Assembly: GCF_009707865.1 (NCBI RefSeq)
Contig: NZ_WMBA01000006.1
Coordinates: forward strand, 1-64,000
Direction: 5' to 3'
DNA: 64,000 nt
Origin: Amycolatopsis pithecellobii
Lineage (GTDB): Bacteria > Actinomycetota > Actinomycetes > Mycobacteriales > Pseudonocardiaceae
In this document: positions 1 through 64,000 of the stretch, piece by piece
How the letters are laid out: each line of letters begins with the position of its first letter
Position numbering within the stretch: the first letter of the stretch is position 1
Notes under the pieces: model-generated
Told to the model about the DNA's origin: nothing
Database searches by the model: none
The model's input: the letters and a program-made list of their open reading frames with translations, nothing else
Position numbers and translations under genes: made by a program

Positions 1-143
1 CCACCAGCCCCTGGCGGACACGCTTCGCGTGGCGGTGTCCTCACCACGTCGGCGCTGCCCTCCGCCAGCGACCACCTCAGAACCCGCTTCGGTGCGAGCT
101 GACGGCGTGGTGAGCGCCTTCGCCGCTGAGAAACCACTCCCTT
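1..143. other. Non-coding segment at window edge
   Basis: No reading frame here has a convincing start, ribosome binding site and recognisable product. The stretch holds a separated inverted repeat: CTCACCACG near 39-48 and CGTGGTGAG near 106-115. It lies downstream of the minus-strand gene that follows, so it could hold a terminator. Nothing else can be claimed. Confidence 0.4.
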
Positions 144-515
144 TCAGTGTTCCTGTTGGTCTCGCTCGTACAGTTCGGCGAGGTAGCGGTTGTAGGCCGC
201 CAGCTCATCGTCGTCGTCCGCGACCGGGACGGCGGGGCGCGGCTTGGGTACCTGCGCGACGCGGCGAGGTTGCGGAGGCGCCGCGGGTTTCGCGGCCGCG
301 GCCTCGCGGCGCAGTTTGCGGATGCGCAGCACCATGAACGCCGGGAACAGGCCGAACAGCGGCCACTGCAGGACGTACCCCAGGTTCTGGAAGGTTCCGG
401 TGGCCGATTCGAACCGGTTCCACTGCCACCACGCCAGCCCGCAGCACACGATCAGGCTGAGCAGGCACAACACCCCGATCGAGACACGGCGTGGCGTGAG
501 GAACCCGGCTGACAC
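144..515 (-). CDS. Small two-helix membrane protein, function unknown
   Basis: A 123-residue protein with a short basic N-terminus (TPRRVS), a first membrane segment at about residues 11-31, a WWQWNRF motif just after it, and a second hydrophobic segment at about 44-62. A basic, Ala/Pro-rich cytoplasmic tail with an acidic DDDDE stretch follows. The W-Q-W-x-R pattern after the first helix recalls SURF1-like actinobacterial membrane proteins, but the length and tail do not fit SURF1, so no function is assigned. The stop lies 28 bp from the lytic transglycosylase gene start side, in the same orientation. The membrane topology is seen in the sequence; any assembly role would be guesswork. Confidence 0.75.
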   Translation of the reverse strand: MSAGFLTPRRVSIGVLCLLSLIVCCGLAWWQWNRFESATGTFQNLGYVLQWPLFGLFPAFMVLRIRKLRREAAAAKPAAPPQPRRVAQVPKPRPAVPVADDDDELAAYNRYLAELYERDQQEH

Positions 516-542
516 GCCTTCGACGCTAGCACTCGCCGCACT

Positions 543-1409
543 TCACGAGACCTTGACCACCTGCGCGGCCTTGGCGTAGGAGTCGGCGAGGCCGAACACC
601 TTCTGCGCGTATTCGACCGAGTTGTTGTACGACAGGATGCCCTGCCACCAACCGGCCGGGGCCGACATGTCACGCCCGCCCGCGCACAGGTACTTCGCGG
701 CGGCGAGCGCGGCCGCGTCGATCTGCTGCGGGTCGTATCCGCCGCCCCATTTCGCCCAGGTGCCGGGGATGAACTGCATCGGCCCGACCGCGCGGTCGAA
801 ACCCGGGTCACCGTCGAAGCGGCCGCCATCGGTATCCCCGATCGCCTTGACCCCGGCGGAACCGTCGAGCGGCACGCCGACGATCGGCTTCGACGGGTAC
901 CCGTTCGCCTGCAGGACCGCGCCGCCGTACTGGCCGTGGTTCGACTCGATGCGGCCGATCCCGGCGATGGTGGCCCAGGAGATCCGGCACCCGGGCTGGC
1001 TCTCGCGCACGGCCAGTTCGGCGTTGCCGTAGGCGATCAGCGCGCGGGCCGGGATGCCCGTCACGTCGGAAACCTTGCCCGCCCACACCGACAGCAGGTC
1101 CTTGCCTTGCTGCTGGGGCCGCTGCTGCGGTTGCGGGTCGGCCACCGGCGCGCCCGCGACCGTGGCGTTGACCGGAGCCGTGGACCCCGGTGCGACGTCG
1201 GCCGCCTGCACCGACAGCGCCGGGATATCAGTGGTGGTCCGGCTGGGCGCGGGTGTGCTGACCCTCGTCATCACGAACACCGCGGCACCGGTCATCGCGA
1301 GGACCACCACCATGATCCCGAGCCTGCCCAGCGCGGCCAGCCCGGCTGGGCGCTTGCGTGGTTCGGCGGGCACAGGAGCGGTTTCCTGCTCGATCTGCTC
1401 GGTGCCCAA
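543..1409 (-). CDS. Membrane-anchored lytic transglycosylase (MltB-like)
   Basis: This protein cleaves peptidoglycan glycan strands non-hydrolytically outside the membrane. It has one N-terminal membrane anchor, a Pro/Gln-rich linker, and a C-terminal lysozyme-like domain. The catalytic Glu sits in the segment GIGRIESNHG, followed by the MltB-type block AVGPMQFIPGTW and a C-terminal ILSYNNSVEYAQKVF. I place the start at a TTG (1409) preceded by AGGA. Reading back to 1463 would make the inverted repeat at 1432-1456 part of the coding region. With TTG the product is 288 residues. It is common in actinobacteria, where such enzymes remodel the wall. The start choice is uncertain; the family is not. 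Confidence 0.88.
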   Translation of the reverse strand: MGTEQIEQETAPVPAEPRKRPAGLAALGRLGIMVVVLAMTGAAVFVMTRVSTPAPSRTTTDIPALSVQAADVAPGSTAPVNATVAGAPVADPQPQQRPQQQGKDLLSVWAGKVSDVTGIPARALIAYGNAELAVRESQPGCRISWATIAGIGRIESNHGQYGGAVLQANGYPSKPIVGVPLDGSAGVKAIGDTDGGRFDGDPGFDRAVGPMQFIPGTWAKWGGGYDPQQIDAAALAAAKYLCAGGRDMSAPAGWWQGILSYNNSVEYAQKVFGLADSYAKAAQVVKVS

Positions 1410-1431
1410 GAATCCTGCCCTCCGCCGGGTG

Positions 1432-1456
1432 TCCGTATGTCCAACGACCATACGGA
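1432..1456. promoter_or_regulatory. Inverted repeat upstream of lytic transglycosylase
   Basis: Perfect 8-bp arms TCCGTATG and CATACGGA separated by 9 bp, 23-47 bp upstream of the TTG start. Position and symmetry suit a dimeric repressor operator. The binding protein is unknown. Confidence 0.45.
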
Positions 1457-1495
1457 AACCCACGTTACGGGCGGGTTATCAATGCGGGTGGGAAC

Positions 1496-1978
1496 CTAGC
1501 TCGCGCGCTGCTGCCGGGCGAGGCGGGCGACGCACCACGCGGGCGCGCTGCCGCGGCGCAGGTGCTGCAGCACGGTCATCGGGCCGAGGCGACGGCTCAG
1601 GTCGCCCGGGGTGAGGCCGGCGGCGCGGTAGTCGAGCGCGCGCTGGTCCAGCGGGCTGATCCCGGCGTCCCACCACTTCGCGGCCTCGGTCACGTCGCCG
1701 ATCATCTGCCACCATCCCGCGGCGGCGACGAGCAGCTCGTGCGGAACCCCGGGGAGCCGCTCGCGCATCGCGTCGAGGTAGTCCGGGTCGGCGGATTCGA
1801 CCGGCGCCCAGCCACGGGCTCCGGACCTGGCGCGCTGACCGGGAATCCCGGGCGCCTGCTGCGGTACGTCGGCGAGCCACGCGGACGCGATCCGGTCGAT
1901 CTCCTGCTCTTCGGCCGTCTGCTCACGTTCAGCCGCCCACTGCCGAATAACCGCATCAACTCCGGGATCTCCGGTCAT
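1496..1978 (-). CDS. Hypothetical cytosolic protein
   Basis: I do not recognise this 160-residue protein. The ATG at 1978 is preceded by an AAGGAGG ribosome binding site with proper spacing, so the longer upstream reading (to 2218) is rejected. The N-terminal half is acidic and helical (WAAEREQTAEEQEIDRIASAWLAD in two stretches). The C-terminal half contains ALDYRAAGLTPGDLSRRLG, resembling a helix-turn-helix-like element, and ends basic (ARLARQQRAS). There is no signal peptide or membrane segment. It could be a small DNA-associated protein, but that is inference only. Confidence 0.65.
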   Translation of the reverse strand: MTGDPGVDAVIRQWAAEREQTAEEQEIDRIASAWLADVPQQAPGIPGQRARSGARGWAPVESADPDYLDAMRERLPGVPHELLVAAAGWWQMIGDVTEAAKWWDAGISPLDQRALDYRAAGLTPGDLSRRLGPMTVLQHLRRGSAPAWCVARLARQQRAS

Positions 1979-2262
1979 CCCTGCCTCCTTGTGCCCCAAC
2001 GACAAGTTGTGATGATCGAGCGATCGAGCGGGCCAGAACCAGCTGGTCACGCAATGTGAGCACCGTAGAGGCAGTTCCCACCGCTGCGCCAGACCCTGCG
2101 GCCCACGAATTCGACGACCAGGGCCTTCAATGGCTTGATCCACCCGGATGGTCGAATCCATCGCCTCATATTTCCCACGTTGTGACTTTCCGTGATCACG
2201 TTGCCGAGGGCGCACCAAAGGCCGGCACCGCGTTCGGCGGCGCCGGCAGGCTCAGTGTCGGG

Positions 2263-2430
2263 TCAGGAGAAAAGGGCTCGCACGAACGTCACGATCGCCT
2301 CGGCGCCGTCCTGCAGCCAGCCGAGCGCCCTGTGCACGACGTCGGCCGACTGGGTTGGCCTGCTGATCAAGAAGAACAGGACGAGCGCGACGACAGCGAC
2401 GACGACGATCTTCTTCGCGTTCGCCGACAT
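2263..2430 (-). CDS. 55-residue single-pass membrane protein
   Basis: A short gene with ATG at 2430 preceded by GGAGCGG. The product begins MSANAKK, then has one strongly hydrophobic helix (IVVVAVVALVLFFLI) and an amphipathic C-terminus with two Trp/Phe-containing turns (ALGWLQDGAEAIVTFVRALFS). The lysines before the helix predict an N-in orientation. Small actinobacterial membrane proteins of this shape are often annotated only as hypothetical. Codon third positions are GC-rich, as in a real gene. No function is proposed. Confidence 0.65.
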   Translation of the reverse strand: MSANAKKIVVVAVVALVLFFLISRPTQSADVVHRALGWLQDGAEAIVTFVRALFS

Positions 2431-2642
2431 CCGCTCCCCCGATCGTTTCGCGGGCCGCCGCCCGGGACACCCGTCATCCTGCCCAACGAGCGAGCTTTCC
2501 GACAGGCCTTCACCTGTTCGGCGGCCACCCTTGACTCTCCGTGTACGGCCCAGGGTAGCTTTCGCCGCTCGCTGCCCCGTGCGGGACATGCCGGAAACCG
2601 CGCCGGTAACGGGATTTGCGAGCCGCAAGCGGCGGATGGCGC

Positions 2643-3791
2643 TCAGAGCGTGCGGGAGATGATCTCCTTCATGATCTCGCTGGTACCGCCGAAGATCCGG
2701 TTGATCCTGGCGTCGGCCCACGCCCGCGCGATCGGGTACTCGGTCATATAGCCGTAGCCGCCGAACAGCTGCAGGCAATCGTCGACGACCTTGTTGACCC
2801 GCTCGGTGGTCCACAGTTTCACCATGGCCGCGCCCTGCACGTCGAGCTCGCCCCGCAGATGCCGTTCGATGCACTGGTCGAGGAACGCGCGGGCGACGGC
2901 CGCTTCCGTGGCCGCCTCGGCGAGGGTGAACTTGGTGTTCTGGAACGAGAAGACCGGACGGCCGAACGCGGTGCGCTCCTTGGTGTAGGCAAGAGTTCGC
3001 TCGATCGCCGCCTCCATCCCGGCGACCGCGGTGACGGCGATGATGAGCCGTTCCTGCGGCAGCTGCTGCATCATCTGGACGAAGCCCTGCCCCTCGGCGT
3101 CGCCGAGCAGGTTCGCCACGGGCACGCGAACATCGTCGAAGAACAGTTCCGCGGTGTCCTGCCCCTTGAGCCCGACCTTGTCGAGCAACCGGCCACGGCG
3201 GAAGCCCGGGGTGTCCGCCGGGACCGCGACCAGCGAAACACCGTGCGCACCGGCGTCGGGGTCGGTCTTCACGGCGAGCACGATGAGGTCGGCGAGCCCG
3301 CCGTTGGTGATGAACGTCTTGGCGCCGTTGATGACGTACTCGTCACCGTCACGGACGGCGCGGGTCTTGATGCCCTGCAGGTCCGATCCGGTGCCCGGCT
3401 CGGTCATCCCGATCGCGGCCACCATCTCCCCGCTCGCGAGCTTGGGCAGCCACTCCTTTTTCTTGTCTTCGTTCGCGTAGGCGAGCAGGTAGTGCGCGAC
3501 GATGCCGTTGTGCACGGCCACGCCCCACGCACTGTCTCCGGCACGCGCCTGCTCCTCGTAGAGCACGGCCTCGTGTGCGAACGTGCCGCCACCGCCGCCG
3601 TACTCCTCGGGTATCGACAACGCGAGCAGTCCCACCTCGCCGGCCTTGGTCCACAGTTCGCGTTCGACGTGTTTCTGCTCGCTCCAGCGCGCCGCGTTCG
3701 GAACGAGCTCCCGCTGGCAGAAAGTCCTTGCCAGTTCACGGAAATCGGCCAGCTGGCCGCCCCATGCGCTGTTCGGTGTCGGCAGTGGCAC
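2643..3791 (-). CDS. Acyl-CoA dehydrogenase
   Basis: An FAD-dependent acyl-CoA dehydrogenase of 382 residues catalysing alpha,beta-oxidation of an acyl-CoA and passing electrons to ETF. Visible family features are the IGMTEPGTGSDL flavin/substrate loop in the middle domain, ERTAFGRPVFSFQ, the QLFGGYGYMTEYP motif and the C-terminal RINRIFGGTSEIMKEIISRTL. The start is a GTG (3791) with AGGAGG nine bases upstream; longer readings run into the divergent regulator. Specificity cannot be read from sequence. It is divergent from a TetR gene across about 70 bp containing a palindrome, so it is probably controlled by that regulator. Confidence 0.92.
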   Translation of the reverse strand: MPLPTPNSAWGGQLADFRELARTFCQRELVPNAARWSEQKHVERELWTKAGEVGLLALSIPEEYGGGGGTFAHEAVLYEEQARAGDSAWGVAVHNGIVAHYLLAYANEDKKKEWLPKLASGEMVAAIGMTEPGTGSDLQGIKTRAVRDGDEYVINGAKTFITNGGLADLIVLAVKTDPDAGAHGVSLVAVPADTPGFRRGRLLDKVGLKGQDTAELFFDDVRVPVANLLGDAEGQGFVQMMQQLPQERLIIAVTAVAGMEAAIERTLAYTKERTAFGRPVFSFQNTKFTLAEAATEAAVARAFLDQCIERHLRGELDVQGAAMVKLWTTERVNKVVDDCLQLFGGYGYMTEYPIARAWADARINRIFGGTSEIMKEIISRTL

Positions 3792-3831
3792 GATGCGGAC
3801 CTCCTGGAAAACATTACGTGCGGAAGGTAAG

Positions 3832-3843
3832 TTCTGACCAGAA
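3832..3843. promoter_or_regulatory. Candidate TetR operator in divergent promoter
   Basis: Palindrome TTCTG-AC-CAGAA between the acyl-CoA dehydrogenase and TetR starts. It is the only clear dyad in the intergenic region and lies 20 bp before the regulator's GTG, so autoregulation plus control of the dehydrogenase is the simplest reading. Confidence 0.5.
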
Positions 3844-3863
3844 TGTACATTGAGGAGGTGGCC

Positions 3864-4463
3864 GTGGTCGAGCCCCGAGGGCACCGCACCCAGGCAGAGC
3901 GGCGCGAGCAGACGAGGACGGCGCTGCTCGACGCGACGATCGAGTGCCTGATCGAACTCGGGTACGCGCGCGCCTCGATGCAGGAGATCTGCGCACGGGC
4001 CGGCGTCTCCAAAGGCGCGGTACAGCACCATTTCTCGGACAAGGCCGAGCTGATGGCCGCGGCGGTCGAGCATCTGACGACGAAGCGGATGACCGCGCTC
4101 ACCGACTCGCTCGGCAAGCTGCCCCGGGGCGTGGAAGCCATTCCCGCCGCGGTCGATCTGCTGTGGTCGGGCTATTCCGGCGCACTCGCGGCGGCGGCGA
4201 CGGAGCTGTGGATCGCCGCCCGGACCGACCCGGCTCTGCGCGTCGCGATCCGGCCGGTCGACCGCGCGATGGGCCGCGCGGCGCTGGCGGGCATCCGGTC
4301 CCTCACCGACGACCTGCCCGCGGAGCAGGTCGAAAACCTGTTCTGGTTGACGGTGAATCTCGCCCGCGGGCTCGCGCTGGACGCGGAACTGGGCGGCGCC
4401 CCGGCGCGGCGCAAGCGACTGCTGGAGGAGTGGAAGCGAATGGCCGTCGAAGCGACGAACTGA
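3864..4463 (+). CDS. TetR-family transcriptional regulator
   Basis: A 199-residue one-component repressor, probably sensing acyl-CoA or a related ligand given its neighbour. The N-terminal helix-turn-helix is clear (ASMQEICARAGVSKGAVQHHFSDKAEL). The ligand-binding domain is helical and contains AAATELWIAARTDP, common in TetR C-domains. I chose the GTG at 3864 because GAGGAGG precedes it directly; an upstream ATG at 3843 lies in the operator palindrome. A strong GC-rich hairpin follows the stop. It is divergent from the acyl-CoA dehydrogenase. Confidence 0.88.
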   Translation: MVEPRGHRTQAERREQTRTALLDATIECLIELGYARASMQEICARAGVSKGAVQHHFSDKAELMAAAVEHLTTKRMTALTDSLGKLPRGVEAIPAAVDLLWSGYSGALAAAATELWIAARTDPALRVAIRPVDRAMGRAALAGIRSLTDDLPAEQVENLFWLTVNLARGLALDAELGGAPARRKRLLEEWKRMAVEATN

Positions 4464-4502
4464 CCGGGCCCGGCCCGGCCCTCACTCGGGCCGGCCCCGG
4501 TC
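4462..4502 (+). terminator. GC-rich hairpin after TetR gene
   Basis: Arms beginning GACCGGGCCCGGCC and ending GGCCGGCCCCGGTC pair with one mismatch around a short loop, directly at the TetR stop. There is no U-tract, as is usual in high-GC actinobacteria. Confidence 0.6.
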
Positions 4503-4526
4503 ACTCGTGAGACACGGGACGCCGCC

Positions 4527-4613
4527 GAGCATGACGCCACGGTGGGCTCTGATGACGAGAATCCCCTGTTCGCGTGAGCGGGTCAGGGCGCGTCGCACGC
4601 TCTCGCGTGGGAG
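4527..4613 (-). pseudogene. Remnant of a GntR-family helix-turn-helix
   Basis: The translation contains ALPRESVRRALTRSREQGIL followed by VIRAHRGVML. This matches the second half of a GntR winged helix (recognition helix plus wing ending in R-G). No in-frame DNA-binding N-terminus and no effector domain are present, and the open frame is only 70 codons. I read it as a decayed fragment, with modest confidence because the match is short. Confidence 0.35.
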
Positions 4614-4643
4614 CGCCCGGCGTTGATCTGGCGCAAAAAGCTC

Positions 4644-4710
4644 AGCTCCGGTGGCAGCGTCGCTGCTCGACTTGTGCGCGGAACGCAAGATCACCGCCGA
4701 CGTCGAACGC
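4644..4710 (+). pseudogene. Remnant of a zinc alcohol dehydrogenase C-terminus
   Basis: One frame reads SGGSVA and the adjacent frame reads LLDLCAERKITADVE. Together these match the GGS(I/V)A...LLDFCAEHGI-AD-E segment near the C-terminus of medium-chain alcohol dehydrogenases of the YahK/AdhA type, with a frameshift and small deletion between the parts. No other part of the gene is nearby. It lies opposite the GntR-like remnant, so this 250-bp gap looks like a gene graveyard. Confidence 0.4.
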
Positions 4711-4721
4711 CGCCGTCAGGC

Positions 4722-7718
4722 TCAAGCACGCACGAGGAGGCCCCGCTCATAGGCGATCGCCACCGCTTCGGTGCGGCGGGTGGCGCCCAGCTTCGCCATC
4801 ACGCGAGACAGGTGCACGCTCACCGTCTTCTCACTGATGTACAGCTCCTCTCCCACTTGCCGGTTCGTCCGGCCCAGCGCCACGCGCTCGAGGACCGCCC
4901 GCTCCCGTTCCGTCAGCGGGTCCACCCGCTCCGGCAGCGCCGCCGCCGGCACGCCCGGCAGCTCGATCCGCGCCCGGCGCGCCACCTCACGCACCGCGTC
5001 GCGCAGAGGTAGTGCGCGCAGCTTTTCCGCCGTTTCGTGTGCCTGCTTCAACTCCGCGGCCGCCTGCTCCGGCTCCCCCACCGTCAGCAGCGCCTCCGCG
5101 TACTGCCACCGGCACACCGCCTGCTCGTACACCGGCCCATAGCCGAACTTCTCGACCGCCTCCGCCCACAGCGCCGGATCCGGCGCACCCGGCAACCCGC
5201 TCGCGATCGCTTCGGCGCGCGCCAGCCAGGCCTGCCCCTCCGGCCCGAGCGAACCCGACCGTGGCCTGCCCGTCGCGGCCGCCCGCCGCACCCGCTCGAT
5301 GAGCTGCGCTCCCCCTTCGACATCGGCCGGCTCCCCGCGCCGGCGCGCCGCGGCGGCCCTGGCGACCGCGGCGGCGAGCGCCCCCGCGCCGAGCCGGATC
5401 CCGCTCAACCGGTACGCGGGATCGAGCGCGTCGAGATAATCCATCGCCTCCGCGGCGCGCCGGATCGCCGTCTCGTGATCACCCTGCCAGTACGCCAGCT
5501 CCGCACCCGCGCCACCGGCGGCGATCGCGGTCAGCGGCTCGGCCCGCCAGTGCGTGCGAAGCTCCGCCAGCAACTTCCCCGCCGTGGCGAACCCGCCCCG
5601 CGACACCACGACCGGCAGCCAGGTCGCGGTCATCCGCGCCGTCAGCACGCTGGACACGCCACGCGCCGGCGCCGCGGTGACGGATTCCGCCGGCCAGTTC
5701 CCGCGCTGGTACTGGAGCGAGAGATGCCGCGCCCGCAACTCGAGCCCGTACGCGCTCCACGTCATCCCGGTCTCTTCGGCCCGCTTGATCCCGCGCTCGA
5801 ACACATCGATCGCTTCCGGGAGCTCGCCTTGATCGTCATAGCTGTACCCGAGGAAGCACAGTGCCCGCAGTTCGACACTCGGCGCGGTCGCGTCACGGGC
5901 CTTGCGTGCCGCTTCGGTCAGCCGGGCGCGTGCCTCGGCGAAGTCACCGGCGTTGTCGGCCAGCGCGCCGACGGTGATCAGCGCCGAAGCCTCCGCGCCC
6001 GCCGTGCCGGCTGCCCGCGCGTCCTCGACCGCTGTCCGCGCGCTGACCAGCGACTCCCCATGGCGATCGAAACTGCGCAGGATGGCCGCCCTGGTCGCGA
6101 GCACCCACGCACGGGTCTTGCTCGACTCGGTCGCTTCGATGAGATCCCACGCCCGGTTGATCGCGTCGAGCGCACCACCGCTCTCGCTCTCGACGTTCAT
6201 CAGCGACTCGGCCAGCCGGCGCCATGTTTTGCTCGCCCGCACCACGTCGGTGTCCGTGCTCAGCGCCTCAACAGCCGACCGGGCATAGGCGATCGCGCGC
6301 TCCGGCTCCCCCGACGTGCCGGCGAAATACGAGGCCTCGTGCAGTAACCGCAGCTCGTCGAAATCGGGCGGGCGCGCGTCGGGCGGGACCGCGTCCCAGA
6401 TCTCCAGTGCCTGCTCGACATGCCGCAGCGCGGCGCCGGGCGCGCCGAGCCGTTCCGCCTCCTCCGCGGCCCGCAGCAGAGCGGGCAGCGCCGCGGTGAG
6501 ATCGCGGCTCTGCAAACTGTGGTAGGCCAGCTTGGCGTCGTGCCCGCGGCCCTGCGGGGTGCGCCGGATCCGCGCCGCGTACGCCGCGTGCATCCGGGTG
6601 CGCTCACCGGGCAGCAGATCGCCGTACACCGCCTCCTGCAGGAGCGCGTGCCGGAACGTGTACGCGCCCTTTTCGACCACCAGGGCGTGATACTGCACCG
6701 CCTCCCGCAATGCCTCGTCGAGTTCGTCCTCCCCCAGCCCGGACACCTCGGCCAGTGCCGCGTGCGCCACCGACTCGCCCGCCACCGCGATCACCCGCAG
6801 CACCCGCTGCGCATCGGACGTGAGCCGTTCCAGTCGCGCCAGCAGCACCTCGGCGAGCCCGGCCGGGAGGTCGACGCAGTCGCTGCACGAGGCCAGCAGT
6901 TCCTCCGCGAAGAACGGGTTGCCCTCGGAGCGCTCGACCACGCTGGTGACCAACTCCGGCGCCAGCGGACCGTCCGCGAGCGCCTCGACGAACGCGCGCG
7001 CATCGGCGTCCTTCAAGGGATGCAGCTCGATCTGCGCGACGGCGGGCAGCCGGACCAGCTCGACGAGCAGGCCCCGCAACGGATGCCGGCGGTACACGTC
7101 CTCCCCGCGGTAGCTCGCCACCACGAGCAACCGCTGCCCGCGGAGGCGGGAAAGCAGGAAGGACAACAGGTTCCGGGTGGAGCCGTCGGCCCAGTGCAGA
7201 TCCTCCAGTACCAGCAGCACCGGGCGGTGCTCGGCGATCTCGGTCAGCACCCCGAGTACCGCGTCGAACAGCTGCAGCTGCCCCAGGTCCTGCTCCGGGC
7301 GCAACCGGTACGCCATGTCCCGCTCGGAACCGGCCGACATGTGCTCGGCAGTGGCCACCGGCCCTGGCTGGGCCAGCGGCAGCAGCCGGGCCAGCGCCGG
7401 GCGGATCCGCACCGCGGCCCCGACCGCCGCGTCGTCCGCGGTGGCCAGCGGCCCGAGCGCCTCGGCGAACGGAAGGTACGGCAAGCCGCCTTCACGCACA
7501 TCGAGACAGCGGCCGGTCAGCACCAGCGCGCCGCGCGCCGTGGCGAACTCGGCCAGCTCCGCGAGCAGCCTCGTCTTGCCCACGCCCGCGTCCCCGGCGA
7601 CCAGTACCGCTCCGGCCTCACCGTGTTCGGCACGCGCAAAGCCGGCGCGTAGACGCCGCATCTCGTCCCCACGCGCGACCAAGGGAATACCGGAACCCAA
7701 ACGAGGCACAAGTCGCAT
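4722..7718 (-). CDS. Large ATP-binding LuxR-family regulator (LAL type)
   Basis: A 998-residue regulator with an N-terminal AAA/NTPase domain (Walker A GDAGVGKT at 42-49; Walker B-like LLVLEDLHWADG about 165-178), a long helical TPR-like middle region, and a C-terminal LuxR helix-turn-helix at about 925-990 (LTERERAVLERVALGRTNRQ, then EELYISEKTVSVHLSRVMAKLG). Such proteins activate pathway-specific operons in actinobacteria using ATP and an inducer. There is no adjacent biosynthetic cluster, so the target is unknown. It stands alone; the small gene upstream has the same orientation. Confidence 0.9.
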   Translation of the reverse strand: MRLVPRLGSGIPLVARGDEMRRLRAGFARAEHGEAGAVLVAGDAGVGKTRLLAELAEFATARGALVLTGRCLDVREGGLPYLPFAEALGPLATADDAAVGAAVRIRPALARLLPLAQPGPVATAEHMSAGSERDMAYRLRPEQDLGQLQLFDAVLGVLTEIAEHRPVLLVLEDLHWADGSTRNLLSFLLSRLRGQRLLVVASYRGEDVYRRHPLRGLLVELVRLPAVAQIELHPLKDADARAFVEALADGPLAPELVTSVVERSEGNPFFAEELLASCSDCVDLPAGLAEVLLARLERLTSDAQRVLRVIAVAGESVAHAALAEVSGLGEDELDEALREAVQYHALVVEKGAYTFRHALLQEAVYGDLLPGERTRMHAAYAARIRRTPQGRGHDAKLAYHSLQSRDLTAALPALLRAAEEAERLGAPGAALRHVEQALEIWDAVPPDARPPDFDELRLLHEASYFAGTSGEPERAIAYARSAVEALSTDTDVVRASKTWRRLAESLMNVESESGGALDAINRAWDLIEATESSKTRAWVLATRAAILRSFDRHGESLVSARTAVEDARAAGTAGAEASALITVGALADNAGDFAEARARLTEAARKARDATAPSVELRALCFLGYSYDDQGELPEAIDVFERGIKRAEETGMTWSAYGLELRARHLSLQYQRGNWPAESVTAAPARGVSSVLTARMTATWLPVVVSRGGFATAGKLLAELRTHWRAEPLTAIAAGGAGAELAYWQGDHETAIRRAAEAMDYLDALDPAYRLSGIRLGAGALAAAVARAAAARRRGEPADVEGGAQLIERVRRAAATGRPRSGSLGPEGQAWLARAEAIASGLPGAPDPALWAEAVEKFGYGPVYEQAVCRWQYAEALLTVGEPEQAAAELKQAHETAEKLRALPLRDAVREVARRARIELPGVPAAALPERVDPLTERERAVLERVALGRTNRQVGEELYISEKTVSVHLSRVMAKLGATRRTEAVAIAYERGLLVRA

Positions 7719-7778
7719 TCTGGCCTACCCCTCCGACAGTTTCGGAACGGTTTTCGCCGCGGGCGAGATTCCGGCCCC

Positions 7779-7973
7779 TTACCCCGCCCGAGCCTCGGCG
7801 ACTGTCGACTCGTCCGCGCTCGGGCCCCGCTGTCTCGGCACGTGTATTTCCGGGCTTCTTCGGCCCAGCAGCCGGCGCCGCCGCTTCGGCTCGGCCGGCC
7901 ATGACCTGTAGATCTCTTCGGTCCGGTACGCCACCTCGGCCCGCACCACGTCGTAGAGCCAGCTGCCGTGCAT
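7779..7973 (-). CDS. Small basic hypothetical protein
   Basis: A 64-residue product starting MHGSWLYDVVRAEVAYRTEE after a GGGGAG ribosome binding site. The first half forms an amphipathic helix with Trp and Tyr; the middle is very basic (EPKRRRRLLGRR). The N-terminal pattern M-H-x-x-W-L-x-x-x-V-R-A-E-V-x-Y-R resembles short actinobacterial proteins of unknown role. It lies 60 bp upstream of the LuxR regulator in the same direction. No function is inferred. Confidence 0.55.
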   Translation of the reverse strand: MHGSWLYDVVRAEVAYRTEEIYRSWPAEPKRRRRLLGRRSPEIHVPRQRGPSADESTVAEARAG

Positions 7974-8070
7974 GGGAACTCCCCTCTTTCCACTCATCGG
8001 TTCCTGCGAACGTCAGAGTCGTCCTGAGGGGGCCGGTCCGGCATCGGCATTCCACGCCGTCCCGGACAGC

Positions 8071-8118
8071 AAAAGACCCCTTACTCCGCAGGGGTCCAGC
8101 TCAGCGGTGTAAGGGGTC
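8071..8118 (-). terminator. Intrinsic terminator of the DUF397 gene
   Basis: A perfect 10-bp stem (GACCCCTTAC with GTAAGGGGTC) encloses a 24-nt loop that itself contains GGGGTCC. On the minus strand the stem is followed by TTTT. It lies 15 bp after the DUF397 stop. A U-tract is unusual for this genome style and strengthens the call. Confidence 0.75.
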
Positions 8119-8132
8119 GGTGCGGAGCGCAC

Positions 8133-8324
8133 TCAGTTGCGGCCGACGGCATGCAGGAGACCGCGCCAGCCCGACGGGGAAACGCTCAGCGCGCCCGCGT
8201 CCGGGTTCTTCGAGTCGCGGACCCCGACGTGCCCGGTGAACAGCGCGACCTCGACGCAGTCGTTGCCGCCGCCGCTGTAGCTGCTCTTGCGCCAGGTTCC
8301 CTCGGAATATTCGACTTTCGCCAT
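8133..8324 (-). CDS. DUF397 protein
   Basis: A 63-residue protein with the DUF397 signature: WRKSSYSGGGNDCVEVA near the N-terminus, VRDSKNP in the middle and W..LL near the end. The start ATG (8324) follows GGGGAG. DUF397 genes are typically found just downstream of XRE regulators of the Scr1/AbaA-like type, as here (41 bp gap). The pairs influence development and secondary metabolism in Streptomyces, and some behave like toxin-antitoxin partners. That role is family knowledge, not shown here. Confidence 0.88.
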   Translation of the reverse strand: MAKVEYSEGTWRKSSYSGGGNDCVEVALFTGHVGVRDSKNPDAGALSVSPSGWRGLLHAVGRN

Positions 8325-8365
8325 ATCTCCCCGCTCCTCACTTTTCACGCGGTGCTTTATCCGGC

Positions 8366-9211
8366 TCAATATCGTTCCGCGGCTTCGGCGATCAGTGCCA
8401 GTGAGTCGTCCGGTTTCAACGCCGCTGCACGCAGATGATCGAACATGAGCGAATAGCGCCGGACATCGGGGGGTAGTTCCAGAAAGAAACCGCCGGACGT
8501 ACTGTCCACATAGACCACGTCCTGATCGGCCTGTTCGGGAAAACCGAGGATCAGAAACGGGCCTTCCATGCCGGGATGGGCGCCCGCGCCGAAAGGCACG
8601 ACCTGAATGGTCACATGGGGCGACTGCCCGACTTCGAGGAGTCGTTTCGCCTGCTGTCCCATCACTTCCGGCCCCCCGACCATCCGGTGCAAAACGGCCT
8701 CGTCGATCACCGCCCAGTAGTCCGGCGGGGTCGGATCGGACAGCAATTGCTGGCGCGCCACCCTGGCGGCAACGCGACGTTCCACTTCCGATTCCTCCGA
8801 ATCCGGGCGCATTGCCCGGATCACCTCCCGGGCATAAGGCTCGGTCTGCAACAGACCGGGCACGATCAGCGCCTGGAAAGCACGCAACGAGCTGGCATCG
8901 GCCTCGAGCCCGACGAAGGTGCCCGTGAAGACTTCCTTGTAGGCATGCCACCAACCCGGTTTACGGGCTTCCCTGGCGAGCTGGACGAGCGCTTCCCGTT
9001 CGTCACCGGTGAGCCCGTACAGCTCCAGCATGTCCCGGGCATCACGCGGGGTGACCCCGACATGTCCCGTTTCGATCCGGCTCACCTTCGAGGCGGAGCA
9101 TTCGAGCTTTTCGCCCACCTCGTCGATGGTCAGATCGGCCGCTTCCCGTAACCGGCGCAACTCGCTCGCGAGCCGCCTGCGCCGAATGGTGGGACCCTGA
9201 CCCCGTTTCAC
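8366..9211 (-). CDS. XRE-family regulator with DUF5753-type sensor domain
   Basis: A 281-residue DNA-binding protein. The N-terminal helix-turn-helix reads LRRLREAADLTIDEVGEKL followed by SASKVSRIETG. The C-terminal domain has the Scr1-family hallmarks QALIVPGLLQTEPYAR, a VVPFGAGAHPGMEGPF segment and VVYVDSTSGG. I place the start at GTG 9211, preceded by GGAGG; the upstream ATG lacks a site. It is co-directional with DUF397 and divergent from a small Cys-containing gene across 226 bp that holds a 15-bp palindrome, likely its operator. Confidence 0.9.
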   Translation of the reverse strand: MKRGQGPTIRRRRLASELRRLREAADLTIDEVGEKLECSASKVSRIETGHVGVTPRDARDMLELYGLTGDEREALVQLAREARKPGWWHAYKEVFTGTFVGLEADASSLRAFQALIVPGLLQTEPYAREVIRAMRPDSEESEVERRVAARVARQQLLSDPTPPDYWAVIDEAVLHRMVGGPEVMGQQAKRLLEVGQSPHVTIQVVPFGAGAHPGMEGPFLILGFPEQADQDVVYVDSTSGGFFLELPPDVRRYSLMFDHLRAAALKPDDSLALIAEAAERY

Positions 9212-9343
9212 TGGTGCACCTCCGCGTTGGCCGTCGCCCATTCTCCGGTCGTTTCTCAGCGCCGTTACTACATCTAAGCAGCCGATTCTCCCAGGGAAGC
9301 GAGGGTGACCTCCTCGTCCGGGTTAGTTTCGCCAGAATGGCCT

Positions 9344-9358
9344 ACTGCAAATTGCAGT
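9344..9358. promoter_or_regulatory. 15-bp palindrome between XRE regulator and divergent gene
   Basis: ACTGCAA-A-TTGCAGT is a perfect palindrome in the divergent intergenic region, and its AT content is much higher than the surroundings. It is a good candidate operator for the adjacent XRE regulator. Confidence 0.5.
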
Positions 9359-9437
9359 TTGCGGTTGTAAGGTAGCGTCCTGCGTTCGCTTCCGGGAAAT
9401 CAGTAGCGTCCCGGCGGACGAATTCACAGGAGGCGGC

Positions 9438-9791
9438 GTGTACGACGGCAATCCACTCGACGGAGGGCTCCGGACGTCGGTGCACCAGCGCCTCGACGAT
9501 CTTGCCCGTGCCGCCGGCCGGCGCGATCCCCGCCGGGCAGCGGAGCTTTCCCGGCAGGAGATCCCGTTGCTCGTACAGGCATTGCGCTCGGTGCTGGCCG
9601 CGCACGAACCCGACGAGCACGGCCACTGCCCGGTCTGTCACCCGAAATCCGCGTGGCTGCCGTTCCGGCGCCACAACCGGCTGCCGTGCCGCGCGTATCT
9701 CGCGGTGCAGCTACGACTCGGCAACGCGGAAACGGCCGTGCCACTGCAGCGCCGCCGTCATCGCGCCACTCACCTGCATTCGGTGAGCTGA
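9438..9791 (+). CDS. Small protein with Cys-x2-Cys motif
   Basis: A 117-residue protein starting GTG after AGGAGG. The N-terminal half is helical (VHQRLDDLARAAGRRDPRRA). The centre has HGHCPVCHPKSAW and later LPCRAYL, so His/Cys residues could bind zinc or iron. The C-terminus is basic. It is divergently transcribed from the XRE/DUF397 pair, an arrangement I associate with actinobacterial regulator islands, but I do not know its function. Its stop is 2 bp from the convergent TesB stop. Confidence 0.7.
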   Translation: MYDGNPLDGGLRTSVHQRLDDLARAAGRRDPRRAAELSRQEIPLLVQALRSVLAAHEPDEHGHCPVCHPKSAWLPFRRHNRLPCRAYLAVQLRLGNAETAVPLQRRRHRATHLHSVS

Positions 9792-9793
9792 GG

Positions 9794-10699
9794 TCACGAC
9801 ACGCGCAGCAGGCCCTCCTGCACGACGGTCGCGATGAGCGTGCCGTCAGCGGCGAAGAAGCGGCCGGTGGCCAGGCCGCGCCCGCCGGACGCCGATGGCG
9901 ACTCCGTGTCGTAGAGAAACCATTCGTCCGCGCGGAACGGGCGGTGGAACCACAGCGCATGATCGAGGCTGGCGCCGCTGACCGAATCGAGTTCCCAGTA
10001 GACCCCGTGCCGGGCGAGCGGGGAGTCGAGCAGCGTCATGTCCGAGGCGTAGGTCAGCACGCAGACGTGCAGCAGGTCCTCGTCGGGAAGGCTGCCGTCG
10101 GCACGCATCCAGACCTGGTTGCGCCCGGTGGCGGCGCCGGTCTCGCGGGTCATCCACGGCGGGTCGTTGATGTAGCGGATATCGATCGGCCGCGGTCGCG
10201 TACGAGCGCCGCTCAGCCCAGGGAAGCCACGGATGCGTTCGGCGAACGTCGGCAGTGTCTCGGGAGCGGGCACGTCCGGCATGTGGTCGGCGTGATCGAG
10301 GCCCGGCTCCGGCTGCTGGAACGACGCGGACAACGCGAAGATCGCCTTGCCGCGCTGGATCGCGACCGCGCGCCGGGTCGTGAACGACCGGCCGTCGCGG
10401 GTGCGGTCGACCTCGTAGACGATCGGGATGCTCGGGTCACCGGGCCGGATGAAGTAGGCATGCAGGGAGTGCACCTTGCGTTCCGTCGGCACGGTGCGTC
10501 CGGCGGCGACGAGCGCCTGGCCCGCGACCTGGCCACCGAACACCCGAACAGGCGATGCGGCCGGGCTCACGCCGCGGAAGATGTTCTCCTCGATCTGTTC
10601 CAGGTCCAGCAGGTCGACCAGGTGATCGAGCACCTGCTGCCCACCGGCGCCCTCCTCGGCCGCCAACCGTGCCGCGGCGTCTTTCGCCAGGTCTGTCAT
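9794..10699 (-). CDS. tesB: Acyl-CoA thioesterase II
   Basis: A 301-residue double-hotdog thioesterase hydrolysing acyl-CoA to fatty acid and CoA. Typical features are FGGQVAGQALVAAGRTVP with VHSLHAYFIRPGDP in the N-terminal hotdog, TRRAVAIQRGKAIFALSASFQ, and the second hotdog with TYASDMTLLDSPL, SLDHALWFHRPFRADEWFLYD and GRFFAADGTLIATVVQEGL. The second hotdog carries the TesB catalytic set (Asp in SDM, a Thr/Ser and Gln in VQEGL). The length matches the family. It lies downstream of pyruvate kinase with an intergenic repeat block between them. Confidence 0.95.
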   Translation of the reverse strand: MTDLAKDAAARLAAEEGAGGQQVLDHLVDLLDLEQIEENIFRGVSPAASPVRVFGGQVAGQALVAAGRTVPTERKVHSLHAYFIRPGDPSIPIVYEVDRTRDGRSFTTRRAVAIQRGKAIFALSASFQQPEPGLDHADHMPDVPAPETLPTFAERIRGFPGLSGARTRPRPIDIRYINDPPWMTRETGAATGRNQVWMRADGSLPDEDLLHVCVLTYASDMTLLDSPLARHGVYWELDSVSGASLDHALWFHRPFRADEWFLYDTESPSASGGRGLATGRFFAADGTLIATVVQEGLLRVS

Positions 10700-10715
10700 A
10701 TCGAGAACCTACAGT

Positions 10716-10760
10716 CGCGCGCAGCGCGTCGATGAGGGGCGGTGGTCGGGCGAGGGGCTG
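10716..10760. repeat. Intergenic block, copy 1 of 2
   Basis: Contains CGCGTCGATGAGGGGCGG and GGTCGGGCGAGGGG, almost identical to 48331-48376. Both copies sit on the same side of a gene start with the previous gene's stop at the other edge. On the minus strand the block includes a GACGCGCTGCGCGC hairpin followed by TAGGTT, a possible -10. Confidence 0.6.
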
Positions 10761-10763
10761 GCG

Positions 10764-12188
10764 TTATGCGTGATCGTCTTCGCCCAGGCGGTGCACCCGT
10801 ATGAGATTTGTCGTACCGATCGTGCCGGGCGGCGAGCCGGCGACGATGACCACCAGGTCACCGGGCTGGTAGCGCTCCATCTCCAGCATCGCGCGGTCGA
10901 CCTGCTCGATCATCTTGTCCGTCGAGTCGACCTTCGGCACCAGGTACGTCACGGTGCCCCAGGTCATGGACAGCTGACTGCGCACGCACTCCTCGGGGGT
11001 GAACGCGAGCAGCGGCAGCCGGGTGTGCAGCCGGGCCAGCCGGCGCACCGTGTCCCCGGACTGGGTGAACGCGACCAGTGCCTTGGCGTTGAGCCGCTCG
11101 CCGATGTCCCGCGCCGCGTAGGAGATGACGCCCCGCTTGGTCCGCGGGACATGCGAAAGCGGCGGCACGGTGGGCGAATCCGTCTCGACGGCCTCCACGA
11201 TCCGGCCCATCGTGCGCACCGTTTCGATCGGGTAGCGGCCGACGCTGGTCTCGCCGGAGAGCATCACCGCGTCGGTGCCGTCGAGCACCGCGTTGGCGAC
11301 GTCGGAGGCCTCGGCCCGGGTCGGGCGAGAGTTGTTGATCATCGAGTCGAGCATCTGGGTGGCCACGATGACCGGCTTGGCGTTTTCCCGCGCGATCTGG
11401 ATCGCGCGCTTCTGCACCAGCGGCACCTGCTCCAGCGGGAGCTCGACCCCCAGGTCACCGCGGGCGACCATGACCCCGTCGAACGCGAGCACGATCGCCT
11501 CGAGGTTGTAGACCGCTTCGGGCTTCTCGAGCTTCGCGATCACCGGCACCCGCGGCTTGCCGAGCCGGTCCATCACCTGGTGCACCAGGTCGATGTCGGC
11601 GGGCGAGCGGACGAAGGACAGCGCCACGAAGTCCACGCCGAGCTCCAGCGCGAACTCCAGGTCCTCGATGTCCTTGTCCGACATCGCGGGCACGGACACG
11701 TCCATGCCCGGCAGCGAGACGCCCTTGTTGTTGCTGACGGGACCGCCCTCGGTGACCTCGCAGACCACGTCGGGGCCCTCGACGTCCTTCACGACCAGGC
11801 CGACGTTGCCATCGTCGACGAGCAGCCGGTCACCGGGCTTGGCGTCCTTGGCGAGGCCCTTGTAGGTGGTGGACACGCGGTCATGGGTGCCCGCGACGTC
11901 CTCCACGGTGATGCGCACGATGTCTCCCGTGCGCCACTCGACCGGCCCGCCGGCGAACGTGCCGAGGCGGATCTTCGGGCCCTGCAGGTCGGCCAGGATG
12001 CCCACGGCGCGCCCGGTCGCGGCGGCGGCTTCGCGCACCATGTCGAACACCTGCTTGTGATCGCCGTGGCTGCCGTGGCTGAAATTCATCCGGGCCACGT
12101 CCATCCCGGCATCGACGAGAGCCCGCACTTTGTCCGCGGTCGCGGTGGCGGGACCCATCGTACAAACGATCTTCGCGCGTCGGCTCAC
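10764..12188 (-). CDS. pyk: Pyruvate kinase
   Basis: A 474-residue glycolytic enzyme converting PEP and ADP to pyruvate and ATP. The start is a GTG at 12188, giving the canonical SRRAKIVCTMGPAT N-terminus; a further upstream ATG adds residues that do not fit. The MNFSHGSHGDH segment, MVARGDLGVELP, the active-site Lys in PVIAKLEKPEAV, ATQMLDSM and the C-terminal allosteric domain (FTQSGDTVRRLARLHTRLP) are intact. It is monocistronic or followed by tesB. Confidence 0.97.
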   Translation of the reverse strand: MSRRAKIVCTMGPATATADKVRALVDAGMDVARMNFSHGSHGDHKQVFDMVREAAAATGRAVGILADLQGPKIRLGTFAGGPVEWRTGDIVRITVEDVAGTHDRVSTTYKGLAKDAKPGDRLLVDDGNVGLVVKDVEGPDVVCEVTEGGPVSNNKGVSLPGMDVSVPAMSDKDIEDLEFALELGVDFVALSFVRSPADIDLVHQVMDRLGKPRVPVIAKLEKPEAVYNLEAIVLAFDGVMVARGDLGVELPLEQVPLVQKRAIQIARENAKPVIVATQMLDSMINNSRPTRAEASDVANAVLDGTDAVMLSGETSVGRYPIETVRTMGRIVEAVETDSPTVPPLSHVPRTKRGVISYAARDIGERLNAKALVAFTQSGDTVRRLARLHTRLPLLAFTPEECVRSQLSMTWGTVTYLVPKVDSTDKMIEQVDRAMLEMERYQPGDLVVIVAGSPPGTIGTTNLIRVHRLGEDDHA

Positions 12189-12243
12189 GGTGGAAAGCGT
12201 AGTCCTTCGCCGCCCATTCGTCTTTACCGATCCCGAGATCGAG

Positions 12244-12918
12244 TCAGCGCCTGGGGTTTTCACTCACCCCGACGTGGTCGCGTGCCCATTCGTTGAACTC
12301 CCGCACCTGCCGCCACGCCTTGCGCACCCGGTCCAGGCACGCGCGTTCGTGCAGCGTGTCGTCGGGTTCCCAGGTGCGGACCGCGTACAGCGAGCGGTGC
12401 TTGAGCAGGTCGAGACGCGGGTGGTCCTCGGCGAATCCGCGCGGCCTGGTGCGCAAGGTGTCGCCCGCGATCTGCCAGCCCGCTTTGCGGAGTTTGCCGA
12501 GAATTCGCTCGAGCGCCCTGCCGTGGATGTCGGTGTCGACGGCCTGCCGGAACCGCGCCAGCTGATCGGACTGGAGGTGGAAACAACCGCCACCGACCCG
12601 CAGACCGCCCGACGACAGCTCGACGTAATAGGCGCCACCGCCGCGGCCCTGCTCGATCACCGCGCCGCAGTGGGTTTTATATCGACTCTTGACTGTGTCT
12701 TTGCGGGCGAACCGGACATCGCGATGCGGCCGGAAGACCTTGCCCTCACCGAAGTCCGGCGCGAATTCCGGGGTCAGCTCGGCCAGCAGCGCCTCCATCG
12801 GGGCGCGCACGTGCTCGCGGTAGATCGACAGGTTGTCTTCCCAGTACGGCTTCGAATTGTCGGCGAGCAACCCGTCGTAGAACTCGACCGCGTGTTCTCC
12901 GAATCCCGCGAACGTCAC
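12244..12918 (-). CDS. DUF2461 family protein
   Basis: A 224-residue protein of the DUF2461/TIGR02453 family: N-terminal FYDGLLADNSKPYWEDN, then FRPHRDVRFARKDTVKSRYKTH and the glycine-rich GGGAYYVELSSGGLRVGGG core. Members are widespread but without firmly established activity. It lies 55 bp upstream of pyk in the same direction. The family assignment is firm; the function is unknown. Confidence 0.9.
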   Translation of the reverse strand: MTFAGFGEHAVEFYDGLLADNSKPYWEDNLSIYREHVRAPMEALLAELTPEFAPDFGEGKVFRPHRDVRFARKDTVKSRYKTHCGAVIEQGRGGGAYYVELSSGGLRVGGGCFHLQSDQLARFRQAVDTDIHGRALERILGKLRKAGWQIAGDTLRTRPRGFAEDHPRLDLLKHRSLYAVRTWEPDDTLHERACLDRVRKAWRQVREFNEWARDHVGVSENPRR

Positions 12919-13025
12919 GCGTCAGACGATAGCCACCGTCACCGACAAGAGTGATGGACCGTTTGCCTCGCGACTGCGACGGGAAGGGCCTTGGGAGTCC
13001 GAAGTGTCCAGAGGAGGGAATCACC

Positions 13026-13238
13026 GTGAACTTGTTCGACAAGGCGAAGGAAGCCATGGGCAAGCACCCCGACCAGGCCGACCAGGGCATCGACAAGGCC
13101 GCCGACGCGGCGAAGTCGAAGTGGGGTGAGCACGGCGACCAGATCGACCAGGCCGCGGAGAAGGCGAAGGGCTTCACCCACCAGCCCGGTGAGCAGGAGC
13201 CGCCGCCGGAGCCCCCGCCGCAGGAACCACCTGCCTGA
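13026..13238 (+). CDS. MT0933-like small antitoxin/stress protein
   Basis: A 70-residue hydrophilic protein starting GTG after GAGGAGGG. It contains repeated amphipathic helices (LFDKAKEAMGKHPDQADQGI and a second EHGDQIDQAAEKAKGF) and ends in a Pro/Glu tail with PPPEPPPQEPP. This matches the MT0933-like antitoxin family, small Lys/Asp/Gln-rich proteins often found alone. No toxin gene is adjacent, so a true antitoxin role is unproven. Upstream, GTTT (12961) and GGGAAG (12981) at 16-bp spacing loosely resemble a SigB/SigF promoter. Confidence 0.75.
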   Translation: MNLFDKAKEAMGKHPDQADQGIDKAADAAKSKWGEHGDQIDQAAEKAKGFTHQPGEQEPPPEPPPQEPPA

Positions 13239-13247
13239 CCACGTGCG

Positions 13248-13280
13248 CTTCGGGGGCGGCGAACTTCGCCGCCCCCGAAG
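13248..13280. terminator. Bidirectional hairpin between convergent genes
   Basis: A perfect 16-bp stem (CTTCGGGGGCGGCGAA pairing with its complement across one base) lies between the convergent antitoxin-like gene and the chitinase gene. It can terminate transcription from both sides. Confidence 0.8.
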
Positions 13281-13286
13281 TCGTGT

Positions 13287-14486
13287 TCAGCCGGTGACCG
13301 CGGTGATCAGCTCACCGCCCGGGGTGTCACCGGACAGCTCCCAGACGAAGGCACCGCCGAGACCCTGTTCACGCGCGTACCCGATCTTGCCGCCGATCGT
13401 GCTCGGCGTGTCGTAGCTCCACCATTCGTTGCCGCAGAACGCATACGCGGTGCCGGCGATCGTGCCGGTCACCGGGCAGCGGGTGGTCAGCAGCTTGTAA
13501 TCTTCGATCCCTGCTTCGTATTTGCCCGGCGCCGGGCCAGTCGCGGCGCCGCCCGGCGCGGACTGCGTGACACCGGTCCAGCCGCGCCCGTAGAAACCGA
13601 TCCCCAGCAACAGTTTGTTCGCGGGTACCCCCTTCGACTTGAGCTTCTGAATCGCGGCGTCGGCGTAGAACCCGGCGGTGGGAATGCCGTTGTAGGACGT
13701 CAACGGCGAGTGCGGTGCAGTCGGCCCGTCCGGATCGAAGCCGCCGAAATAGTCATAGGTCATCACGTTGTACCAGTCGGCATACTGGGCCGCGCCGCCG
13801 TAATCAGCCGCGTCGATCTTGCCGCCGGACGTGCCGTCGGCGGTGATCGCGGCGGTCACCAGCTCGTTGCCGAACCGCGAGCGCAACGCGGACATCAGGT
13901 TCGTGAACGCGGACGTACCGCTGGTGTCACAGGAAAGCCCGCAGGCATTGGGGTATTCCCAGTCGATGTCGATCCCGTCGAACACGCCCGCCCAGCGCGG
14001 ATCGTGCAGCAGGTTGTAGCAGGAATCCGCGAATGCGGCCGGGTTCTGCGCCGCTTGCGGGAAACCACCGGACCAGTTCCAGCCGCCGAAGGAATAGATC
14101 ACCTTCAACCCGGGATGCATCGCCTTCAATCGCTTGAGCTGACCGAAGTTCCCGCGCAACGCCCCGTTGTCCCACGTGTCGGGGACGCCGTCGACGCTGG
14201 TGTCCGCGGTGTAGGCCTTGTCATAGGCGGCGTAGGGGTCGCCGATGACGCACTGGCCGTTCGTCACGTTGCCGAAGGCGTAGTTGATGTGCGTCAGTTT
14301 CCCCGCCGTGCCGCTCGTCTCGACGTTCTTCACATGATAATTGCGGTCGTACACGCCCCATTCGGTGAAATAGCCGACCACTTTTCCCACGGGGGCGGCA
14401 GTGGCGGCCGGTGGCGTGAACGTGATGGTCATCAGCACCGCGGCGAGCGCGCCCGCGACGGTGTCCCACTTTCGATTCCGGAACAT
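13287..14486 (-). CDS. Secreted GH18 chitinase
   Basis: A 399-residue exported chitinase. It has a Sec signal peptide (MFRNRKWDTVAGALAAVLMT followed by an Ala-rich region with APVGKV cleavage), then a GH18 barrel with FDGIDIDWEYP (the DxxDxDxE motif, Glu as acid) and a late WSYDTPSTIGGKIGYAREQG substrate segment. There is no carbohydrate-binding module, so it is a minimal GH18 enzyme. The start at 14486 follows GGGAGAAA. Upstream lies a twin DasR-like operator, indicating induction by N-acetylglucosamine, as for Streptomyces chitinases. Confidence 0.95.
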   Translation of the reverse strand: MFRNRKWDTVAGALAAVLMTITFTPPAATAAPVGKVVGYFTEWGVYDRNYHVKNVETSGTAGKLTHINYAFGNVTNGQCVIGDPYAAYDKAYTADTSVDGVPDTWDNGALRGNFGQLKRLKAMHPGLKVIYSFGGWNWSGGFPQAAQNPAAFADSCYNLLHDPRWAGVFDGIDIDWEYPNACGLSCDTSGTSAFTNLMSALRSRFGNELVTAAITADGTSGGKIDAADYGGAAQYADWYNVMTYDYFGGFDPDGPTAPHSPLTSYNGIPTAGFYADAAIQKLKSKGVPANKLLLGIGFYGRGWTGVTQSAPGGAATGPAPGKYEAGIEDYKLLTTRCPVTGTIAGTAYAFCGNEWWSYDTPSTIGGKIGYAREQGLGGAFVWELSGDTPGGELITAVTG

Positions 14487-14530
14487 GCTTTCTCCCCGAC
14501 CCTGGACAGAAGGGACGAACAGCACGGTAA

Positions 14531-14565
14531 GTGGACTAGACCATCAATTCAATGGTCTAGTCCAC
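14531..14565 (-). promoter_or_regulatory. Paired DasR-like operators (dre) upstream of chitinase
   Basis: GTGGACTAGACCAT (14531-14544) and ATGGTCTAGTCCAC (14552-14565) are perfect inverted copies 7 bp apart. Each resembles the DasR consensus of the type ACTGGTCTAGACCAGT, with the TGGTCTAG/CTAGACCA core. They lie 45-79 bp upstream of the chitinase start. Confidence 0.8.
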
Positions 14566-14606
14566 TATTCCCGACGAAAGTAGCAGCCGATGTCCGGGCA
14601 GCCGGC

Positions 14607-15632
14607 TCAGCCGAAAAAGACCTCGGCTTCTTCGTAGCGCTCCGCCGGCACCGTTTTCAGCTCGGCGGTCGCCTCGGCGAGCTTGACGCGCACGATGTCC
14701 GTGCCCCGCAACGCGACCATGACCCCGAAGTCGCCATCGGTGACGGCATCCACCGCGTGCAGACCGAAGCGCGTCGCGAGCACCCGGTCGTACGCCGTCG
14801 GCGTGCCACCACGCTGGACGTGCCCGAGCACCACCGCACGCGACTCCTTGCCGGTGCGCGCCGCGATCTCGTCGGCAAGCCAGGTGCCGATACCGCCGAG
14901 CCGGACGTGCCCGAACGCGTCTTTTTCGCCGCTGGTCAGCATTTCCGCGCCACCCTCGGGCAGCGCACCCTCGGCGACCACGATGATCGGCGCGTACATC
15001 CGCTCGAACCGGCGCTCCACCCATTCGACGACCTGGTCGACGGAGAACGGCCGCTCCGGTACCAGGATCACGTTCGCACCACCGGCCAGCCCCGAGTGCA
15101 GCGCGATCCAGCCCGCGTGCCGGCCCATCACCTCGACCACGATGGCGCGGTAGTGCGATTCGGCGGTGGTGCGCAGCCGGTCGATCGCCTCGGTCGCGAT
15201 GTGCACCGCGGTGTCGAAGCCGAACGTGTAGTCGGTGGCCGCGAGGTCGTTGTCGATCGTCTTGGGCACCCCGACGACCCCGATACCGTCGTCGGTCAGC
15301 TTCTTGGCGACCCCGAGGGTGTCCTCGCCGCCGATCGCGATCAGTGCGTCGATCTTCTGCTCGGCGAGCGTCGCCCTGATCCGGTCGACGCCGCCGTCCT
15401 CCTTGTACGGGTTGGTGCGCGAGGAGCCGAGGATCGTGCCGCCGCGGGTGAGGATCTCCTCGACGTCGGCCAGCCCGAGCGGCCTGCTCTCACCGGTCAT
15501 CGGGCCACGCCAGCCACTGCGGAACCCGACGACGTCCCAGCCGTTGGTCTCGATCCCCTTGCGGACCACCGCCCGGATCACCGCGTTCAGCCCGGGGCAG
15601 TCGCCGCCACCGGTCAGCACCCCCACTCGCAT
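14607..15632 (-). CDS. pfp: 6-phosphofructokinase, PPi-type signature
   Basis: A 341-residue phosphofructokinase phosphorylating fructose-6-phosphate. Two positions decide the phosphoryl donor. Gly104 of ATP-dependent E. coli PFK is Asp here (IAIGGEDTLG), and Gly124 is Lys (VPKTIDNDL). Asp/Lys at these positions is the PPi-dependent signature, as in the Amycolatopsis methanolica enzyme. Catalytic TIDND and the MGRHAGWIALHSG segment are intact. PPi-PFK is reversible and saves ATP. It is alone in its transcription unit. Confidence 0.92.
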   Translation of the reverse strand: MRVGVLTGGGDCPGLNAVIRAVVRKGIETNGWDVVGFRSGWRGPMTGESRPLGLADVEEILTRGGTILGSSRTNPYKEDGGVDRIRATLAEQKIDALIAIGGEDTLGVAKKLTDDGIGVVGVPKTIDNDLAATDYTFGFDTAVHIATEAIDRLRTTAESHYRAIVVEVMGRHAGWIALHSGLAGGANVILVPERPFSVDQVVEWVERRFERMYAPIIVVAEGALPEGGAEMLTSGEKDAFGHVRLGGIGTWLADEIAARTGKESRAVVLGHVQRGGTPTAYDRVLATRFGLHAVDAVTDGDFGVMVALRGTDIVRVKLAEATAELKTVPAERYEEAEVFFG

Positions 15633-15740
15633 GGGAACCAGCCTTTCGAAGATTGTTCTGCGTCACACTTGTGGCCGTCAGGGTAGCCGGGGTTGGCCTT
15701 GATCGGTCAAGCGGTCAGCGCCTTTGGTAGGGTCGCGTTC

Positions 15741-15809
15741 GTGCAGCGGTATTTCTGGTTTAGCGGGCCGGCCCTGGGTGGGCCAGCCGGCGAGATCGCC
15801 GCGCGCTGA
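15741..15809 (+). CDS. Aromatic leader peptide of DAHP synthase gene
   Basis: A 22-codon frame starting GTG reads VQRYFWFSGPALGGPAGEIAAR then TGA (the residues are split here only for clarity: VQRYFWFSGP-ALGGPAGEIAAR). Tyr-Phe-Trp-Phe in a row is what an attenuator for aromatic amino acid synthesis needs. A -10-like TAGGGT ends 7 bp before the GTG, so the transcript may be leaderless. A hairpin follows before the DAHP synthase start. Confidence 0.7.
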   Translation: MQRYFWFSGPALGGPAGEIAAR

Positions 15810-15833
15810 ACCTCCACCCTTGAGCCGGAACAC

Positions 15834-15862
15834 GACCGGCTCGGGTGCGACGCGGGCCGGTC
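15834..15862 (+). promoter_or_regulatory. Attenuator-like hairpin before DAHP synthase
   Basis: GACCGGC (15834-15840) pairs with GCCGGTC (15856-15862). It lies between the leader-peptide stop and the DAHP synthase ATG. Upstream GGCCC/GGGCC segments inside the leader (about 15770-15784) could form the competing structure. Confidence 0.5.
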
Positions 15863-15882
15863 ACGAAAGGATCGAACCCGTC

Positions 15883-16965
15883 ATGCCGATCGCCGCAGGC
15901 CCCGCGGAACCGCTGGAATCATTGGACAACCAGCGCACCGTGGGCATCAGCCCGCTGATCTCCCCTGCCCTGCTCCGGCAGGAACATCCGATGGATGCCA
16001 AGGTCACGAAGACCGTCGCGGCAGGCCGCGCCGCGACCACCGACATCCTGAACGGCACCGACGAGCGGCTGCTGGTCGTAGTCGGTCCGTGCTCGGTGCA
16101 CGACCCCGAAGCGGCCGTCGACTACGCGATCCGGCTCGCCGAGAAGGCCGACGCGCTGCGCGACCAGCTGCACGTGATCATGCGCGTGTACTTCGAAAAA
16201 CCGCGCACGACGCTGGGCTGGAAGGGGCTCATCAACGACCCGGCGCTCGACGGCAGCTACGCGGTCAACCAGGGACTGCGGATGGCGCGCAAGCTGCTGC
16301 TCGACATCTCCGCGCTGGGGCTGCCGGTCGGGTGCGAGTTCCTCGACCCGATCACCCCGCAGTTCATCGCCGACACCGTGAGCTGGGGGTCGGTCGGCGC
16401 GCGGACCGCGGCGAGTCAGGTGCACCGGCAGCTGTGCAGCGCGCTGTCGATGCCGGTCGGGATCAAGAACTCGACCGAGGGCGATGTGCAGGTCGCGGTG
16501 GACGCCACGCGCGCCGCCGCGGCGAGTCACGTGTTCCCCGGTATCAACACCGACGGTCTCGCCGCGCTGATCACCACGTCGGGCAACCCGGACTGCCATG
16601 TCATCCTGCGCGGCCACAGCGCCGGCCCGAACTACGACCCGGCGACGGTGCGGGACACCCTCGCGCGGCTGAGGGCGAGCGGTCTGCCGGAGCGAGTGAT
16701 CATCGATGCCTCGCACGGCAACAGCGGCAAGGACCACATGCGGCAGGCGGCCGTCGTCCGTGATCTTGCCGGACGCATCGGCGACGGCGAGCGCGGCATC
16801 GTCGGGGTGATGCTGGAGAGCTTCCTCGAAGCCGGGCGTCAGGATCTGGTCCTTGGCCAGGCCGCGGAGCTGACCTACGGGCAGTCCATCACCGACGCCT
16901 GCATGGACTGGACCACTACCGCGGATCTGCTGGACGACCTCGCGGAGGCGGTCACGCGCCGGTAG
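15883..16965 (+). CDS. aroF: 3-deoxy-7-phosphoheptulonate synthase (class I)
   Basis: The first enzyme of the shikimate pathway, condensing PEP with erythrose-4-phosphate. The 360-residue product has class I (AroFGH-type) motifs: VVGPCSVHDPEAA, MRVYFEKPRTT-LGWKGLINDP, LPVGCEFLDPITPQ, GARTAASQVHRQL, GIKNSTEGD and the metal-site DASHGNSGKDH. The ATG at 15883 gives a normal-length enzyme. It is preceded by a Tyr-Phe-Trp-Phe leader peptide and hairpin, so charged tRNA levels probably control it. The exact isoenzyme letter is arbitrary. Confidence 0.93.
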   Translation: MPIAAGPAEPLESLDNQRTVGISPLISPALLRQEHPMDAKVTKTVAAGRAATTDILNGTDERLLVVVGPCSVHDPEAAVDYAIRLAEKADALRDQLHVIMRVYFEKPRTTLGWKGLINDPALDGSYAVNQGLRMARKLLLDISALGLPVGCEFLDPITPQFIADTVSWGSVGARTAASQVHRQLCSALSMPVGIKNSTEGDVQVAVDATRAAAASHVFPGINTDGLAALITTSGNPDCHVILRGHSAGPNYDPATVRDTLARLRASGLPERVIIDASHGNSGKDHMRQAAVVRDLAGRIGDGERGIVGVMLESFLEAGRQDLVLGQAAELTYGQSITDACMDWTTTADLLDDLAEAVTRR

Positions 16966-17002
16966 CCGGGGCGCGACAGACGGGCGGACGGAACTCCGGC
17001 GG

Positions 17003-17491
17003 TCAGATGCGGGCGCGTTGTGCCTCGATCACGCGCCAGCGTTCGAGGTTGTGCCGTGCGTCGGCGAGGGCGTCGTGGGCGTCGGCGGGTGGGGCGGGCA
17101 GCTTCGGCTTGCCCGCATCCTCCCAGCGCTGGCGCAGATCACGGGTGAACCGCGGCAGCTGCCGGGGCAGCGCCGGCATCGGGCCCCACAGCTGCGCCAG
17201 CGCGACGTGGTCATAGGCGGCGTACCAGGCCCACAGTTCGATGCCGCCCGGTGGCCTGCCGAAGAAGTCCAGCAACGCGGCCCGGATCTGCTCGCGGCTG
17301 CGCCACGCGGGGTCGGCCGGCGAGGGCAGCTTCGGCAGCACGTGGTCGCGCACCCACGGACCTGCCTTGGCCGGGTCGAAGTCGGTCGATACCGCGTAGA
17401 ACTCCCGGCCCTTCTCGTCCACGACACCGATCGAAACAAGATCGATCGTCACGCCGTCCTCGATGAACTCGGTGTCGTAGAAAAACCGCAC
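17003..17491 (-). CDS. DEDDh 3'-5' exoribonuclease (Rv2179c-like)
   Basis: A 162-residue RNase of the family typified by M. tuberculosis Rv2179c, which trims 3' overhangs and poly(A) RNA. The DEDDh residues are visible: Asp-Glu in YDTEFIEDG, Asp in AAYDHVALAQL, and His/Asp in AHDALADARHN. The length matches the family. The start is a GTG at 17491. It lies next to DAHP synthase (convergent) and downstream of the acyltransferase in the same direction. Confidence 0.88.
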   Translation of the reverse strand: MRFFYDTEFIEDGVTIDLVSIGVVDEKGREFYAVSTDFDPAKAGPWVRDHVLPKLPSPADPAWRSREQIRAALLDFFGRPPGGIELWAWYAAYDHVALAQLWGPMPALPRQLPRFTRDLRQRWEDAGKPKLPAPPADAHDALADARHNLERWRVIEAQRARI

Positions 17492-17501
17492 CGGAGCACT
17501 T

Positions 17502-17552
17502 TACCGATCCGACCGAACGTAGGCGGACACGGTCCGCAGCGGACCTGCTCGT
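17502..17552. repeat. Half copy of the 89-bp palindromic element
   Basis: Begins TACCGATCCGACCGAACGTA and continues with an internal stem GCGGAC-acg-GTCCGC, then CAGCGGACCTGCTCGT. It aligns with the left half of the element at 36084; the right terminal repeat is missing. It lies between the acyltransferase stop and the exoribonuclease start. Confidence 0.6.
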
Positions 17553-17565
17553 CAGTAAGCGGGCC

Positions 17566-18321
17566 TCAACCGACCTTCGTGTCCGGGACCCGGTCCGCCC
17601 CGGTCGCCTGCGGCGGCACCGCCGCCTCCACCCCCGCGGCCTCCGCCGCCAGCAGCTCCTTCGCCCGCGCCGCGTAGATGTCGACGTAGTCCTTGCCCGA
17701 CAGCTCCATCAACGCGTACATGATCTCGTCGGTGATCGACCGCTCGACGAACCGGTCGCCCTGCAGGCCGTAGTACCGCGAAAAGTCCAGCGGGGCACCG
17801 AAACGGATCTCCAGCCGGCGCGGGCGCCACATCTTCGAGCCGATCGGATTGACCTTGTCGGTGCCGATCATCGCCACCGGGATCACCGGCACCCTGGCCT
17901 CCAGCGCGATCCGGGCGACCCCGGTCTTGCCCTTGTGCAACCTGCCGTCCGGCGAGCGGGTGCCTTCCGGGTAGATGCCGAGCAGGTGCCCCTCACGCAG
18001 CAGGCGGATCGCGGTGTCCAGCGCGGCCTGTGCCGCGGTGCCACCGGAACGGTCGATCGGGATCTGCCCTACTCCGGTGAAGAACCACTTCTTCAGCCGG
18101 CCCTTGACGCCCTTCTCGGTGAAGTACTCCGATTTGGCCGGGAAGGTGACCCGCCGGGACACGCGCAGCGGCATGAAGAACGAGTCGGCCACCGCGAGGT
18201 GGTTGCTGGCCAGGATGGCACCGCCGGTGGCGGGGATGTGCTCGGTGCCGGTGACTTTCGTCGGCCACAGCACCCGCAGCAAGGGACCGAGCAGCACCCA
18301 TTTGAGCAACCGGTACAGCAC
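17566..18321 (-). CDS. plsC: 1-acyl-sn-glycerol-3-phosphate acyltransferase
   Basis: A 251-residue PlsC-type acyltransferase of phospholipid synthesis at the inner membrane face. The H-x4-D catalytic motif is in ASNHLAVADSFF, and the lysophosphatidate-binding motif is GIYPEGTRSPDGRL. A membrane-interacting N-terminus (LLKWVLLGPLLRVLWP) is present. I choose GTG 18321, preceded by GGGAGG, over the upstream ATG at 18429, whose extra 36 residues are basic and unlike the family. Divergent from the hydrolase gene. Confidence 0.9.
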   Translation of the reverse strand: MLYRLLKWVLLGPLLRVLWPTKVTGTEHIPATGGAILASNHLAVADSFFMPLRVSRRVTFPAKSEYFTEKGVKGRLKKWFFTGVGQIPIDRSGGTAAQAALDTAIRLLREGHLLGIYPEGTRSPDGRLHKGKTGVARIALEARVPVIPVAMIGTDKVNPIGSKMWRPRRLEIRFGAPLDFSRYYGLQGDRFVERSITDEIMYALMELSGKDYVDIYAARAKELLAAEAAGVEAAVPPQATGADRVPDTKVG

Positions 18322-18493
18322 GAAAGACCCGCCCCTCCCCAACCTGCCCGACCCGTGCCCGCCAAGGGTACGAACTGTCACCGCCCGAGCACAACGTCCG
18401 CCGTGGGATGTCACAGGCGCCTGGGGCATGTCGCCATCCGGCCCCGCGTGCGACGATGGACCGGATCAGGGTCGAAGACAAGAGGCGGTGATC

Positions 18494-19249
18494 ATGCCCG
18501 TGCTCGCCGGTGCCGAACCGTTCTCGCACACCGGATCGGTCGCGGCCGGGGTGTTGCTCTGCCACGGGTTCACCAGCACGCCGCAGAGCATGCGGCCATG
18601 GGGCGAGTACCTGGCCGAGCGTGACTACACGGTCCGCTGCCCGCTGCTGCCCGGCCACGGCACGACGTGGCCGGAACTCAACCGCACCAACTGGCCCGAC
18701 TGGTACGGCTGCGTGCGCACGGAACTGCTCGCGCTGCGCGAGCAGTGCGAATCGGTGTTCGTGTTCGGGCTGTCCATGGGCGGCACGCTCGCGCTGCGTC
18801 TCGCGCAGGACTTCGGTGAGCAGATCGCGGGCCTGATCCTGGTCAACCCGTCGGTGACCACGTTGCGACGGGACGCGAAGCTGCTGCCCGTGCTGGCGCG
18901 GATACTGCCGTCGGTGCCCGCGATCGCCAACGACATCGCCAAGCCCGGCGTGACGGAGCTGGCGTATCCGCGCACGCCGGTGCGGGCGGCCGCGAGCCTC
19001 GCCCAGCTGTGGCGCGTCGTGCGGGCCGACCTGGGGAAGGTGACGCAACCGTTGCTGCTGTTCCGCTCCCGTGCCGATCACGTCGTGGAACCTGTCAACG
19101 CCCGGCTCGTGCTGGCCGGGGTGCGCAGTGAAAACGTCACCGAGGTGGTGCTGGAGAACAGCTTCCACGTGGCTACGCTCGACAATGACGCTCCGCTGAT
19201 CTTCGAGCGCAGCGTGCAGTTCGCACAGGAGCAGGTGGGACCCCGATGA
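18494..19249 (+). CDS. Alpha/beta hydrolase (Est30/monoacylglycerol lipase-like)
   Basis: A 251-residue serine hydrolase. The oxyanion motif is CHGFTSTPQSM, the nucleophile is Ser94 in FGLSMGG, the acid is Asp194 (SRADHVVEP) and the base is His224 (NSFHVATLDND). This architecture matches the Est30 carboxylesterase/bacterial monoacylglycerol lipase group. The substrate is probably a short or medium acyl ester. Its stop overlaps the start of the next membrane protein (ATGA), so the two are translationally coupled. Confidence 0.92.
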   Translation: MPVLAGAEPFSHTGSVAAGVLLCHGFTSTPQSMRPWGEYLAERDYTVRCPLLPGHGTTWPELNRTNWPDWYGCVRTELLALREQCESVFVFGLSMGGTLALRLAQDFGEQIAGLILVNPSVTTLRRDAKLLPVLARILPSVPAIANDIAKPGVTELAYPRTPVRAAASLAQLWRVVRADLGKVTQPLLLFRSRADHVVEPVNARLVLAGVRSENVTEVVLENSFHVATLDNDAPLIFERSVQFAQEQVGPR

Positions 19250-19737
19250 GCTCGCACGGCACCGACCCGGAGGACGTGGACGCCACTTTCGCGGCGATCG
19301 TCGCCGACCTGCGCGCGGAGGGCGTCGGTGAGTTCGTCGACGAACCGGCCGAGCCGCGAGCGGACAAGGCGGACAGGGCCGAGAAGTCGGACAAGGCGCC
19401 TCCGGCCGAGCCGGAACCGGTCGACCCGCCGTGGCGCATCGGTGGCCCGGCGTGGGACGACACCATGTTCGGTGACGAGCCGGCGGACGACGAGGAGCAC
19501 TACGTCCCGCCAGAGCCCCCGCCCCTGCCGCGGCCCGGCAAAGGTGCGTTCATCGTGCTGCTGTTCTTCCTGGTGGGGCTGTTCCTGCTGATCGCACCGG
19601 GGCTGGTCGGGATCAGCGCGTCGCTGGGCACCCCGCTGGGCATCCTGGCGCTGGCCACGGCGATCGCGTTGCTGCTGCTCCGGGTCAAACAGGGGCCGCC
19701 GGACGGCGCGGATCCGAGCAACGGCGCACAGGTCTAA
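19246..19737 (+). CDS. Acidic membrane protein coupled to the hydrolase
   Basis: A 163-residue protein with a long acidic, Pro-rich cytoplasmic N-terminus (residues 1-100) and two C-terminal hydrophobic helices (FIVLLFFLVGLFLLIAPGLV and LGILALATAIALLLL) joined by a short loop. It overlaps the hydrolase gene by four bases. Similar actinobacterial genes accompany this hydrolase, so a membrane partner or scaffold is possible, but I know of no assigned function. Confidence 0.8.
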   Translation: MSSHGTDPEDVDATFAAIVADLRAEGVGEFVDEPAEPRADKADRAEKSDKAPPAEPEPVDPPWRIGGPAWDDTMFGDEPADDEEHYVPPEPPPLPRPGKGAFIVLLFFLVGLFLLIAPGLVGISASLGTPLGILALATAIALLLLRVKQGPPDGADPSNGAQV

Positions 19738-19747
19738 CCTGCCTGGC

Positions 19748-20830
19748 GTGCCCAAAGTCCTCATCGCCCCGGACAAGTTCAAGGGAAGCCTGCCCGCCGA
19801 GCAGGTCGCCGACGCGATCGCGGCCGGGCTGCGGCGGGTGAAACCGGATGTCGAGACGGTGACCTCGCCGATCGCGGATGGCGGGGACGGTACGGTGGCG
19901 GCCGCCGTCGCCGCCGGGTTCGAGTACGTGCCGGCCGAGGCGACCGGGCCGACCGGAGAACCCGTCCGAACGGGATACGCGCGCCGGGACGACACGGCTG
20001 TCGTCGAGCTCGCGATGGTGTCCGGGCTGAGCATGATGCGTGAGCCGGCGCCACTGACCGCGAACACGCTCGGGGTCGGCGAACTGATCGCGCGGGCGCT
20101 CGACGACGGGTGCACCCGCATCGTGCTCGGGCTCGGCGGCAGCGCGAGCACCGACGGCGGTGCCGGACTGTTGCGCGGGCTCGGCGCCCGGTTGCTGGAC
20201 GCGAACCGCACGGAGATTCCGTTGGGCGGTAAGGCTTTGATCGAGCTGGCGACGGTCGATTTCTCGGCCATGCGCCGCCCGGAGATCGTGGTCGCGAGCG
20301 ACGTGGACAACCCGCTGCTCGGCGAGCACGGCGCGGCCGCGGTGTACGGGCCGCAGAAGGGGGCGTCACCGGAGGACGTCGCGCTGCTCGACCGGGCGCT
20401 CGCGCATTTCGCCGACGTGGTGGGCTCCGGCATGGTGGACGCGCCGGGTGCCGGTGCCGCGGGTGGCACGGGGTTCGCCGCGCTCGCGATCCTCGGCGCC
20501 ACCTTCCGGCCTGGCATCGACGTCGTGCTGGAGATGACCGGCTTCGCCGACCAGCTGCCCGGCACGGATCTGGTGATCACCGGCGAAGGTTCGTTCGACG
20601 AGCAGACCCTGCGCGGCAAGGGTCCGGCCGGGATCGCCATGCTGGCCAAGGGAATACCGGTGGTCGCGATGGCAGGCCGGGTCACGCTCGATCAGGAAAC
20701 CTTGCAGCAGAACGGGTTTGCCGCCGGCTACGGGCTGACCGACATCGAGTCCGATGTGGACCGTTGCATGACCGACACGGCCGCGCTGCTGGAGCGGCTG
20801 GCGGCGAACGTCGCGGCCGACTGGCTCTAG
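19748..20830 (+). CDS. Glycerate kinase
   Basis: A 360-residue glycerate kinase of the GarK/GlxK family, phosphorylating D-glycerate with ATP. The N-terminal VLIAPDKFKGSLPAEQVADA, SPIADGGDGTV, LGLGGSASTDGGAG and GEGSFDEQTLRGKGPAG motifs are diagnostic. The start is GTG at 19748, 10 bp after the preceding stop, so it may be cotranscribed with the hydrolase and membrane protein. Four 22-bp tandem repeats follow the stop directly. Confidence 0.95.
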   Translation: MPKVLIAPDKFKGSLPAEQVADAIAAGLRRVKPDVETVTSPIADGGDGTVAAAVAAGFEYVPAEATGPTGEPVRTGYARRDDTAVVELAMVSGLSMMREPAPLTANTLGVGELIARALDDGCTRIVLGLGGSASTDGGAGLLRGLGARLLDANRTEIPLGGKALIELATVDFSAMRRPEIVVASDVDNPLLGEHGAAAVYGPQKGASPEDVALLDRALAHFADVVGSGMVDAPGAGAAGGTGFAALAILGATFRPGIDVVLEMTGFADQLPGTDLVITGEGSFDEQTLRGKGPAGIAMLAKGIPVVAMAGRVTLDQETLQQNGFAAGYGLTDIESDVDRCMTDTAALLERLAANVAADWL

Positions 20831-20834
20831 CGGT

Positions 20835-20922
20835 CGCACGCAACGTGCAACTCGCGCGCAGCGAACGTGCAACTCGCGCGCACGTAACGTTCGACTCGCG
20901 CGCACGTAACGTTCGACTCGCG
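20835..20922. repeat. Four 22-bp tandem repeats (array 1)
   Basis: Four contiguous units of exactly 22 bp, consensus CGCACGTAACGTKCRACTCGCG (two sub-types, GTGCAA and GTTCGA). The array fills the gap between the convergent glycerate kinase and metallo-hydrolase genes. The same unit recurs at 29726-29784. Confidence 0.85.
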
Positions 20923-20923
20923 G

Positions 20924-21631
20924 TTAGGCGAACAGGGTCTTCCACTCTTCGAGTGAGGTCGGGCGATACACGAAGTTGTTGCGCCGCACGGAAGACAGCG
21001 CTGCCGAGGGCTCGGACGAGTACTGGTGCCCGGGAAACACCACGGGATCGCCGGGAAGCTCCGCCAGCGCACGCAGGCTGTGATACATCGCTTCCGCGTC
21101 CCCGCCGGGGAAATCGGTGCGGCCACAGCCTTCGAGGAACAACGTGTCGCCCGCGACGAGGCGGTCACCGAGCAGGAAGCACTGGCTGCCGGGGGTGTGA
21201 CCGGGCGTGTGCAGGAGCCGGATCGGGATCTCCCCGACGTGCACCACATCGTCGTGGTCGTGGCTGGTCAGGTCGGTCGCGGACAGCCCGGTGACCCGCT
21301 GGACCCACTCGGCCTCGTTCCGGTTCACGTGCACCGGCACGGCTTCACGGGCGAGCAGCTCGGCGAGCCCGGCCAGTGTGAAGCCCATCATGCTCCCGCC
21401 CACGTGATCGGGATGATGGTGCGTCGCGAGCACCCCGGCCAGGCGCATCTCGTCGGCCGCCAGCACGTCCAGCAGATCACCGACCGCGTAGGCGGGGTCG
21501 ACCACGACCGCTTCCCGCGTCTCGCGATCGCCGATCAGATAAGCGAAGTTGACCATCTGGGTGGCGACCGGGTCACCGACGGCGAAGTCACGACCGGACA
21601 ACAGCTGACGGAAGTAGAGGCGGTCCTGCAT
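20924..21631 (-). CDS. MBL-fold metallo-hydrolase (glyoxalase II/ETHE1-like)
   Basis: A 235-residue metallo-beta-lactamase-fold protein. Metal ligands are visible in ATHHHPDHVGG, HTPGHTPGSQCFL and GDTLFLEGCGRTDFPGG, the last being typical of glyoxalase II and persulfide dioxygenases (ETHE1/CstB-like). Another ligand His lies in VVFPGHQYSSEP. In actinobacteria these enzymes usually act on thiol conjugates of mycothiol or on persulfides; which applies here cannot be told. The start at 21631 (ATG) gives MQDRLYFRQLL. It ends against the 22-bp repeat array. Confidence 0.88.
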   Translation of the reverse strand: MQDRLYFRQLLSGRDFAVGDPVATQMVNFAYLIGDRETREAVVVDPAYAVGDLLDVLAADEMRLAGVLATHHHPDHVGGSMMGFTLAGLAELLAREAVPVHVNRNEAEWVQRVTGLSATDLTSHDHDDVVHVGEIPIRLLHTPGHTPGSQCFLLGDRLVAGDTLFLEGCGRTDFPGGDAEAMYHSLRALAELPGDPVVFPGHQYSSEPSAALSSVRRNNFVYRPTSLEEWKTLFA

Positions 21632-21650
21632 GGGGTGAGCGTAAGCCCTC

Positions 21651-22427
21651 TCAGCTGAACGGCGTCTTCGGGCGTTCCTGGTGCACACCGTCGACGAACA
21701 CGTCCACCTTCTCGTCGTAGAACGCGACGAGCCCCTGCACCTTCTGGCTTTCCGGGAACGGCGCCCGGTAGTACCAGACGATGTCCTCGTGCAGCTTGTC
21801 CCCGACGCGCACCGAGTAGTACTCCGCTTCACCCTTGTACGGGCAGCGTGTGATCGTGTCACTCGGTTCGATGAGGTCGAGGCGGATGTCGGTCTTCGGC
21901 AGGTAGTACCGGGTCGGCAGACCGGTCTCGAACAGCAGGTGCGGGTTGCGCGTTTCGGCGACGGTGACGCCGTCGATCTCGATCCGCACGTGCCGGGAGC
22001 TGGCGAGGATGTCGACGCGTTTGTGCGGGTCGCGGGGGTGGACGAAGATCTCCTCTTCCTCCTCGAACCAGGCGTCCATCTTCGCGAAGTCCAGCCGCAC
22101 GTGGCCGTTCAGTTCGGTGAGCGGCGAGTCCTCGTACTCGTCGGCGGCCAGCTCGGCCGCGCGCTCGCCGACGCGGACGGTCGAAACCTTGGCGTCGCCA
22201 CGGCTCGGGGTGTGGTGAGTTTCCCCCGAAGGCTCGAGCACGCCCGGGGCGAAGTCTTCTCGCGGAAGGTAGTAGGCCGGGTAGTACGGGATCTCCCACA
22301 CCAGTAACGGCCGGATGGTGTCGGCGATGATCTTGCCGCCGAAGAGCACCCGTACCCGTTTGGCGCCTCGTTCCGTGCGTACGCGACCTCGGCTGTCGTT
22401 GCCCATGGTGGGTGTAACGGCGGTCAC
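21651..22427 (-). CDS. Double DUF427 protein
   Basis: A 258-residue protein containing two DUF427 units: VRVLFGGKIIADTIRPLLVW with YYLPREDF, and VRIEIDGVTVAETRNPHLLF with YYLPKTDI. Each unit has the Tyr-Tyr-Leu-Pro and later T-x-C-P-Y-K-G / SRGDAKV elements. DUF427 proteins are small beta-rich proteins of unknown biochemistry, often in stress regions. The GTG at 22427 is used; an internal ATG at 22406 is possible. It lies 19 bp upstream of the metallo-hydrolase, in the same direction. Confidence 0.88.
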   Translation of the reverse strand: MTAVTPTMGNDSRGRVRTERGAKRVRVLFGGKIIADTIRPLLVWEIPYYPAYYLPREDFAPGVLEPSGETHHTPSRGDAKVSTVRVGERAAELAADEYEDSPLTELNGHVRLDFAKMDAWFEEEEEIFVHPRDPHKRVDILASSRHVRIEIDGVTVAETRNPHLLFETGLPTRYYLPKTDIRLDLIEPSDTITRCPYKGEAEYYSVRVGDKLHEDIVWYYRAPFPESQKVQGLVAFYDEKVDVFVDGVHQERPKTPFS

Positions 22428-22493
22428 GACGAGGTTATTTCTCCCGTCCCATGCTGATGTTTGCCCGGCCGATACGGAGGTACCAGTAACCCC

Positions 22494-23141
22494 GTGTGGT
22501 TGCTGAGACTTCCCGGTGTCTACCGCCCGCAGGCCGACACCCGGTTACTGCTCGACGGCTTGCGGGACGCCGGGCTCGGGCACCGGGCTCGCGCGCTGGA
22601 CCTCTACACCGGGTCCGGGATCGCGGCGATCGCCGCGGCGCGCCGTGCCCGGCGGGTGACCGCCGTGGACCGGTACCTCCCCGCAGTGCTGAGCGCCCGG
22701 TTCAACGCGCGGGTACGCGGACTGCCGATCCAGGTGCGGCACGGGGATCTCACGTCGGTGACCGAGCGGTTCGACCTGGTCACCGCGAACCCGCCGTACG
22801 TGCCGTGCGTCGCGCCCGAACCGCCGTACGGGGCCTCGATGGCCTGGGACGCAGGGCCGGACGGGCGGCACTACCTGGACCAGCTGTGTGAACGCGCGCC
22901 CGATCTGCTCACCGTGGGAGGCACGATGCTCATCGTGCACTCGGCGTTGTGCGGGGTGGGACAGACCGTGGAATCGTTGCGGGACAACGGGTTGAAGACC
23001 TCAGTCGTGGCACGCGCGGTGGAACCCTTCGGCCCGGTGCTGCGGGAACGCGCCGCGTATCTGGAAGACGCGGGGCTCATCGCGCCGGGTGAACGGACCG
23101 AGGAACTGGTGGTGATCCGTGCCGACCGCATCGAACGCTGA
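22494..23141 (+). CDS. HemK/PrmC-like SAM methyltransferase
   Basis: A 215-residue class I methyltransferase. Motif I is ALDLYTGSGIAAIAAA, and the amino-methylating NPPY signature is in VTANPPYVPC, as in HemK2/MTQ2-type enzymes acting on Gln/Lys/DNA amines. The start is GTG at 22494. It lacks the PrmC N-terminal helical domain, so it is not the release-factor methyltransferase itself. Its 3' end overlaps the CDGSH gene by 23 bp. I recall the methyltransferase-CDGSH-iron redox enzyme association from other actinobacteria. Confidence 0.87.
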   Translation: MWLLRLPGVYRPQADTRLLLDGLRDAGLGHRARALDLYTGSGIAAIAAARRARRVTAVDRYLPAVLSARFNARVRGLPIQVRHGDLTSVTERFDLVTANPPYVPCVAPEPPYGASMAWDAGPDGRHYLDQLCERAPDLLTVGGTMLIVHSALCGVGQTVESLRDNGLKTSVVARAVEPFGPVLRERAAYLEDAGLIAPGERTEELVVIRADRIER

Positions 23142-23319
23142 GCGCCGCCGGGTCCGCATCGATCCGGGCGGGCCGGTCCTCGTGGAAGGTCCGGTGGAGT
23201 TGACTTTGCCCGACGGCACCACGGTTTCCTCCGACCGTTTCGTGGTGGCCGTCTGCGTGTGCCGCCGCAGCAAGCGGTATCCCTTCTGCGATACCAGCCA
23301 CCGCAAACGCCGCCGTTAG
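23119..23319 (+). CDS. CDGSH iron-sulfur protein
   Basis: A 66-residue mitoNEET-type protein that should hold a [2Fe-2S] cluster by three Cys and one His. The motif is CVCRRSKRYPFCDTSH, i.e. C-x-C-x-x-S-x3-P-x-C-D-x-S-H, with Thr in the usual Gly position. Clusters of this type are redox- and pH-sensitive. The gene overlaps the upstream methyltransferase and its stop overlaps the convergent iron redox enzyme stop by 4 bp. Confidence 0.88.
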   Translation: MPTASNAERRRVRIDPGGPVLVEGPVELTLPDGTTVSSDRFVVAVCVCRRSKRYPFCDTSHRKRRR

Positions 23320-24302
23320 CGCAACGAGGAATCGCCCGAGTGCCAGGCGGACAACACATCCGCGGTGAAGCGGGCCTCGACGACGTTCGTCGCCTGGATG
23401 CCGAATACCACGTCAGCGGCCAGCTCGGGTTCGTCGGTGAGCAGGCCGCCGATCACGTCGTGCCGCATGATCTGCTCGTGCACCGCGTCGGCCTCGATGT
23501 GTTCGGTGAAGAACCGGGTGCAGGCCGCGGGTGCACCGAGCCGGGTCAGTGCGTGCTCCAGCCGGATCGCGCTCGGCGCGGTCGTGATCTCCGCGGCGGC
23601 GAAATGCCCCACGAGCGCCCCGCGCAACCGGCGGTGCAGGCCGAACAGCGACATCAGGTTGACCACCGCGAGCATGCTCGCCGGCGCGCGGTCGAGGTAA
23701 TGCAGGTAGCCGGCATCGAGACCCGCGGCCTCCATCAGGTCCGCATAGAGCCGCGCGTGCACCCGGTCGCCCCGGCCGCCGCCGAACTCGTCGAACTCGA
23801 CCGCGACGAGCGCCGCCTTGGCCCGGCCACGCAGGCGCGGGATGACCCATGCGTGGGGATCGGCTTCCTTCAGGTGGTAGACGGAGCGGTGCACGAAGTA
23901 CTCGCGCAGGTGCCACCATTCACCCTGGCCGGCGAGAAAATGGCTGAGGCCGTTGCCGTCGACGGGTTCGACGAGCAACTCATCGAGTTCGCTCTCGACG
24001 TCCTCACCGCCGGCCACCGCCGCACGGAGTCCGGCCAGGAACGACCGCTCCATCGCCGCGCGCAGCCGCAGCAGCTCAGGGTCCCATTCCCAGTCCGGGT
24101 CGACGCCGGCCAGCCCCTGGTAGTGCAGCTCGTAGCACAGGTACAGCGCCAGCTGCACGTCCTCGCCGAACGGGTCGGCGTCGCCGACCTCACCCAGCTC
24201 GGGGAACTCGCCACGCTCGTCACGGTGAAACGACCCGATGATCGCTTCGGACAACGGTCCTCGAGCCGCGGGCAGGGCGGCGACAACGCTTGACATGGCC
24301 AC
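23316..24302 (-). CDS. Iron-containing redox enzyme (heme-oxygenase-like diiron fold)
   Basis: A 328-residue all-helical protein of the iron-containing redox enzyme family. The likely metal ligands are in EYFVHRSVYHLKEADPH, VEFDEFGGGRGDRVHARLY and RFFTEHIEADAVHEQIMR, the E-x-x-x-D/H pattern of heme-oxygenase-like diiron oxidases. Such enzymes act on amino acid or fatty acid derivatives; the substrate here is unknown. Start is GTG 24302 or ATG 24296, right after the YbdK-like gene stop, so it is the last gene of a six-gene run. Confidence 0.85.
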   Translation of the reverse strand: MAMSSVVAALPAARGPLSEAIIGSFHRDERGEFPELGEVGDADPFGEDVQLALYLCYELHYQGLAGVDPDWEWDPELLRLRAAMERSFLAGLRAAVAGGEDVESELDELLVEPVDGNGLSHFLAGQGEWWHLREYFVHRSVYHLKEADPHAWVIPRLRGRAKAALVAVEFDEFGGGRGDRVHARLYADLMEAAGLDAGYLHYLDRAPASMLAVVNLMSLFGLHRRLRGALVGHFAAAEITTAPSAIRLEHALTRLGAPAACTRFFTEHIEADAVHEQIMRHDVIGGLLTDEPELAADVVFGIQATNVVEARFTADVLSAWHSGDSSLR

Positions 24303-24305
24303 GGA

Positions 24306-25463
24306 TTACCCGTCGTGGCCGCCGGTAAGCATCGCGACGAGCGCCGGCATCCCGGCCGCGCGGGCACGGCGCTGGCGCGTCGCGCCGGTCCCCGCACTCG
24401 TCAGGCGCCGGAGCGACTCGCGGACGAAACCGAGATCCCCGGTGTCTTCCAAGGCCGGCCGTACATATGCGAGCAGGTTCGCCACGGTCTGCCCCGCCGG
24501 AACCTGTTTCGCCGCAACGGGATCCACCCCGACACCGTCGATGCCGTCCCGCGCCGCCGCCCAGACCGCCGCTGCCGCGATCTGGCCGGATACCGGGACG
24601 AGCGCCGTGCCGCGCTCGATGTCGGCCAAAGCCCGGCGCACCAGCGCACGGCTGAGCACCGCCTGCAGCACCGCTTCGTCGACGGTCAGCGCGGTGTCCG
24701 CGACACGGAATTCGATGGTGGGCAACCGTGCCGACGGCCGGGCCAGCCAGAACGACATCGCCGGATCGATCAGTACGCCGCAATCGACGAGGCGCGCGAC
24801 CTCGGCTTCATAGCCGGCGAACCCGTCGAACGGCGGCGGCACACCCGCCCCGGGAAACCGGGATTGCAGCACCATCCGCCAGCTGCCGTAGCCGGTGTCA
24901 CGGCCGCGGTCGAACGGCGAATTCACCGACAGCGTAAGCAAAGCTGGCAGCCACGGCCGCACCCGGTTGAGCACCTGAACCGCGAGTTCCTTGCCCGGCA
25001 CGCCGACGTGCACGTGAGTGCCGCAGGCCTCGTAGTCGGCGACCAGGCCGCGATAGCCGGCGTCGATGCGGCCGAACCGGCCCTCGTTGTCGCGCGGCGG
25101 GAGCGGCCCGGAACAGAGAGGCGTCCCCGATGCGGCGATAACCGTGCCGTGCCGCGCGGCGGCGTCACGCAGGATTTGCCTGCCCCGCACGACTTGCGCC
25201 CGCAGGCGCGCCGCATCGGTGCAGATTCCGGTCGCCGCCTCCACCTGGGTGGGGCGCAGTTCGCGGTGCAGCGCGGCGCCGTCCGGGAGTGGCGCGAGCC
25301 CATCGAGCACCTCGGACGCGCGGGATACGGTCGCTCCCGTCCCCGGATCGAGCAGGAGGAATTCCTCCTCGACGCCGATGGTCAGTCCGGAAGCGGGGGC
25401 AGCGGCTTCGTCGCCGGGCCTTCGATCACCGAACCGTCCGTACCGAAGCGGGAACCGTGACAT
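24306..25463 (-). CDS. YbdK-like carboxylate-amine ligase (GCS2 family)
   Basis: An ATP-grasp-like glutamate-cysteine ligase family 2 protein of about 385 residues. It has LTIGVEEEFLLLDPGTG, the CGTHVHVGVP metal/substrate motif, TIEFRVADT and QTVANLLAYVRPALEDTG. YbdK proteins show weak gamma-glutamylcysteine synthesis; the natural reaction is unclear. The start is uncertain: ATG 25463 overlaps the FAD-Rieske gene by 82 bp, while the conserved domain begins at a CTGA overlap near 25385. Actinobacteria make mycothiol, so glutathione synthesis is unlikely. Confidence 0.85.
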   Translation of the reverse strand: MSRFPLRYGRFGDRRPGDEAAAPASGLTIGVEEEFLLLDPGTGATVSRASEVLDGLAPLPDGAALHRELRPTQVEAATGICTDAARLRAQVVRGRQILRDAAARHGTVIAASGTPLCSGPLPPRDNEGRFGRIDAGYRGLVADYEACGTHVHVGVPGKELAVQVLNRVRPWLPALLTLSVNSPFDRGRDTGYGSWRMVLQSRFPGAGVPPPFDGFAGYEAEVARLVDCGVLIDPAMSFWLARPSARLPTIEFRVADTALTVDEAVLQAVLSRALVRRALADIERGTALVPVSGQIAAAAVWAAARDGIDGVGVDPVAAKQVPAGQTVANLLAYVRPALEDTGDLGFVRESLRRLTSAGTGATRQRRARAAGMPALVAMLTGGHDG

Positions 25464-26842
25464 GGGCAGTCCCAGGTTTTCTCGGCGTTGTTGAAGGCGA
25501 CGAGGCAACCGAGGTGAGTACAGCGCGCGTTCACCGTCCGCACCGTGCCGTCCGCGGTCCGGTACGAGGCGGCGAACTGCGCCCCGCGCCGGGACACGAC
25601 GCCCTCGCCGGTGCCCGGCGCGGCGGATGCCCGGACATGGTCGCCCACCAGATGTTTTGCCACCGGCGCATTGGTCTTGGCCAATCCGATGGCGGACCGA
25701 ACGTCAAAGCGGTTCGGGTCGTACAGCCGCGCGTACACGCTGCCTTCACCGCGAATCTCCTTGTCCAGCAGCAAACCCGCGGCCGTGCCACCGGTCATCC
25801 CCCATTGCCCGAACCCGGTCGCCACCCACAGCTGTTTCGCCCACGGCACATAGTGGCCAACATAGGGCACACCGTCCAAAGTAGACATATCATGGGCGGA
25901 CCAGCGGTGGGTCACCTCGGTCACGCCGAACTTACCGGCGGCGCGGGCGAGTTCGAGGTAGCGGGATTCGACGTCGAGGTGCTCGCCGGTCCGGTAATGC
26001 TCGCCGCCGACGATGACGATCCCGTTGTGGCCGCGTAACGACCGGTGTGTCTCCGCCTCGAGGTACATCCCCGGCGGGCTCTCACCCGGACCCGCCACCA
26101 CGAGATCGCGGGTCGGTTCGAGCCGGGCGAAGTACAAACCACGGTCGAGAATCGGGTAGTGCGTGGCGATCACGACATCCCCCGCCCGCACCGTCGTACC
26201 GCGCACGTGCACGGTCGGCACCGGCCGTTCGTCCACCCGTTCCACCCTGGCCTGCTCCAGGATGACGCCGCCGAGCCGTTCGATCGCGGAAGCCAAGCCC
26301 AGTAACCACTTGCGCGGATGGAACTGCGCCTGGTCACTGACCCGCACCGCGCCCGCGACCGGGAACGGCAGGGTGGTCTCTTTGACGAAGCTCGCGGGTA
26401 ACCCGGCCTCGCGGGCGGCCTCGGCCTCACGTTTGAGCTTGCCGGCGTGGCCGCGCGTGTAGACGAAACTGTCCTGGCGCGAGAAGTCGCAGTCGATGTT
26501 CAGCTCCGCCGCCGTGCGCGCGATCCATTCGAGCGCCCCGAGCTGGCTGGCCGCGTACTGGGCGGCGGCCTCGGCGCCGTTCCGGTCGGTCAAGTAACGG
26601 TATTTGACGGCATGCTGTGCGGTGACCTTCGCGGTCGTATGGCCGGAAACGCCGCCGGCGACCTCCCCCGCTTCCAGCACGACGACCGAGCGGCCCGCGT
26701 CCGCGAGCGCGTAGGCGGTGGTCAGCCCGGCGATACCGGCGCCGATGACGGCCACGTCGGCTTCGGTGGGCAACGGCTGGTCAGCGCGTGACGGGGCGGT
26801 CGCGGTGTCCACCCACAGAGATCGTGGCGGCGGTAGCTGCAT
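25382..26842 (-). CDS. FAD oxidoreductase fused to Rieske [2Fe-2S] domain
   Basis: A 486-residue flavoprotein. The N-terminal DAO-type FAD domain starts VAVIGAGIAGLTTAYALADAG. The C-terminal Rieske domain has CTHLGC and CPCHGSRF with two Cys and two His ligands. The GMTGGTAAGLLLDKEI segment precedes the fusion. Such FAD-Rieske proteins occur in bacterial stress clusters; the substrate is unknown. It lies 36 bp after UdgX, and its 3' end overlaps the YbdK-like gene. Confidence 0.92.
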   Translation of the reverse strand: MQLPPPRSLWVDTATAPSRADQPLPTEADVAVIGAGIAGLTTAYALADAGRSVVVLEAGEVAGGVSGHTTAKVTAQHAVKYRYLTDRNGAEAAAQYAASQLGALEWIARTAAELNIDCDFSRQDSFVYTRGHAGKLKREAEAAREAGLPASFVKETTLPFPVAGAVRVSDQAQFHPRKWLLGLASAIERLGGVILEQARVERVDERPVPTVHVRGTTVRAGDVVIATHYPILDRGLYFARLEPTRDLVVAGPGESPPGMYLEAETHRSLRGHNGIVIVGGEHYRTGEHLDVESRYLELARAAGKFGVTEVTHRWSAHDMSTLDGVPYVGHYVPWAKQLWVATGFGQWGMTGGTAAGLLLDKEIRGEGSVYARLYDPNRFDVRSAIGLAKTNAPVAKHLVGDHVRASAAPGTGEGVVSRRGAQFAASYRTADGTVRTVNARCTHLGCLVAFNNAEKTWDCPCHGSRFGTDGSVIEGPATKPLPPLPD

Positions 26843-26878
26843 GTCTTGGGGGATGCCCCCGGGGCGCCGCGCGAAACG

Positions 26879-27508
26879 TCACCGTGCCGCGGCGAGATCC
26901 TCCACCAGCGCGGCGTAAGCGCTGTCGCGATCGGGTGCGCGGAGCACGGCCGACGGGTGCACAGTGGACAGTACGTGTGCCGGATGCCCGTCGAATTCGG
27001 CCGGTGCCTCGACCACCTTCCCCCGGTGGGCGGTGATCCGGAACGAGGGCCCCATCAGCGCCGAAGCGGCGGTCGCACCCAGCAGCACCACCAGTCGCGG
27101 CCGGACGGCTCGCAACTCGGCCACGAGCCAGGGCCGGCATGCCACGATCTGGCCGCGCGAAGGCTTCTGGTGAATCCGGCGTTTCCCGCGCTCGGTGAAC
27201 CGGAAATGCTTCACCGCGTTCGTCACGTACACCTGCCCGCGGTCGATACCCGCTTCGACGAGCGCATGGTCCAGTAGCCGCCCGGCCGGGCCGACAAACG
27301 GTTCGCCGTCGATGTCCTCCCGGTCGCCGGGCTGCTCTCCCAGCATGACGATCTTCGCCCGCTTCGGTCCCGCACCGAACACCGTCTGCGTGGCGTCCCG
27401 GTAGAGGTCGCATCCGCGACATCCCCGGGACGCCTCGCCGAGCCGGTCCAGATCGGTGCTGTCCGGAACGAACTCCGACGCGTCAGCCCGGCCGGTTGAC
27501 GTCACCAC
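26879..27508 (-). CDS. udgX: UdgX-type uracil-DNA glycosylase
   Basis: A 209-residue family of UDG that forms a covalent bond with uracil-containing single-stranded DNA. The water-activating motif is GEQPG (57-61), and the R-loop KRRIH (109-113) with His113 is the UdgX hallmark absent from other UDG classes. Cys30-x2-Cys33 and Cys124 suit its [4Fe-4S] cluster. Start GTG 27508 overlaps the SRPBCC gene by 26 bp, so it is coupled to the stress-type operon rather than to repair genes. Confidence 0.93.
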   Translation of the reverse strand: MVTSTGRADASEFVPDSTDLDRLGEASRGCRGCDLYRDATQTVFGAGPKRAKIVMLGEQPGDREDIDGEPFVGPAGRLLDHALVEAGIDRGQVYVTNAVKHFRFTERGKRRIHQKPSRGQIVACRPWLVAELRAVRPRLVVLLGATAASALMGPSFRITAHRGKVVEAPAEFDGHPAHVLSTVHPSAVLRAPDRDSAYAALVEDLAAAR

Positions 27509-27941
27509 GCCAGCTACCGGTTTCCATGCCGCGGTGCTCGATGAATTCCTTGAAGCGCTTCATATCGCCCTTGACACGACGGTCGAGCAGACCGAGCTTG
27601 TCCGCGACGTTCTCCACGACGCCTTCCGGATCCAGATCCATCTGCGCGGTCACGCGGGTCGTCGAATCGTCGAGGCGGTGGAATGTGATGACGCCGGCGT
27701 GGTTGGGCCCGCTGTCCGAACGCCATGCCACGCGTTCGTCCGGGTGCTGCTCGGTGATGGTGGCGTCGAATTCCCTCGTGGTGCCGGCGACCTGGGTCAC
27801 CCAGTGCAGGTGCGTGTTGTCCAGTTGCCGGACCTGTTCGACACCTTCCATGAACTCCGGGAAGGACTCGAACTGGGTCCACTGGTTGTAGGCCGTGGTC
27901 ACCGGGACGTTCACGTCGACGGTTTCGGTAATCGTGCTCAT
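27483..27941 (-). CDS. SRPBCC (START-like) protein
   Basis: A 152-residue ligand-binding fold protein: TVDVNVPVTTAYNQWTQFES at the N-terminus, FPEFMEGVEQVRQLD, and a GVITFHRLDDSTTRVTAQMD strand pair before the long C-terminal helix. Proteins of this sub-type are frequent in actinobacterial stress operons. The ligand is unknown. ATG 27941 lies 18 bp after the alcohol dehydrogenase stop, and the 3' end overlaps udgX. Confidence 0.9.
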   Translation of the reverse strand: MSTITETVDVNVPVTTAYNQWTQFESFPEFMEGVEQVRQLDNTHLHWVTQVAGTTREFDATITEQHPDERVAWRSDSGPNHAGVITFHRLDDSTTRVTAQMDLDPEGVVENVADKLGLLDRRVKGDMKRFKEFIEHRGMETGSWRGDVNRPG

Positions 27942-27959
27942 GGTGCTCCTTTCCGTTTC

Positions 27960-29150
27960 TCAGCGGGACGGGCGCAGCAGAACCTTGATCGCACCGTCCC
28001 GCTTCTCCTGGAACATCCGGTACGCCTCAGGCGCCTGGTCGAGCGGCAGGTGATGGGTGGCAAGGCCTTCCACGCCCAGCGGGTCGGCCTCGTCGCTGAC
28101 CAGCGGCAGCACGTCGTCCATCCAGTGCCGCACGTTCGCCTGCCCCATCCGCAACTGGATCTGCTTGTCGAACAACTCGAACATCGGCAGCGGATCGGCC
28201 ATCCCGCCGTAGACGCCGCTGAGCGAAATGGTGCCGCCGCGGCGAACGGTGCGGATGGCGGCGTGCAGCACGCTCAACCGGTCCATACCAGCTGTCTCGA
28301 TCACTTTCGCGGCAACGGGTTTCGGCAGCAGACCCGACATCTGCTGGGCGAGCTTGCCGACGGGGGCACCGTGCGCCTCCATCCCGACCGCGTCGATCAC
28401 CGAGTCGGCACCGCGCCCGGAGGTCAGATCCCCGACGACGCCGGGAATGTCCTTGTGGTGCCGGATATTGAACGTCGTGGCGCCGTGCCGGGCGGCCACC
28501 TCCAGGCGTTCCGGCACCAGATCGACCCCGATGACGAGTTCGGCGCCACGGTGCCGCGCGATGCGGCAGCACATCTGCCCGATCGGGCCCAGCCCGAACA
28601 CCACCACGCTGCCACCCGGTGGGATCGCCGCATATTCGACAGCCTGCCACGCGGTGGGCACCACGTCGGACAGGTAGACGTACCGGTCGTCCGGCGGGCC
28701 GTCCGGCACCTTCACCGGGCCGTACTGGGCCTGGGGAACACGCAGATATTCGGCCTGCCCGCCCGGCACCTGCCCGTAGAGCTTGGTGTACCCGAACAAC
28801 GCGGCACCCTTGCCGTATTCGGTGACCTGCGTCGTCTCGCACTGCGACTGCAACCCGGAAGTACACATGACACAGTGCCCGCACGAGATGTTGAACGGCA
28901 CCACGACGCGGTCACCGCGCGCGAGGTTGCGGACTTCGGAGCCGACCTCTTCGACCACACCCATCGGTTCGTGCCCGAGGATGTCGCCCTCACCGAGAAA
29001 CGGCCCCAGCACCTCGTACAGGTGCAGGTCCGATCCGCAGATGCCCGTGGACGTGATGCGCACGATGGCGTCTGTGGGTTCCTCGATCCGGGGATCGGGC
29101 ACGGTGTCCACCCGGACATCGCGTTTTCCGTGCCACGCAACCGCTTTCAT
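27960..29150 (-). CDS. Zinc-dependent alcohol dehydrogenase (formaldehyde dehydrogenase-like)
   Basis: A 396-residue medium-chain dehydrogenase. Catalytic zinc ligands are in STGICGSDLHLYE and GHEPMGVVEEVG; structural zinc uses C-x2-C-x2-C-x7-C in SCGHCVMCTSGLQSQCE. The Rossmann motif is VVVFGLGPIGQMCCR. The overall pattern is that of glutathione-independent formaldehyde dehydrogenase-type enzymes. It is the first gene of a six-gene minus-strand run and lies under a SigB/SigF-like promoter. Confidence 0.92.
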   Translation of the reverse strand: MKAVAWHGKRDVRVDTVPDPRIEEPTDAIVRITSTGICGSDLHLYEVLGPFLGEGDILGHEPMGVVEEVGSEVRNLARGDRVVVPFNISCGHCVMCTSGLQSQCETTQVTEYGKGAALFGYTKLYGQVPGGQAEYLRVPQAQYGPVKVPDGPPDDRYVYLSDVVPTAWQAVEYAAIPPGGSVVVFGLGPIGQMCCRIARHRGAELVIGVDLVPERLEVAARHGATTFNIRHHKDIPGVVGDLTSGRGADSVIDAVGMEAHGAPVGKLAQQMSGLLPKPVAAKVIETAGMDRLSVLHAAIRTVRRGGTISLSGVYGGMADPLPMFELFDKQIQLRMGQANVRHWMDDVLPLVSDEADPLGVEGLATHHLPLDQAPEAYRMFQEKRDGAIKVLLRPSR

Positions 29151-29190
29151 GCGCTGGTCCTCCCGTCGGCCTGCTGCGTCCGGGAAAGGG

Positions 29191-29216
29191 GTATCCAGGC
29201 TGGAGCGGGGTGAAAC
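29191..29216 (-). promoter_or_regulatory. SigB/SigF-like stress promoter
   Basis: On the minus strand GTTT (29213-29216) and GGATAC (29191-29196) are 16 bp apart, matching the GTTT-N14-17-GGGTAY type of stress-sigma promoter with one difference. It would drive the alcohol dehydrogenase-SRPBCC-udgX-FAD/Rieske-YbdK-iron enzyme run. Confidence 0.5.
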
Positions 29217-29587
29217 TACGCGTCGAGCCAGCCGTGCTGGTTGGCCAGATCGAGCACGGTCCGCCGCACGCGCAGCAACTGCTCGGCGGTCAGCGTCGGC
29301 ACCCCGGTCAGCAGCGCCTCGGTGAGCTCCTCGCGGAAGTCAAGGCCGGCCGGCAGATAATCGTCGTCGTTACCGGACCGCGCGTTGCGCACCACGCGCA
29401 CATTGGACGCCTTCGGCCCGCGCTCGCCATCCTCCAAAGTGAACTCGACGACCGTGCCCGGCGCGATCAGCCGCTTGTCCACATCGAGATCGTTGACGTG
29501 GACGAAGACGTCCTCGCCGCCGTCATCCGGCGCTACGAACCCGTACCCGCGCATTTCGTCGAACCGAACGACTTTACCCGTGACCAC
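29216..29587 (-). CDS. Cold-shock-domain protein with C-terminal extension
   Basis: A 123-residue protein: an N-terminal cold-shock domain (VVTGKVVRFDEMRGYGFVAP and DVFVHVNDL with RNP1/RNP2-type aromatics) followed by about 55 extra residues ending LLRVRRTVLDLANQHGWLDA. The common CspA is about 67 residues, so the helical tail is an addition seen in some actinobacterial paralogues. I choose GTG 29587 at the domain start; ATG 29638 would add 17 unlike residues. It sits between the 22-bp repeat array and the stress promoter. Confidence 0.85.
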   Translation of the reverse strand: MVTGKVVRFDEMRGYGFVAPDDGGEDVFVHVNDLDVDKRLIAPGTVVEFTLEDGERGPKASNVRVVRNARSGNDDDYLPAGLDFREELTEALLTGVPTLTAEQLLRVRRTVLDLANQHGWLDA

Positions 29588-29725
29588 CAGTGAACCCCAC
29601 AATGAATCGGGGGCCGGCAGCGCGGCCCCACGCGACATCGCGACAAGGTACCGCCTGGAAGGCTCCGGGCACAAACCACGGGTGTGTCCCGGCCTCGGCG
29701 CGGCCGGAAGGCGGCGCCGAGGCCG

Positions 29726-29784
29726 AACGTGCAACTCGCGCGCATGGAAAGCGCAACTCGCGCGCACGGAACGTTCAACTCGCG
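29726..29784. repeat. 22-bp tandem repeats (array 2)
   Basis: Two full 22-bp units (29741-29762, 29763-29784) plus the right 15 bp of a third (29726-29740), same family as 20835-20922. It lies just after the NDMA-type alcohol dehydrogenase stop and upstream of the cold-shock gene. Confidence 0.85.
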
Positions 29785-29790
29785 CAGGGG

Positions 29791-30903
29791 TCAGGCGGCG
29801 TGCAGCAGTACTCCGCGGATGTTCTTACCGTCGCGCAGATCCTGGTAGCCCTCGTTGACCTCGTCCAGCGTGTAGCGGCGGGTGACCAGTTCGTCGAGCT
29901 TGATCGCACCGGCTTCGTACAGCCGCAGCAGGCGGACGATGTCGTACTGCGGGTTGGCCGAGCCGAACAGCGTGCCCTTGATCGTCTTCTCGAACAGGGT
30001 CAGCACTCCACCGGACACGTGCACGGTGAGTTTCTCCGGGTTGGCCAGGCCGGTGATGACGACCGTGCCGCCCTTGCCGATCGCGTTGAACGCCGCGCTG
30101 ACGATGTCCTCGTCGACCGTGCCGACCGTGATCAGCGCCTGGTCGGCCAGCTGGCCCCGGGTCAGCTCAACGAGCTTGGCGAACGCTTCGTCGGCGCTGG
30201 CGAACGCATGGGTCGCGCCCAGTTTCAACGCGGTCTCGCGCTTGAGCTCCACCGGATCGACCACCACGATGTTCAGCGCACCGGCATGCGCGGCACCCTG
30301 GACCGCGTTGATGCCGATCCCGCCGATGCCGTAGATCACGACCGTGTCGCCCGCGCGGACCCCGCCCGCGTAGTTGGCCGTTCCCCAGCCCGTCGGCACG
30401 CCACAGCCGACCAGCACCGCGGTCTCCAGGGGCAGCCAGTCGTCGACCTTGACGACCGAGTACTGGGAAATGGTGGCGCGCTCGGCGAACGTGCCGAGCA
30501 TGCACATCGCGCCGTAGTCGGTGCCGCCGCGGTGGAACCGGAAGCTGCCGTCCGGCAGGTTCCCCTGCAGGATGGTGGCGCCCATGTCACACAGGTTCGA
30601 CCGGCCGGTCGCGCAGTAGCGGCACGTCCCGCAGTTGGGGATGAAGCTGCACACCACGTGGTCACCGGGCTTGACCTTGGTGACGCCGGGGCCGACCTCC
30701 TCGATGATTCCGGCGCCCTCGTGGCCGCCGATGATGGGGAACCGCGGCACGAGATCGTTGTCGATCAGGTGCAGGTCCGAGTGGCAGAGCCCGGCGGCGG
30801 TGTACTTGATCATCACCTCGCCGTCGCGCGGGCCGTCGAGTTCGAGCTCCTCGATCTCGAACGGCTTATGTGCATCGTGCAAAACAGCGGCTTTGGTCTT
30901 CAC
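29791..30903 (-). CDS. NDMA-dependent, mycofactocin-linked alcohol dehydrogenase
   Basis: A 370-residue zinc alcohol dehydrogenase of the group with tightly bound nicotinamide, which is re-oxidised by mycofactocin (or NDMA in assays) rather than by exchange. Zinc ligands are in AGLCHSDLHLID, GGHEGAGIIEE and CGTCRYCATGRSNLC; the Rossmann motif is VVIYGIGGIGINAVQGA. Start GTG 30903. It lies 38 bp downstream of mftE in the same direction, fitting its role as electron donor to the cofactor made by this locus. The natural alcohol is unknown. Confidence 0.92.
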   Translation of the reverse strand: MKTKAAVLHDAHKPFEIEELELDGPRDGEVMIKYTAAGLCHSDLHLIDNDLVPRFPIIGGHEGAGIIEEVGPGVTKVKPGDHVVCSFIPNCGTCRYCATGRSNLCDMGATILQGNLPDGSFRFHRGGTDYGAMCMLGTFAERATISQYSVVKVDDWLPLETAVLVGCGVPTGWGTANYAGGVRAGDTVVIYGIGGIGINAVQGAAHAGALNIVVVDPVELKRETALKLGATHAFASADEAFAKLVELTRGQLADQALITVGTVDEDIVSAAFNAIGKGGTVVITGLANPEKLTVHVSGGVLTLFEKTIKGTLFGSANPQYDIVRLLRLYEAGAIKLDELVTRRYTLDEVNEGYQDLRDGKNIRGVLLHAA

Positions 30904-30941
30904 GACGCGTTCACCCCTTTGTGAGGTCGCAGTAAGGACCG

Positions 30942-31610
30942 TTACAGCATGACATCCGAAGCAAGCGCGGCGACAGAGTCAAGTAGACTTTTCGCCCACC
31001 GGGTGAGGATGGCTTCGCCCGCCTCGGCGGTCGCGCCGCGTGGGTCGCCGAGCACCCCGTTGGGGCTGACCGCGCGAATTCCGCCCTCCCGCAAGGAATC
31101 GATCAACACCGGCATGGGCGTGGCGTTCCCCGGCTCCAGCCGGTCGAGCCGCACGGCGTCCGGCCGCAGCGCGAGCATCACCGACGTCTCGGTGTGCCCG
31201 GCGTGGCTGTCGTCGCTTCGCCCGCTCGGCAACCAGGCCCGTACTTTCCTTCCCTCGTAACGAAGTTTCGCGACCGCGCGGCGCAGCGGCTCGACGTTGC
31301 CCCCGTGCGCGCAGACCAGGAGCACTCCGGCGAAGGCGTCCGCCGAACGCACCAGCTCGACCAGAACCGTTTCGGTCGCTTCCTGGCCGATCGACAGCGT
31401 GCCGGGGAAACCGGCGTGCTCGCCGCTGGACCCGTACGGCAGTGCGGGCGCCACCACAACGTCTTCCCGTTTCCTCGCCACGGTTTCACACAACGCGACG
31501 GCGATCTCGGTGTCCACAGTGTACGGAAGATGTGGACCGTGCTGCTCGGTGGCGCCGAGGGGAACCACGAGCAGCCGCGGTGTCAGTTCGGTCCACGTAC
31601 GGTCTTTCAT
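30942..31610 (-). CDS. mftE: MftE creatininase-family peptidase
   Basis: A 222-residue creatininase-fold metallopeptidase that cleaves the MftC-modified C-terminal Val-Tyr dipeptide-derived moiety from MftA. Metal motifs are visible: PLGATEQHGPHLPYTVDTEI, a CAHGGNVEPL segment and HAGHTETSVML. The ATG at 31610 overlaps the mftF stop (ATGA), so the longer upstream reading is rejected. Confidence 0.93.
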   Translation of the reverse strand: MKDRTWTELTPRLLVVPLGATEQHGPHLPYTVDTEIAVALCETVARKREDVVVAPALPYGSSGEHAGFPGTLSIGQEATETVLVELVRSADAFAGVLLVCAHGGNVEPLRRAVAKLRYEGRKVRAWLPSGRSDDSHAGHTETSVMLALRPDAVRLDRLEPGNATPMPVLIDSLREGGIRAVSPNGVLGDPRGATAEAGEAILTRWAKSLLDSVAALASDVML

Positions 31611-32905
31611 TTCCTGGGCCAGTTTGTGAAATCCGGGATGAGCGGCGTGACCGTGCGTTCTTTCCAGCAGCCGTACCAAACTCCGGCGCCATAGCTGAGA
31701 TCGTCAGCCGTTCTCGCCAGCACCCAGCGGACGGGATCGAGGCCCGGTCGGGTTTCCGCCCACTCCTTGAGGTGACGCGAGAAGGCGAACGCGAGGACCG
31801 TCCGACCCCGGGCGGCGAGCACCGGCACGGCCACCGGTCCCCAGGTCCGGGTGAGTGCCTCGGCGAAGTACCGGCCCGCACCGAGGTGACCACGCAGGGC
31901 GATGAGCAGCGATTCCCGCACCGGGACGCCCAACGGCGCGAGCTTGCGTGGCAGGAGGGCGGCCGTGCCGAAGGCGACGGCCGCCCCGAGGCCGGGGCGG
32001 CGCGCGGCGATGAGACCCCACGCGAGCGCCGTCCACCCGGAAACCCGCACGGGAGCGATGGCTTTGTGGCCGTGCCTCTTCGCGAGCGGCGCCGCGGAGG
32101 TGCCGTAGTCGAACCGCTGCTTCGCCCACGCACGCCAGGTTTTCCGCGGGGTGTGCAACACTTCGGACTTCGGCTCGTAACGCACGCGACCGTCCAGCCG
32201 CCAGACGAAATCGACGTCCTCCCCGAAACGCAGCCGCTCGTCGAAACCGCCGGCTGCCTTCGCCGCCGCCGTGCGCACGACGAGTGCGGCCGTCGGGAGG
32301 TAGGTCACCCGGCGCCCCGGCCCGACCGGTGCCGGAGCCGCGCCGAGGTCCAAAGCGGACCGTTGCCGCTCGTACTTCTCGAGCGCGGAACTTCCTGGCG
32401 TGCTGCGAATTCTCGGGGCGACGGCGACGACAGCCGGGTCCTCGAAATGCGGCAGGATCGCGTCGAGCCAGCCGGGCCGCGGTTCGGTGTCGGCATCGAG
32501 GAACGCGGTGAGTTCCGTCGTGACGTACGCGAGTCCCGTGTTACGCGCGGCGGCCGGGCCGCGTGCCACCGGATGTCGTTGGGTCGCAACGGGAATCGGC
32601 GCCTGGGACCCGTCGTCGATCACCACGTCGGCAGCCGGCAACGTCGCGGGGTCGCGCGCGGGCACGACGATCGTCACGTCCGCGCGCGTGAGGCCGGCCT
32701 TGCGGTGCTCGGGATGGGCGATACCCGCATCGACGAGCCGGTCGGCGAGTTTCCGTTGCTGGGGCAGGTCCGACACCTCTGCGCCGTCGCGCCACTGCCG
32801 GACCAGGAGCGCCCCGGCCTTCGACAACCGCAGAACCCGCAGTGGCGCACCGCCGATCAGCACCTGACCGAGGATGCGTGTACCCGGATCGATGCGGAGC
32901 TTCAC
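31607..32905 (-). CDS. mftF: MftF glycosyltransferase
   Basis: A 432-residue GT2-family enzyme which in mycobacteria adds beta-1,4-linked glucose units to premycofactocin. The fold shows DVTIVVPARD, VVIDDGSQAP, RNTGLAYVTTELTAFLDADT (DxD) and LRFGEDVDFVWRL. C-terminal hydrophobic helices suggest membrane attachment. Start GTG 32905. Coupled to mftE by ATGA and 13 bp after etfB. It also contains a copy of the 13-bp GTCCA palindrome. Confidence 0.93.
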   Translation of the reverse strand: MKLRIDPGTRILGQVLIGGAPLRVLRLSKAGALLVRQWRDGAEVSDLPQQRKLADRLVDAGIAHPEHRKAGLTRADVTIVVPARDPATLPAADVVIDDGSQAPIPVATQRHPVARGPAAARNTGLAYVTTELTAFLDADTEPRPGWLDAILPHFEDPAVVAVAPRIRSTPGSSALEKYERQRSALDLGAAPAPVGPGRRVTYLPTAALVVRTAAAKAAGGFDERLRFGEDVDFVWRLDGRVRYEPKSEVLHTPRKTWRAWAKQRFDYGTSAAPLAKRHGHKAIAPVRVSGWTALAWGLIAARRPGLGAAVAFGTAALLPRKLAPLGVPVRESLLIALRGHLGAGRYFAEALTRTWGPVAVPVLAARGRTVLAFAFSRHLKEWAETRPGLDPVRWVLARTADDLSYGAGVWYGCWKERTVTPLIPDFTNWPRK

Positions 32906-32918
32906 GCGCGGAACCCGT

Positions 32919-33746
32919 TCACGGCGCGTACCCGTGCCGGCGCAGGTAGTCCAGCAGCTCCCGCGCCGCTTCTTCGGCTGTCGCCGGATGCAGGACCTGG
33001 GGCGGGGTCCGCTCGACGAGCGCGCCGGTGAGTGCGAGCATCCGTTGGTGTGGCTCGTTTCCGGTGGGCGCGGGCAGCGCGCGCGGCCGGGGCCGGTAGG
33101 CAGTCACCGCGCCCGCCCGCAGGTACCGCAACGAGCCGGCCTGCGCGACCGGGATTTCCGCCGTGCGGGCCGCGATGGTGGCGGGCAGCGACGCACGCCG
33201 CAACACCGTGCCCGCCGCCTCGACCGAGCACACCGCCGGCGCGCCGAACATCAGTCTTTCCCGTCTCCCGCCGTCGAGTCGGCGCACCGCGTGCAGCGCA
33301 CCGTCGATCGCTTGGAGTTCGATGAGGCCGAGTGCTTGGCACGCACCGAGCCGCTGCGCCAGGAATGCCGGTGTGGCACCGGTTCCGCGGTCGGTCGAGT
33401 GGTCCCCGCAGACGATGACATCCGGTCGTTCCGGCAGGCCGTCCAGCAGCAGCCGTGCGGTTTCGCTGCCGTCCTCGGTGACGGGCTCGGCCGGACCGTC
33501 GATGCGAAGCACTTCGTCCGCACCCACAGAAAGCGCTTCCCGAAGCATCTCCCCGGCCTCGACGGGTCCGACCGTCACGGCCATGCAGCGCCCGCCGAAC
33601 GCTTCGGCGATGCGCAGCGCGTGTTCCAGGGCGGCCTGGTCGGCGGCGTTCGCCCCGCTGGTGCGCGCGTCCGTGCGCACCAGCCCGGTGAGCGGATCGA
33701 CGGCGGCACGCTGATCACTGAACCGCAGGGCGGCCACGATCAACAT
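32919..33746 (-). CDS. etfB: ETF beta-like subunit, mycofactocin-associated
   Basis: A 275-residue electron-transfer flavoprotein beta (FixA-like) subunit. Features are AADQAALEHALRIAEAFGG, GADEVLRID and DVIVCGDHSTDRGTGATPAFLAQRLG, the AMP/FAD-binding side of ETF. It lies between fixX and mftF and belongs to a set (etfA, fixC, fixX, etfB) known near mycofactocin operons in some actinobacteria. It would pair with EtfA and accept electrons from the flavoprotein partners. Confidence 0.88.
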   Translation of the reverse strand: MLIVAALRFSDQRAAVDPLTGLVRTDARTSGANAADQAALEHALRIAEAFGGRCMAVTVGPVEAGEMLREALSVGADEVLRIDGPAEPVTEDGSETARLLLDGLPERPDVIVCGDHSTDRGTGATPAFLAQRLGACQALGLIELQAIDGALHAVRRLDGGRRERLMFGAPAVCSVEAAGTVLRRASLPATIAARTAEIPVAQAGSLRYLRAGAVTAYRPRPRALPAPTGNEPHQRMLALTGALVERTPPQVLHPATAEEAARELLDYLRRHGYAP

Positions 33747-33749
33747 CGG

Positions 33750-34049
33750 CTATCCCTTCCGGAACACGACGCCGTGGCCCCCGTCCGGGTAGCTCCAGCT
33801 GATCGCGCCCTCACCGTTACAGACCTGGTAACAGGTGCCGCATTCGAAGCACTGCTCGTAGTTGAACAGGATGCCGCCGTCACTGGTCGGCACGAACAGA
33901 TCCGCCGGGCAGGCGTGCACACACGCCTTCGTGGTGCACGAACGGCAGACGTCGGCGTCCACGGTGATGTGCGCGCGCTGCGCGACACGAAACTCCACTG
34001 TGGACATGACATCGTCGAAGGCCGGTTCCTGATAGCGCTTTCCGGTCAT
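33750..34049 (-). CDS. fixX: FixX-like ferredoxin
   Basis: A 99-residue ferredoxin with two cluster motifs: CRSCTTKACVHACP (C-x2-C-x4-C-x3-C) and CFECGTCYQVCN. The first spacing is unusual for standard 2[4Fe-4S] ferredoxins but typical of FixX and the ETF-ubiquinone oxidoreductase C-domain. It overlaps fixC by four bases, consistent with the two forming one electron-bifurcating or quinone-reducing unit. Internal ATG at residue 15 is an alternative start. Confidence 0.9.
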   Translation of the reverse strand: MTGKRYQEPAFDDVMSTVEFRVAQRAHITVDADVCRSCTTKACVHACPADLFVPTSDGGILFNYEQCFECGTCYQVCNGEGAISWSYPDGGHGVVFRKG

Positions 34050-35404
34050 CGCAGTCCTCGCATCCCGGTCCAGCCGTCGCGCAGCAGCTCACGCCAGCGT
34101 ACTCCGTTTTCCTTCATCGATCTCCGCAACAGCTTGCGCAGACCGGGTTTCGGCGCCGGATTGTCCACCTGGAACATTCCCTGCACGAGATCGCACACCA
34201 GCGCCGGGTACTGTTGCTGCGTCCGGTCCGACAGCACCAGACCAGGGAACTTCCGCAGTTTCCGGTGATCGGCCAGCACGAACGACTTCTCCAGCATCGT
34301 CCGGTAGCCGGCGAGGCCGCGCCGGGACACGTCACCGGAGGCCACCGCCGCCGCGGCCGCACGCCCGGCGTACATCCCGGCGCCGATCGCGAAGTTCACG
34401 CCCTCCAGCCAGATCCCGGCCGCGAGGCACATCGCCGCCGCGTCCCCGGCGACCAGCATCCCGTCGCCGATCAGCTCGGGCATCGCGTCGTAGCCGCCTT
34501 CGGGGATCAGGTGCGCGGAGTATTCGATCTGCTCGCCGCCCCTGATCAGCGGCGCGATGGCGGGATGCCGTTTGAGCTCGGCGACGAGTTCCTCCGGCCT
34601 GGTCTTCGCCTTGCTGACGCCGGTGAGCGCGAGTACGACGCCGATGCTCACCGAATCCAGGTTGGTGTAAAGGAAACCGCCGCCCGGAATGCCCCTGGTG
34701 CAGCCGAGCATCTCGATGTCCACCCCGTCGCGGCCGGTGATCGCGAACCGCTCCTCGATGACGTGCCTCGGCAGCGCCAGGGTTTGCTTGACGCCCAGCG
34801 TCAGGTGCTCGGCTTGATGCTCGGTCTGGTACAGGCCGGCTTCTTTGGCCAGGAAGGAGTTCACCCCGTCGCACGCGATCACCACACTTGCCGTGAGATC
34901 CCCGTCGGGCCGGTCGGTGCGCACCCCGACGATGGTTCCGGTGCGATCCTGCAGCAGGTTCGTGACCACAGTGGACGGAATGAGGACCGCACCCGCCGCG
35001 ACAGCTTGCTCGGCGAGCCAGGAGTCGAGGTCGGCCCGGTACGCGGTGGCGCCGTTGTACGGGGCACGGCCCCAGTCCTGCGTGCGGAAATCCACGGTGA
35101 GCGCCTGGGTCGGGGTCATCACCATCGTCGAGCGGCGGGTGACCCAGCGCTGCACCGGCATGTGCTCCCACCAGTCAGGCACGAGCTCGTCCAGGATGCG
35201 GCCGTAAACCACGCCACCGTAGACATTTTTCGCGCCCGGGAACGGTCCGCGTTCGATCAGCGCGACAGAACGCCCCGCTCGCGCGGCTTCGAGCGCGGCC
35301 GCCGAGCCGGCCGGCCCGGCACCGACCACGATGATGTCGAAGGTCTTTGCCGGCTCATCGAAGACAACACCCGCCGACGTACTGGCGGGGCCCGCGTAGG
35401 TCAT
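34046..35404 (-). CDS. fixC: FixC-like FAD oxidoreductase (ETF-QO type)
   Basis: A 452-residue flavoprotein: FDIIVVGAGPAGSAAALEAA nucleotide-binding fold, IACDGVNSFLAKEAGL, and GGYDAMPELIGDGMLVAGDAA FAD segment. It lacks the C-terminal iron-sulfur domain of mitochondrial ETF-QO, which FixX next door supplies. In the Fix system FixC/X pass electrons from ETF to quinone or ferredoxin. ATGA overlaps on both sides make the electron module stoichiometric. Confidence 0.92.
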   Translation of the reverse strand: MTYAGPASTSAGVVFDEPAKTFDIIVVGAGPAGSAAALEAARAGRSVALIERGPFPGAKNVYGGVVYGRILDELVPDWWEHMPVQRWVTRRSTMVMTPTQALTVDFRTQDWGRAPYNGATAYRADLDSWLAEQAVAAGAVLIPSTVVTNLLQDRTGTIVGVRTDRPDGDLTASVVIACDGVNSFLAKEAGLYQTEHQAEHLTLGVKQTLALPRHVIEERFAITGRDGVDIEMLGCTRGIPGGGFLYTNLDSVSIGVVLALTGVSKAKTRPEELVAELKRHPAIAPLIRGGEQIEYSAHLIPEGGYDAMPELIGDGMLVAGDAAAMCLAAGIWLEGVNFAIGAGMYAGRAAAAAVASGDVSRRGLAGYRTMLEKSFVLADHRKLRKFPGLVLSDRTQQQYPALVCDLVQGMFQVDNPAPKPGLRKLLRRSMKENGVRWRELLRDGWTGMRGLR

Positions 35405-36402
35405 CGCACCTCCAGCATCCGGGCCAGCTCGGCGAGCACGGCAGGCGCGTCGGCGACGATGCCCAGGTCGGCCATTGCCGTCATCGGGCAGGACTCGTCG
35501 AGGTTGACGCTGACGACCTGCGCCGGGTCACCGAGCCCGCCGACGTGTTGCGCCGCACCGGAAACACCGAACGCGACGTACAGCTCGGGATGGACCACGA
35601 CGCCGGTGGTGCCGATCTGCCGCTGGTAGCCCGTCCAGCCCGCGTCGGTCACCACCCTCGTCGCGCCGAGTGCGGCCCCCATGGCGTTCCCCACCTTTTC
35701 CAGTAATGCCACGGATTCCGGGTTGCCGAGCCCGGCTCCGGCGCCGAAAATCCTCGGTGCTTCGGCCAGATCGACCGTGCCGGGTTCGGGGTCGAGCACC
35801 TCGATCACGGTCACGTCCGGCGCTTCGGCGTGGGGCAGCTCGATCGCGTACAGCACGGTTTCAGACGCGGGCGCACTTCCGCGCACGCCGGGCTGCAACG
35901 TCGCCACGAACGGCCCGTCCGCGATGAGGTCGGCGCACACCCGGTCGCCCCAGCGAGCGACTTCCGCGCCGTGGGCGGTCACCCGGATCGCGCCCGCCAG
36001 CAGCGGCCTGCCAAGTTCCGCGGCCAGCCGTGGCGCCAGATCCCGGCCGTCGGCCGATGCGGGCAGCAAAATCCGTTCCGCGTTACCAATCCGACCGAAA
36101 GTAGGCGGATACGCATCCGCAGCCGACCTGTTCGTACAAACCGTTTCCGCCGTGGCTGTAGTCGGATTGGTAACGAACGGCGGCACAGTAAGGGTCTTCG
36201 CCAGCTGGCGGGCCCAACGGCCCGGTGCGAACGTGCCGTTCTCGGCGAGGGCGCCGGTGCACAGCGAGGGCAACTCGGCCGCTGCCTCCTTCACGCCGGT
36301 GCCGACGAGCAGCGCCGCGCCCCCCGCCTCGGCAACGGTTTCGTCCGCGCCGAGCGGCAGTACGCCGTCACGGACGACGATCACCGCGAGCAGGTCGTTC
36401 AC
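35401..36402 (-). CDS. etfA: ETF alpha-like subunit with in-frame inserted element
   Basis: A 333-residue ETF alpha (FixB-like) subunit. The C-terminal FAD domain is clear (IFGAGAGLGNPESVALLEKV, TDAGWTGYQRQIGTTGVVV, VSGAAQHVGGLGD, VSVNLDESCPMTAMADLGI). Residues about 77-107 are encoded by an 89-bp inverted-repeat element and read through without a stop; they separate WARQLAKTL from ERILLPASADGRD in the N-domain. Whether the subunit still folds is the open question. ATGA overlaps with fixC and the downstream-numbered OYE gene. Confidence 0.88.
   Translation of the reverse strand: MNDLLAVIVVRDGVLPLGADETVAEAGGAALLVGTGVKEAAAELPSLCTGALAENGTFAPGRWARQLAKTLTVPPFVTNPTTATAETVCTNRSAADAYPPTFGRIGNAERILLPASADGRDLAPRLAAELGRPLLAGAIRVTAHGAEVARWGDRVCADLIADGPFVATLQPGVRGSAPASETVLYAIELPHAEAPDVTVIEVLDPEPGTVDLAEAPRIFGAGAGLGNPESVALLEKVGNAMGAALGATRVVTDAGWTGYQRQIGTTGVVVHPELYVAFGVSGAAQHVGGLGDPAQVVSVNLDESCPMTAMADLGIVADAPAVLAELARMLEVR
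36084..36172. repeat. 89-bp palindromic element inside etfA
   Basis: Perfect 13-bp-class terminal repeats TACCAATCCGAC and GTCGGATTGGTA (15 bp with flanking CGT/ACG) bound an 89-bp unit with an internal stem GCGGAT-ACGC-ATCCGC. It matches 38401-38489 in length and ends, and the half copy at 17502. It lies wholly within coding sequence. Confidence 0.85.
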
Positions 36403-38369
36403 AGTGCCACCCCCACCCGGTGGCCCTCGATGACGGCGGCGTGCGCGCGGCGCGGGGTCACGCAGTCACCGGCGCGGTGCACCGGGAACGGCGCGTCCTT
36501 CAGCTCTTGCCACAGCTGGTCTTCCGGTTGCTGGTGCGTCGCACACACCACCCAGTCACAGCCGAGCTCGCGGGTCACGCCGGTGGTGTGGGTCAGTACC
36601 CGCAACACGATCCGTCCGTCCACTTCGGACGCGGCGAGGATCACTTCGTCGGTGTGCTGCCGGATGCCCTTGGCGTGCGCACGGACGTTGAACGTCTCCA
36701 TGTCGAGCGTCACGCCGAGATCCTGGCCGACCACCATGCCGGAGGTGCTGATCCGCACCGAACAACCACGGTCGGCGAGCAGCTCAGCGGTCGAGGTCGC
36801 CTGGTGGAAACCGAGATCGTCGAGGACGACGACCTCGCCCTCCGGTGCCGCGCGACCTTCCAGTACGTCCCGCACGTCCACGACACGGGCCAGATCGCCT
36901 GCCCAGTAAGGTTTCTGCGGCTTGGCGCCGGTCGCGAGCACGACGGTGTCCGGTGACTCCGAACGCAGCAGTTCGGCCGAAACTTCCGCGCCGGTCTTGA
37001 TGTCGACGCCGTACCGCTGACACTCGGCGAGCAGATTCCTGACCACATCGAGGAATTCCGCGCGGCTCGGGATACTCGCGGCGACCGCGGCCTGGCCGCC
37101 GGTGGTGTCGTTGCGCTCGAACAGCGTCACGTGGTGGCCGCGCTGCGCGGCCGTGGAGGCGGCCTGTAGCCCGGCCGGGCCACCGCCCACGACGAAGACG
37201 CGTTTCGGCCGCGGTCCCGGCGGCGACAACGGCACTAGCAGCGGCACGCTTTCCTTGCCGGTGCGCGGGTTTTCGATGCAACCCAGCCACCGGTTCAGCC
37301 CCATCCGGCCGACGCATTCCTGGTTGCAGGACAGGCAGGTCCGGATCTCCGTCGAGTGTCCGGCACGGGCCTTGGCGGCGAAGTCGGCGTCCGCGATCTG
37401 GCCACGGACGACGCCGACCAGATCGCAATGTCCTTCGGCCAGCGCACGTTCGGCCTGCACCGGGTCCTTGATCCGGCCGACGCCGATCACCGGGAGCCGT
37501 ACCGCTTCGCGAATGGCGTTGGCGATGAACAACGCGTAGCCCGGAGGGATCGCCATCGACGCCTCGATCATGTACAGCGTCGAGGTGGCCACGCCGATCG
37601 AAGTGTTGATGTAGTCGACTTTTCCCGTCGCCTCAACGAGTTTCGCGACCTCGACCGCTTCGTCGATCGTGGTGCCGCCTTCGATCAGCTCGTCACCGCA
37701 CAACCGCACGCCCAGCGCGCGGTCTCCTCCGATGGCCTCGCGAACGGCGTCGATGATCTCCAGCAGAATGCGCGCCCGGTTGGGCAGCGAGCCACCGTAG
37801 GAGTCGGTGCGCTTGTTCGTGGCGGGGGAAAGGAAACCGCGGACGATCGACGAATGCGAACACTGGAGCTCGACCCCATCGAACCCGCCTTCGGCGCAGT
37901 GCCCGGCGACCGTGCCGTAGCCCGCGACCACTTCGGCGATCTCGCGATGGTCGATCGCTTTGGGCACCTCGCGGAACATCGGGTCGGGCACCGGCGACGG
38001 CGCCCACACCGGCAGCCGTGAGTACATTGAGGACGTTTGACCACCGTTGTGGTTGAGCTGCGCGAAAATCGGGGTGTCGTGCGCATGCACGGCTTCGGTG
38101 ATGCGACGGTAGCCGGGGATCACCTCACGGTGAAAACCGTGGATGAGCTTCTCGTACGGCCAGTCCGTCTCATGCGTCGAGTGCTCCTCGGTGATGATCA
38201 GCCCCGCGCCGCCGGCCGCGCGCGCCGCGTAGTACTCGGCATGTTGCTCGCTGGGCAACCCGTTCTGCGCGTAGTTCGTCAGATGCGCGGAGAACACGAT
38301 CCGGTTGCGCACCACGACCGGCCCGACCCGCAGCGGCGAGAACAGGTACCGGTAACGTCCGCCACTCAT
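36399..38369 (-). CDS. FadH/OYE-family oxidoreductase, mycofactocin-associated
   Basis: A 656-residue protein related to 2,4-dienoyl-CoA reductase. The N-terminal FMN barrel has NRIVFSAHLTNYA, FAQLNHNGGQ, DGVELQCSHSSI and FLSPATNKRTDSYGGSLPNR. The [4Fe-4S] ligands are Cys345, 348, 352 and 364 (C-x2-C-x3-C-x11-C). A C-terminal FAD/NAD module starts VFVVGGGPAGLQAAST. Members of this group occur near mycofactocin genes; function is not established. It ends overlapping etfA by four bases, so it is coupled to the ETF module. Confidence 0.92.
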   Translation of the reverse strand: MSGGRYRYLFSPLRVGPVVVRNRIVFSAHLTNYAQNGLPSEQHAEYYAARAAGGAGLIITEEHSTHETDWPYEKLIHGFHREVIPGYRRITEAVHAHDTPIFAQLNHNGGQTSSMYSRLPVWAPSPVPDPMFREVPKAIDHREIAEVVAGYGTVAGHCAEGGFDGVELQCSHSSIVRGFLSPATNKRTDSYGGSLPNRARILLEIIDAVREAIGGDRALGVRLCGDELIEGGTTIDEAVEVAKLVEATGKVDYINTSIGVATSTLYMIEASMAIPPGYALFIANAIREAVRLPVIGVGRIKDPVQAERALAEGHCDLVGVVRGQIADADFAAKARAGHSTEIRTCLSCNQECVGRMGLNRWLGCIENPRTGKESVPLLVPLSPPGPRPKRVFVVGGGPAGLQAASTAAQRGHHVTLFERNDTTGGQAAVAASIPSRAEFLDVVRNLLAECQRYGVDIKTGAEVSAELLRSESPDTVVLATGAKPQKPYWAGDLARVVDVRDVLEGRAAPEGEVVVLDDLGFHQATSTAELLADRGCSVRISTSGMVVGQDLGVTLDMETFNVRAHAKGIRQHTDEVILAASEVDGRIVLRVLTHTTGVTRELGCDWVVCATHQQPEDQLWQELKDAPFPVHRAGDCVTPRRAHAAVIEGHRVGVAL

Positions 38370-38400
38370 ACCAGTTCCCTTTCCCGCACTGCATTGTCGG

Positions 38401-38489
38401 TACCAATCCGACCGGCAGTCACGGCGATCCGCCTGGCGTAGGTCGGCTTCCGGCTGATCACGGTCGGCCTACTTTGGGTCGGATTGGTA
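38401..38489. repeat. 89-bp palindromic element at an operon junction
   Basis: Terminal repeats TACCAATCCGACC and GGTCGGATTGGTA bound an 89-bp unit, same length as the etfA copy, in opposite orientation. It occupies the only wide gap in the mft operon and supplies the last ten or so codons and the stop of the upstream OYE gene. Confidence 0.85.
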
Positions 38490-40353
38490 GTAGCTTCATC
38501 GCCGCGCGGCGGCCTTCCAGTATCGCCTCGTGCACCGTCCGCGGCGCGACGCAGTCACCGGCGCGAAGCGTTCCCGGCAGCTCGTCCGGCAACCGGTGTC
38601 CACAGTGGACCACTGCGGCGCAGTCGAGCTCGCGGCGCTCGGCGGTGAAGACGTCCTCGATGACGACCTGCCCGGCACGCACCTCGCGCAGCACCGATCG
38701 CTTGGCGAGCGTGACCCCGGCCTGCTGCAGGCGCGTGTTGGCGTCGGCGAGGTCACCGGTCAGCGCGAGCTGCGTGCCGATCACCTGGTCCTGGCTCACG
38801 ATCGTGGTCACCTTCCCTTGCGCCGCCAAGAGTTCGGCCACTCCGACGCCGACGAAGTCACCCACCGGATCGGCCACCACGATCGGCCCTTCCGGTAACC
38901 GCGCCCCGGCCAGCAGGTCCACCACGTCGACCACCTCGCCACCGAACACGGCGTAGTTTCTCGGCCCCGCAACGGATCCTGTCGCGACGATGGCGCCCCT
39001 GGGCACGTCGGTCACGTGCACGCCGGTCCGCACCCGTACGCCCAGCCGGTGAATTTCGCTTTCCAGCCAGTCGGCGAGCTTCGCCAGCCGGGCCCGGCCG
39101 TCGACGTTCGCCGCCAGTCGCAGCATGCCGCCGAGCCGATCGGTCCGCTCGCGCAGTTCCACGCGGTGGCCGCGCAGCGCGAGCACCCGCGCGGCTTCCA
39201 TCCCGGCCGGACCGCCCCCGATCACCACCACATCGCGTGGAGTGTCGTGGCCGTCGATCGACGGGTCCTCGGTTTCGTGGCCGCTGCGGGGTTCGCTGAT
39301 GCAGCTGACAATCGGGTTGCGGTTGTCCCGCACGCGGCATCGCTGGTTCGACAGCACGCACGGCCGTGGGGTCGCGCCCGCGCGCACCTTCACGACGAGT
39401 TCGGGGTCGGCGATCTGCGCGCGTGTCATCTCGACCACGGTCGCCACGCCTTCGTCGAGCGCCTGCTGCGCCTGTGCGGGGTCGACCACGCTGCCCTGCA
39501 ACACGGTCAGCGTGCGACCTTCGACAGCCCCGGTGATCCGGCGGCACAGGTCGAGGTTGAAGCCCGGCTCGGTGTGCAGATCTGGCCGGGTCGCCGAGGC
39601 GCTCATCGCCGAGCCGCGCACCGGCACGAGGTAGTCCACGCTCGCCGCGACATCGGCGGCGAGCACCGCCGCCTGCTCGGGGGTGAGCCCCGCCCACGGC
39701 GCCAGCTCGTCGCAAGACAGGCGCAGGCCGATGATCCGGTCGCCGATCGCCTCCCGCACCGCGGCCAGCACTTCCCTGAGTAGCAGGAACTTTTCCGCAC
39801 CATAGGAATCGGCCCGCTGGTTCGTCAGCGCCGAGATGAACTGCCGCAACAACGAGTACTGTCCGGCGTCCAGCTCGACACCGTCCATTCCGGACTCCAC
39901 CGCCAGCGCCGCCGAAGCACGGAAACCGTCGACGAGCATGCGGATCTGGTCGTCTTCCAGCTCCATCGGCAGCTCACGGCTCGCGACGTCGGGAACCCGG
40001 GACGGCGCCCACAACGCCGACTGCGAGAACGCCGAAGACCCCTGTGACCCGGTGTGTCCCAGCCCGGCGAGCACGAGCGTGCCGTGTGGACGACAAGCGT
40101 CCACTGTGGACGTCCAACCAGGACCGCACAACGCGGCCAGTGGTGCCCGCTCGTACGGCCAGTCGGAGTCGTGCACGCTGGCCGTCTCGGTCACGATCAT
40201 CCCGGCACCGCCGGCGGCACGGGCGGCGTAATAGGCGACATGGCGGTCGGACAACACGCGCCCGCGCGCGAGGTTCGTCTCGTGCGGTCCGAAAAGGACC
40301 CGGCTCGGCGCGGTCCGGTCCGCGATCTTCACCGGGTCCGGCAGCGTGTTCAT
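38458..40353 (-). CDS. Second FadH/OYE-like oxidoreductase, atypical cluster
   Basis: A 631-residue paralogue of the next gene. The C-terminal FAD/NAD module is intact (VVVIGGGPAGMEAARVL). The N-domain is divergent: the OYE His-rich catalytic block is replaced by LDAGQYSLLRQFISALTNQR, and the cluster motif is C332-x2-S335-x3-C339-x11-C351, with Ser at the second ligand. It may carry an altered or no [4Fe-4S] cluster. Start ATG 40353 overlaps mftC (ATGA). The C-terminus LLPIRPKVGRP is encoded by the inserted 89-bp element. Confidence 0.88.
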   Translation of the reverse strand: MNTLPDPVKIADRTAPSRVLFGPHETNLARGRVLSDRHVAYYAARAAGGAGMIVTETASVHDSDWPYERAPLAALCGPGWTSTVDACRPHGTLVLAGLGHTGSQGSSAFSQSALWAPSRVPDVASRELPMELEDDQIRMLVDGFRASAALAVESGMDGVELDAGQYSLLRQFISALTNQRADSYGAEKFLLLREVLAAVREAIGDRIIGLRLSCDELAPWAGLTPEQAAVLAADVAASVDYLVPVRGSAMSASATRPDLHTEPGFNLDLCRRITGAVEGRTLTVLQGSVVDPAQAQQALDEGVATVVEMTRAQIADPELVVKVRAGATPRPCVLSNQRCRVRDNRNPIVSCISEPRSGHETEDPSIDGHDTPRDVVVIGGGPAGMEAARVLALRGHRVELRERTDRLGGMLRLAANVDGRARLAKLADWLESEIHRLGVRVRTGVHVTDVPRGAIVATGSVAGPRNYAVFGGEVVDVVDLLAGARLPEGPIVVADPVGDFVGVGVAELLAAQGKVTTIVSQDQVIGTQLALTGDLADANTRLQQAGVTLAKRSVLREVRAGQVVIEDVFTAERRELDCAAVVHCGHRLPDELPGTLRAGDCVAPRTVHEAILEGRRAAMKLLPIRPKVGRP

Positions 40354-41522
40354 CGCAACCCGGCGAGTGGACTCGTGTCGCACGCGCGGTCCGGGCGCGA
40401 CGGCGGGCCGAAGCCGATGCTCACCGGGACCTTGCGGCTCTTGCGATGTGAATGGTCCACATCGGACCGTGGCGCCGCGCCGACCGTTGCCAGCGCGCGG
40501 GCCCCGTTGCCCTTGACGCACTCGGGGTCGGGACCGTCGAGCGGCAGTCCGGTGAAGAACTTCGCCGCCATGCACCCGCCCTGACATGCGTCGTAGGCGG
40601 AGCACGACGTGCACGCGCCACCGGTCTGCGGTCCGCGCAGGCGAGTGAACAGTTCCGAATCCGCCCACACCTTGGCGAATCCGCCCTCGTCGCGGACGTT
40701 GCCGGCCAAGAACTCCTGATGGATCGCGAACGGGCAGGCGTACACGTCGCCCACCGGGTCGATCAGGCAGACGACCCGGCCGGCACCGCACAGATTCAAG
40801 CCTGGCAACGGATCCGAGCCGAGCGCATTGAGGTGGAAGAAGGAGTCGCCGGTGAGCACCTTCTCCCCGCGCGCGACGAGCCAGTCATACAGTTCCAGCT
40901 GCTGTTCCGCCGTCGGGTGCAGCTCGTCCCACACGTCGGCGCCGCGACCGGATGGCCGCAACCTGGTGATGCGCAGCTGGGCGCCGTAGGTGTCGGCGAT
41001 CTGCGCGAACTGGTCGAGCTGACCGATATTCTGCCTGGTCATCACGACGCTCAGCTTGAAATCGCGGAATCCGGCGTCGCGCAGGTTGGTCATCGCGCGG
41101 ATCGCGGTGTCGTAGGAACCCGGCCCGCGTACCGCGTCGTTGACCTCCGCCGTGGCCCCGTCGAGCGAAATCTGCACGTCCACGTAGTCGGTCGCGGCGA
41201 GCCAGCGGGCGCGCTCGGGCGTCAGCTTCACGCCGTTGGTGGAGAACTTGACGCCCACCTGGTGTGCCACCGCATACTCGACCAGTTCCCAGAAATCGGC
41301 GCGCACGGTGGGTTCGCCGCCGCCGATGTTCACGTAGAACACCTGCATGCGCTGCAACTCGTCGATGACCGCCTTGCATTCTTCGGTGCTCAGCTCGCGT
41401 GGATCCCGCCGCCCCGAGGAGGAAAGGCAGTGCACGCACGAAAGATTGCAGGCGTAGGTCAGTTCCCAGGTCAGGCAGATGGGCGAGTTGAGCCCTTCCT
41501 TGAAATGCTCGACGAGCTTCAT
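40350..41522 (-). CDS. mftC: MftC radical SAM peptide maturase
   Basis: A 390-residue radical SAM-SPASM enzyme that decarboxylates the C-terminal Tyr of MftA and forms the Val-Tyr cross-link. The SAM cluster is Cys25-x3-Cys29-x2-Cys32 (YACNLSCVHC). The SPASM region has CGAGRVVCLID, VYACPFAIH and CTSCSAYDACQGGC. The tail contains SDVDHSHRKSRKVPVSIG, usual for MftC. I choose ATG 41522 preceded by GAAAGG; a GTG at 41540 overlaps mftB. Confidence 0.95.
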   Translation of the reverse strand: MKLVEHFKEGLNSPICLTWELTYACNLSCVHCLSSSGRRDPRELSTEECKAVIDELQRMQVFYVNIGGGEPTVRADFWELVEYAVAHQVGVKFSTNGVKLTPERARWLAATDYVDVQISLDGATAEVNDAVRGPGSYDTAIRAMTNLRDAGFRDFKLSVVMTRQNIGQLDQFAQIADTYGAQLRITRLRPSGRGADVWDELHPTAEQQLELYDWLVARGEKVLTGDSFFHLNALGSDPLPGLNLCGAGRVVCLIDPVGDVYACPFAIHQEFLAGNVRDEGGFAKVWADSELFTRLRGPQTGGACTSCSAYDACQGGCMAAKFFTGLPLDGPDPECVKGNGARALATVGAAPRSDVDHSHRKSRKVPVSIGFGPPSRPDRACDTSPLAGLR

Positions 41523-41532
41523 CGCGCGCCTT

Positions 41533-41799
41533 TCAGTCACGTCGTTCGATCGTTCCGGTATTCGCCAAGCCCTCGAGCGCTTTCAGATACGACGGCCGCT
41601 GGTCGTCGGGGACGCCCGCCACGTCGAGAGTGGTGTGCACGTCGGGCTGGGCTTCGAGCGCGCGCACCACCTCGACCAGCAGTTTCGTTTTCAGGAACGA
41701 CAGCCTGCGGGTGCCGAAGTCATACGCGAGCGCGCCGAACGACTCGGGTCGCAGTGCGATGCGCGGCGAGCACCGGTACGGCTGATCTGGCTCGAACAC
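41533..41799 (-). CDS. mftB: MftB peptide chaperone
   Basis: An 88-residue RiPP recognition element-type protein that presents MftA to MftC. It shows the expected YRCSPRIALRPESFGALAYD start, the LSFLKTKLLVEVVRALE helix and an acidic end. Start GTG 41799, 5 bp after the mftA stop; the 3' end lies 10 bp before mftC. Strict order mftA-mftB-mftC and small size support the call. Confidence 0.93.
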   Translation of the reverse strand: MFEPDQPYRCSPRIALRPESFGALAYDFGTRRLSFLKTKLLVEVVRALEAQPDVHTTLDVAGVPDDQRPSYLKALEGLANTGTIERRD

Positions 41800-41804
41800 C
41801 GGTC

Positions 41805-41903
41805 TCAGTAGACGCCGCACATGCCGTCGATGGACACCTCTTCGACGAGCAACTCGTCTTCCACCAGAGCCTCGTCCTGCGCAACCTGCTGAGTCTCGGC
41901 CAT
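41805..41903 (-). CDS. mftA: MftA mycofactocin precursor peptide
   Basis: A 32-residue peptide, acidic in the middle (DEALVEDELLVEEVSI), ending IDGMCGVY. The final Val-Tyr is the residue pair converted to the redox cofactor core, and the IDGMCGVY end is the family hallmark. ATG 41903 follows GAAGGGAG. Upstream lies the divergent mftR gene with a palindromic operator. Confidence 0.96.
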   Translation of the reverse strand: MAETQQVAQDEALVEDELLVEEVSIDGMCGVY

Positions 41904-41958
41904 GGGATGCTCCCTTCGTCGCGGCCGCCCCGGTGCGGCTCGCGTCACACACAATAAT

Positions 41959-41971
41959 GGCACCGAGTGCC
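41959..41971. promoter_or_regulatory. Candidate MftR operator
   Basis: GGCAC-CGA-GTGCC palindrome in the mftA-mftR divergent region, 15 bp before the mftR ATG and about 55 bp upstream of mftA. It is the only clear dyad there. Confidence 0.55.
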
Positions 41972-41985
41972 GAATGGAAGAGGGT

Positions 41986-42576
41986 ATGACCGACCAGGGT
42001 GTTTCGCGCGCCGGCCGCAAGCCGATCACGTCGCGCGCCGAGGTGGAGCACGTGGCGTTCGAACTGTTCGCCCGCCAGGGGTTCGAACGCACCACGGTGG
42101 ACGACATCGCGCAGGCCGCCGGGATCGGGCGCCGCACGTTCTTCCGCTACTTCCCGTCGAAGAACGACATCGCGTGGGGCGATTTCGATGGCGAACTGGC
42201 ACGGATGCGCACGCAGCTGGCCGGTTACCCTCCGGACGTGCCGCTGATCGACGTGATCCGCGAGGCGCTGGTCGAGTTCAACCGGATCGACCCGGACGAG
42301 GCGCCATGGCACCGCCGCCGGATGGAGTTGATCCTGACCACCCCGGCGTTGCAGGCTCACTCGACGCTGCGGTACACCGCGTGGCGGCAGGTGCTCGCGG
42401 ACTTTGTTGCAACACGACTCGATGTCGCGCCGGATTCCCTTGCGCCACAAGCAATCGCGTACGCGACGCTGGGTGTCGCGCTGGCCGCGTACGAGCAGTG
42501 GCTGCGCAGCCCCGGCACTGAGCTGAGTGAGCTGTTGAGCGCGGGAATGCGGGAGCTGAGCGCCGCGATCGGTTGA
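41986..42576 (+). CDS. mftR: MftR TetR-family regulator
   Basis: A 196-residue TetR regulator divergent from mftA. The helix-turn-helix is TTVDDIAQAAGIGRRTFFRYFPSKNDI. In mycobacteria MftR represses the mft operon and responds to long-chain acyl-CoAs. The ATG at 41986 has GGAAGAGG upstream. The stop overlaps the next gene's TTG start (TTGA), coupling a methyltransferase to the regulator. Confidence 0.93.
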   Translation: MTDQGVSRAGRKPITSRAEVEHVAFELFARQGFERTTVDDIAQAAGIGRRTFFRYFPSKNDIAWGDFDGELARMRTQLAGYPPDVPLIDVIREALVEFNRIDPDEAPWHRRRMELILTTPALQAHSTLRYTAWRQVLADFVATRLDVAPDSLAPQAIAYATLGVALAAYEQWLRSPGTELSELLSAGMRELSAAIG

Positions 42577-43412
42577 GCGGGATTGCGTACCATCTCGGTG
42601 TGCTGTTCCCGCGTGGTTCCGAGGCCATCAGCCCGACCGGCCACTACACCGGCTACGTCTGGGTACGCAATGGGCTGGCCCCGCCGGAGCTGGCGACCGC
42701 CGAGGGCCGCGTGATGTTCCACCTACTGGAACCGGCGATGCGGGTCAGCCGCCTGCTGGGCCGGCCGACGATCGAGGGCTTACTCGTCGCCCGGCACCGG
42801 ATGCTGGACGAGCTGCTGGCCGGTGCGGTTGAGCGTGGCGAAATCGGGCAGGTGATCGAGATCGCGGCGGGCCTCTCCGCCCGAGGTTGGCGCTTCACCC
42901 GGCGGTACCAGGATTTGGTCTATGTCGAGGCCGACTTGCCACGCATGGCGGCCCGCAAGCAGCATTTGCTGGACCGGCTCAGCGGCCCGGTCCCGCGGGT
43001 CACGACTGTGGACGCCCTCGCCGCGGACGGACCGTCGAGCCTCGGTGCGGTTGCGGACACTTTGGACCCCGATGTCGGCACCGCGATCATCACCGAGGGT
43101 CTGCTGAACTACTACGACCTCGAGGCGGTTACCACTATGTGGCACCGTTTCGCCGAGGTCCTCCTGCGCTTTCCGACCGGTGCGTACTTCGCGGATATCG
43201 TCATGCTCCCGGCCACCAATTCGCTCGCCCGGCGCTTGGCGGGCGGTTTACTGGAAACCACGCTCCGAGCGTCGGTACATGTACATTTCCCGAACCCCCC
43301 GGAAGCGGCGAAAGCATTACAGGCGGCGGGCTTCCCAGCGGCGGAGCTCCTATCCGCACCCGGCGACGATCCCGGGGCAAAGTTAGTGCGGATCATCGAC
43401 GCCTGGACCTGA
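42573..43412 (+). CDS. Leucine carboxyl methyltransferase-family (LCM) enzyme
   Basis: A 279-residue SAM methyltransferase of the PPM1/LCM/Tcmp fold: GQVIEIAAGLSARGWRF (motif I), YVEADLPRMAARK, TAIITEGLLNYYD and a C-terminal AGF. In bacteria these methylate carboxylates or polyketide acids. The TTG start overlaps the mftR stop, a strong sign of cotranslation. It could modify mycofactocin or its glycosylated form, though mycobacterial MftM is a different locus; that role is inference only. Confidence 0.85.
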   Translation: MSGIAYHLGVLFPRGSEAISPTGHYTGYVWVRNGLAPPELATAEGRVMFHLLEPAMRVSRLLGRPTIEGLLVARHRMLDELLAGAVERGEIGQVIEIAAGLSARGWRFTRRYQDLVYVEADLPRMAARKQHLLDRLSGPVPRVTTVDALAADGPSSLGAVADTLDPDVGTAIITEGLLNYYDLEAVTTMWHRFAEVLLRFPTGAYFADIVMLPATNSLARRLAGGLLETTLRASVHVHFPNPPEAAKALQAAGFPAAELLSAPGDDPGAKLVRIIDAWT

Positions 43413-43663
43413 GCCGGCCCCGAAAACCGCCGCCGTGCAACGAAAGCCGGCCAACGGACCCACCGCCCACTCCCACCCCCGAACCGACACGAAGCCTCCT
43501 TGAAGAATCAGGCGAAGTGGGGCGGGGGTGGGTCCCCCAACGAGGGCGCCCCGCGCCCGGTCACCTAGGCAGCCAACGGAACCACCAGGGCATCGCACGG
43601 AGCGCGACTCAAAAAGATTGCCTCGCCGGCGGGCTGGCTCCGGGATAACTGGCCCAACAGGCC
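43413..43663. other. Non-coding gap between convergent genes
   Basis: About 250 bp with no supported gene. It holds imperfect inverted repeats (GGGGC/GCCCC around 43520-43558 and GCCGGC copies around 43414-43453) that could terminate the convergent methyltransferase and Nudix genes. No other feature is seen. Confidence 0.4.
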
Positions 43664-44545
43664 TCACCTTGTCGAGGTGGTCGAGTTGGGGCTTTCTCTT
43701 TCCTCTTTTAGTGCTGTTAGTAGCGTTTTTGGCCCCACGTGTGCTGCGCCTTCTGCCTCTATCCGCTTTCGTAGTTCCCTGTCTGCTGTCACTACGGTTA
43801 CGCGGTCGTCGGGGCGCTCGGCTCGCAGGGTTCGCACAGTGTCCACAATGGTCGAATCGCCATCTCGGGTTGCGGAAATGACGTCCACATTGTCAACCGG
43901 TTCAGTGTGCCGCGCTCGGCCTTCGACGACCAACGTTATTTTCGGCCACCATGACCAACCGGCCCCGTCGAGCATGAATTGCCGGCCCGCGAGAAGTGCC
44001 AGTTGGTCCCGCAGACGCCGCGCGGCGCCAAGCCGGTCGCGCCACCAGCCGTCCGGGCGGGAACCGACGACGTTCGCGCCGTCGACCACCAGCAGCAGTT
44101 CCCGGCCCAATTCTGAACGTAGCATCGGCCAAGCCGCAGCAAAATCCTGATGCAGCGGGTACCCACCCACGTTATCCGGCGGCACCCACCGTAGCTCGTC
44201 GCTTTCGGCGTTCATCACCCGCGCCTCGACCGGCCGCACGGCCTGTGCGAGCACCGTCGTGTACGTCCAGCCGCCATGATCCACGGTCCAGGCGGACAGG
44301 GGACGCGCCGCATCGCGCGGGATTCCTGCTTCTTCCTCCGCCTCACGTGCGGCGGCTTGCCAGGCGCTTTCCGTACTGTCTATGGCACCGCCCGGCAGCG
44401 CCCACGTGCTCCCATGGTGGGTCCACCACGCCCGCCGCTGCAACAACACTCCCCGGTCCGGATCGGCCAGCAGCACACCCGCCGCACCGAACCGGCCCCA
44501 GTGCCGGTGCCCGCCCAGGCATTCGACGAACCCGTCCCCGTCCAT
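43664..44545 (-). CDS. Nudix hydrolase fused to NYN/PIN-like nuclease domain
   Basis: A 293-residue two-domain protein. The N-terminal Nudix box is GGAIDSTESAWQAAAREAEEEAG (shown split: GGAIDSTESAW-QAAAREAEEEAG), hydrolysing nucleoside diphosphate-type substrates. The C-terminal part is NYN/PIN-like: LLLVVDGANVVGSRPDGWWR at the start, then VDVISATRDGDSTIVD and VTVVTADRELRKRI, giving the acidic residues of an RNase. The combination suggests RNA-end or nucleotide quality control. It lies 12 bp after the ROK kinase stop side in the same direction. Confidence 0.88.
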   Translation of the reverse strand: MDGDGFVECLGGHRHWGRFGAAGVLLADPDRGVLLQRRAWWTHHGSTWALPGGAIDSTESAWQAAAREAEEEAGIPRDAARPLSAWTVDHGGWTYTTVLAQAVRPVEARVMNAESDELRWVPPDNVGGYPLHQDFAAAWPMLRSELGRELLLVVDGANVVGSRPDGWWRDRLGAARRLRDQLALLAGRQFMLDGAGWSWWPKITLVVEGRARHTEPVDNVDVISATRDGDSTIVDTVRTLRAERPDDRVTVVTADRELRKRIEAEGAAHVGPKTLLTALKEERESPNSTTSTR

Positions 44546-44557
44546 TCGTCAAGCTTG

Positions 44558-45508
44558 TCACACGGACAGGGCCTCCAGCGCCATCGTGGCAGCCCCCACC
44601 ATCGCGGCATTGTCACCCAGGTGCGCGGTGCGGATCCGGGCCAGTGGCCGGTGCCGGCCGCCGGTGATCGCCGCCGTGTAATGCTCGCGTGCCTCGTCCA
44701 GGAACAGGGTCGCCGACCCGGACACGCCACCCGCGATCACCACGAGCTCGGGGTCGAACACGTCCGCGACCAGCGCGAGCCCCTCCCCCAGCCATTTTGC
44801 CAGCTCAGCCACCGCGCGCTGAGCGATCGGGTCGCCATCACGGGCCGCGGCGGCGACCCGTCGGCCGGTGATCGAGCCCGGATCATCGGACACCTTCCGC
44901 GCCAGCACGGTCGACTCCCCGGGGTAGCGCGCCAGCAGTTCGATGGCCGTCGCCGCGAGCGCCGTGCCACTGCAGTATCGCTCCCAGCAACCGTACTTTC
45001 CGCACGGGCAGGCCCGCCCGCCCGGCACGACCGTCAGATGCCCCAGCTCCGGCGCAACCCCATGCGCACCACGGTAGATTTCGCCGTCCAGCAACAAACC
45101 GGCCCCGATCCCGGTCCCGATCGCGACCAGAGCCGCGACCCGCGTGCCCCGTGCCGCGCCGAACCGGTGCTCGCCGAGCGCGGCGGCGTTGGCATCGTGC
45201 TCAAGGGTCACCGGCAGCCCGACACGTTTCGCGATGCGGTCCGCGACCGGCGCCGCCCGCCACGCCAGATGCGGCGCGAACATCACCGTGCGCCGGTCGT
45301 TCGCGACGAAACCCGCGACCGACAACCCGACCGCGACCACCTCGTCGTGCCGGTTGCGCAGTTCGTCGATCACCCCGGAAATGGCGTCTTCCAAGGCATC
45401 CTCACCGCTCGGCGTGCCGGCCCTCGCAGTGTCCACAATGGACCCCTGCGTGTCGACCACCGCAGCGCGGACAGTCGTCCCGCCGACGTCAAGGCCGATC
45501 GCACGCAC
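44558..45508 (-). CDS. ROK-family sugar kinase (glucokinase-like)
   Basis: A 316-residue ROK kinase: GLDVGGTTVRAAVVD phosphate loop, the EHDANAAALGEHRFG catalytic Asp segment, GTGIGAGLLLDGEIYRGAHG, and zinc motif CPCGKYGCWERYCSG. The pattern matches actinobacterial glucokinase GlkA. Start GTG 45508 directly abuts the upstream gene's TGA. I remember the neighbour set (small DUF protein, ArsA-like ATPase, SRPBCC, phosphoesterase, FadD) around glkA in Streptomyces too. Confidence 0.9.
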   Translation of the reverse strand: MRAIGLDVGGTTVRAAVVDTQGSIVDTARAGTPSGEDALEDAISGVIDELRNRHDEVVAVGLSVAGFVANDRRTVMFAPHLAWRAAPVADRIAKRVGLPVTLEHDANAAALGEHRFGAARGTRVAALVAIGTGIGAGLLLDGEIYRGAHGVAPELGHLTVVPGGRACPCGKYGCWERYCSGTALAATAIELLARYPGESTVLARKVSDDPGSITGRRVAAAARDGDPIAQRAVAELAKWLGEGLALVADVFDPELVVIAGGVSGSATLFLDEAREHYTAAITGGRHRPLARIRTAHLGDNAAMVGAATMALEALSV

Positions 45509-45880
45509 TCAGGACTCCCCGCGCCATTGCACCGGAATGTGCTGCACGCGCGGCGAAGACGGCTCCGGTTTCGATTCCGGCTGGAAACCGGGCATGTGGA
45601 AACCGTGCTCGGGATCCCATCGGTCGGCGAGCACCGCCCGCAGCAGCGCGACGAGCTGGGCGAGCTGCTCCACCACCCGCGCCGCGAGCTCCGGCCGTTC
45701 CCCGCGCACCACGGAAACCACCGCACACAACGGACACCAGCCGCAATCGGCAGCCGGCCGTTCGGACTCACCGTGCCCGGCGGCGACGATCCCATCGAGC
45801 CACGGCGCGGCACGTTCGACGACCATCTCCACCAGCAGCCGGATCTCCTCGGCCAGGTTCGTGGCGTCGGCCTCCGTCAT
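45509..45880 (-). CDS. Small Cys-containing protein beside ROK kinase
   Basis: A 123-residue protein (ATG 45880, overlapping the ArsA-like stop by ATGA). It has a helical N-terminus (LAEEIRLLVEMVVERAAPW), a central CGWCPLCAVVS motif like a zinc ribbon, and a Pro/Ser C-terminus. It resembles the conserved small protein next to glkA in streptomycetes. The function is unknown. Confidence 0.8.
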   Translation of the reverse strand: MTEADATNLAEEIRLLVEMVVERAAPWLDGIVAAGHGESERPAADCGWCPLCAVVSVVRGERPELAARVVEQLAQLVALLRAVLADRWDPEHGFHMPGFQPESKPEPSSPRVQHIPVQWRGES

Positions 45881-47022
45881 CACTGCCTCCCGGCGTGGGT
45901 CAACGACACGACCAGCCCGCGTGCGTCCGAGACGGCACCGGTGATGTGACACGCCCGCAACGCCCCCGGCAGCGCGACGAGCCGCCGGAACCCGTCCACG
46001 GTGATCGCCAGGTCATCGTCCACTCTGGCCAGATCCACCGCGGCCTCGGGCCCGAGCGGCAACGCGACCCGCAGTTCGAAACCGCCGTCCACTTCGGACA
46101 CATCAAGCAACGGCGGCGCGGTCTTTTCGTTGGCGGACAAGGGATCTGCGTGCCCGTAGAGTTCCGCCGAGATCTCCAAAAGCGCGGGAAGGCCGACCGG
46201 CTCACTGGCCCGGTGCTCCACTTGCGAGAACTCCGCCAGCCCAGACCCGGCGAGCTCCGCGAGTACCGCGTCCTGCTGGCGGCGGCGCGTCCGCAACCAC
46301 GACGCCGCCGCACCACGCCACACCCCCGGCGCGGGCATCAGCCGGTTCACGATCACCCGGTCCACCTGGATTCCGCGCAGGGCAAGGGAACTGAGCGTCC
46401 GGCGGGCTTCGGCGACAACGACCCGTTCCGGCGTCAGCACGAGCCGCACCCCGGTCCTCGCCTGATCGGTGAGCAGGCCTCGCAACGACTCCAGATGCGA
46501 GCCCAGCCGCCGCACCGCCTCAACCGTCCCGCGCCCGCCCGCGAACTTCAGCTGCCACATCCTGTTGAGGTACCCGGAAACGGCCTCGGGAAGCGCGAGC
46601 AACCGCAACGTCTCCGCGGTCGGACCGCAGTCCACGACCACGATGTCCCACCGGCCGGACTCGGCCAGCCGTTGCACCTCGGTGAGCGCCAGCAGCTCGT
46701 CCACCCCGGGAAGCACGGTGAGCTCCTCGGCGTCGAGCGCGTCGATCCCCGCGCCGGCGAGCGCCGCGGTGAGCTTGCCCCGCAGCTCCTGCCACATGCC
46801 GTCGACAAGCCCGCGCGAATCCACCTGTGCCCCGTGCAGGCAGTGGTCCACCTCGGCCGGTTCCGCCGCGAGCCGCTGGGCGAACGCGTCACCGAGCGAG
46901 TGCGCGGGATCCGTCGAGACCACCAGCGTCTTGTACCCGCGCGTGGCGAGCCCGGCCGCGGTCGCCGCCGCGAGGGTCGTCTTCCCGACGCCACCCTTGC
47001 CGGTGAACAGCAGCAGCCGCAT
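45880..47022 (-). CDS. ArsA/Get3-family ATPase
   Basis: A 380-residue ATPase of the ArsA/Get3 group. The Walker A is MRLLLFTGKGGVGKTTLAAA at the N-terminus, then TDPAHSLGDAF (switch I) and a WDIVVVDCGPTAETLRLLALP segment. There is no duplicated domain and no arsenic operon nearby, so a chaperone or targeting role is more likely than arsenite export. ATG 47022 is chosen; it lies one base after the SRPBCC stop. It contains a copy of the 13-bp GTCCA palindrome. Confidence 0.9.
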   Translation of the reverse strand: MRLLLFTGKGGVGKTTLAAATAAGLATRGYKTLVVSTDPAHSLGDAFAQRLAAEPAEVDHCLHGAQVDSRGLVDGMWQELRGKLTAALAGAGIDALDAEELTVLPGVDELLALTEVQRLAESGRWDIVVVDCGPTAETLRLLALPEAVSGYLNRMWQLKFAGGRGTVEAVRRLGSHLESLRGLLTDQARTGVRLVLTPERVVVAEARRTLSSLALRGIQVDRVIVNRLMPAPGVWRGAAASWLRTRRRQQDAVLAELAGSGLAEFSQVEHRASEPVGLPALLEISAELYGHADPLSANEKTAPPLLDVSEVDGGFELRVALPLGPEAAVDLARVDDDLAITVDGFRRLVALPGALRACHITGAVSDARGLVVSLTHAGRQ

Positions 47023-47023
47023 G

Positions 47024-47491
47024 TCAGGCCGTGCTTTCTCCAGTATTTTTCCCACTGCCTTCGACCCTGCGCTTGAGCTCCTTCAGCGCGGTGTCCATCA
47101 CCATCTTCTCCGCCTTGCGGCGCAGCAGGCCGATCATCGGGAGCACTAGCTCGACCGACAACGTGTACGTCACCTTCGTTCCGCCCGATGCCGTGGGCGC
47201 CAGCTCGTACCGGCCGTCCTGCGCCTTCTGCATCTGCCCCTTGACCAGGTGCCAGCTCACCGAGCGGCCATCGGCAGCCCAGTCGTATTCGAGGGTGTAG
47301 ACGTCCTTGATCGGCCCGGCGTCCAGGGTCAACCGCACCTGCTTCGGCTTGCCGGCCTCGTCGGTGGCGAGCACCTCGGTCGCCTGGACCTGCTTCGCCC
47401 ACTCCGGATACGACCCGAAGTCCGCGATCACCGCCATCACCCGCTCGGGCGGCGCGTTGACCTCGATGGATTGTGTGGACTGGTCGGCCAT
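47024..47491 (-). CDS. SRPBCC (CoxG/cyclase-like) protein
   Basis: A 155-residue START-like protein: IEVNAPPERVMAVIADFGSY then PEWAKQVQATEVL and a basic C-terminal helix LRRKAEKMVMDTALKELKRR. It is tightly linked to the ArsA-like ATPase, so it may be its substrate or cofactor. The ligand is unknown. Start ATG 47491. Confidence 0.88.
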   Translation of the reverse strand: MADQSTQSIEVNAPPERVMAVIADFGSYPEWAKQVQATEVLATDEAGKPKQVRLTLDAGPIKDVYTLEYDWAADGRSVSWHLVKGQMQKAQDGRYELAPTASGGTKVTYTLSVELVLPMIGLLRRKAEKMVMDTALKELKRRVEGSGKNTGESTA

Positions 47492-47520
47492 GGCGCAGAG
47501 GTTACAGGGCCGCCCGCCGC

Positions 47521-48312
47521 TCACCAGCGCAACACGTACGGACGCTCGGTGACCTTGAAATGTCCCACGTTGCGGCATTCGGTTCGCCCGGCCCGCAGCT
47601 GTGCCGAGAGCGGCTGGTGCACGTGGCCGAACAACGACCATCGTGGCTGCTGGTCACGGATCAGGCCGGTCAGCGCGGCCGAGCCCATCTCGAGCCGTCG
47701 CGAGATCACGTCGTAGGTCAGCTCCGGGGAGGCCGGCGGCATGTGCGAGCACAGCACGTCGATGTCGGTCAGCTTGCCGACCGCTTCCTCGAACTCGTCA
47801 CGCTGGCGCAGGTAGGGCCGCCACACCGCGTTCGGCCGCGGCGGGGGCGCGTCGTCGGGCAGGATCACCCCGCCGACGAACCCGAACCGCCATCCGCCGA
47901 TCTCGGCGACTGCACCGTCCAACACGGTCACCCCGTCGCGTGCGAACTCCGTCCACAGGTCCGGGGAGTCGACGTTGCCCGGTGTCGCGTACGTCGGGGC
48001 GCTCAGCGCGGCGAACAGCGTCGCGTACTGCTCGCGGATCGCCTCCTCGACCGCGGCGGCCGGGTCGTCGAGGGTGGCCCACAGCGAGCGGGAGTAGGCG
48101 ATGGTCTCGTCGCGGGTTCCTTCGCGGCGCAACCGGGCGAAGGCCGAGACCTTCTCCGGCCCGAACAGGGTGCCGAGGATGCCCTTGTCGTGCTGCTGGT
48201 AGTCGACGAAGTCGAGAAGATCCCCCAGCACGACCAGCGCGTCGGCGCCATCCCCGGCCCGGGCCAGCGCCTCGGCATTGCCATGCACATCGGAGACGAC
48301 ATGAACCCGCAT
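47521..48312 (-). CDS. Metallophosphoesterase
   Basis: A 263-residue calcineurin-like phosphoesterase: RVHVVSDVHGNAEALAR, VVLGDLLDFVDY, HMPPASPELTYD and LFGHVHQPL motifs carry the metal ligands. The substrate is not evident. It lies 29 bp after the SRPBCC gene, preceded by the second copy of the intergenic block. Confidence 0.9.
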   Translation of the reverse strand: MRVHVVSDVHGNAEALARAGDGADALVVLGDLLDFVDYQQHDKGILGTLFGPEKVSAFARLRREGTRDETIAYSRSLWATLDDPAAAVEEAIREQYATLFAALSAPTYATPGNVDSPDLWTEFARDGVTVLDGAVAEIGGWRFGFVGGVILPDDAPPPRPNAVWRPYLRQRDEFEEAVGKLTDIDVLCSHMPPASPELTYDVISRRLEMGSAALTGLIRDQQPRWSLFGHVHQPLSAQLRAGRTECRNVGHFKVTERPYVLRW

Positions 48313-48330
48313 GTTTGAGAGGTTACTGTG

Positions 48331-48376
48331 GCGCGAAGCGCGTCGATGAGGGGTGGCAGGTCGGGCGACGGGTGGG
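48331..48376. repeat. Intergenic block, copy 2 of 2
   Basis: CGCGTCGATGAGGGGTGG and GGTCGGGCGACGGG match the copy at 10716-10760. It is bounded by the SRPBCC stop and the phosphoesterase start, the same layout as copy 1. On the minus strand a CGACGCGCTTCGCGC hairpin precedes a TAACCT possible -10. Confidence 0.6.
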
Positions 48377-48377
48377 G

Positions 48378-48776
48378 CTAGTGAACGGGCGGGATGCCTG
48401 GTGCACGGCCGTCTTCCAGGATCTCCTTCAAATCCAGCGCGATGGCCTTCGCCGCACGGGCACGCCGGTCGAATTCACGGCGTGCGTCCCGGGGCCGCAT
48501 CGGACCGGGCGGCGCCGCACGCAGGAAGTAATGGAGCAGCGTGCCGTCGAGCATCCGTTCGAGCCACACCTCCATGGTGCCCACGAGCGCGCCCGTGACC
48601 GTCCACCGCAGGCCCTCGTCACCACGGTCCGTGTACACCTCGAGCCGCAGGTCAGGCCAGTAGCGCCGCCACCCGGCGGGGTCGGCGAAAGCGGCCTTGA
48701 CCGTCCCCGGCGGGACCGCGAGGAACGTCTCGTCGACCACGTCGATCGCGGGCGGTGCGCCGTTCAGCGTGCTCAC
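48378..48776 (-). CDS. SRPBCC/polyketide-cyclase-like protein
   Basis: A 132-residue START-like protein: AIDVVDETFLAVPPGTVKAA, DPAGWRRYWPDLRLEVY and a C-terminal helix AKAIALDLKEILEDG. It is related in fold, not closely in sequence, to the 155-residue protein upstream. ATG 48776 starts 95 bp from the divergent fadD start. The role is unknown. Confidence 0.85.
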   Translation of the reverse strand: MSTLNGAPPAIDVVDETFLAVPPGTVKAAFADPAGWRRYWPDLRLEVYTDRGDEGLRWTVTGALVGTMEVWLERMLDGTLLHYFLRAAPPGPMRPRDARREFDRRARAAKAIALDLKEILEDGRAPGIPPVH

Positions 48777-48870
48777 GGATCCAGAATGTCATGGTCACGG
48801 GGCCTTGGTCGTATGGTGGTACTGACGCTAGGTTGACCGGCGAGTAACAACCACCCCGCGGAGGTTCACT

Positions 48871-50673
48871 GTGCGCGAGTACAGCGCCCCGGCACTGCAG
48901 CCGGTAGCAGACAACGAGAACCTGAGCGACATCATGTGGGCGAACGCCGAGCGTTTCCCCGACTCGGTCAGCTTCCGTCGCCAGTCCGGCGGGTCCTGGC
49001 TCGACGTCACCGCCCGCGAGTTCGCCGGCCAGGTCATCGCCGTCGCCAAGGGGCTCATCGAGGCCGGCGTCGGGCGCGGGGACCGGATCGCGCTGATGTC
49101 GAAGACCCGCTACGAGTGGACACTGATCGACTTCGCGATCTGGGCGGCCGGCGCGGTCACGGTGCCGATCTACGAAACGTCGTCGCCGGAGCAGGTGCAC
49201 TGGATCCTGTCGGACTCCGAGGCCAAGGGCGTCTTCGTCGAGACCGATCAGCATCTCGCCGGCGTCGATCAGACCCGCGAGCGGCTGGGTGGGCTGCGGT
49301 ACGTGTGGCAGATCGAGGGCACGCATGCCGGCGGGGCGGTGGCCGAACTGACCACGCTCGGCGCGAAGGTCGCCGACGACGTCGTGCACCAGCGCCGCCG
49401 CGAGGTGAGCGCGGGCGAGCTGGCGTCCATTGTGTACACATCCGGCACCACCGGCCGGCCCAAGGGTGTCGAGCTGACGCACCGGAACCTGCTCGCCGAA
49501 ATCCGCGCCGACATCCTGGCGTTCCCGCAACTGATGGAGCCGGGCAACTCGCTGCTGTGTTTCCTGCCGCTCGCGCATGTGCTCGCGCGCGCCATCGCGC
49601 TCACGGCCATCGCCGCGCGCGTCACCCTCGGCCACACGCCGGACGTGAAGAACCTCGTCGCCGACCTCGGCACGTTCCGGCCGACATTCGTGGTGGCCGT
49701 ACCTCGCGTGTTCGAGAAGGTCTACAACACCGCGAAGCAGAAGGCGCACAGCGAAGGCAAGGGCAAGATCTTCGACCTCGCCGAGTCGGTCGCCGTGCAG
49801 TACAGCGAGGCGCAGGACAAAGGTGGCGCGGGCTTCGGGCTCAAGGCACAGCATTTCCTGTTCGACAAACTCGTGTACGCGAAGCTTCGCGCCGCGCTTG
49901 GCGGCCGGTGCGTCGCGGCGGTGTCCGGCGGTGCCCCACTCGGGCCGCGGCTGGCACATTTCTTCCGTGGCATCGGGGTTCCGGTGTTCGAGGGCTACGG
50001 GCTGACCGAAACGAGCGCGGCGTCCAATGTGAACACTCAGACCGCGTTCCGGGTGGGGACGGTCGGACGGCCCGTGGCGGGCACTTCGGTGCGCATCGCG
50101 GACGACGGTGAGGTGCTGCTCAAGGGCGATGTCGTGTTCACGGCGTACTACAACAACGAGCAGGCGACGAAGGAATCGCTCGACGAGGGCTGGTTCCACA
50201 CCGGCGACCTCGGCCGGCTCGATAGCGACGGGTTCCTCACGATCACCGGGCGCAAGAAGGAAATCATCGTGACCGCGGGCGGGAAGAACGTCGCCCCGTC
50301 CGGACTCGAGGACACGATCCGTGCGAACCCGTTGATCAGCCAGGCGATGGTGGTCGGCGAGCAGCGGCCGTTCATCGGTTTGCTGGTCACGATCGACGAG
50401 GAATTCTTCCCGGCGTGGAAGGAACAGCACGGCAAACCGGCGTCGGCGACGGTGGCCGACCTGGCGCGCGACGCGGACCTGAAAGCCGACATCCAGGCCG
50501 CGGTCGACGAGGCGAACAAGCAGGTCTCGCACGCGGAGTCGATCAAGAAGTTCGTCGTGCTCACCCAGGACTTCACCGAGGCGACCGGGGAGATCACGCC
50601 GAGCCTCAAACTGAAACGCAATGTGGTGAGCCGCAACTACGCCGACACGATCGAGGCCCTGTACCAACGCTGA
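48871..50673 (+). CDS. fadD: Long-chain fatty-acid-CoA ligase
   Basis: A 600-residue AMP-forming acyl-CoA synthetase of the FadD15 type. The P-loop is SIVYTSGTTGRPKGVELTHR, the adenylate motif is GYGLTETSAASNVNTQ, and the hinge and C-domain have GWFHTGDLGRLDSDGF, GRKKEIIVTAGGKNVAP and LTQDFTEATGEITPSLKLKR. Start GTG 48871. It converges on the mce operon. Fatty acid activation next to an Mce lipid importer makes metabolic sense but is only proximity. Confidence 0.93.
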   Translation: MREYSAPALQPVADNENLSDIMWANAERFPDSVSFRRQSGGSWLDVTAREFAGQVIAVAKGLIEAGVGRGDRIALMSKTRYEWTLIDFAIWAAGAVTVPIYETSSPEQVHWILSDSEAKGVFVETDQHLAGVDQTRERLGGLRYVWQIEGTHAGGAVAELTTLGAKVADDVVHQRRREVSAGELASIVYTSGTTGRPKGVELTHRNLLAEIRADILAFPQLMEPGNSLLCFLPLAHVLARAIALTAIAARVTLGHTPDVKNLVADLGTFRPTFVVAVPRVFEKVYNTAKQKAHSEGKGKIFDLAESVAVQYSEAQDKGGAGFGLKAQHFLFDKLVYAKLRAALGGRCVAAVSGGAPLGPRLAHFFRGIGVPVFEGYGLTETSAASNVNTQTAFRVGTVGRPVAGTSVRIADDGEVLLKGDVVFTAYYNNEQATKESLDEGWFHTGDLGRLDSDGFLTITGRKKEIIVTAGGKNVAPSGLEDTIRANPLISQAMVVGEQRPFIGLLVTIDEEFFPAWKEQHGKPASATVADLARDADLKADIQAAVDEANKQVSHAESIKKFVVLTQDFTEATGEITPSLKLKRNVVSRNYADTIEALYQR

Positions 50674-50683
50674 GGCACCCGCG

Positions 50684-51232
50684 TCACAGCGCCGTCATAC
50701 TGGCGATTTTCCAAGCCCCGTCGACCTTTCTGGCCTTCACGGACAGCGCGGCCGACGTCGAGGACTGCTGATTCGACGACGTGGTCAGGGTTTGCTGATC
50801 GACGAAGACGAGCAGCTTCGCCGAGTCGCCCTGCAGGTCCGCGACGGCGATCGAGTTGACCGTAGTGGTACGGACCAATTTCTGGCCGACCGCCTGCTGC
50901 CGGGCCGAAGCGTAGCCCGCCTGGTACTGGCCGACCGCGTCGTCCACGAGCATGCTTGCCGCGGCGCGCTCGGTGCGGGCGAGATTGGCGTAGTCGTAGG
51001 AAAAAATCGCCTTGATGTCCGCACCGATCTGGTCGGAAACGGCCGCGGTCGCCGGAATGTCCGCGACCGCCCGGTTCCCGCCGTGCAGCGCCCCGGCCCG
51101 CAATCCCGCGAACACCGCGAAACCCGCGGCGAGCACGATCAGGCCCAACAACGCCGCCATGACTGTGGCGCGCTGGTGCGGCGCGGGCTCCGGCGGCCGG
51201 GGTCGCGGTGAGGGGAGCTGCCGTTCGGTCAT
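50684..51232 (-). CDS. Mce-associated membrane protein 2
   Basis: A 182-residue Mas protein: a short proline-rich N-terminus, one helix (VMAALLGLIVLAAGFAVFAG) and a periplasmic domain with IKAIFSYDYANLARTERAA and QQAVGQKLVRTTTVNSIA. It ends the Mce operon and overlaps the previous gene by ATGA. Mas proteins assist Mce transporter assembly or stability. It ends 10 bp from the convergent fadD stop. Confidence 0.88.
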   Translation of the reverse strand: MTERQLPSPRPRPPEPAPHQRATVMAALLGLIVLAAGFAVFAGLRAGALHGGNRAVADIPATAAVSDQIGADIKAIFSYDYANLARTERAAASMLVDDAVGQYQAGYASARQQAVGQKLVRTTTVNSIAVADLQGDSAKLLVFVDQQTLTTSSNQQSSTSAALSVKARKVDGAWKIASMTAL

Positions 51233-51726
51233 GACGACGCAGCCTGCACCGAATCGACCTTCCAGCCATCGTCGGTGCGCGCCAGCGAAGCGTTGAGCCG
51301 CGTGCGCGACGGCACTGACGGCGCGCCGTTCGTGCTCAACCGCACATCCAGCACCGCGAGCACCCGCGCCGTCCCGGCAGCCGGGTCCACCTCCGCGACC
51401 GCCGCCTGGTTCACCCGCGCGCTCGCGACCGTCCTGGTCGCCGTCGTGCGGTCGAGCTGCAACTGCCGGTCGCCGCTGAGCGTCTTGCCCAGCTCGCCCG
51501 TCGTCACCTGGATCCACCTGTCCACCGCCGGCCCGGGATCGTGGTAGTCGACCGTGTTCAGCGCCGTCAATGCCTCGCTCGCGGCGGCCAGCACGGCATC
51601 CCGGTCCCGGGCGCGCGTCGCCGCCTGGTCGTGGGCGGCGCTCGCCCACGACCAGCCGAACCACACCGCGACCAGCGCGGCGACGGCGGCCACGGCACCC
51701 AAGGCCACCACAGCGGGAGACTTCAT
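51229..51726 (-). CDS. Mce-associated membrane protein 1
   Basis: A 165-residue Mas protein with an N-terminal helix (VVALGAVAAVAALVAVWFGW) and a periplasmic domain with LTALNTVDYHDPGPAVDRW. The TGATG overlap with mceF and ATGA overlap with the next gene show it is part of the Mce operon. Function by family: accessory to the importer. Confidence 0.88.
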   Translation of the reverse strand: MKSPAVVALGAVAAVAALVAVWFGWSWASAAHDQAATRARDRDAVLAAASEALTALNTVDYHDPGPAVDRWIQVTTGELGKTLSGDRQLQLDRTTATRTVASARVNQAAVAEVDPAAGTARVLAVLDVRLSTNGAPSVPSRTRLNASLARTDDGWKVDSVQAASS

Positions 51727-52958
51727 CACGGTAATCCCAGCAGTTGCCCGATTCCCGTCGCACCCGGCCCCCGCACCAGCCCGAGCAAACCGGGCAATTG
51801 TCCCTGTGGGGCCTGCGGTGACGGCGCCACAGACGGCGCCGGCGCGACCGGCACGCCGCCGTACGGAGCGTTCTGCGCGCCGCGCACTCCGGTCGGGCTG
51901 CCCGGCGGCTCGGCGCAGTACGCCCGCGTGTTCGCCGGCTGGTCGCTGGTGTCGCTCGCCGGCCGCTGCTTGGTCGTCTCGTACCCCTTGGTGCACGAGT
52001 GCGGATCGAAGAAGTTGAGCACCAGCCCCAGATGTCCTTCGCCGTTCGAGGTCACCGAACGCGTGAACGCCGAAATGACCGGCAGCGCCACCAGATCCTC
52101 TTCGACCGCGTCCGTGCGCACCGCGGTGATCTGCGCGGTCGTCAGCAGGTTCGCGATGAGCACGCCGAGATCGGTGCCCGACGCGGCCAGGATGTTGTCC
52201 ACATCCTCGGCCAGCCGCGGAGTTTCGTCGATGACCTTGCGTAGCTCGGGATCCGACGTCTTGAGCTGGCCGGCGATCCGGCGCAGCCCGGTGGCGAACG
52301 AGGTGATGTGCTGAGCCTGCCGTTCCTGAGTGGCCAGCACGGTCCGCCCGTCGGACAGCAGTTTCGTTGTCTGTGGCAGATTTTCCGTCGCAGTCGAGGT
52401 GAGCGAGCCCGCCGTATCGAGCAGCTGCTGGAGATCGGGAGCAACTCCAGCGAAGGCGTCGTAGGACTCATCGACCACGGTTCGCAAGGACGAAGGGTCC
52501 ACACTGGACACGAATCTGTCCAAATTGGACAGTACGGTATCGGGCGAGACGGGCAGTCCGGTCCGTTCGCGCGCGATCACCGATCCGTTCCGCAAGTACG
52601 GCCCGGACTCGCGGCTCGGCCGCAGGTCGACATACTGCTCGCCGACGGCGGACCGGTCCGCGACCACGGCTTGTGTGTCGGCCGGGATCTGTGGGGCACC
52701 GGCGTCGATGTCGAGCTCGACAGCGACGCCCTGATCGTCGAGCCCCATCCCGGTGACCCGGCCGACGGCGACCCCGCGGTAGGTGACTTCGGCATTGACG
52801 AAGATTCCGCCGGAATCGGCGAGCTGGGCCGTGACGACATAGCCACGCGGGCCGAACAACCGGTCGAGCCCCGCATATTTCGCGCCCGCGTACCCGACCG
52901 AAAGTACCGCGATGAGGCCGAATGCGAGCAGTTTGACCCGGTGGGTCCTGGTGAACAT
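51726..52958 (-). CDS. mceF: MceF
   Basis: A 410-residue Mce protein: one N-terminal helix, the MCE domain (RGYVVTAQLADSGGIFVNAEV, GVAVGRVTGMGLD), a helical Mce region and a Pro/Gly-rich end with CTKGYETTKQ. MCE proteins build the periplasmic hexamer that carries lipids. TGATG overlap with mceE. Contains two 13-bp GTCCA palindromes. Confidence 0.93.
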   Translation of the reverse strand: MFTRTHRVKLLAFGLIAVLSVGYAGAKYAGLDRLFGPRGYVVTAQLADSGGIFVNAEVTYRGVAVGRVTGMGLDDQGVAVELDIDAGAPQIPADTQAVVADRSAVGEQYVDLRPSRESGPYLRNGSVIARERTGLPVSPDTVLSNLDRFVSSVDPSSLRTVVDESYDAFAGVAPDLQQLLDTAGSLTSTATENLPQTTKLLSDGRTVLATQERQAQHITSFATGLRRIAGQLKTSDPELRKVIDETPRLAEDVDNILAASGTDLGVLIANLLTTAQITAVRTDAVEEDLVALPVISAFTRSVTSNGEGHLGLVLNFFDPHSCTKGYETTKQRPASDTSDQPANTRAYCAEPPGSPTGVRGAQNAPYGGVPVAPAPSVAPSPQAPQGQLPGLLGLVRGPGATGIGQLLGLP

Positions 52959-54106
52959 CAGTGCCCGCCTCCCAGCAACGAACCCAGCAGGTTACCCAGC
53001 ACACCGACGCCGGACGAGGTGGGTGCGGGTGCCTGCAGGGGCAGGGGAAGCGGCGGCGCGGAACCGAGTTGGATGCTCCCGGCCGGCGTGGAAACCTGCA
53101 CCCGGCCCGCGTTCGTGACGTTCTGGTAGATCTCACTCAGGTCCAGGTCCAGCCGTGCACGCACGTTCGCGTAGTCGCCCTTGACCACGTCACCCGCGAC
53201 ATCCGGCAGCGGATAGGTGGGCAGGATCTTGAGCGCGACCGGCAGGTTGTTGCCTGCTTCGGCCAGCTTGGCCAGCGTCGGGGTAAGCGCTTTCAGATTG
53301 TCGATCAGCTGGTCCCTGCTCTTGTGCACGGTGTCGACGGCGACCCCGGACAGCGTGTCCAGCGACTGCAGCATCCCGACGAGCTGGTCCCGCTGCTCGT
53401 TCACGACTCGCAACCCCGGCGCCAGGTTGCCGAGCGCGTCGGCCAGGTTCGCGGTCTGCCCGATGAGTGTGCTGGACAGCCGGTTCAGGCCGTCGATCGC
53501 ACGGATGATCTCGCCCTTCTGGCTGTCCAGTTCGGTCGCCAGCTGGTCCACTCTGGACAGTAAAGCGCGGATCTCGGCCTCGTTGCCGGTCAGCGCGGAA
53601 TTGAGTTCACGGGTGATGTCCGCGAGCCGGCCGACGCCACCCCCGTTGAGCAGCAAGGAAAGCGCGCCGAGCACTTCCTCGACTTCGGGGTTGCGGTTGG
53701 TGTGCGACAACGGGATCGTCGCCCCGTCGGTCAGCGTGCCCGCCGCGCCTTCCACCGGCTCACGCAGCTCGACGAACTTTTCCCCCAGCAAACTGGACTG
53801 CCGCAGGTCCGCATAGGCGTTCGCGGGAAGGCGCACGTCACCGTTGACCCGCATGGTCACCAGCGCCGAGCGCGTGTCGGGCGCCAGCTCGATCCTGTCC
53901 ACCCTGCCGACCGCCACATCGTTGACCTTCACACCGGCCTGCGGCACGAGATCCAGTACGTCCGAAAACTGCGCGGTGACGCGATACGGATGGTCACCGA
54001 GGTCCGCGCCGCCGGGCAGCGGTGTGCTGTAGAGCCCGGAAAACCCGCCGGTGCCGCAACCCCCGAGGAGCAACATGAGCGTCAGCATGGCCAGAAGGCG
54101 CTTCAC
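52958..54106 (-). CDS. mceE: MceE lipoprotein
   Basis: A 382-residue Mce lipoprotein (LprN-like). The lipobox is LLGGC with Cys17, giving membrane anchoring. The MCE domain has HPYRVTAQFSDVLDLVPQAG and VNDVAVGRVDRIELAP. The GTG start overlaps mceD's stop. It contains one GTCCA palindrome. Confidence 0.93.
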   Translation of the reverse strand: MKRLLAMLTLMLLLGGCGTGGFSGLYSTPLPGGADLGDHPYRVTAQFSDVLDLVPQAGVKVNDVAVGRVDRIELAPDTRSALVTMRVNGDVRLPANAYADLRQSSLLGEKFVELREPVEGAAGTLTDGATIPLSHTNRNPEVEEVLGALSLLLNGGGVGRLADITRELNSALTGNEAEIRALLSRVDQLATELDSQKGEIIRAIDGLNRLSSTLIGQTANLADALGNLAPGLRVVNEQRDQLVGMLQSLDTLSGVAVDTVHKSRDQLIDNLKALTPTLAKLAEAGNNLPVALKILPTYPLPDVAGDVVKGDYANVRARLDLDLSEIYQNVTNAGRVQVSTPAGSIQLGSAPPLPLPLQAPAPTSSGVGVLGNLLGSLLGGGH

Positions 54107-55290
54107 GAGCCACTCTCCGGGACCGAAACGAGCGGCAGCAACGGTAATGGCGGGATCTTCCCCGCGTTCATCTCGGCCATCAGCTGCGGGATCGACGGGA
54201 TCTTCGCGACCCCGTCCACGACCGGTTTGAGCGCGTCACACAGGTTGCCGACGACCTCAGGCAGCCCGGCCGGAGTCGAGGCCTTCACCACCCGGCACAA
54301 CGTGACGAGCAGCGGGTTGGTGAACTCGTTGGCGTTGTAGCGAATCGCGACACTGCCCGAGGCCGCGTCGTAGGAGTTGATGAAGTTCGTCATCCCGGTC
54401 GGCGCCACGTCGAGGACCTCCGCGAGTGCGGCCCGCTGGTCCACCAACACCTTGCTCACGCCGGCAAGTTTGTCCACATTGGACGTCAACAGATCGCGGT
54501 TCTCCTCGACGAACTGCTGCACCTGCCCCAGCGAGGAGGCCAGCGAGGAAAGCGCTTTCCCCACGTCGTCGGAGTCGTCGGCGAGGAAGCCCGTCACGTC
54601 CGCCACCCGCGCGTAGAACTGGTTGAGCTGATCGTCGCTGTCGGCCAGTGCGGTGGTGAACGACTGCAGGTTCCGGACCGTCGCGAACAGGTCGCCCTTC
54701 GAGTCGTCGAGCGTGCGCGACAGGTCGGCCAGCTCCGTCACGGTGTCGTTGAGGTTCTTCCCGTTGCCGTCGAGGTTCTTCGCCGCGGTAGTGAGCAAAT
54801 CGGACAGTGCGCCGTGCGCATTGGCTCCGTCCGGACCGAGGCTCGTGGACAGCTTGTCGAGGCTGCCATAGAGGTCGTCGATCTCCATCGGCGTCGCCGT
54901 GTGTTCCTTCGGAATCACCGTGCCTGAGCTCAGCACCGGCCCACCGTCGTAGGCGGGAGTCAGCTGGACGTACCGATCGCTCACCAGCGAAGGCGCGATC
55001 ACCACGGCTCCGGCGTCCGCGGGAACCAGCACGCCCGGATCGAGTCGCATGTCCACCCGCACCGCATCGCCCTGCGGTGTCACACCGGTGATCTCACCGA
55101 CCTGGATGCCCAGTACTCGCACTGACGAACCCGCATACAGGCCAACGGTTTTGTCGAACATCGCGGAGACCTTGACACCGGCCTGATCCCGGAAACCCAG
55201 CCACAGCCCGGCCGCCAGCACCAGCACGACGACGCAACCGGTTGCGACCCAGCGATAGGTGGAGCGTCCCGCCTGAGTGTCGATTGTCAT
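54103..55290 (-). CDS. mceD: MceD
   Basis: A 395-residue Mce protein: N-terminal helix (WVATGCVVVLVLAAGLWLGF), MCE domain (KVSAMFDKTVGLYAGSSVRV, GIQVGEITGVTPQGD) and long coiled-coil-like region. It is ATGA-coupled to mceC and GTGA-coupled to mceE. Contains a GTCCA palindrome. Confidence 0.93.
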   Translation of the reverse strand: MTIDTQAGRSTYRWVATGCVVVLVLAAGLWLGFRDQAGVKVSAMFDKTVGLYAGSSVRVLGIQVGEITGVTPQGDAVRVDMRLDPGVLVPADAGAVVIAPSLVSDRYVQLTPAYDGGPVLSSGTVIPKEHTATPMEIDDLYGSLDKLSTSLGPDGANAHGALSDLLTTAAKNLDGNGKNLNDTVTELADLSRTLDDSKGDLFATVRNLQSFTTALADSDDQLNQFYARVADVTGFLADDSDDVGKALSSLASSLGQVQQFVEENRDLLTSNVDKLAGVSKVLVDQRAALAEVLDVAPTGMTNFINSYDAASGSVAIRYNANEFTNPLLVTLCRVVKASTPAGLPEVVGNLCDALKPVVDGVAKIPSIPQLMAEMNAGKIPPLPLLPLVSVPESGS

Positions 55291-56318
55291 CGCCCGCCCA
55301 CCCCTTGGTCCGGCGCCGAGATCGGCGGCGTGCAGCCCTCAGGGTTCACCGACAGCCCACCGGCCTTGACCACCGGCGGGAACAGCCCGCAAATATAGCC
55401 CTCGAACCAGCGCCCGTTGCCGGTCGCGTTGGCGCCGATCCGCGAGAACGGCGCGAGCAACGCGAGGCTGCGGGCCAGGTTGTCCTGGTTGCGCCGTAGG
55501 ATATCCGTGACGTCGCCAAGTTTTTGCAGTGTGGGCCGCAGTTGTGCGCGATTGTCGGCGACGAGCCCGCTCAACTGCGTGGAAAGCTGCTGCGTCCCCG
55601 TGAGCAGCGCGCTGATCGCGTCCCTGCGTTGCTGTAGCTCGGTCAGCAGCAGGTTGCCGTCATCGATCACCTCCCGTAGCTGGGCGTTGCGATCGGAAAG
55701 CGTCTTCGAGACCTGACTGGTGTTGCTCAGCAGGTTCGCCAGTTCCCGGTCCCGTGAGGACACCGTTCTGGACAACGCCGTCACGGCGTCCAAAGAGTCC
55801 CGAAGGGGTTTCGGGGTGTCCTTCAACGCTTGTGACACCACGTCGAAGCTCTGCGCCAGCTGCTGGGTATTGATGTCCCCGACGGTGCTCGACAACTGCT
55901 GAAACGCGTCCTGCAGCTGGAACGGCGTCGTGGTGCGGTCGGCGGGGATCGGCTCGTGCGGGCTCTGCGCCTGGTCGCCTTTCGGGTGCAGGGCAAGGTA
56001 CTTGTCACCGAGCAGCGTCTTGATCTCGATCGAGGCCGTGGTCGCGTTCCCGACTTTCGTGTTCCGTACCTTGAAAGTGACGAGCACCTGCCTGCCCGCG
56101 AGGCGCACCGTGCCGACCTGCCCGACCGTCACGCCCGCGACCTGCACCTCGTTTCCCGGTACCAGCCCACCCGATTCGGCGAAGTACGCCTGATAGGTGG
56201 TTCCGGTACCCAGCAAGGGAAGTTCGTCCGAGAAGTAGGACACGACGGTGATGAGCACGATGAGCACGAGCACCACCGCGCCGACCGCGGCCTGGTTTCG
56301 TTCGCGGAGACGCGTCAC
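55287..56318 (-). CDS. mceC: MceC
   Basis: A 343-residue Mce protein with N-terminal helix (VGAVVLVLIVLITVVSYF), MCE domain (YQAYFAESGGLVPGNEVQVA, GVTVGQVGTVRLAG) and conserved end YICGLFPPVVKAGG. I choose GTG 56318, giving a GTGA overlap with the mceB stop; a GTG at 56327 is an alternative. Confidence 0.92.
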   Translation of the reverse strand: MTRLRERNQAAVGAVVLVLIVLITVVSYFSDELPLLGTGTTYQAYFAESGGLVPGNEVQVAGVTVGQVGTVRLAGRQVLVTFKVRNTKVGNATTASIEIKTLLGDKYLALHPKGDQAQSPHEPIPADRTTTPFQLQDAFQQLSSTVGDINTQQLAQSFDVVSQALKDTPKPLRDSLDAVTALSRTVSSRDRELANLLSNTSQVSKTLSDRNAQLREVIDDGNLLLTELQQRRDAISALLTGTQQLSTQLSGLVADNRAQLRPTLQKLGDVTDILRRNQDNLARSLALLAPFSRIGANATGNGRWFEGYICGLFPPVVKAGGLSVNPEGCTPPISAPDQGVGGR

Positions 56319-57355
56319 GGCTTGCACCTCTCCGGTGTCTCGGTGCCCGGGATGGGCGGCATCGGCAGGCTGATGTCGAGCTGGGAAATGCCGATCGTGC
56401 CGGTCAAACCGCAGAGATAGTAGTTGTACCAGCCGCCGTAGCTCAGGGTTCTGGTGAACTTGTCAAGGTTGCCCGGCATCTTGCGCAGCAACTCATCGAG
56501 CAGCTGGCCGGAGTCCGACAACGTGTTCGACAGCACGCCCAGGTTCGCGATGTCGTCTTTGATCGCGGGCCGCGCGTCGCGCACCAGATCCCCGGTGACA
56601 TCGGTGAGATTCGCGAGCGCGGACACGGCGTCGCCGATCGGTTCGCGTTGCCGGGCAAGGCCGGTGACCAGTTGCTGGGTCTGGTCGACGAGCTCGCCCA
56701 GCGCGGGGCCCCGCTGGTTGACGGTCCCCAGCACGGCGTTGAGGTTGTCGATAACCTGGCCGATCACCTTGTCCTTACCGGCGATCGCGGACGTCACCGA
56801 CGCGGTGTGCGTGAGCAGACTTTCGATCGTGCCGCCCTCGCCCTGGAACACCTGGATGATCTCGTAGGACAACTGGTTGACCTGCTTCGGATCGAGTGCC
56901 TGGAACAGCGGTTTGAACCCGTTGAACAACACGGTCAGATTGAGCGCGGGCTGGGTGCGCTCGGGCGGGATCAGCCCACCGGACGGCAGTTGCCCGCCAC
57001 CGTCCACAGTGGTCACCAGTGCGAGGTAACGCTGTCCGATGAGGTTGCGGTACTTGACGGTCGCGGTCACCTCGGCCGGCAGCTGGTAAGCCGAAGAGAT
57101 CGAGAAGTGCACGTCGGCGAGGGCCCGGTCGGCATCGCCCACCACGTCGAGGCGGTCGACCTGCCCGACCTTGACCCCGGCGATGCGCACGTCATCGCCT
57201 TCGTGCAGTCCGGACGCATCGGTGAAACGCGCCGTATAACCGGAAGTCACGCCGAAGTTCGTGTTCGCGATGGTCGCGCCGAGGATCGCGGTGAACACCA
57301 CGGTGACGGCGACGAAGATCAAAAGTTTGGCCAGCGGCACCGCGAGATTCCTCAT
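56315..57355 (-). CDS. mceB: MceB
   Basis: A 346-residue Mce protein: helix (LAKLLIFVAVTVVFTAIL), MCE domain (SGYTARFTDASGLHEGDDVR, GVKVGQVDRLDVVGD) and the end YNYYLCGLTGTIGISQ typical for MceB. ATG 57355 overlaps the mceA stop (ATGA). Confidence 0.93.
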   Translation of the reverse strand: MRNLAVPLAKLLIFVAVTVVFTAILGATIANTNFGVTSGYTARFTDASGLHEGDDVRIAGVKVGQVDRLDVVGDADRALADVHFSISSAYQLPAEVTATVKYRNLIGQRYLALVTTVDGGGQLPSGGLIPPERTQPALNLTVLFNGFKPLFQALDPKQVNQLSYEIIQVFQGEGGTIESLLTHTASVTSAIAGKDKVIGQVIDNLNAVLGTVNQRGPALGELVDQTQQLVTGLARQREPIGDAVSALANLTDVTGDLVRDARPAIKDDIANLGVLSNTLSDSGQLLDELLRKMPGNLDKFTRTLSYGGWYNYYLCGLTGTIGISQLDISLPMPPIPGTETPERCKP

Positions 57356-58683
57356 TGGACCTCGACCTCCGCCCCACGATAGAGCGGACCGACGAGCAGG
57401 CTCGCCCAGCCTGGCACCTGGCCGGGGACGAGGTTCAACTCCGGCGCGAGCAGCACGCCGATCACACTCTGCTCGGCGGGCGAGTTCGCGACCGAACCCG
57501 TGGTGGACGAGCCGGCCTGGATGATTCCGTTGCTGGGCAGGGGAAAGTTCTCTGCCGTCGGCACCGGCGGGTGTGCCGAGCCGTCTTGCACAGGGCCGCC
57601 CGGCGGGTACTGCGGCCACCGGCCCGGCGGCACGACCTGCGGGTAGCAGCGTGGTCCGCGCTTGTCGGTGTACTTCGGCTCGTCCACGCCCGGCAGGTAC
57701 TTCGCGCGATCGGCGATGAGGCGGATGGTGACGTGGTTCATCCGGTCCGTGCCATAGCCGAACGCCTCGTACGCACGCGGCACCGAGTCGGCCAACTGCT
57801 GCAGCAGGCACGGATACTCGGGTGCATACTTTGCCAGAACGTCCAAAGTGGACTGCGCGGTGGTGGTCAGCCGGATGAAGTTGTTCTCGTTGACCTGCAG
57901 GAAGCTACTCAGATCGGCCGACGTGGCGGTGACCGAGCCGAACAGCTGCGCAAGCTGTTGTTGCTTGTCCACCAACGTCTTGCTGGTCGTGGTCAGCTCG
58001 GAAAGCGCTTGCAGGAAATCCGGTGCGGCCCGGTTGTAGACGTCGGTCGCATGGGCAAAGCTCGTGATGTCCGCCCTGAGCTCGGGCAGCGACGGGTTGA
58101 GCCCGCCGAGATAGTCCGAAAGCTGGTCAAGTGTCCGGCCCAGCTGCTCGCCGCGGCCCTGCAACGCCGTCGCCATCGCGCTCAACGTCGCCGACAGCTT
58201 CTGTGGCTGGACGGCCTGCAGCAACGGCATCACGTCGTCCAGGACCCGCTCCAATTCGATCGCGGAACTCGAACGGTCCTGCGGGATCACGTCACCGGCC
58301 TCGATATGGCGCGCCGACCGGGCCGCCGGCAGCTGCAACGCCACATACCGTGCACCGAACAGGGTTTTGGGCAGCAGCCGCGCGGAGACGTTGTCGGGAA
58401 TCTGCCCGATCTTGCCCGGGTCGAGCGCCAGTTCGATCGCCGCGTGGTCCCCCGACGATCGCACCGAACGGACTTCGCCGACCACGACCCCACGGATCTT
58501 GACGTCGGAACCGGCGCCGAGCTGGTTGCCGGCGTGATCGGTTTCCAGTCGCACCAAGGAAACCGGGGTGAAGTCCTTGTGGTAGATCGCGACCGTGGTG
58601 ACGAAGAACAACGCGCACACCACGAGGAAGATCAGACCCAGCAGCTGGTGCCACAACCTGCGACGCAGGATCGCGGGGTTCAT
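57352..58683 (-). CDS. mceA: MceA
   Basis: A 443-residue Mce protein and usually the first MCE subunit: helix (LGLIFLVVCALFFVTTVAIY), MCE domain (FTPVSLVRLETDHAGNQLG, IRGVVVGEVRSVRS), conserved APEYPCLLQQL and a Pro-rich tail. ATG 58683 overlaps yrbEB's stop. Contains a GTCCA palindrome. Cargo cannot be assigned from sequence. Confidence 0.93.
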   Translation of the reverse strand: MNPAILRRRLWHQLLGLIFLVVCALFFVTTVAIYHKDFTPVSLVRLETDHAGNQLGAGSDVKIRGVVVGEVRSVRSSGDHAAIELALDPGKIGQIPDNVSARLLPKTLFGARYVALQLPAARSARHIEAGDVIPQDRSSSAIELERVLDDVMPLLQAVQPQKLSATLSAMATALQGRGEQLGRTLDQLSDYLGGLNPSLPELRADITSFAHATDVYNRAAPDFLQALSELTTTSKTLVDKQQQLAQLFGSVTATSADLSSFLQVNENNFIRLTTTAQSTLDVLAKYAPEYPCLLQQLADSVPRAYEAFGYGTDRMNHVTIRLIADRAKYLPGVDEPKYTDKRGPRCYPQVVPPGRWPQYPPGGPVQDGSAHPPVPTAENFPLPSNGIIQAGSSTTGSVANSPAEQSVIGVLLAPELNLVPGQVPGWASLLVGPLYRGAEVEVQ

Positions 58684-59540
58684 CCGGAGATCCGGACCGT
58701 GGTCGTGGCGCCCCAGATCGCGAGGCTCAGGAAGAAATCGAGCAGCGAGATCAACACGATCGACGTGCGCACCGCACGTCCCACGGCGACACCGACCCCG
58801 GCAGGCCCGCCCTGGGCCGTATAGCCGTAGTAGCAGTGGGAAAGGATCACGATCGCACTGAAAAAGATCACCTTGAGGAACGACCAGAGCACGTCTTCCG
58901 GTGGCAGGAACAACGTGAAGTAATGGTCGTAGGTGCCCGCGGACTGGCCGTAGAGCCATACCGTGATCTGCCGCGAGGCCACATAGGACGACAGCAAACC
59001 GACCGCGTACAACGGGATCACCGCGGCGATTCCGGCCAGTACCCGCGTCGTGACGAGATACGGCATGCTCGGCACGGCCATGACTTCGAGCGCGTCGATC
59101 TCCTCGGAAATCCGCATCGCACCCAGCTGCGCGGTGAATCCACATCCGACAGTCGCGGAAAGCGCGAGCCCCGCCGCGAGCGGCGCCACCTCACGAGTGT
59201 TGAAATACGCCGATACGAACCCGGTCAACGCGGCCGTGCCCAGCTGGTTCAGCGCCGCGTATCCCTGCATGCCGACGATGAGCCCGGTGAACATCGTCAT
59301 CCCGATCATCACGCCGAGGGTCCCGCCGATCACCGCGAGCCCGCCGGTACCGAAGCACACTTCGGTCAGCAGCCGCAGCGTTTCCTTGGTATAGCGGCGA
59401 AGCGTCCGCGGCGTCCAGCCCAGTGCCCGCGCGTAGAACGACAGCTGTTCACCGAAACCCTCGAAGATCGCGCCGGGCCGGGCGATCAGTTCGAGCGCCC
59501 GCGCCGAACTGTCCTCGGCCTCGAGTGGTTGTGCCGTCAT
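58680..59540 (-). CDS. yrbEB: YrbEB Mce permease
   Basis: A 286-residue MlaE/YrbE-family permease with multiple membrane helices and the conserved ISEEIDALEVMAVPSMPYLV cytoplasmic coupling loop. With YrbEA it forms the inner-membrane core that works with an MlaF-like ATPase not present in this window. TGATG overlap with yrbEA. Confidence 0.93.
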   Translation of the reverse strand: MTAQPLEAEDSSARALELIARPGAIFEGFGEQLSFYARALGWTPRTLRRYTKETLRLLTEVCFGTGGLAVIGGTLGVMIGMTMFTGLIVGMQGYAALNQLGTAALTGFVSAYFNTREVAPLAAGLALSATVGCGFTAQLGAMRISEEIDALEVMAVPSMPYLVTTRVLAGIAAVIPLYAVGLLSSYVASRQITVWLYGQSAGTYDHYFTLFLPPEDVLWSFLKVIFFSAIVILSHCYYGYTAQGGPAGVGVAVGRAVRTSIVLISLLDFFLSLAIWGATTTVRISG

Positions 59541-60334
59541 CACAACGCCTTCGGCGGCACAACTCGCAGGTAGATCGCGGTCAGCACCACGTTGATCAGG
59601 AACAGCAACAGGAACGTGATCACGACGGCCTGGTTCACCGCATCCCCGACGCCTTTCGGTCCACCGGCCGGGTTCAGCCCGCGGTACGCGGCGACCACCC
59701 CGGCGACGAACCCGTACAGCACCGCCTTGAGTTCGCTGATGTACAGGTCCGGCAGTTGCGCCAGCGCGTTGAAACTGGCCAGGTACGCGCCTGGCGTGCC
59801 GCCTTGCATGACGACATTGAAGAAGTACCCGCCGAGCACTCCGACGACGCTGACCAAACCGTTGAGCAGCACCGAAACGACCATGGCGGCCAGCACCCTC
59901 GGCACGATGAGCCGCTGGACCGGGTTGACTCCCAGCACTTCCAGCGCGTCGATCTCTTCGCGGATCTTGCGCGCGCCGATATCGGCACAGACCGCGCTGC
60001 CGCCGGCGCCGGCCACGAGCAGCGCGGTGATCAACGGTGCCGCCTGCTGCACGATCGCGAGCGCGCTGGCGGCGCCGGTGAACGACTGCGCGCCGATCTG
60101 CTCGGTGAGGGAACCGAGTTGCAACGCGATGACCGCACCGAACGGGATCGAGACGAGCGCGGCGGGCAGAATCGTGACGCTCGCGAAGAACCAGCACTGC
60201 TGGATCCATTCGCGAAACTGGAACGGCCGGCGCGGGATAGCGACAAGCACTTCCCAGCCCAGCGTGGACAGCCTGCCGACCTGAGTGAGTGCCGCGGTGC
60301 CCGGAATGTTCACTGTGCCACTGCGCGAACCCAT
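59540..60334 (-). CDS. yrbEA: YrbEA Mce permease
   Basis: A 264-residue YrbE-family permease (first gene of the operon). The coupling loop is IREEIDALEVLGVNPVQRLI. I choose ATG 60334, preceded by GGCGGAGG; upstream GTGs would add up to 25 residues without a better site. No operator was found in the 125 bp up to pat. Confidence 0.92.
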   Translation of the reverse strand: MGSRSGTVNIPGTAALTQVGRLSTLGWEVLVAIPRRPFQFREWIQQCWFFASVTILPAALVSIPFGAVIALQLGSLTEQIGAQSFTGAASALAIVQQAAPLITALLVAGAGGSAVCADIGARKIREEIDALEVLGVNPVQRLIVPRVLAAMVVSVLLNGLVSVVGVLGGYFFNVVMQGGTPGAYLASFNALAQLPDLYISELKAVLYGFVAGVVAAYRGLNPAGGPKGVGDAVNQAVVITFLLLFLINVVLTAIYLRVVPPKAL

Positions 60335-60459
60335 CACACCTCCGCCCTTGGCTTCGTTGCCCTGAGTCTCGCTCACCAGCTGTGACCGCTTTTCGTTAGC
60401 GGTGTTCACAAGATCGAACCGGCAGCACCGGAGTGTCCCGCGTCACAGCAGATTGCCGG

Positions 60460-63165
60460 CTAGTCCCCCGCGTTGATCGGGCGCAGGCGACGCGGGCCGG
60501 TGTCCGGCCGGGCCGGTGGCGGACCGAGCACGATCCGCGCGTTGGCGACGAACGCCCCGGCCGGCGAGGCGATCACCGGGTCCAGGTTCAGCGCCCGCAC
60601 CTCGGGGTTGTCCTCGGCGAGCGCGGCGACCCGCAACACCAGATCCTGCAACGCGGCCAGATCCGCCGGCTCGTCACCGCGGTAACCGGTCAGCAGTGGT
60701 GCGCTCTTCGGCTCGCGCACCAACGTTGCGGCGTCCACATCGGTCAGTGGCACCGCCCGGTACCCCCGGTCCCCCAGCAAGGTACTGACCAATCCGGACA
60801 GTCCAAAGGAGACGAGCGTGCCGAACGAGGGGTCATCCTGCAGGCCGATGGAGCACGAAATCCCTTTGGGCGCCATCTTCTGCACGTACACTTCGTCCTC
60901 ATTGGACACCACACGCATGTCCTCGTAACCGCGGCGTACGGCATCCGCGGACCCGAGGTCGAGCCGCACGCCGGCCAGATCCGGGCGCCCGCGCAGCCGT
61001 TCGTCGATCGCCTTCACGGTGACCGGGTACCCGATCTCCGCGGCGGCGGCGACTGCGTCCTCCGCGCCGGCCACCACGCGGAACGGCACGATCTCGATGC
61101 CATAGCAGTCCAGCAGCCGCACCAGCTCCGCGTCCTCGAGCACGATGTTCTTGTCACCGGCCAAAAGTTCCCGCACGATCACCTGCGCGGCCTCGGTGTG
61201 CACGGGTGATGGCCGGACGAGATTCCCTTGCGGACGCTGCCGCCACGCGGCGTAGCGGGCCACGCTGGCCAGTGCGCTGACGGCGCGTTCCGGGCTTGAG
61301 AACGACGGGATCGAACCGGGGCCCGGCGCCCCGTCTTCGTTGCGCACGGCCAATTCCGCGGGTACCCCCTCGGCCGCGAGGAAGGTGGACACGATGGGTT
61401 TACGCTCATCCAGATCTTGCACGACTTCGCGTAACGCCCTGGCGTATGCGGTCCCCGGCACCGCGACCGGCGGCACGAACACCACGACGAGCGCATCGGT
61501 GTCCGGTGAGGTCAGTGCCTCGCGTACCGCGGCGGCGAATTCCTCCGGACCTGCCTGCGCACCCACGTCGACCGGTTCGAAGGCCAGCCGCAATCCCTGT
61601 GCCCGCGCGGTGTCCGCGGCCAGCAGGCCGATCGCGCTGGAGTTGCCGACGATGCCGACCCGCGATCCGCCGGGCAGCGGCTGATGCGCGAACACGAGCG
61701 CGGTGTCGAACAGCTGCGCGAGCGTCTCCACCCGCACCACACCGGCCTGTTCGAACAGTGCCTGCACGCTCGCCTCGTCGACCTCGGCCGAGTTCGCGGC
61801 CAGCTGCGGGCGCACCGCGTGCCGCCCGGACTTCACCGCGACGATCGGTTTGGTACGCCCGAGCCTGCGCGCGAGCCGCGCGAACTTCCGTGGGTTACCG
61901 AAGGATTCCAGGTACAGCAACACGAGATCGGTGTCCGGGTCGGTTTCCCAGTATTGCAGGAGATCGTTACCGGAGACGTCCGCGCGGTTGCCCGCCGAAA
62001 CGAACGTCGACAAACCGAGCCCGCGCGACTCGGCGTCGGCGAGGATCGCTGTCCCGAGCGCACCGGACTGGCAGAAGAACCCGGCGCGGCCACGGGCGGG
62101 CAGGCGTGGCGCGAGGGTGGCGTTGAGCCGCACGGCGGGATCGGTGTTGAGCACGCCGAGCGCGTTCGGCCCGACGACCCGCATCCCGTGGGCTCGGGCC
62201 TCGCCGACCAGCCGCAGCTCGGCGTGCAACCCGTGCGGCCCGGCTTCGGCGAACCCGGCGGTCACGATGAGCAGTGTCTTGACCCCCTTGGCCAGCGCAC
62301 CGTCCAAAACGGACTCGACTTGGCCCGCCGGCACCGCGACGACGGCGAGGTCCACGGGGTCGGGAATTTCCAGCACGGATTTGTAGGCGCGCACGCCGCG
62401 CACGGAGCGGTGTTCGGGGTTGACCGGGTAGACGGTGCCGGCGAAGTCCGCGCTCAGAAGGTTGGACAGGACGGCATAACCGACTTTGGTGGGGTCGGTG
62501 CTGGCGCCGATGACGGCCACCGAAGCGGGATGTAGGAGGTTGTGCACGCTGCGTGCCTCGGCTGCCTGCTCGCGGGCGCGCGCGACGGCGAGAGATTCCT
62601 CTGTGGACTCGATGTCGAATTCGAGGTGCAGCACGCCTTCCTCGATGGCACGGCTCACCTGGTACCCGGCGTCGCGGAAGACTCGCACCATGGCGGAGTT
62701 CTCGGCCAATACCTCCGCGACGAAGCGCCGCAACCCGGACTCCGACGCGGCGGCGGCGAGATGTTCCAGCAGAATTGAGCCGAGCCCGCGGCCCTGATGT
62801 GCGTCATCGACGACGAAGGCGACCTCCGCGGACGGCCCGTCGCCCAGCCGCTCATACCGACCGACTGCGACGATGTCGTCGCCCAGCAAAGCGATGAACG
62901 CGACCCGGTCGTGGTGATCGACGACGGTGAAGCGCTCGAGATCGCGCGGGGGAATGCGCGGGTAGGCGCCGAAGAATCGCAAATAGCGGGTGCGATCGGA
63001 CAGCCTGCCGTGGAACGCGACGAGCCGGTCGGCGTCACTGGGCACGATCGGTCGCAAGTGGACGACGCCCCCGTCGGAAAGCACGACGTCCGCTTCCCAC
63101 TTGCGCGGGTAGTCGTAAGGATCGCGCGGGGCATGCGCGGCCCGGCCATCGTCGTTGATAGTCAT
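60460..63165 (-). CDS. pat: GNAT-acyl-CoA synthetase-like protein acetyltransferase (Pat)
   Basis: A 901-residue protein lysine acetyltransferase of the actinobacterial type, where the GNAT domain is N-terminal (VVHLRPIVPSDADRLVAFHG, VDDAHQGRGLGSILLEHL) followed by an NDP-forming acyl-CoA synthetase-like part (SVAVIGASTDPTKVGYAVLS, the CoA-binding fold and a C-terminal ATP-grasp). In E. coli Pat the order is reversed. It acetylates and inactivates acyl-CoA synthetases and others. The upstream acuC gene encodes the matching deacetylase. Its start region is tandemly repeated upstream. Confidence 0.93.
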   Translation of the reverse strand: MTINDDGRAAHAPRDPYDYPRKWEADVVLSDGGVVHLRPIVPSDADRLVAFHGRLSDRTRYLRFFGAYPRIPPRDLERFTVVDHHDRVAFIALLGDDIVAVGRYERLGDGPSAEVAFVVDDAHQGRGLGSILLEHLAAAASESGLRRFVAEVLAENSAMVRVFRDAGYQVSRAIEEGVLHLEFDIESTEESLAVARAREQAAEARSVHNLLHPASVAVIGASTDPTKVGYAVLSNLLSADFAGTVYPVNPEHRSVRGVRAYKSVLEIPDPVDLAVVAVPAGQVESVLDGALAKGVKTLLIVTAGFAEAGPHGLHAELRLVGEARAHGMRVVGPNALGVLNTDPAVRLNATLAPRLPARGRAGFFCQSGALGTAILADAESRGLGLSTFVSAGNRADVSGNDLLQYWETDPDTDLVLLYLESFGNPRKFARLARRLGRTKPIVAVKSGRHAVRPQLAANSAEVDEASVQALFEQAGVVRVETLAQLFDTALVFAHQPLPGGSRVGIVGNSSAIGLLAADTARAQGLRLAFEPVDVGAQAGPEEFAAAVREALTSPDTDALVVVFVPPVAVPGTAYARALREVVQDLDERKPIVSTFLAAEGVPAELAVRNEDGAPGPGSIPSFSSPERAVSALASVARYAAWRQRPQGNLVRPSPVHTEAAQVIVRELLAGDKNIVLEDAELVRLLDCYGIEIVPFRVVAGAEDAVAAAAEIGYPVTVKAIDERLRGRPDLAGVRLDLGSADAVRRGYEDMRVVSNEDEVYVQKMAPKGISCSIGLQDDPSFGTLVSFGLSGLVSTLLGDRGYRAVPLTDVDAATLVREPKSAPLLTGYRGDEPADLAALQDLVLRVAALAEDNPEVRALNLDPVIASPAGAFVANARIVLGPPPARPDTGPRRLRPINAGD

Positions 63166-63257
63166 GTCAACCAGTCCCGCGGATCGACTGCCCTATGCGG
63201 GCACCTGGACTCACCGCACGAGGTGTGCGCGGCCAGGCCATCATCGTTGGTGGTCAT
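63162..63257 (-). CDS. Mini-ORF 1 of pat start array
   Basis: A 31-codon frame from ATG 63257, starting MTTNDDGLAAH, nearly identical to the pat N-terminus MTINDDGRAAH, then diverging (RDWLT end). Its TGA overlaps the pat ATG (ATGA). Likely a product of tandem duplication, not a functional peptide; it could couple translation. Confidence 0.35.
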   Translation of the reverse strand: MTTNDDGLAAHTSCGESRCPHRAVDPRDWLT

Positions 63258-63438
63258 ATCGCTCAGTCTCGCGGATCGGCAGCCCCACGCAGGCACCTGC
63301 ACTCACCGCGCGAGGCCGCGCGGCCAGGCCGCCATCGTTGGTAGTCATATCAACCAGCCCCGCCGACCCACTGCCCCGCGCGCACCTGCAGACACGGCCG
63401 CAGGGATGCGCGGCCACGCCGCCGTCATTGGTAGTCAT
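63241..63438 (-). CDS. Mini-ORF 2-3 of pat start array
   Basis: A 65-codon frame from ATG 63438 that runs in phase through the next unit's ATG (63348), so two repeats form one frame: MTTNDGGVAAH near the start and again MTTNDGGLAAR inside. It overlaps mini-ORF 1. Cys- and Arg-rich middle; no recognisable domain. Confidence 0.3.
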   Translation of the reverse strand: MTTNDGGVAAHPCGRVCRCARGSGSAGLVDMTTNDGGLAARPRAVSAGACVGLPIRETERYDHQR

Positions 63439-63515
63439 ATCAACCAGTCCCGCCGATCCGCTGCCCCGCGCGCACCTGCAGTATGCGCGGCCAGGTCGCC
63501 GTCGCCGTTGCCCAT
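63435..63515 (-). CDS. Mini-ORF 4 of pat start array
   Basis: A 26-codon frame from ATG 63515, five bases after the acuC stop: MGNGDGDLAAHTAGARG and a RDWLI end. Its TGA overlaps the next unit's ATG (ATGA). This is the shortest unit (77 bp) and the one in the ancestral position next to acuC. Confidence 0.3.
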   Translation of the reverse strand: MGNGDGDLAAHTAGARGAADRRDWLI

Positions 63516-63520
63516 ATCGG

Positions 63521-64000
63521 TCAGTCTCGCGGATCGTCGGGGTCGAGGCCATGCAACGGGAACACGGCGCGCCTCGTGTCGCGGATCGCGACGTCCACCG
63601 GGTCGTCGTCCCCATCTCCCCATGCCCGGTAGGCGGTGTCGGCACCGTCGGACATCGTGAGCGGCAGCTCCGCCTGCGGCGCAGCCTCGCGCACCATGTC
63701 CAGCCACCCCGGCGGGATCGGCGTGTCCGGGGCGACATCGCGGTCGAGCACGGTCGCCAGCAGATGCGTCCACGACCGCGGCACCACGCGGATCAACTGG
63801 TAGCCGCCACCGCCGACGGCGAGCCACTTTCCGCCCGCGTAGCGCTCGGCGAACTCGCGCAGGGTGGCGTAGATCGTACGGTGCCCATCGACCGAAAGCG
63901 ACAGATCCGCGAGCGGGTCCTCCTCGTGCGAGTCGACCCCGCATTGCGTGACCAGCAGCTGCGGCTGGAATTCCTCGAGGAGGGACGGGACGACCGCGTG
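63521..64000 (-). CDS. acuC: AcuC-type class I HDAC-like deacetylase (C-terminal part)
   Basis: The last 159 residues of a zinc deacetylase; the 5' part lies beyond the window. Class I HDAC features are VTQCGVDSHEEDPLADLSLS and WLAVGGGGYQLIRVVPRSW. AcuC removes acetyl groups placed by Pat/AcuA on acetyl-CoA synthetase. The stop lies 5 bp before the first unit of the pat start array, so acuC and pat were presumably directly adjacent before duplication. Confidence 0.93.
   Translation of the reverse strand, partial: HAVVPSLLEEFQPQLLVTQCGVDSHEEDPLADLSLSVDGHRTIYATLREFAERYAGGKWLAVGGGGYQLIRVVPRSWTHLLATVLDRDVAPDTPIPPGWLDMVREAAPQAELPLTMSDGADTAYRAWGDGDDDPVDVAIRDTRRAVFPLHGLDPDDPRD

Follow-up and report, generated by a model that had tools for sequence, protein, structure and literature searches.

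The mycofactocin gene cluster of Amycolatopsis pithecellobii

The DNA analysed (the window, 64,000 nucleotides) comprises positions 1-64,000 of contig NZ_WMBA01000006.1 of A. pithecellobii (GCF_009707865.1), with a mycofactocin operon within positions 29791-43412. The gene of the TetR-family regulator, mftR (41986..42576, + strand, start picked by eye from the sequence; TIGR03968, 280.5 bits, cut-off 224.9), is divergent from mftA (41805..41903; TIGR03969, 48.6 bits, cut-off 25), which encodes a precursor peptide of 32 amino acids with the C-terminus IDGMCGVY. On the - strand together with mftA lie mftB for the peptide chaperone (41533..41799; TIGR03967, 105.9 bits, cut-off 33), mftC for the radical SAM maturase (40350..41522; TIGR03962, 653.6 bits, cut-off 265), mftF for the glycosyltransferase (31607..32905; TIGR03965, 384 bits, cut-off 280), mftE for the peptidase (30942..31610; TIGR03964, 282.5 bits, cut-off 172), which shares an ATGA overlap with mftF, and the gene of an NDMA-dependent, mycofactocin-using alcohol dehydrogenase (29791..30903; TIGR03989, 559 bits, cut-off 440). 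The closest relative of the MftC protein in the MftC tree is that of Amycolatopsis sp. GM8 (97%). Thus mftA, mftB, mftC, mftE and mftF are all present together, with their NCBIfam models over cut-off, and the peptide core sequence fits mycofactocin, the predicted product of the cluster.

Six further genes, also on the - strand, separate mftC from mftF. OYE1 (38458..40353; TIGR03996, 848 bits, cut-off 627.9; PF00724 and Pyr_redox_2 domains) is a flavoprotein of the FMN/FAD/[4Fe-4S] type, and is followed by OYE2 (36399..38369; TIGR03997, 1002 bits, cut-off 793), with His172 and cluster cysteines at positions 345, 348, 352 and 364. Next are mft-type etfA for the electron transfer flavoprotein (ETF) alpha subunit (35401..36402; NF038209, 419 bits, cut-off 240; PF00766 FAD domain), a fixC-like gene for an ETF:quinone oxidoreductase flavoprotein (34046..35404; NF007542, 337 bits, under the cut-off of 610), a fixX-like gene for a ferredoxin subunit with Fer4 domains (33750..34049; NF011993, 53.6 bits, under the cut-off of 166) and mft-type etfB for the ETF beta subunit (32919..33746; TIGR04503, 340 bits, cut-off 200). 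Among solved structures, FixC scored 270 bits against the FixC chain 7koe_C and 75 bits against the ETF-ubiquinone oxidoreductase 2gmh. FixC and FixX are clear homologues despite scores under the cut-offs of the nearest models. As in ETF:quinone oxidoreductase/FixABCX systems, the EtfA FAD domain, EtfB, FixC and FixX are all four present.

The first-pass annotation had listed these genes correctly: mftR/A/B/C/E/F, the alcohol dehydrogenase, OYE1, OYE2, EtfA and EtfB exceed their NCBIfam cut-offs. Its description of them as almost all ATGA-coupled was overstated, as 4-bp overlaps occur at five of 11 junctions (four ATGA, one GTGA) and the other six are gapped (four by 3-13 bp, OYE1-OYE2 by 88 bp and mftE-adh by 38 bp). 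Its span of 29791-43412 covers the operon, but the final 840 bp belong to an LCM-type methyltransferase (PF04072), a neighbour matched in only six of 80 related loci.

The absence of mftD, the premycofactocin synthase gene, was overlooked at that stage and is the key to interpretation. It is missing from the operon, and a search of the whole genome with TIGR03966 gave no match over the cut-off, only six lactate-dehydrogenase-like matches below it (best 359 bits versus 471). The window resembles the canonical mftRABCDEFG cluster (Mycobacterium type, seen in locus L040) in mftR/A/B/C/E/F, the IDGMCGVY end and the NDMA-type alcohol dehydrogenase, but OYE1-OYE2-etfA-fixC-fixX-etfB (the module) stands in the place of mftD. 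MftG, the known mycofactocinol dehydrogenase, is not encoded inside the operon either; three MftG-family proteins over cut-off are encoded on other contigs. Although the module proteins exceed the cut-offs of four NCBIfam families of the mycofactocin system (TIGR03996, TIGR03997, NF038209 and TIGR04503), the names of these families state association only, and the MftD step is assigned to none.

MftD deaminates AHDP to premycofactocin, and a delta-mftD mutant of M. smegmatis is reported to accumulate AHDP and to form no mycofactocin (PMC7491314). Seventeen mycofactocin-like clusters of Saccharopolyspora with TIGR03997 but without mftD were already noted in 2024 in the BGCFlow study; its section on these clusters mentions neither ETF nor Fix proteins, and reports neither further taxa that lack mftD nor an alternation (PMC11162802). 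The literature searched contained no pairing of 'electron transfer flavoprotein' or ETF with mycofactocin, and paired 'old yellow enzyme' with it only for coumarin degradation. Genome G817, which we take to be S. erythraea NRRL 2338, is of the mftD type, having MftD adjoining MftC and no OYE2 match. Mycofactocin production by S. erythraea, as cited in the BGCFlow study (PMC11162802), was thus rejected as proof that module clusters yield mycofactocin.

Distribution of the module and mftD

Among 396 Actinomycetota genomes (the phylum sample), 53 encode MftC, and 44 of these have MftD over the cut-off. OYE2 (TIGR03997) is found in precisely the nine mftC genomes without mftD (9/9 versus 0/44), and mft_etfA in eight of the nine versus none of the 44; Fisher's test of the alternation gave p 2.3e-10, with kinship ignored. 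The module is retained even when dispersed: in G091 and G188, etfA-fixC-fixX-etfB-mftE-mftF is on a different contig from mftC-OYE1, with OYE2 on a third.

The family to which A. pithecellobii belongs includes 201 genomes with MftC, of which 160 have MftD, 32 have OYE2 without MftD and nine initially appeared to have neither. Of those nine, G534 proved to contain the entire module, G778 contains FixC, FixX and an EtfA match, G780 contains FixC, FixX and OYE fragments, and G704 has mftD in pieces. Module genes are therefore visible in 35 of the 41 genomes without MftD, one has a broken mftD, and five (G478, G737, G745, G759 and G779), of 78-91% completeness, are unexplained; the two loci read among them, those of G745 and G779, showed neither mftD nor module.

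Both systems may be found in one genome. MftD is also present in 58 of the 90 OYE2 genomes of the family, of which 16 have mft_etfA as well and 42 have a divergent OYE2 and no mft_etfA. In a search covering the family outside 102 mftD-only genomes and 12 of the 32 mftD-lacking ones, mft_etfA was found in none of the 42 genomes with mftD and divergent OYE2, in 16/16 with high-scoring OYE2 and in all 20 tested among the 32. Seven genomes of the family in which OYE2 reached 754-790 bits were scored as lacking it, among them G476, whose tree row is labelled mftD-only. Ten of 50 named module genomes also have MftD, eight of the ten only as an MftD gene without any mft gene in the up to 20 kb of sequence examined. 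That module and mftD strictly exclude each other is true of the phylum sample and of the plasmids but was rejected for the family, where the rule is 'at least one' of the two.

Twelve plasmids encode MftC: four have MftD and the other eight have OYE2, two of them haloarchaeal. A ninth plasmid with an OYE2-like match (37%), from Rhodococcus sp. USK10, has no MftC match. In Haloterrigena and Halolamina the genes of OYE2, EtfA, FixC, FixX and EtfB adjoin mftC, mftB2 and mftA, and ETF domains are present. The OYE2 of H. turkmenica scored 625 bits, under the TIGR03997 cut-off, and no NCBIfam model was reached at E 1e-40 by the ETF subunits of H. turkmenica and of genome G186. The archaeal and G186 versions of the module have a single adjacent OYE only.

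An independent-pair test on the MftC tree, with rows selected by trait, gave seven supported pairs, in five to six of which MftD changed in the opposite sense to the module and in none in the same sense (median p 0.06). Leaving out L035, L124 and L130 gave six pairs (p 0.125), and with OYE-bearing rows only, two (p 0.5). The tree omits the partial MftC rows L079, L090 and L099, and the test omits two unknown rows, two broken-mftD rows (L154 and L212) as well as 16 module rows lacking an mftD result.

Sequence features of OYE1 and OYE2

OYE1 and OYE2 possess the FMN barrel, [4Fe-4S] cysteines and nucleotide-binding domain of the FadH/NCR branch of old yellow enzymes. The two best sequence matches of OYE2 are the reductases NCR (2-naphthoyl-CoA reductase) and FadH, BaiCD is its next best NCBIfam model, and the nearest solved sequences and folds belong to this branch; because its AlphaFold model is weak (pLDDT 71, pTM 0.53), only the order of the Foldseek matches was used. 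The proton-donor tyrosine of ene-reductases is missing from both proteins, replaced by serine in OYE2 and by serine or alanine in OYE1. At this position (NCR Y197, called invariant) Ser174 of OYE2 is found in 88/88 module-type and 21/21 ETF-less rows. Trimethylamine and histamine dehydrogenases bind FMN covalently through a cysteine, in the position of which OYE2 has Leu30 in 88/88 rows.

Here module-type denotes all OYE2 rows that do not belong to the ETF-less set; for 78 of 88 OYE2 rows and 72 of 80 OYE1 rows EtfA is visible in the same locus, the others being cut loci, scattered genomes or a second copy (L107) without visible ETF. With L035, L155 and L157 omitted and one OYE1 row all gaps, His172 of OYE2 is present in 88/88 module-type rows (78/78 with EtfA in the same locus) versus 12 of 21 ETF-less rows, and OYE1 retains no more than one cluster cysteine in 15 of 21 ETF-less versus 0 of 79 module-type rows. 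At least one of the two losses (His172, or most cluster cysteines) affects all 21 ETF-less loci examined (of 42) and none of 77 module-type loci. The cysteine loss in OYE1 is confined to one genus code (g266) and so may be a single event. ETF-less clusters retain OYE1/OYE2 in genomes with MftD, which suggests that the OYE proteins have, or have gained, another role. The OYE1 of the window has Ser335 at one of the four cluster cysteine positions, as do ten rows including the nearest Amycolatopsis; general loss of one cluster cysteine was rejected, because all four are present in 59 of 80 module-type rows. Two genomes have OYE1 fused to OYE2.

A possible alternative premycofactocin synthase

Because module genes are present in nearly every mftC genome that is missing mftD, the OYE1-OYE2-EtfA-FixC-FixX-EtfB block may be an alternative premycofactocin synthase, a non-homologous stand-in for MftD, to which we assign a probability of roughly two in three. 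The FMN of OYE2 would oxidise the amine-bearing C3 of AHDP, by analogy with the related trimethylamine and histamine dehydrogenases, with His172 as the proposed active-site residue, and the imine would then hydrolyse to the keto-amide and ammonia. Electrons would leave through the [4Fe-4S] clusters of OYE2 and of OYE1, its proposed partner subunit, and pass to the dedicated ETF and on through FixC/FixX to the quinone pool. The known scheme is assumed for the later steps, in which MftF glycosylates the product and the NDMA-type alcohol dehydrogenase uses it. The three-domain architecture is that of trimethylamine and histamine dehydrogenases, with which the system would also share ETF as acceptor (PMC6502838) and an amine-type substrate; mft_etfA and mft_etfB neighbour OYE2 as expected of such enzymes. 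The proposed system differs from them in Leu30, in its two paralogous subunits and in its own FixC/FixX, and from the FadH/NCR/BaiCD branch in Ser174 and in that OYE2 would act as a dehydrogenase.

Other explanations of the module

The first-pass annotation had electrons flowing from alcohol through mycofactocin to ETF and FixC/X; in such a scheme the module would re-oxidise mycofactocinol in the role of MftG. The comparison across genomes supports an ETF-FixCX outlet tied to mycofactocin, but this direction is the less likely reading, as in the phylum sample the module alternates with mftD, which makes the redox centre, and not with mftG. ETF:quinone oxidoreductase is a respiratory outlet, an NDMA-type alcohol dehydrogenase is in the operon, MftG is unmatched in the available DNA of 80 module loci, and the MftG study leaves unanswered which system stands in for MftG in the quarter of MftC genomes that lack it (PMC11778925). 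However, MftG (counted with two of three models, NF038210 left out) is present in one of nine module versus 14 of 44 mftD genomes (p 0.42), 30 of the 44 have neither MftG nor module, the window genome has the module plus its three MftG-family proteins, and the missing MftD step would be unaccounted for; re-oxidation as the sole function is unlikely. A double role, with a single ETF chain serving both the synthesis of premycofactocin and the re-oxidation of mycofactocinol, would suit the two OYE paralogues of actinobacterial clusters, the scaffold common to AHDP and mycofactocinol, and the seeming cost of dedicated ETF and Fix subunits for a cofactor of low abundance, but not the single adjacent OYE of the archaeal and G186 versions; it is slightly less likely again.

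That some other lactate-dehydrogenase-family paralogue performs the MftD step, with the module incidental, is improbable: the six sub-cut-off matches of the window genome are candidates, but four of the nine mftD-less genomes of the phylum sample (G091, G186, G188 and G252) have no match to this family at E 1e-30, and such paralogues occur in mftD genomes too. Least probable of all is FixABCX-like electron bifurcation supplying low-potential electrons, for instance to MftC, since the 44 mftD genomes have MftC without mft_etfA, and both OYE1/OYE2 and the link to missing mftD would be left unexplained. FixC is closest to the 7koe FixC chain, EtfB scores best against 4kpu and EtfA scores alike against several ETFs; calling bifurcation from such scores was rejected because they fail to separate kinds of ETF.

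Implications

Substitution for MftD being the preferred reading, we also lean, a little less firmly, towards a wider one: that bacteria and haloarchaea have a second, non-homologous route to the redox centre of mycofactocin, in which an ETF-coupled amine dehydrogenase (OYE2, with OYE1 in Actinomycetota) deaminates AHDP and passes electrons to quinone, that the two routes have been swapped repeatedly, and that the OYE pair, once its ETF is lost, evolves towards a different function. If so, a cofactor step deemed essential would have two unrelated solutions, one of them linked to the respiratory chain. Four 'mycofactocin-associated' families would acquire a function, mycofactocin clusters without mftD would be explained, cluster finders that demand mftD would need correcting, and the ETF/FixCX set would gain a purpose in cofactor biosynthesis.

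The operon and its missing synthase

The mycofactocin operon of the window (41903-29791, minus strand) comprises, in this order, mftA, mftB, mftC, genes for two OYE-type flavoproteins (OYE1, TIGR03996; OYE2, TIGR03997), etfA, fixC, fixX, etfB, mftF, mftE and an NDMA-type adh; mftR, identified by a profile match, is divergent from it. The first-pass annotation listed these genes correctly: every operon protein except FixC and FixX exceeds its NCBIfam cut-off, and FixC has a match in the FixC chain of 7koe. Its description of almost all genes as ATGA-coupled is too strong: five of the 11 junctions are 4-bp overlaps, and gaps of 3-13 bp separate the genes at four more. On this spacing a single transcript is likely. 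An LCM-type methyltransferase gene (42573-43412) that overlaps the end of mftR, matched in six of 80 related loci, could be involved in cofactor modification or be unrelated. Judged by its MftC and OYE2 (97% and 93% identical to those of Amycolatopsis sp. GM8), the host is close to Amycolatopsis.

The observation as a whole was confirmed with corrections, the main omission being that mftD, encoding premycofactocin synthase (TIGR03966), is absent: no protein of this genome exceeds the MftD cut-off of 471 bits, the best of six lactate-dehydrogenase-family matches scoring 359. Three MftG-family GMC oxidoreductases exceed their cut-off (451, 431 and 399 bits) on contigs C125, C78 and C73, away from the mft operon. 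MftD is described as deaminating AHDP to premycofactocin, thereby creating the redox centre, and an M. smegmatis delta-mftD mutant as accumulating AHDP and making no mycofactocin (PMC7491314, PMC11778925). A cluster without mftD therefore requires another enzyme for AHDP deamination, unless its product differs. Haft 2011 (PMC3023750) found TIGR03966 in most, not all, mycofactocin species, and section 9 of that paper names no replacement; BGCFlow (PMC11162802) reported 17 Saccharopolyspora clusters with TIGR03997 and without mftD, and its section 28 names neither ETF nor Fix. A literature search largely confined to papers outside subscription returned no paper linking mycofactocin to ETF, and no report of cross-phylum alternation or of the residue losses described below.

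Alternation of mftD and the ETF-linked module

In a sample of 396 genomes of the phylum Actinomycetota, MftC is present in 53; MftD exceeds its cut-off in 44 of these, and OYE2 in exactly the remaining nine. The ETF subunit family mft_etfA (NF038209) is over cut-off in eight of the nine mftD-lacking genomes versus none of the 44. In the ninth (G186), a divergent MftC is followed by OYE2, EtfA, FixC, FixX, EtfB and MftF, and the ETF subunits have Pfam ETF domains and score under the mft_etfA cut-off; near these genes OYE1, mftB and mftE matches are absent. The peptide of this mycofactocin-like cluster ends in DGICGVY, and its MftC scores 335 bits. The mycofactocinol dehydrogenase MftG (TIGR03970 in 13 of the 53 MftC genomes, TIGR04542 in two more) shows no comparable link to the module OYE1-OYE2-EtfA-FixC-FixX-EtfB, being found, both families combined, in one of nine module versus 14 of 44 mftD genomes (p 0.42).

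A census of 390 Pseudonocardiaceae genomes, 201 of them with MftC, found MftD in 160 and OYE2 over cut-off in 90: both in 58, MftD only in 102, OYE2 only in 32 and neither in nine. Among these nine, G534 has the whole module, including mft_etfA; G704 has mftD broken into pieces; in G778, FixC and FixX occur together with an EtfA match; and in G780 they occur with fragments of OYE1 and OYE2. G778 and G780 belong to the same genus of draft genomes and have variant mftB-mftC loci (L155 and L157) in which OYE or EtfA-like pieces are rearranged or broken. The other five (G478, G737, G745, G759 and G779; completeness 78-91%) remain unexplained by either system. The census and the resolved cases thus indicate a rule of at least one system per MftC genome, with overlap; in this family mftD and the module are not exclusive.

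OYE2 scores separate two kinds of overlap. They are 970-1018 bits in the 32 genomes without MftD, and among the 58 with MftD they are 796-954 in 42 and 972-1017 in 16. When run on 80 family genomes (these 42 and 16, 20 of the 32, G534 and G704), mft_etfA matched none of the 42 low-scoring genomes, all 16 high-scoring ones, all 20 without MftD, and G534. The genomes fall into three architectures: mftD on its own; mftD plus a divergent, ETF-less OYE pair; and an OYE pair together with ETF/Fix, where mftD may or may not be present.

Named genomes were also scanned for OYE2, and 3.7-22 kb of DNA was examined around each of the best 80 of 356 loci, among which the gene order of the window is the usual one. 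No MftD match was found in this DNA; MftC is present at 60 of the 80 and EtfA at 71, the others often being interrupted by contig ends. Searched whole, 10 of 50 module genomes from these loci have MftD, within a second mftABC cluster in two and without an mft gene in up to 20 kb examined in the other eight.

Among 72,556 plasmids, considered as plasmid sequences only, MftC occurs on 12, four with MftD and the other eight with OYE2. Six of the eight are Streptomyces plasmids that carry the module-type cluster, each with an mft_etfA-like match. The one of these six that was read (L221, NZ_CP107797.1) is typed mobilizable, so such clusters may move between Streptomyces strains via plasmids. The other two are haloarchaeal. 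OYE2-EtfA-FixC-FixX-EtfB adjoins mftF, mftC, mftB2, mftA and mftE in H. turkmenica; in Halolamina the same five genes, with an SDR gene splitting FixX from EtfB, adjoin mftC, mftB2 and mftA. EtfA and EtfB of both have Pfam ETF domains; at E 1e-40 the H. turkmenica pair gives no NCBIfam match. OYE1 adjoins OYE2 on neither plasmid; in H. turkmenica a second OYE lies about 9 kb from OYE2. Genes annotated as mycofactocin-coupled SDRs run beside the module, six in Halolamina (L223, 149-5564) and four in Haloterrigena (L222, 1162-5370).

MftC phylogeny and residue losses

On an MftC tree of 161 rows, built by a quick method, the module label changes at least eight times on well-supported branches (23 times by parsimony), with three rows labelled module (L107, L109 and L118) having no EtfA in the DNA examined. 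In Amycolatopsis, five ETF-less loci (L089, L134, L136, L138 and L140), from genomes with mftD, are nested within module loci. MftD differs in the opposite direction in five to six of seven supported independent pairs and in the same direction in none (median p 0.06), two reduced sets being weaker (p 0.125 and 0.5); because rows were chosen by trait, this test is support for alternation rather than proof.

Of the 42 ETF-less loci, 21 were read, L089 among them. All four cluster cysteines of OYE2 are kept in 88/88 module-type and 21/21 ETF-less rows, whereas His172 (numbered as in the OYE2 of the window) is kept in 88/88 versus 12/21, the other nine having Gln and lying, as judged by eye, in three parts of the tree. 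OYE1 of module-type rows (n=80) has four cluster cysteines in 59, three in 18, two in two and a gap in one; 15 of the 21 ETF-less rows, all from one genus (g266, Pseudonocardia, from its P. bannensis member), have none or one. The remaining six, with three or four, have all lost His172, so that one loss or the other is found in 21/21 ETF-less rows, versus 0/77 module-type rows with both proteins. Wherever EtfA is in view, His172 (78/78) and at least two OYE1 cluster cysteines (72/72) are present, and His172 is retained in H. turkmenica and G186. A single ORF encodes both OYE1 and OYE2 as a fusion in G740 (L151, 1492 aa) and G741 (L152, 1464 aa), both mftD genomes without mft_etfA; the fusion is a sign that the two proteins form one complex.

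A proposed role for the module

The nearest solved relatives of OYE2 are 2-naphthoyl-CoA reductase, FadH, 6-HPON amine oxidase, and histamine and trimethylamine dehydrogenases. The last two share its three-domain build and are described as using ETF (PMC6502838), and one His of histamine dehydrogenase aligns with His172. The same source terms the proton-donor Tyr invariant among OYE members; the aligned position is Ser174 in OYE2, and OYE1 has Ser or Ala there, a difference that speaks against ene reduction. The OYE pair would thus oxidise the amine of AHDP, and the electrons would pass to ETF, FixCX and quinone, a proposal held with moderate confidence because OYE2 is most similar in sequence to reductases. 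The earlier reading, electron flow from alcohol through mycofactocin to ETF and FixC/X, is supported in part: an ETF/FixCX outlet linked to mycofactocin has support, but because the module alternates with mftD, replacement of the MftD step is the likelier role. In these organisms the MftD step is most likely replaced by an ETF-linked flavoprotein pair.
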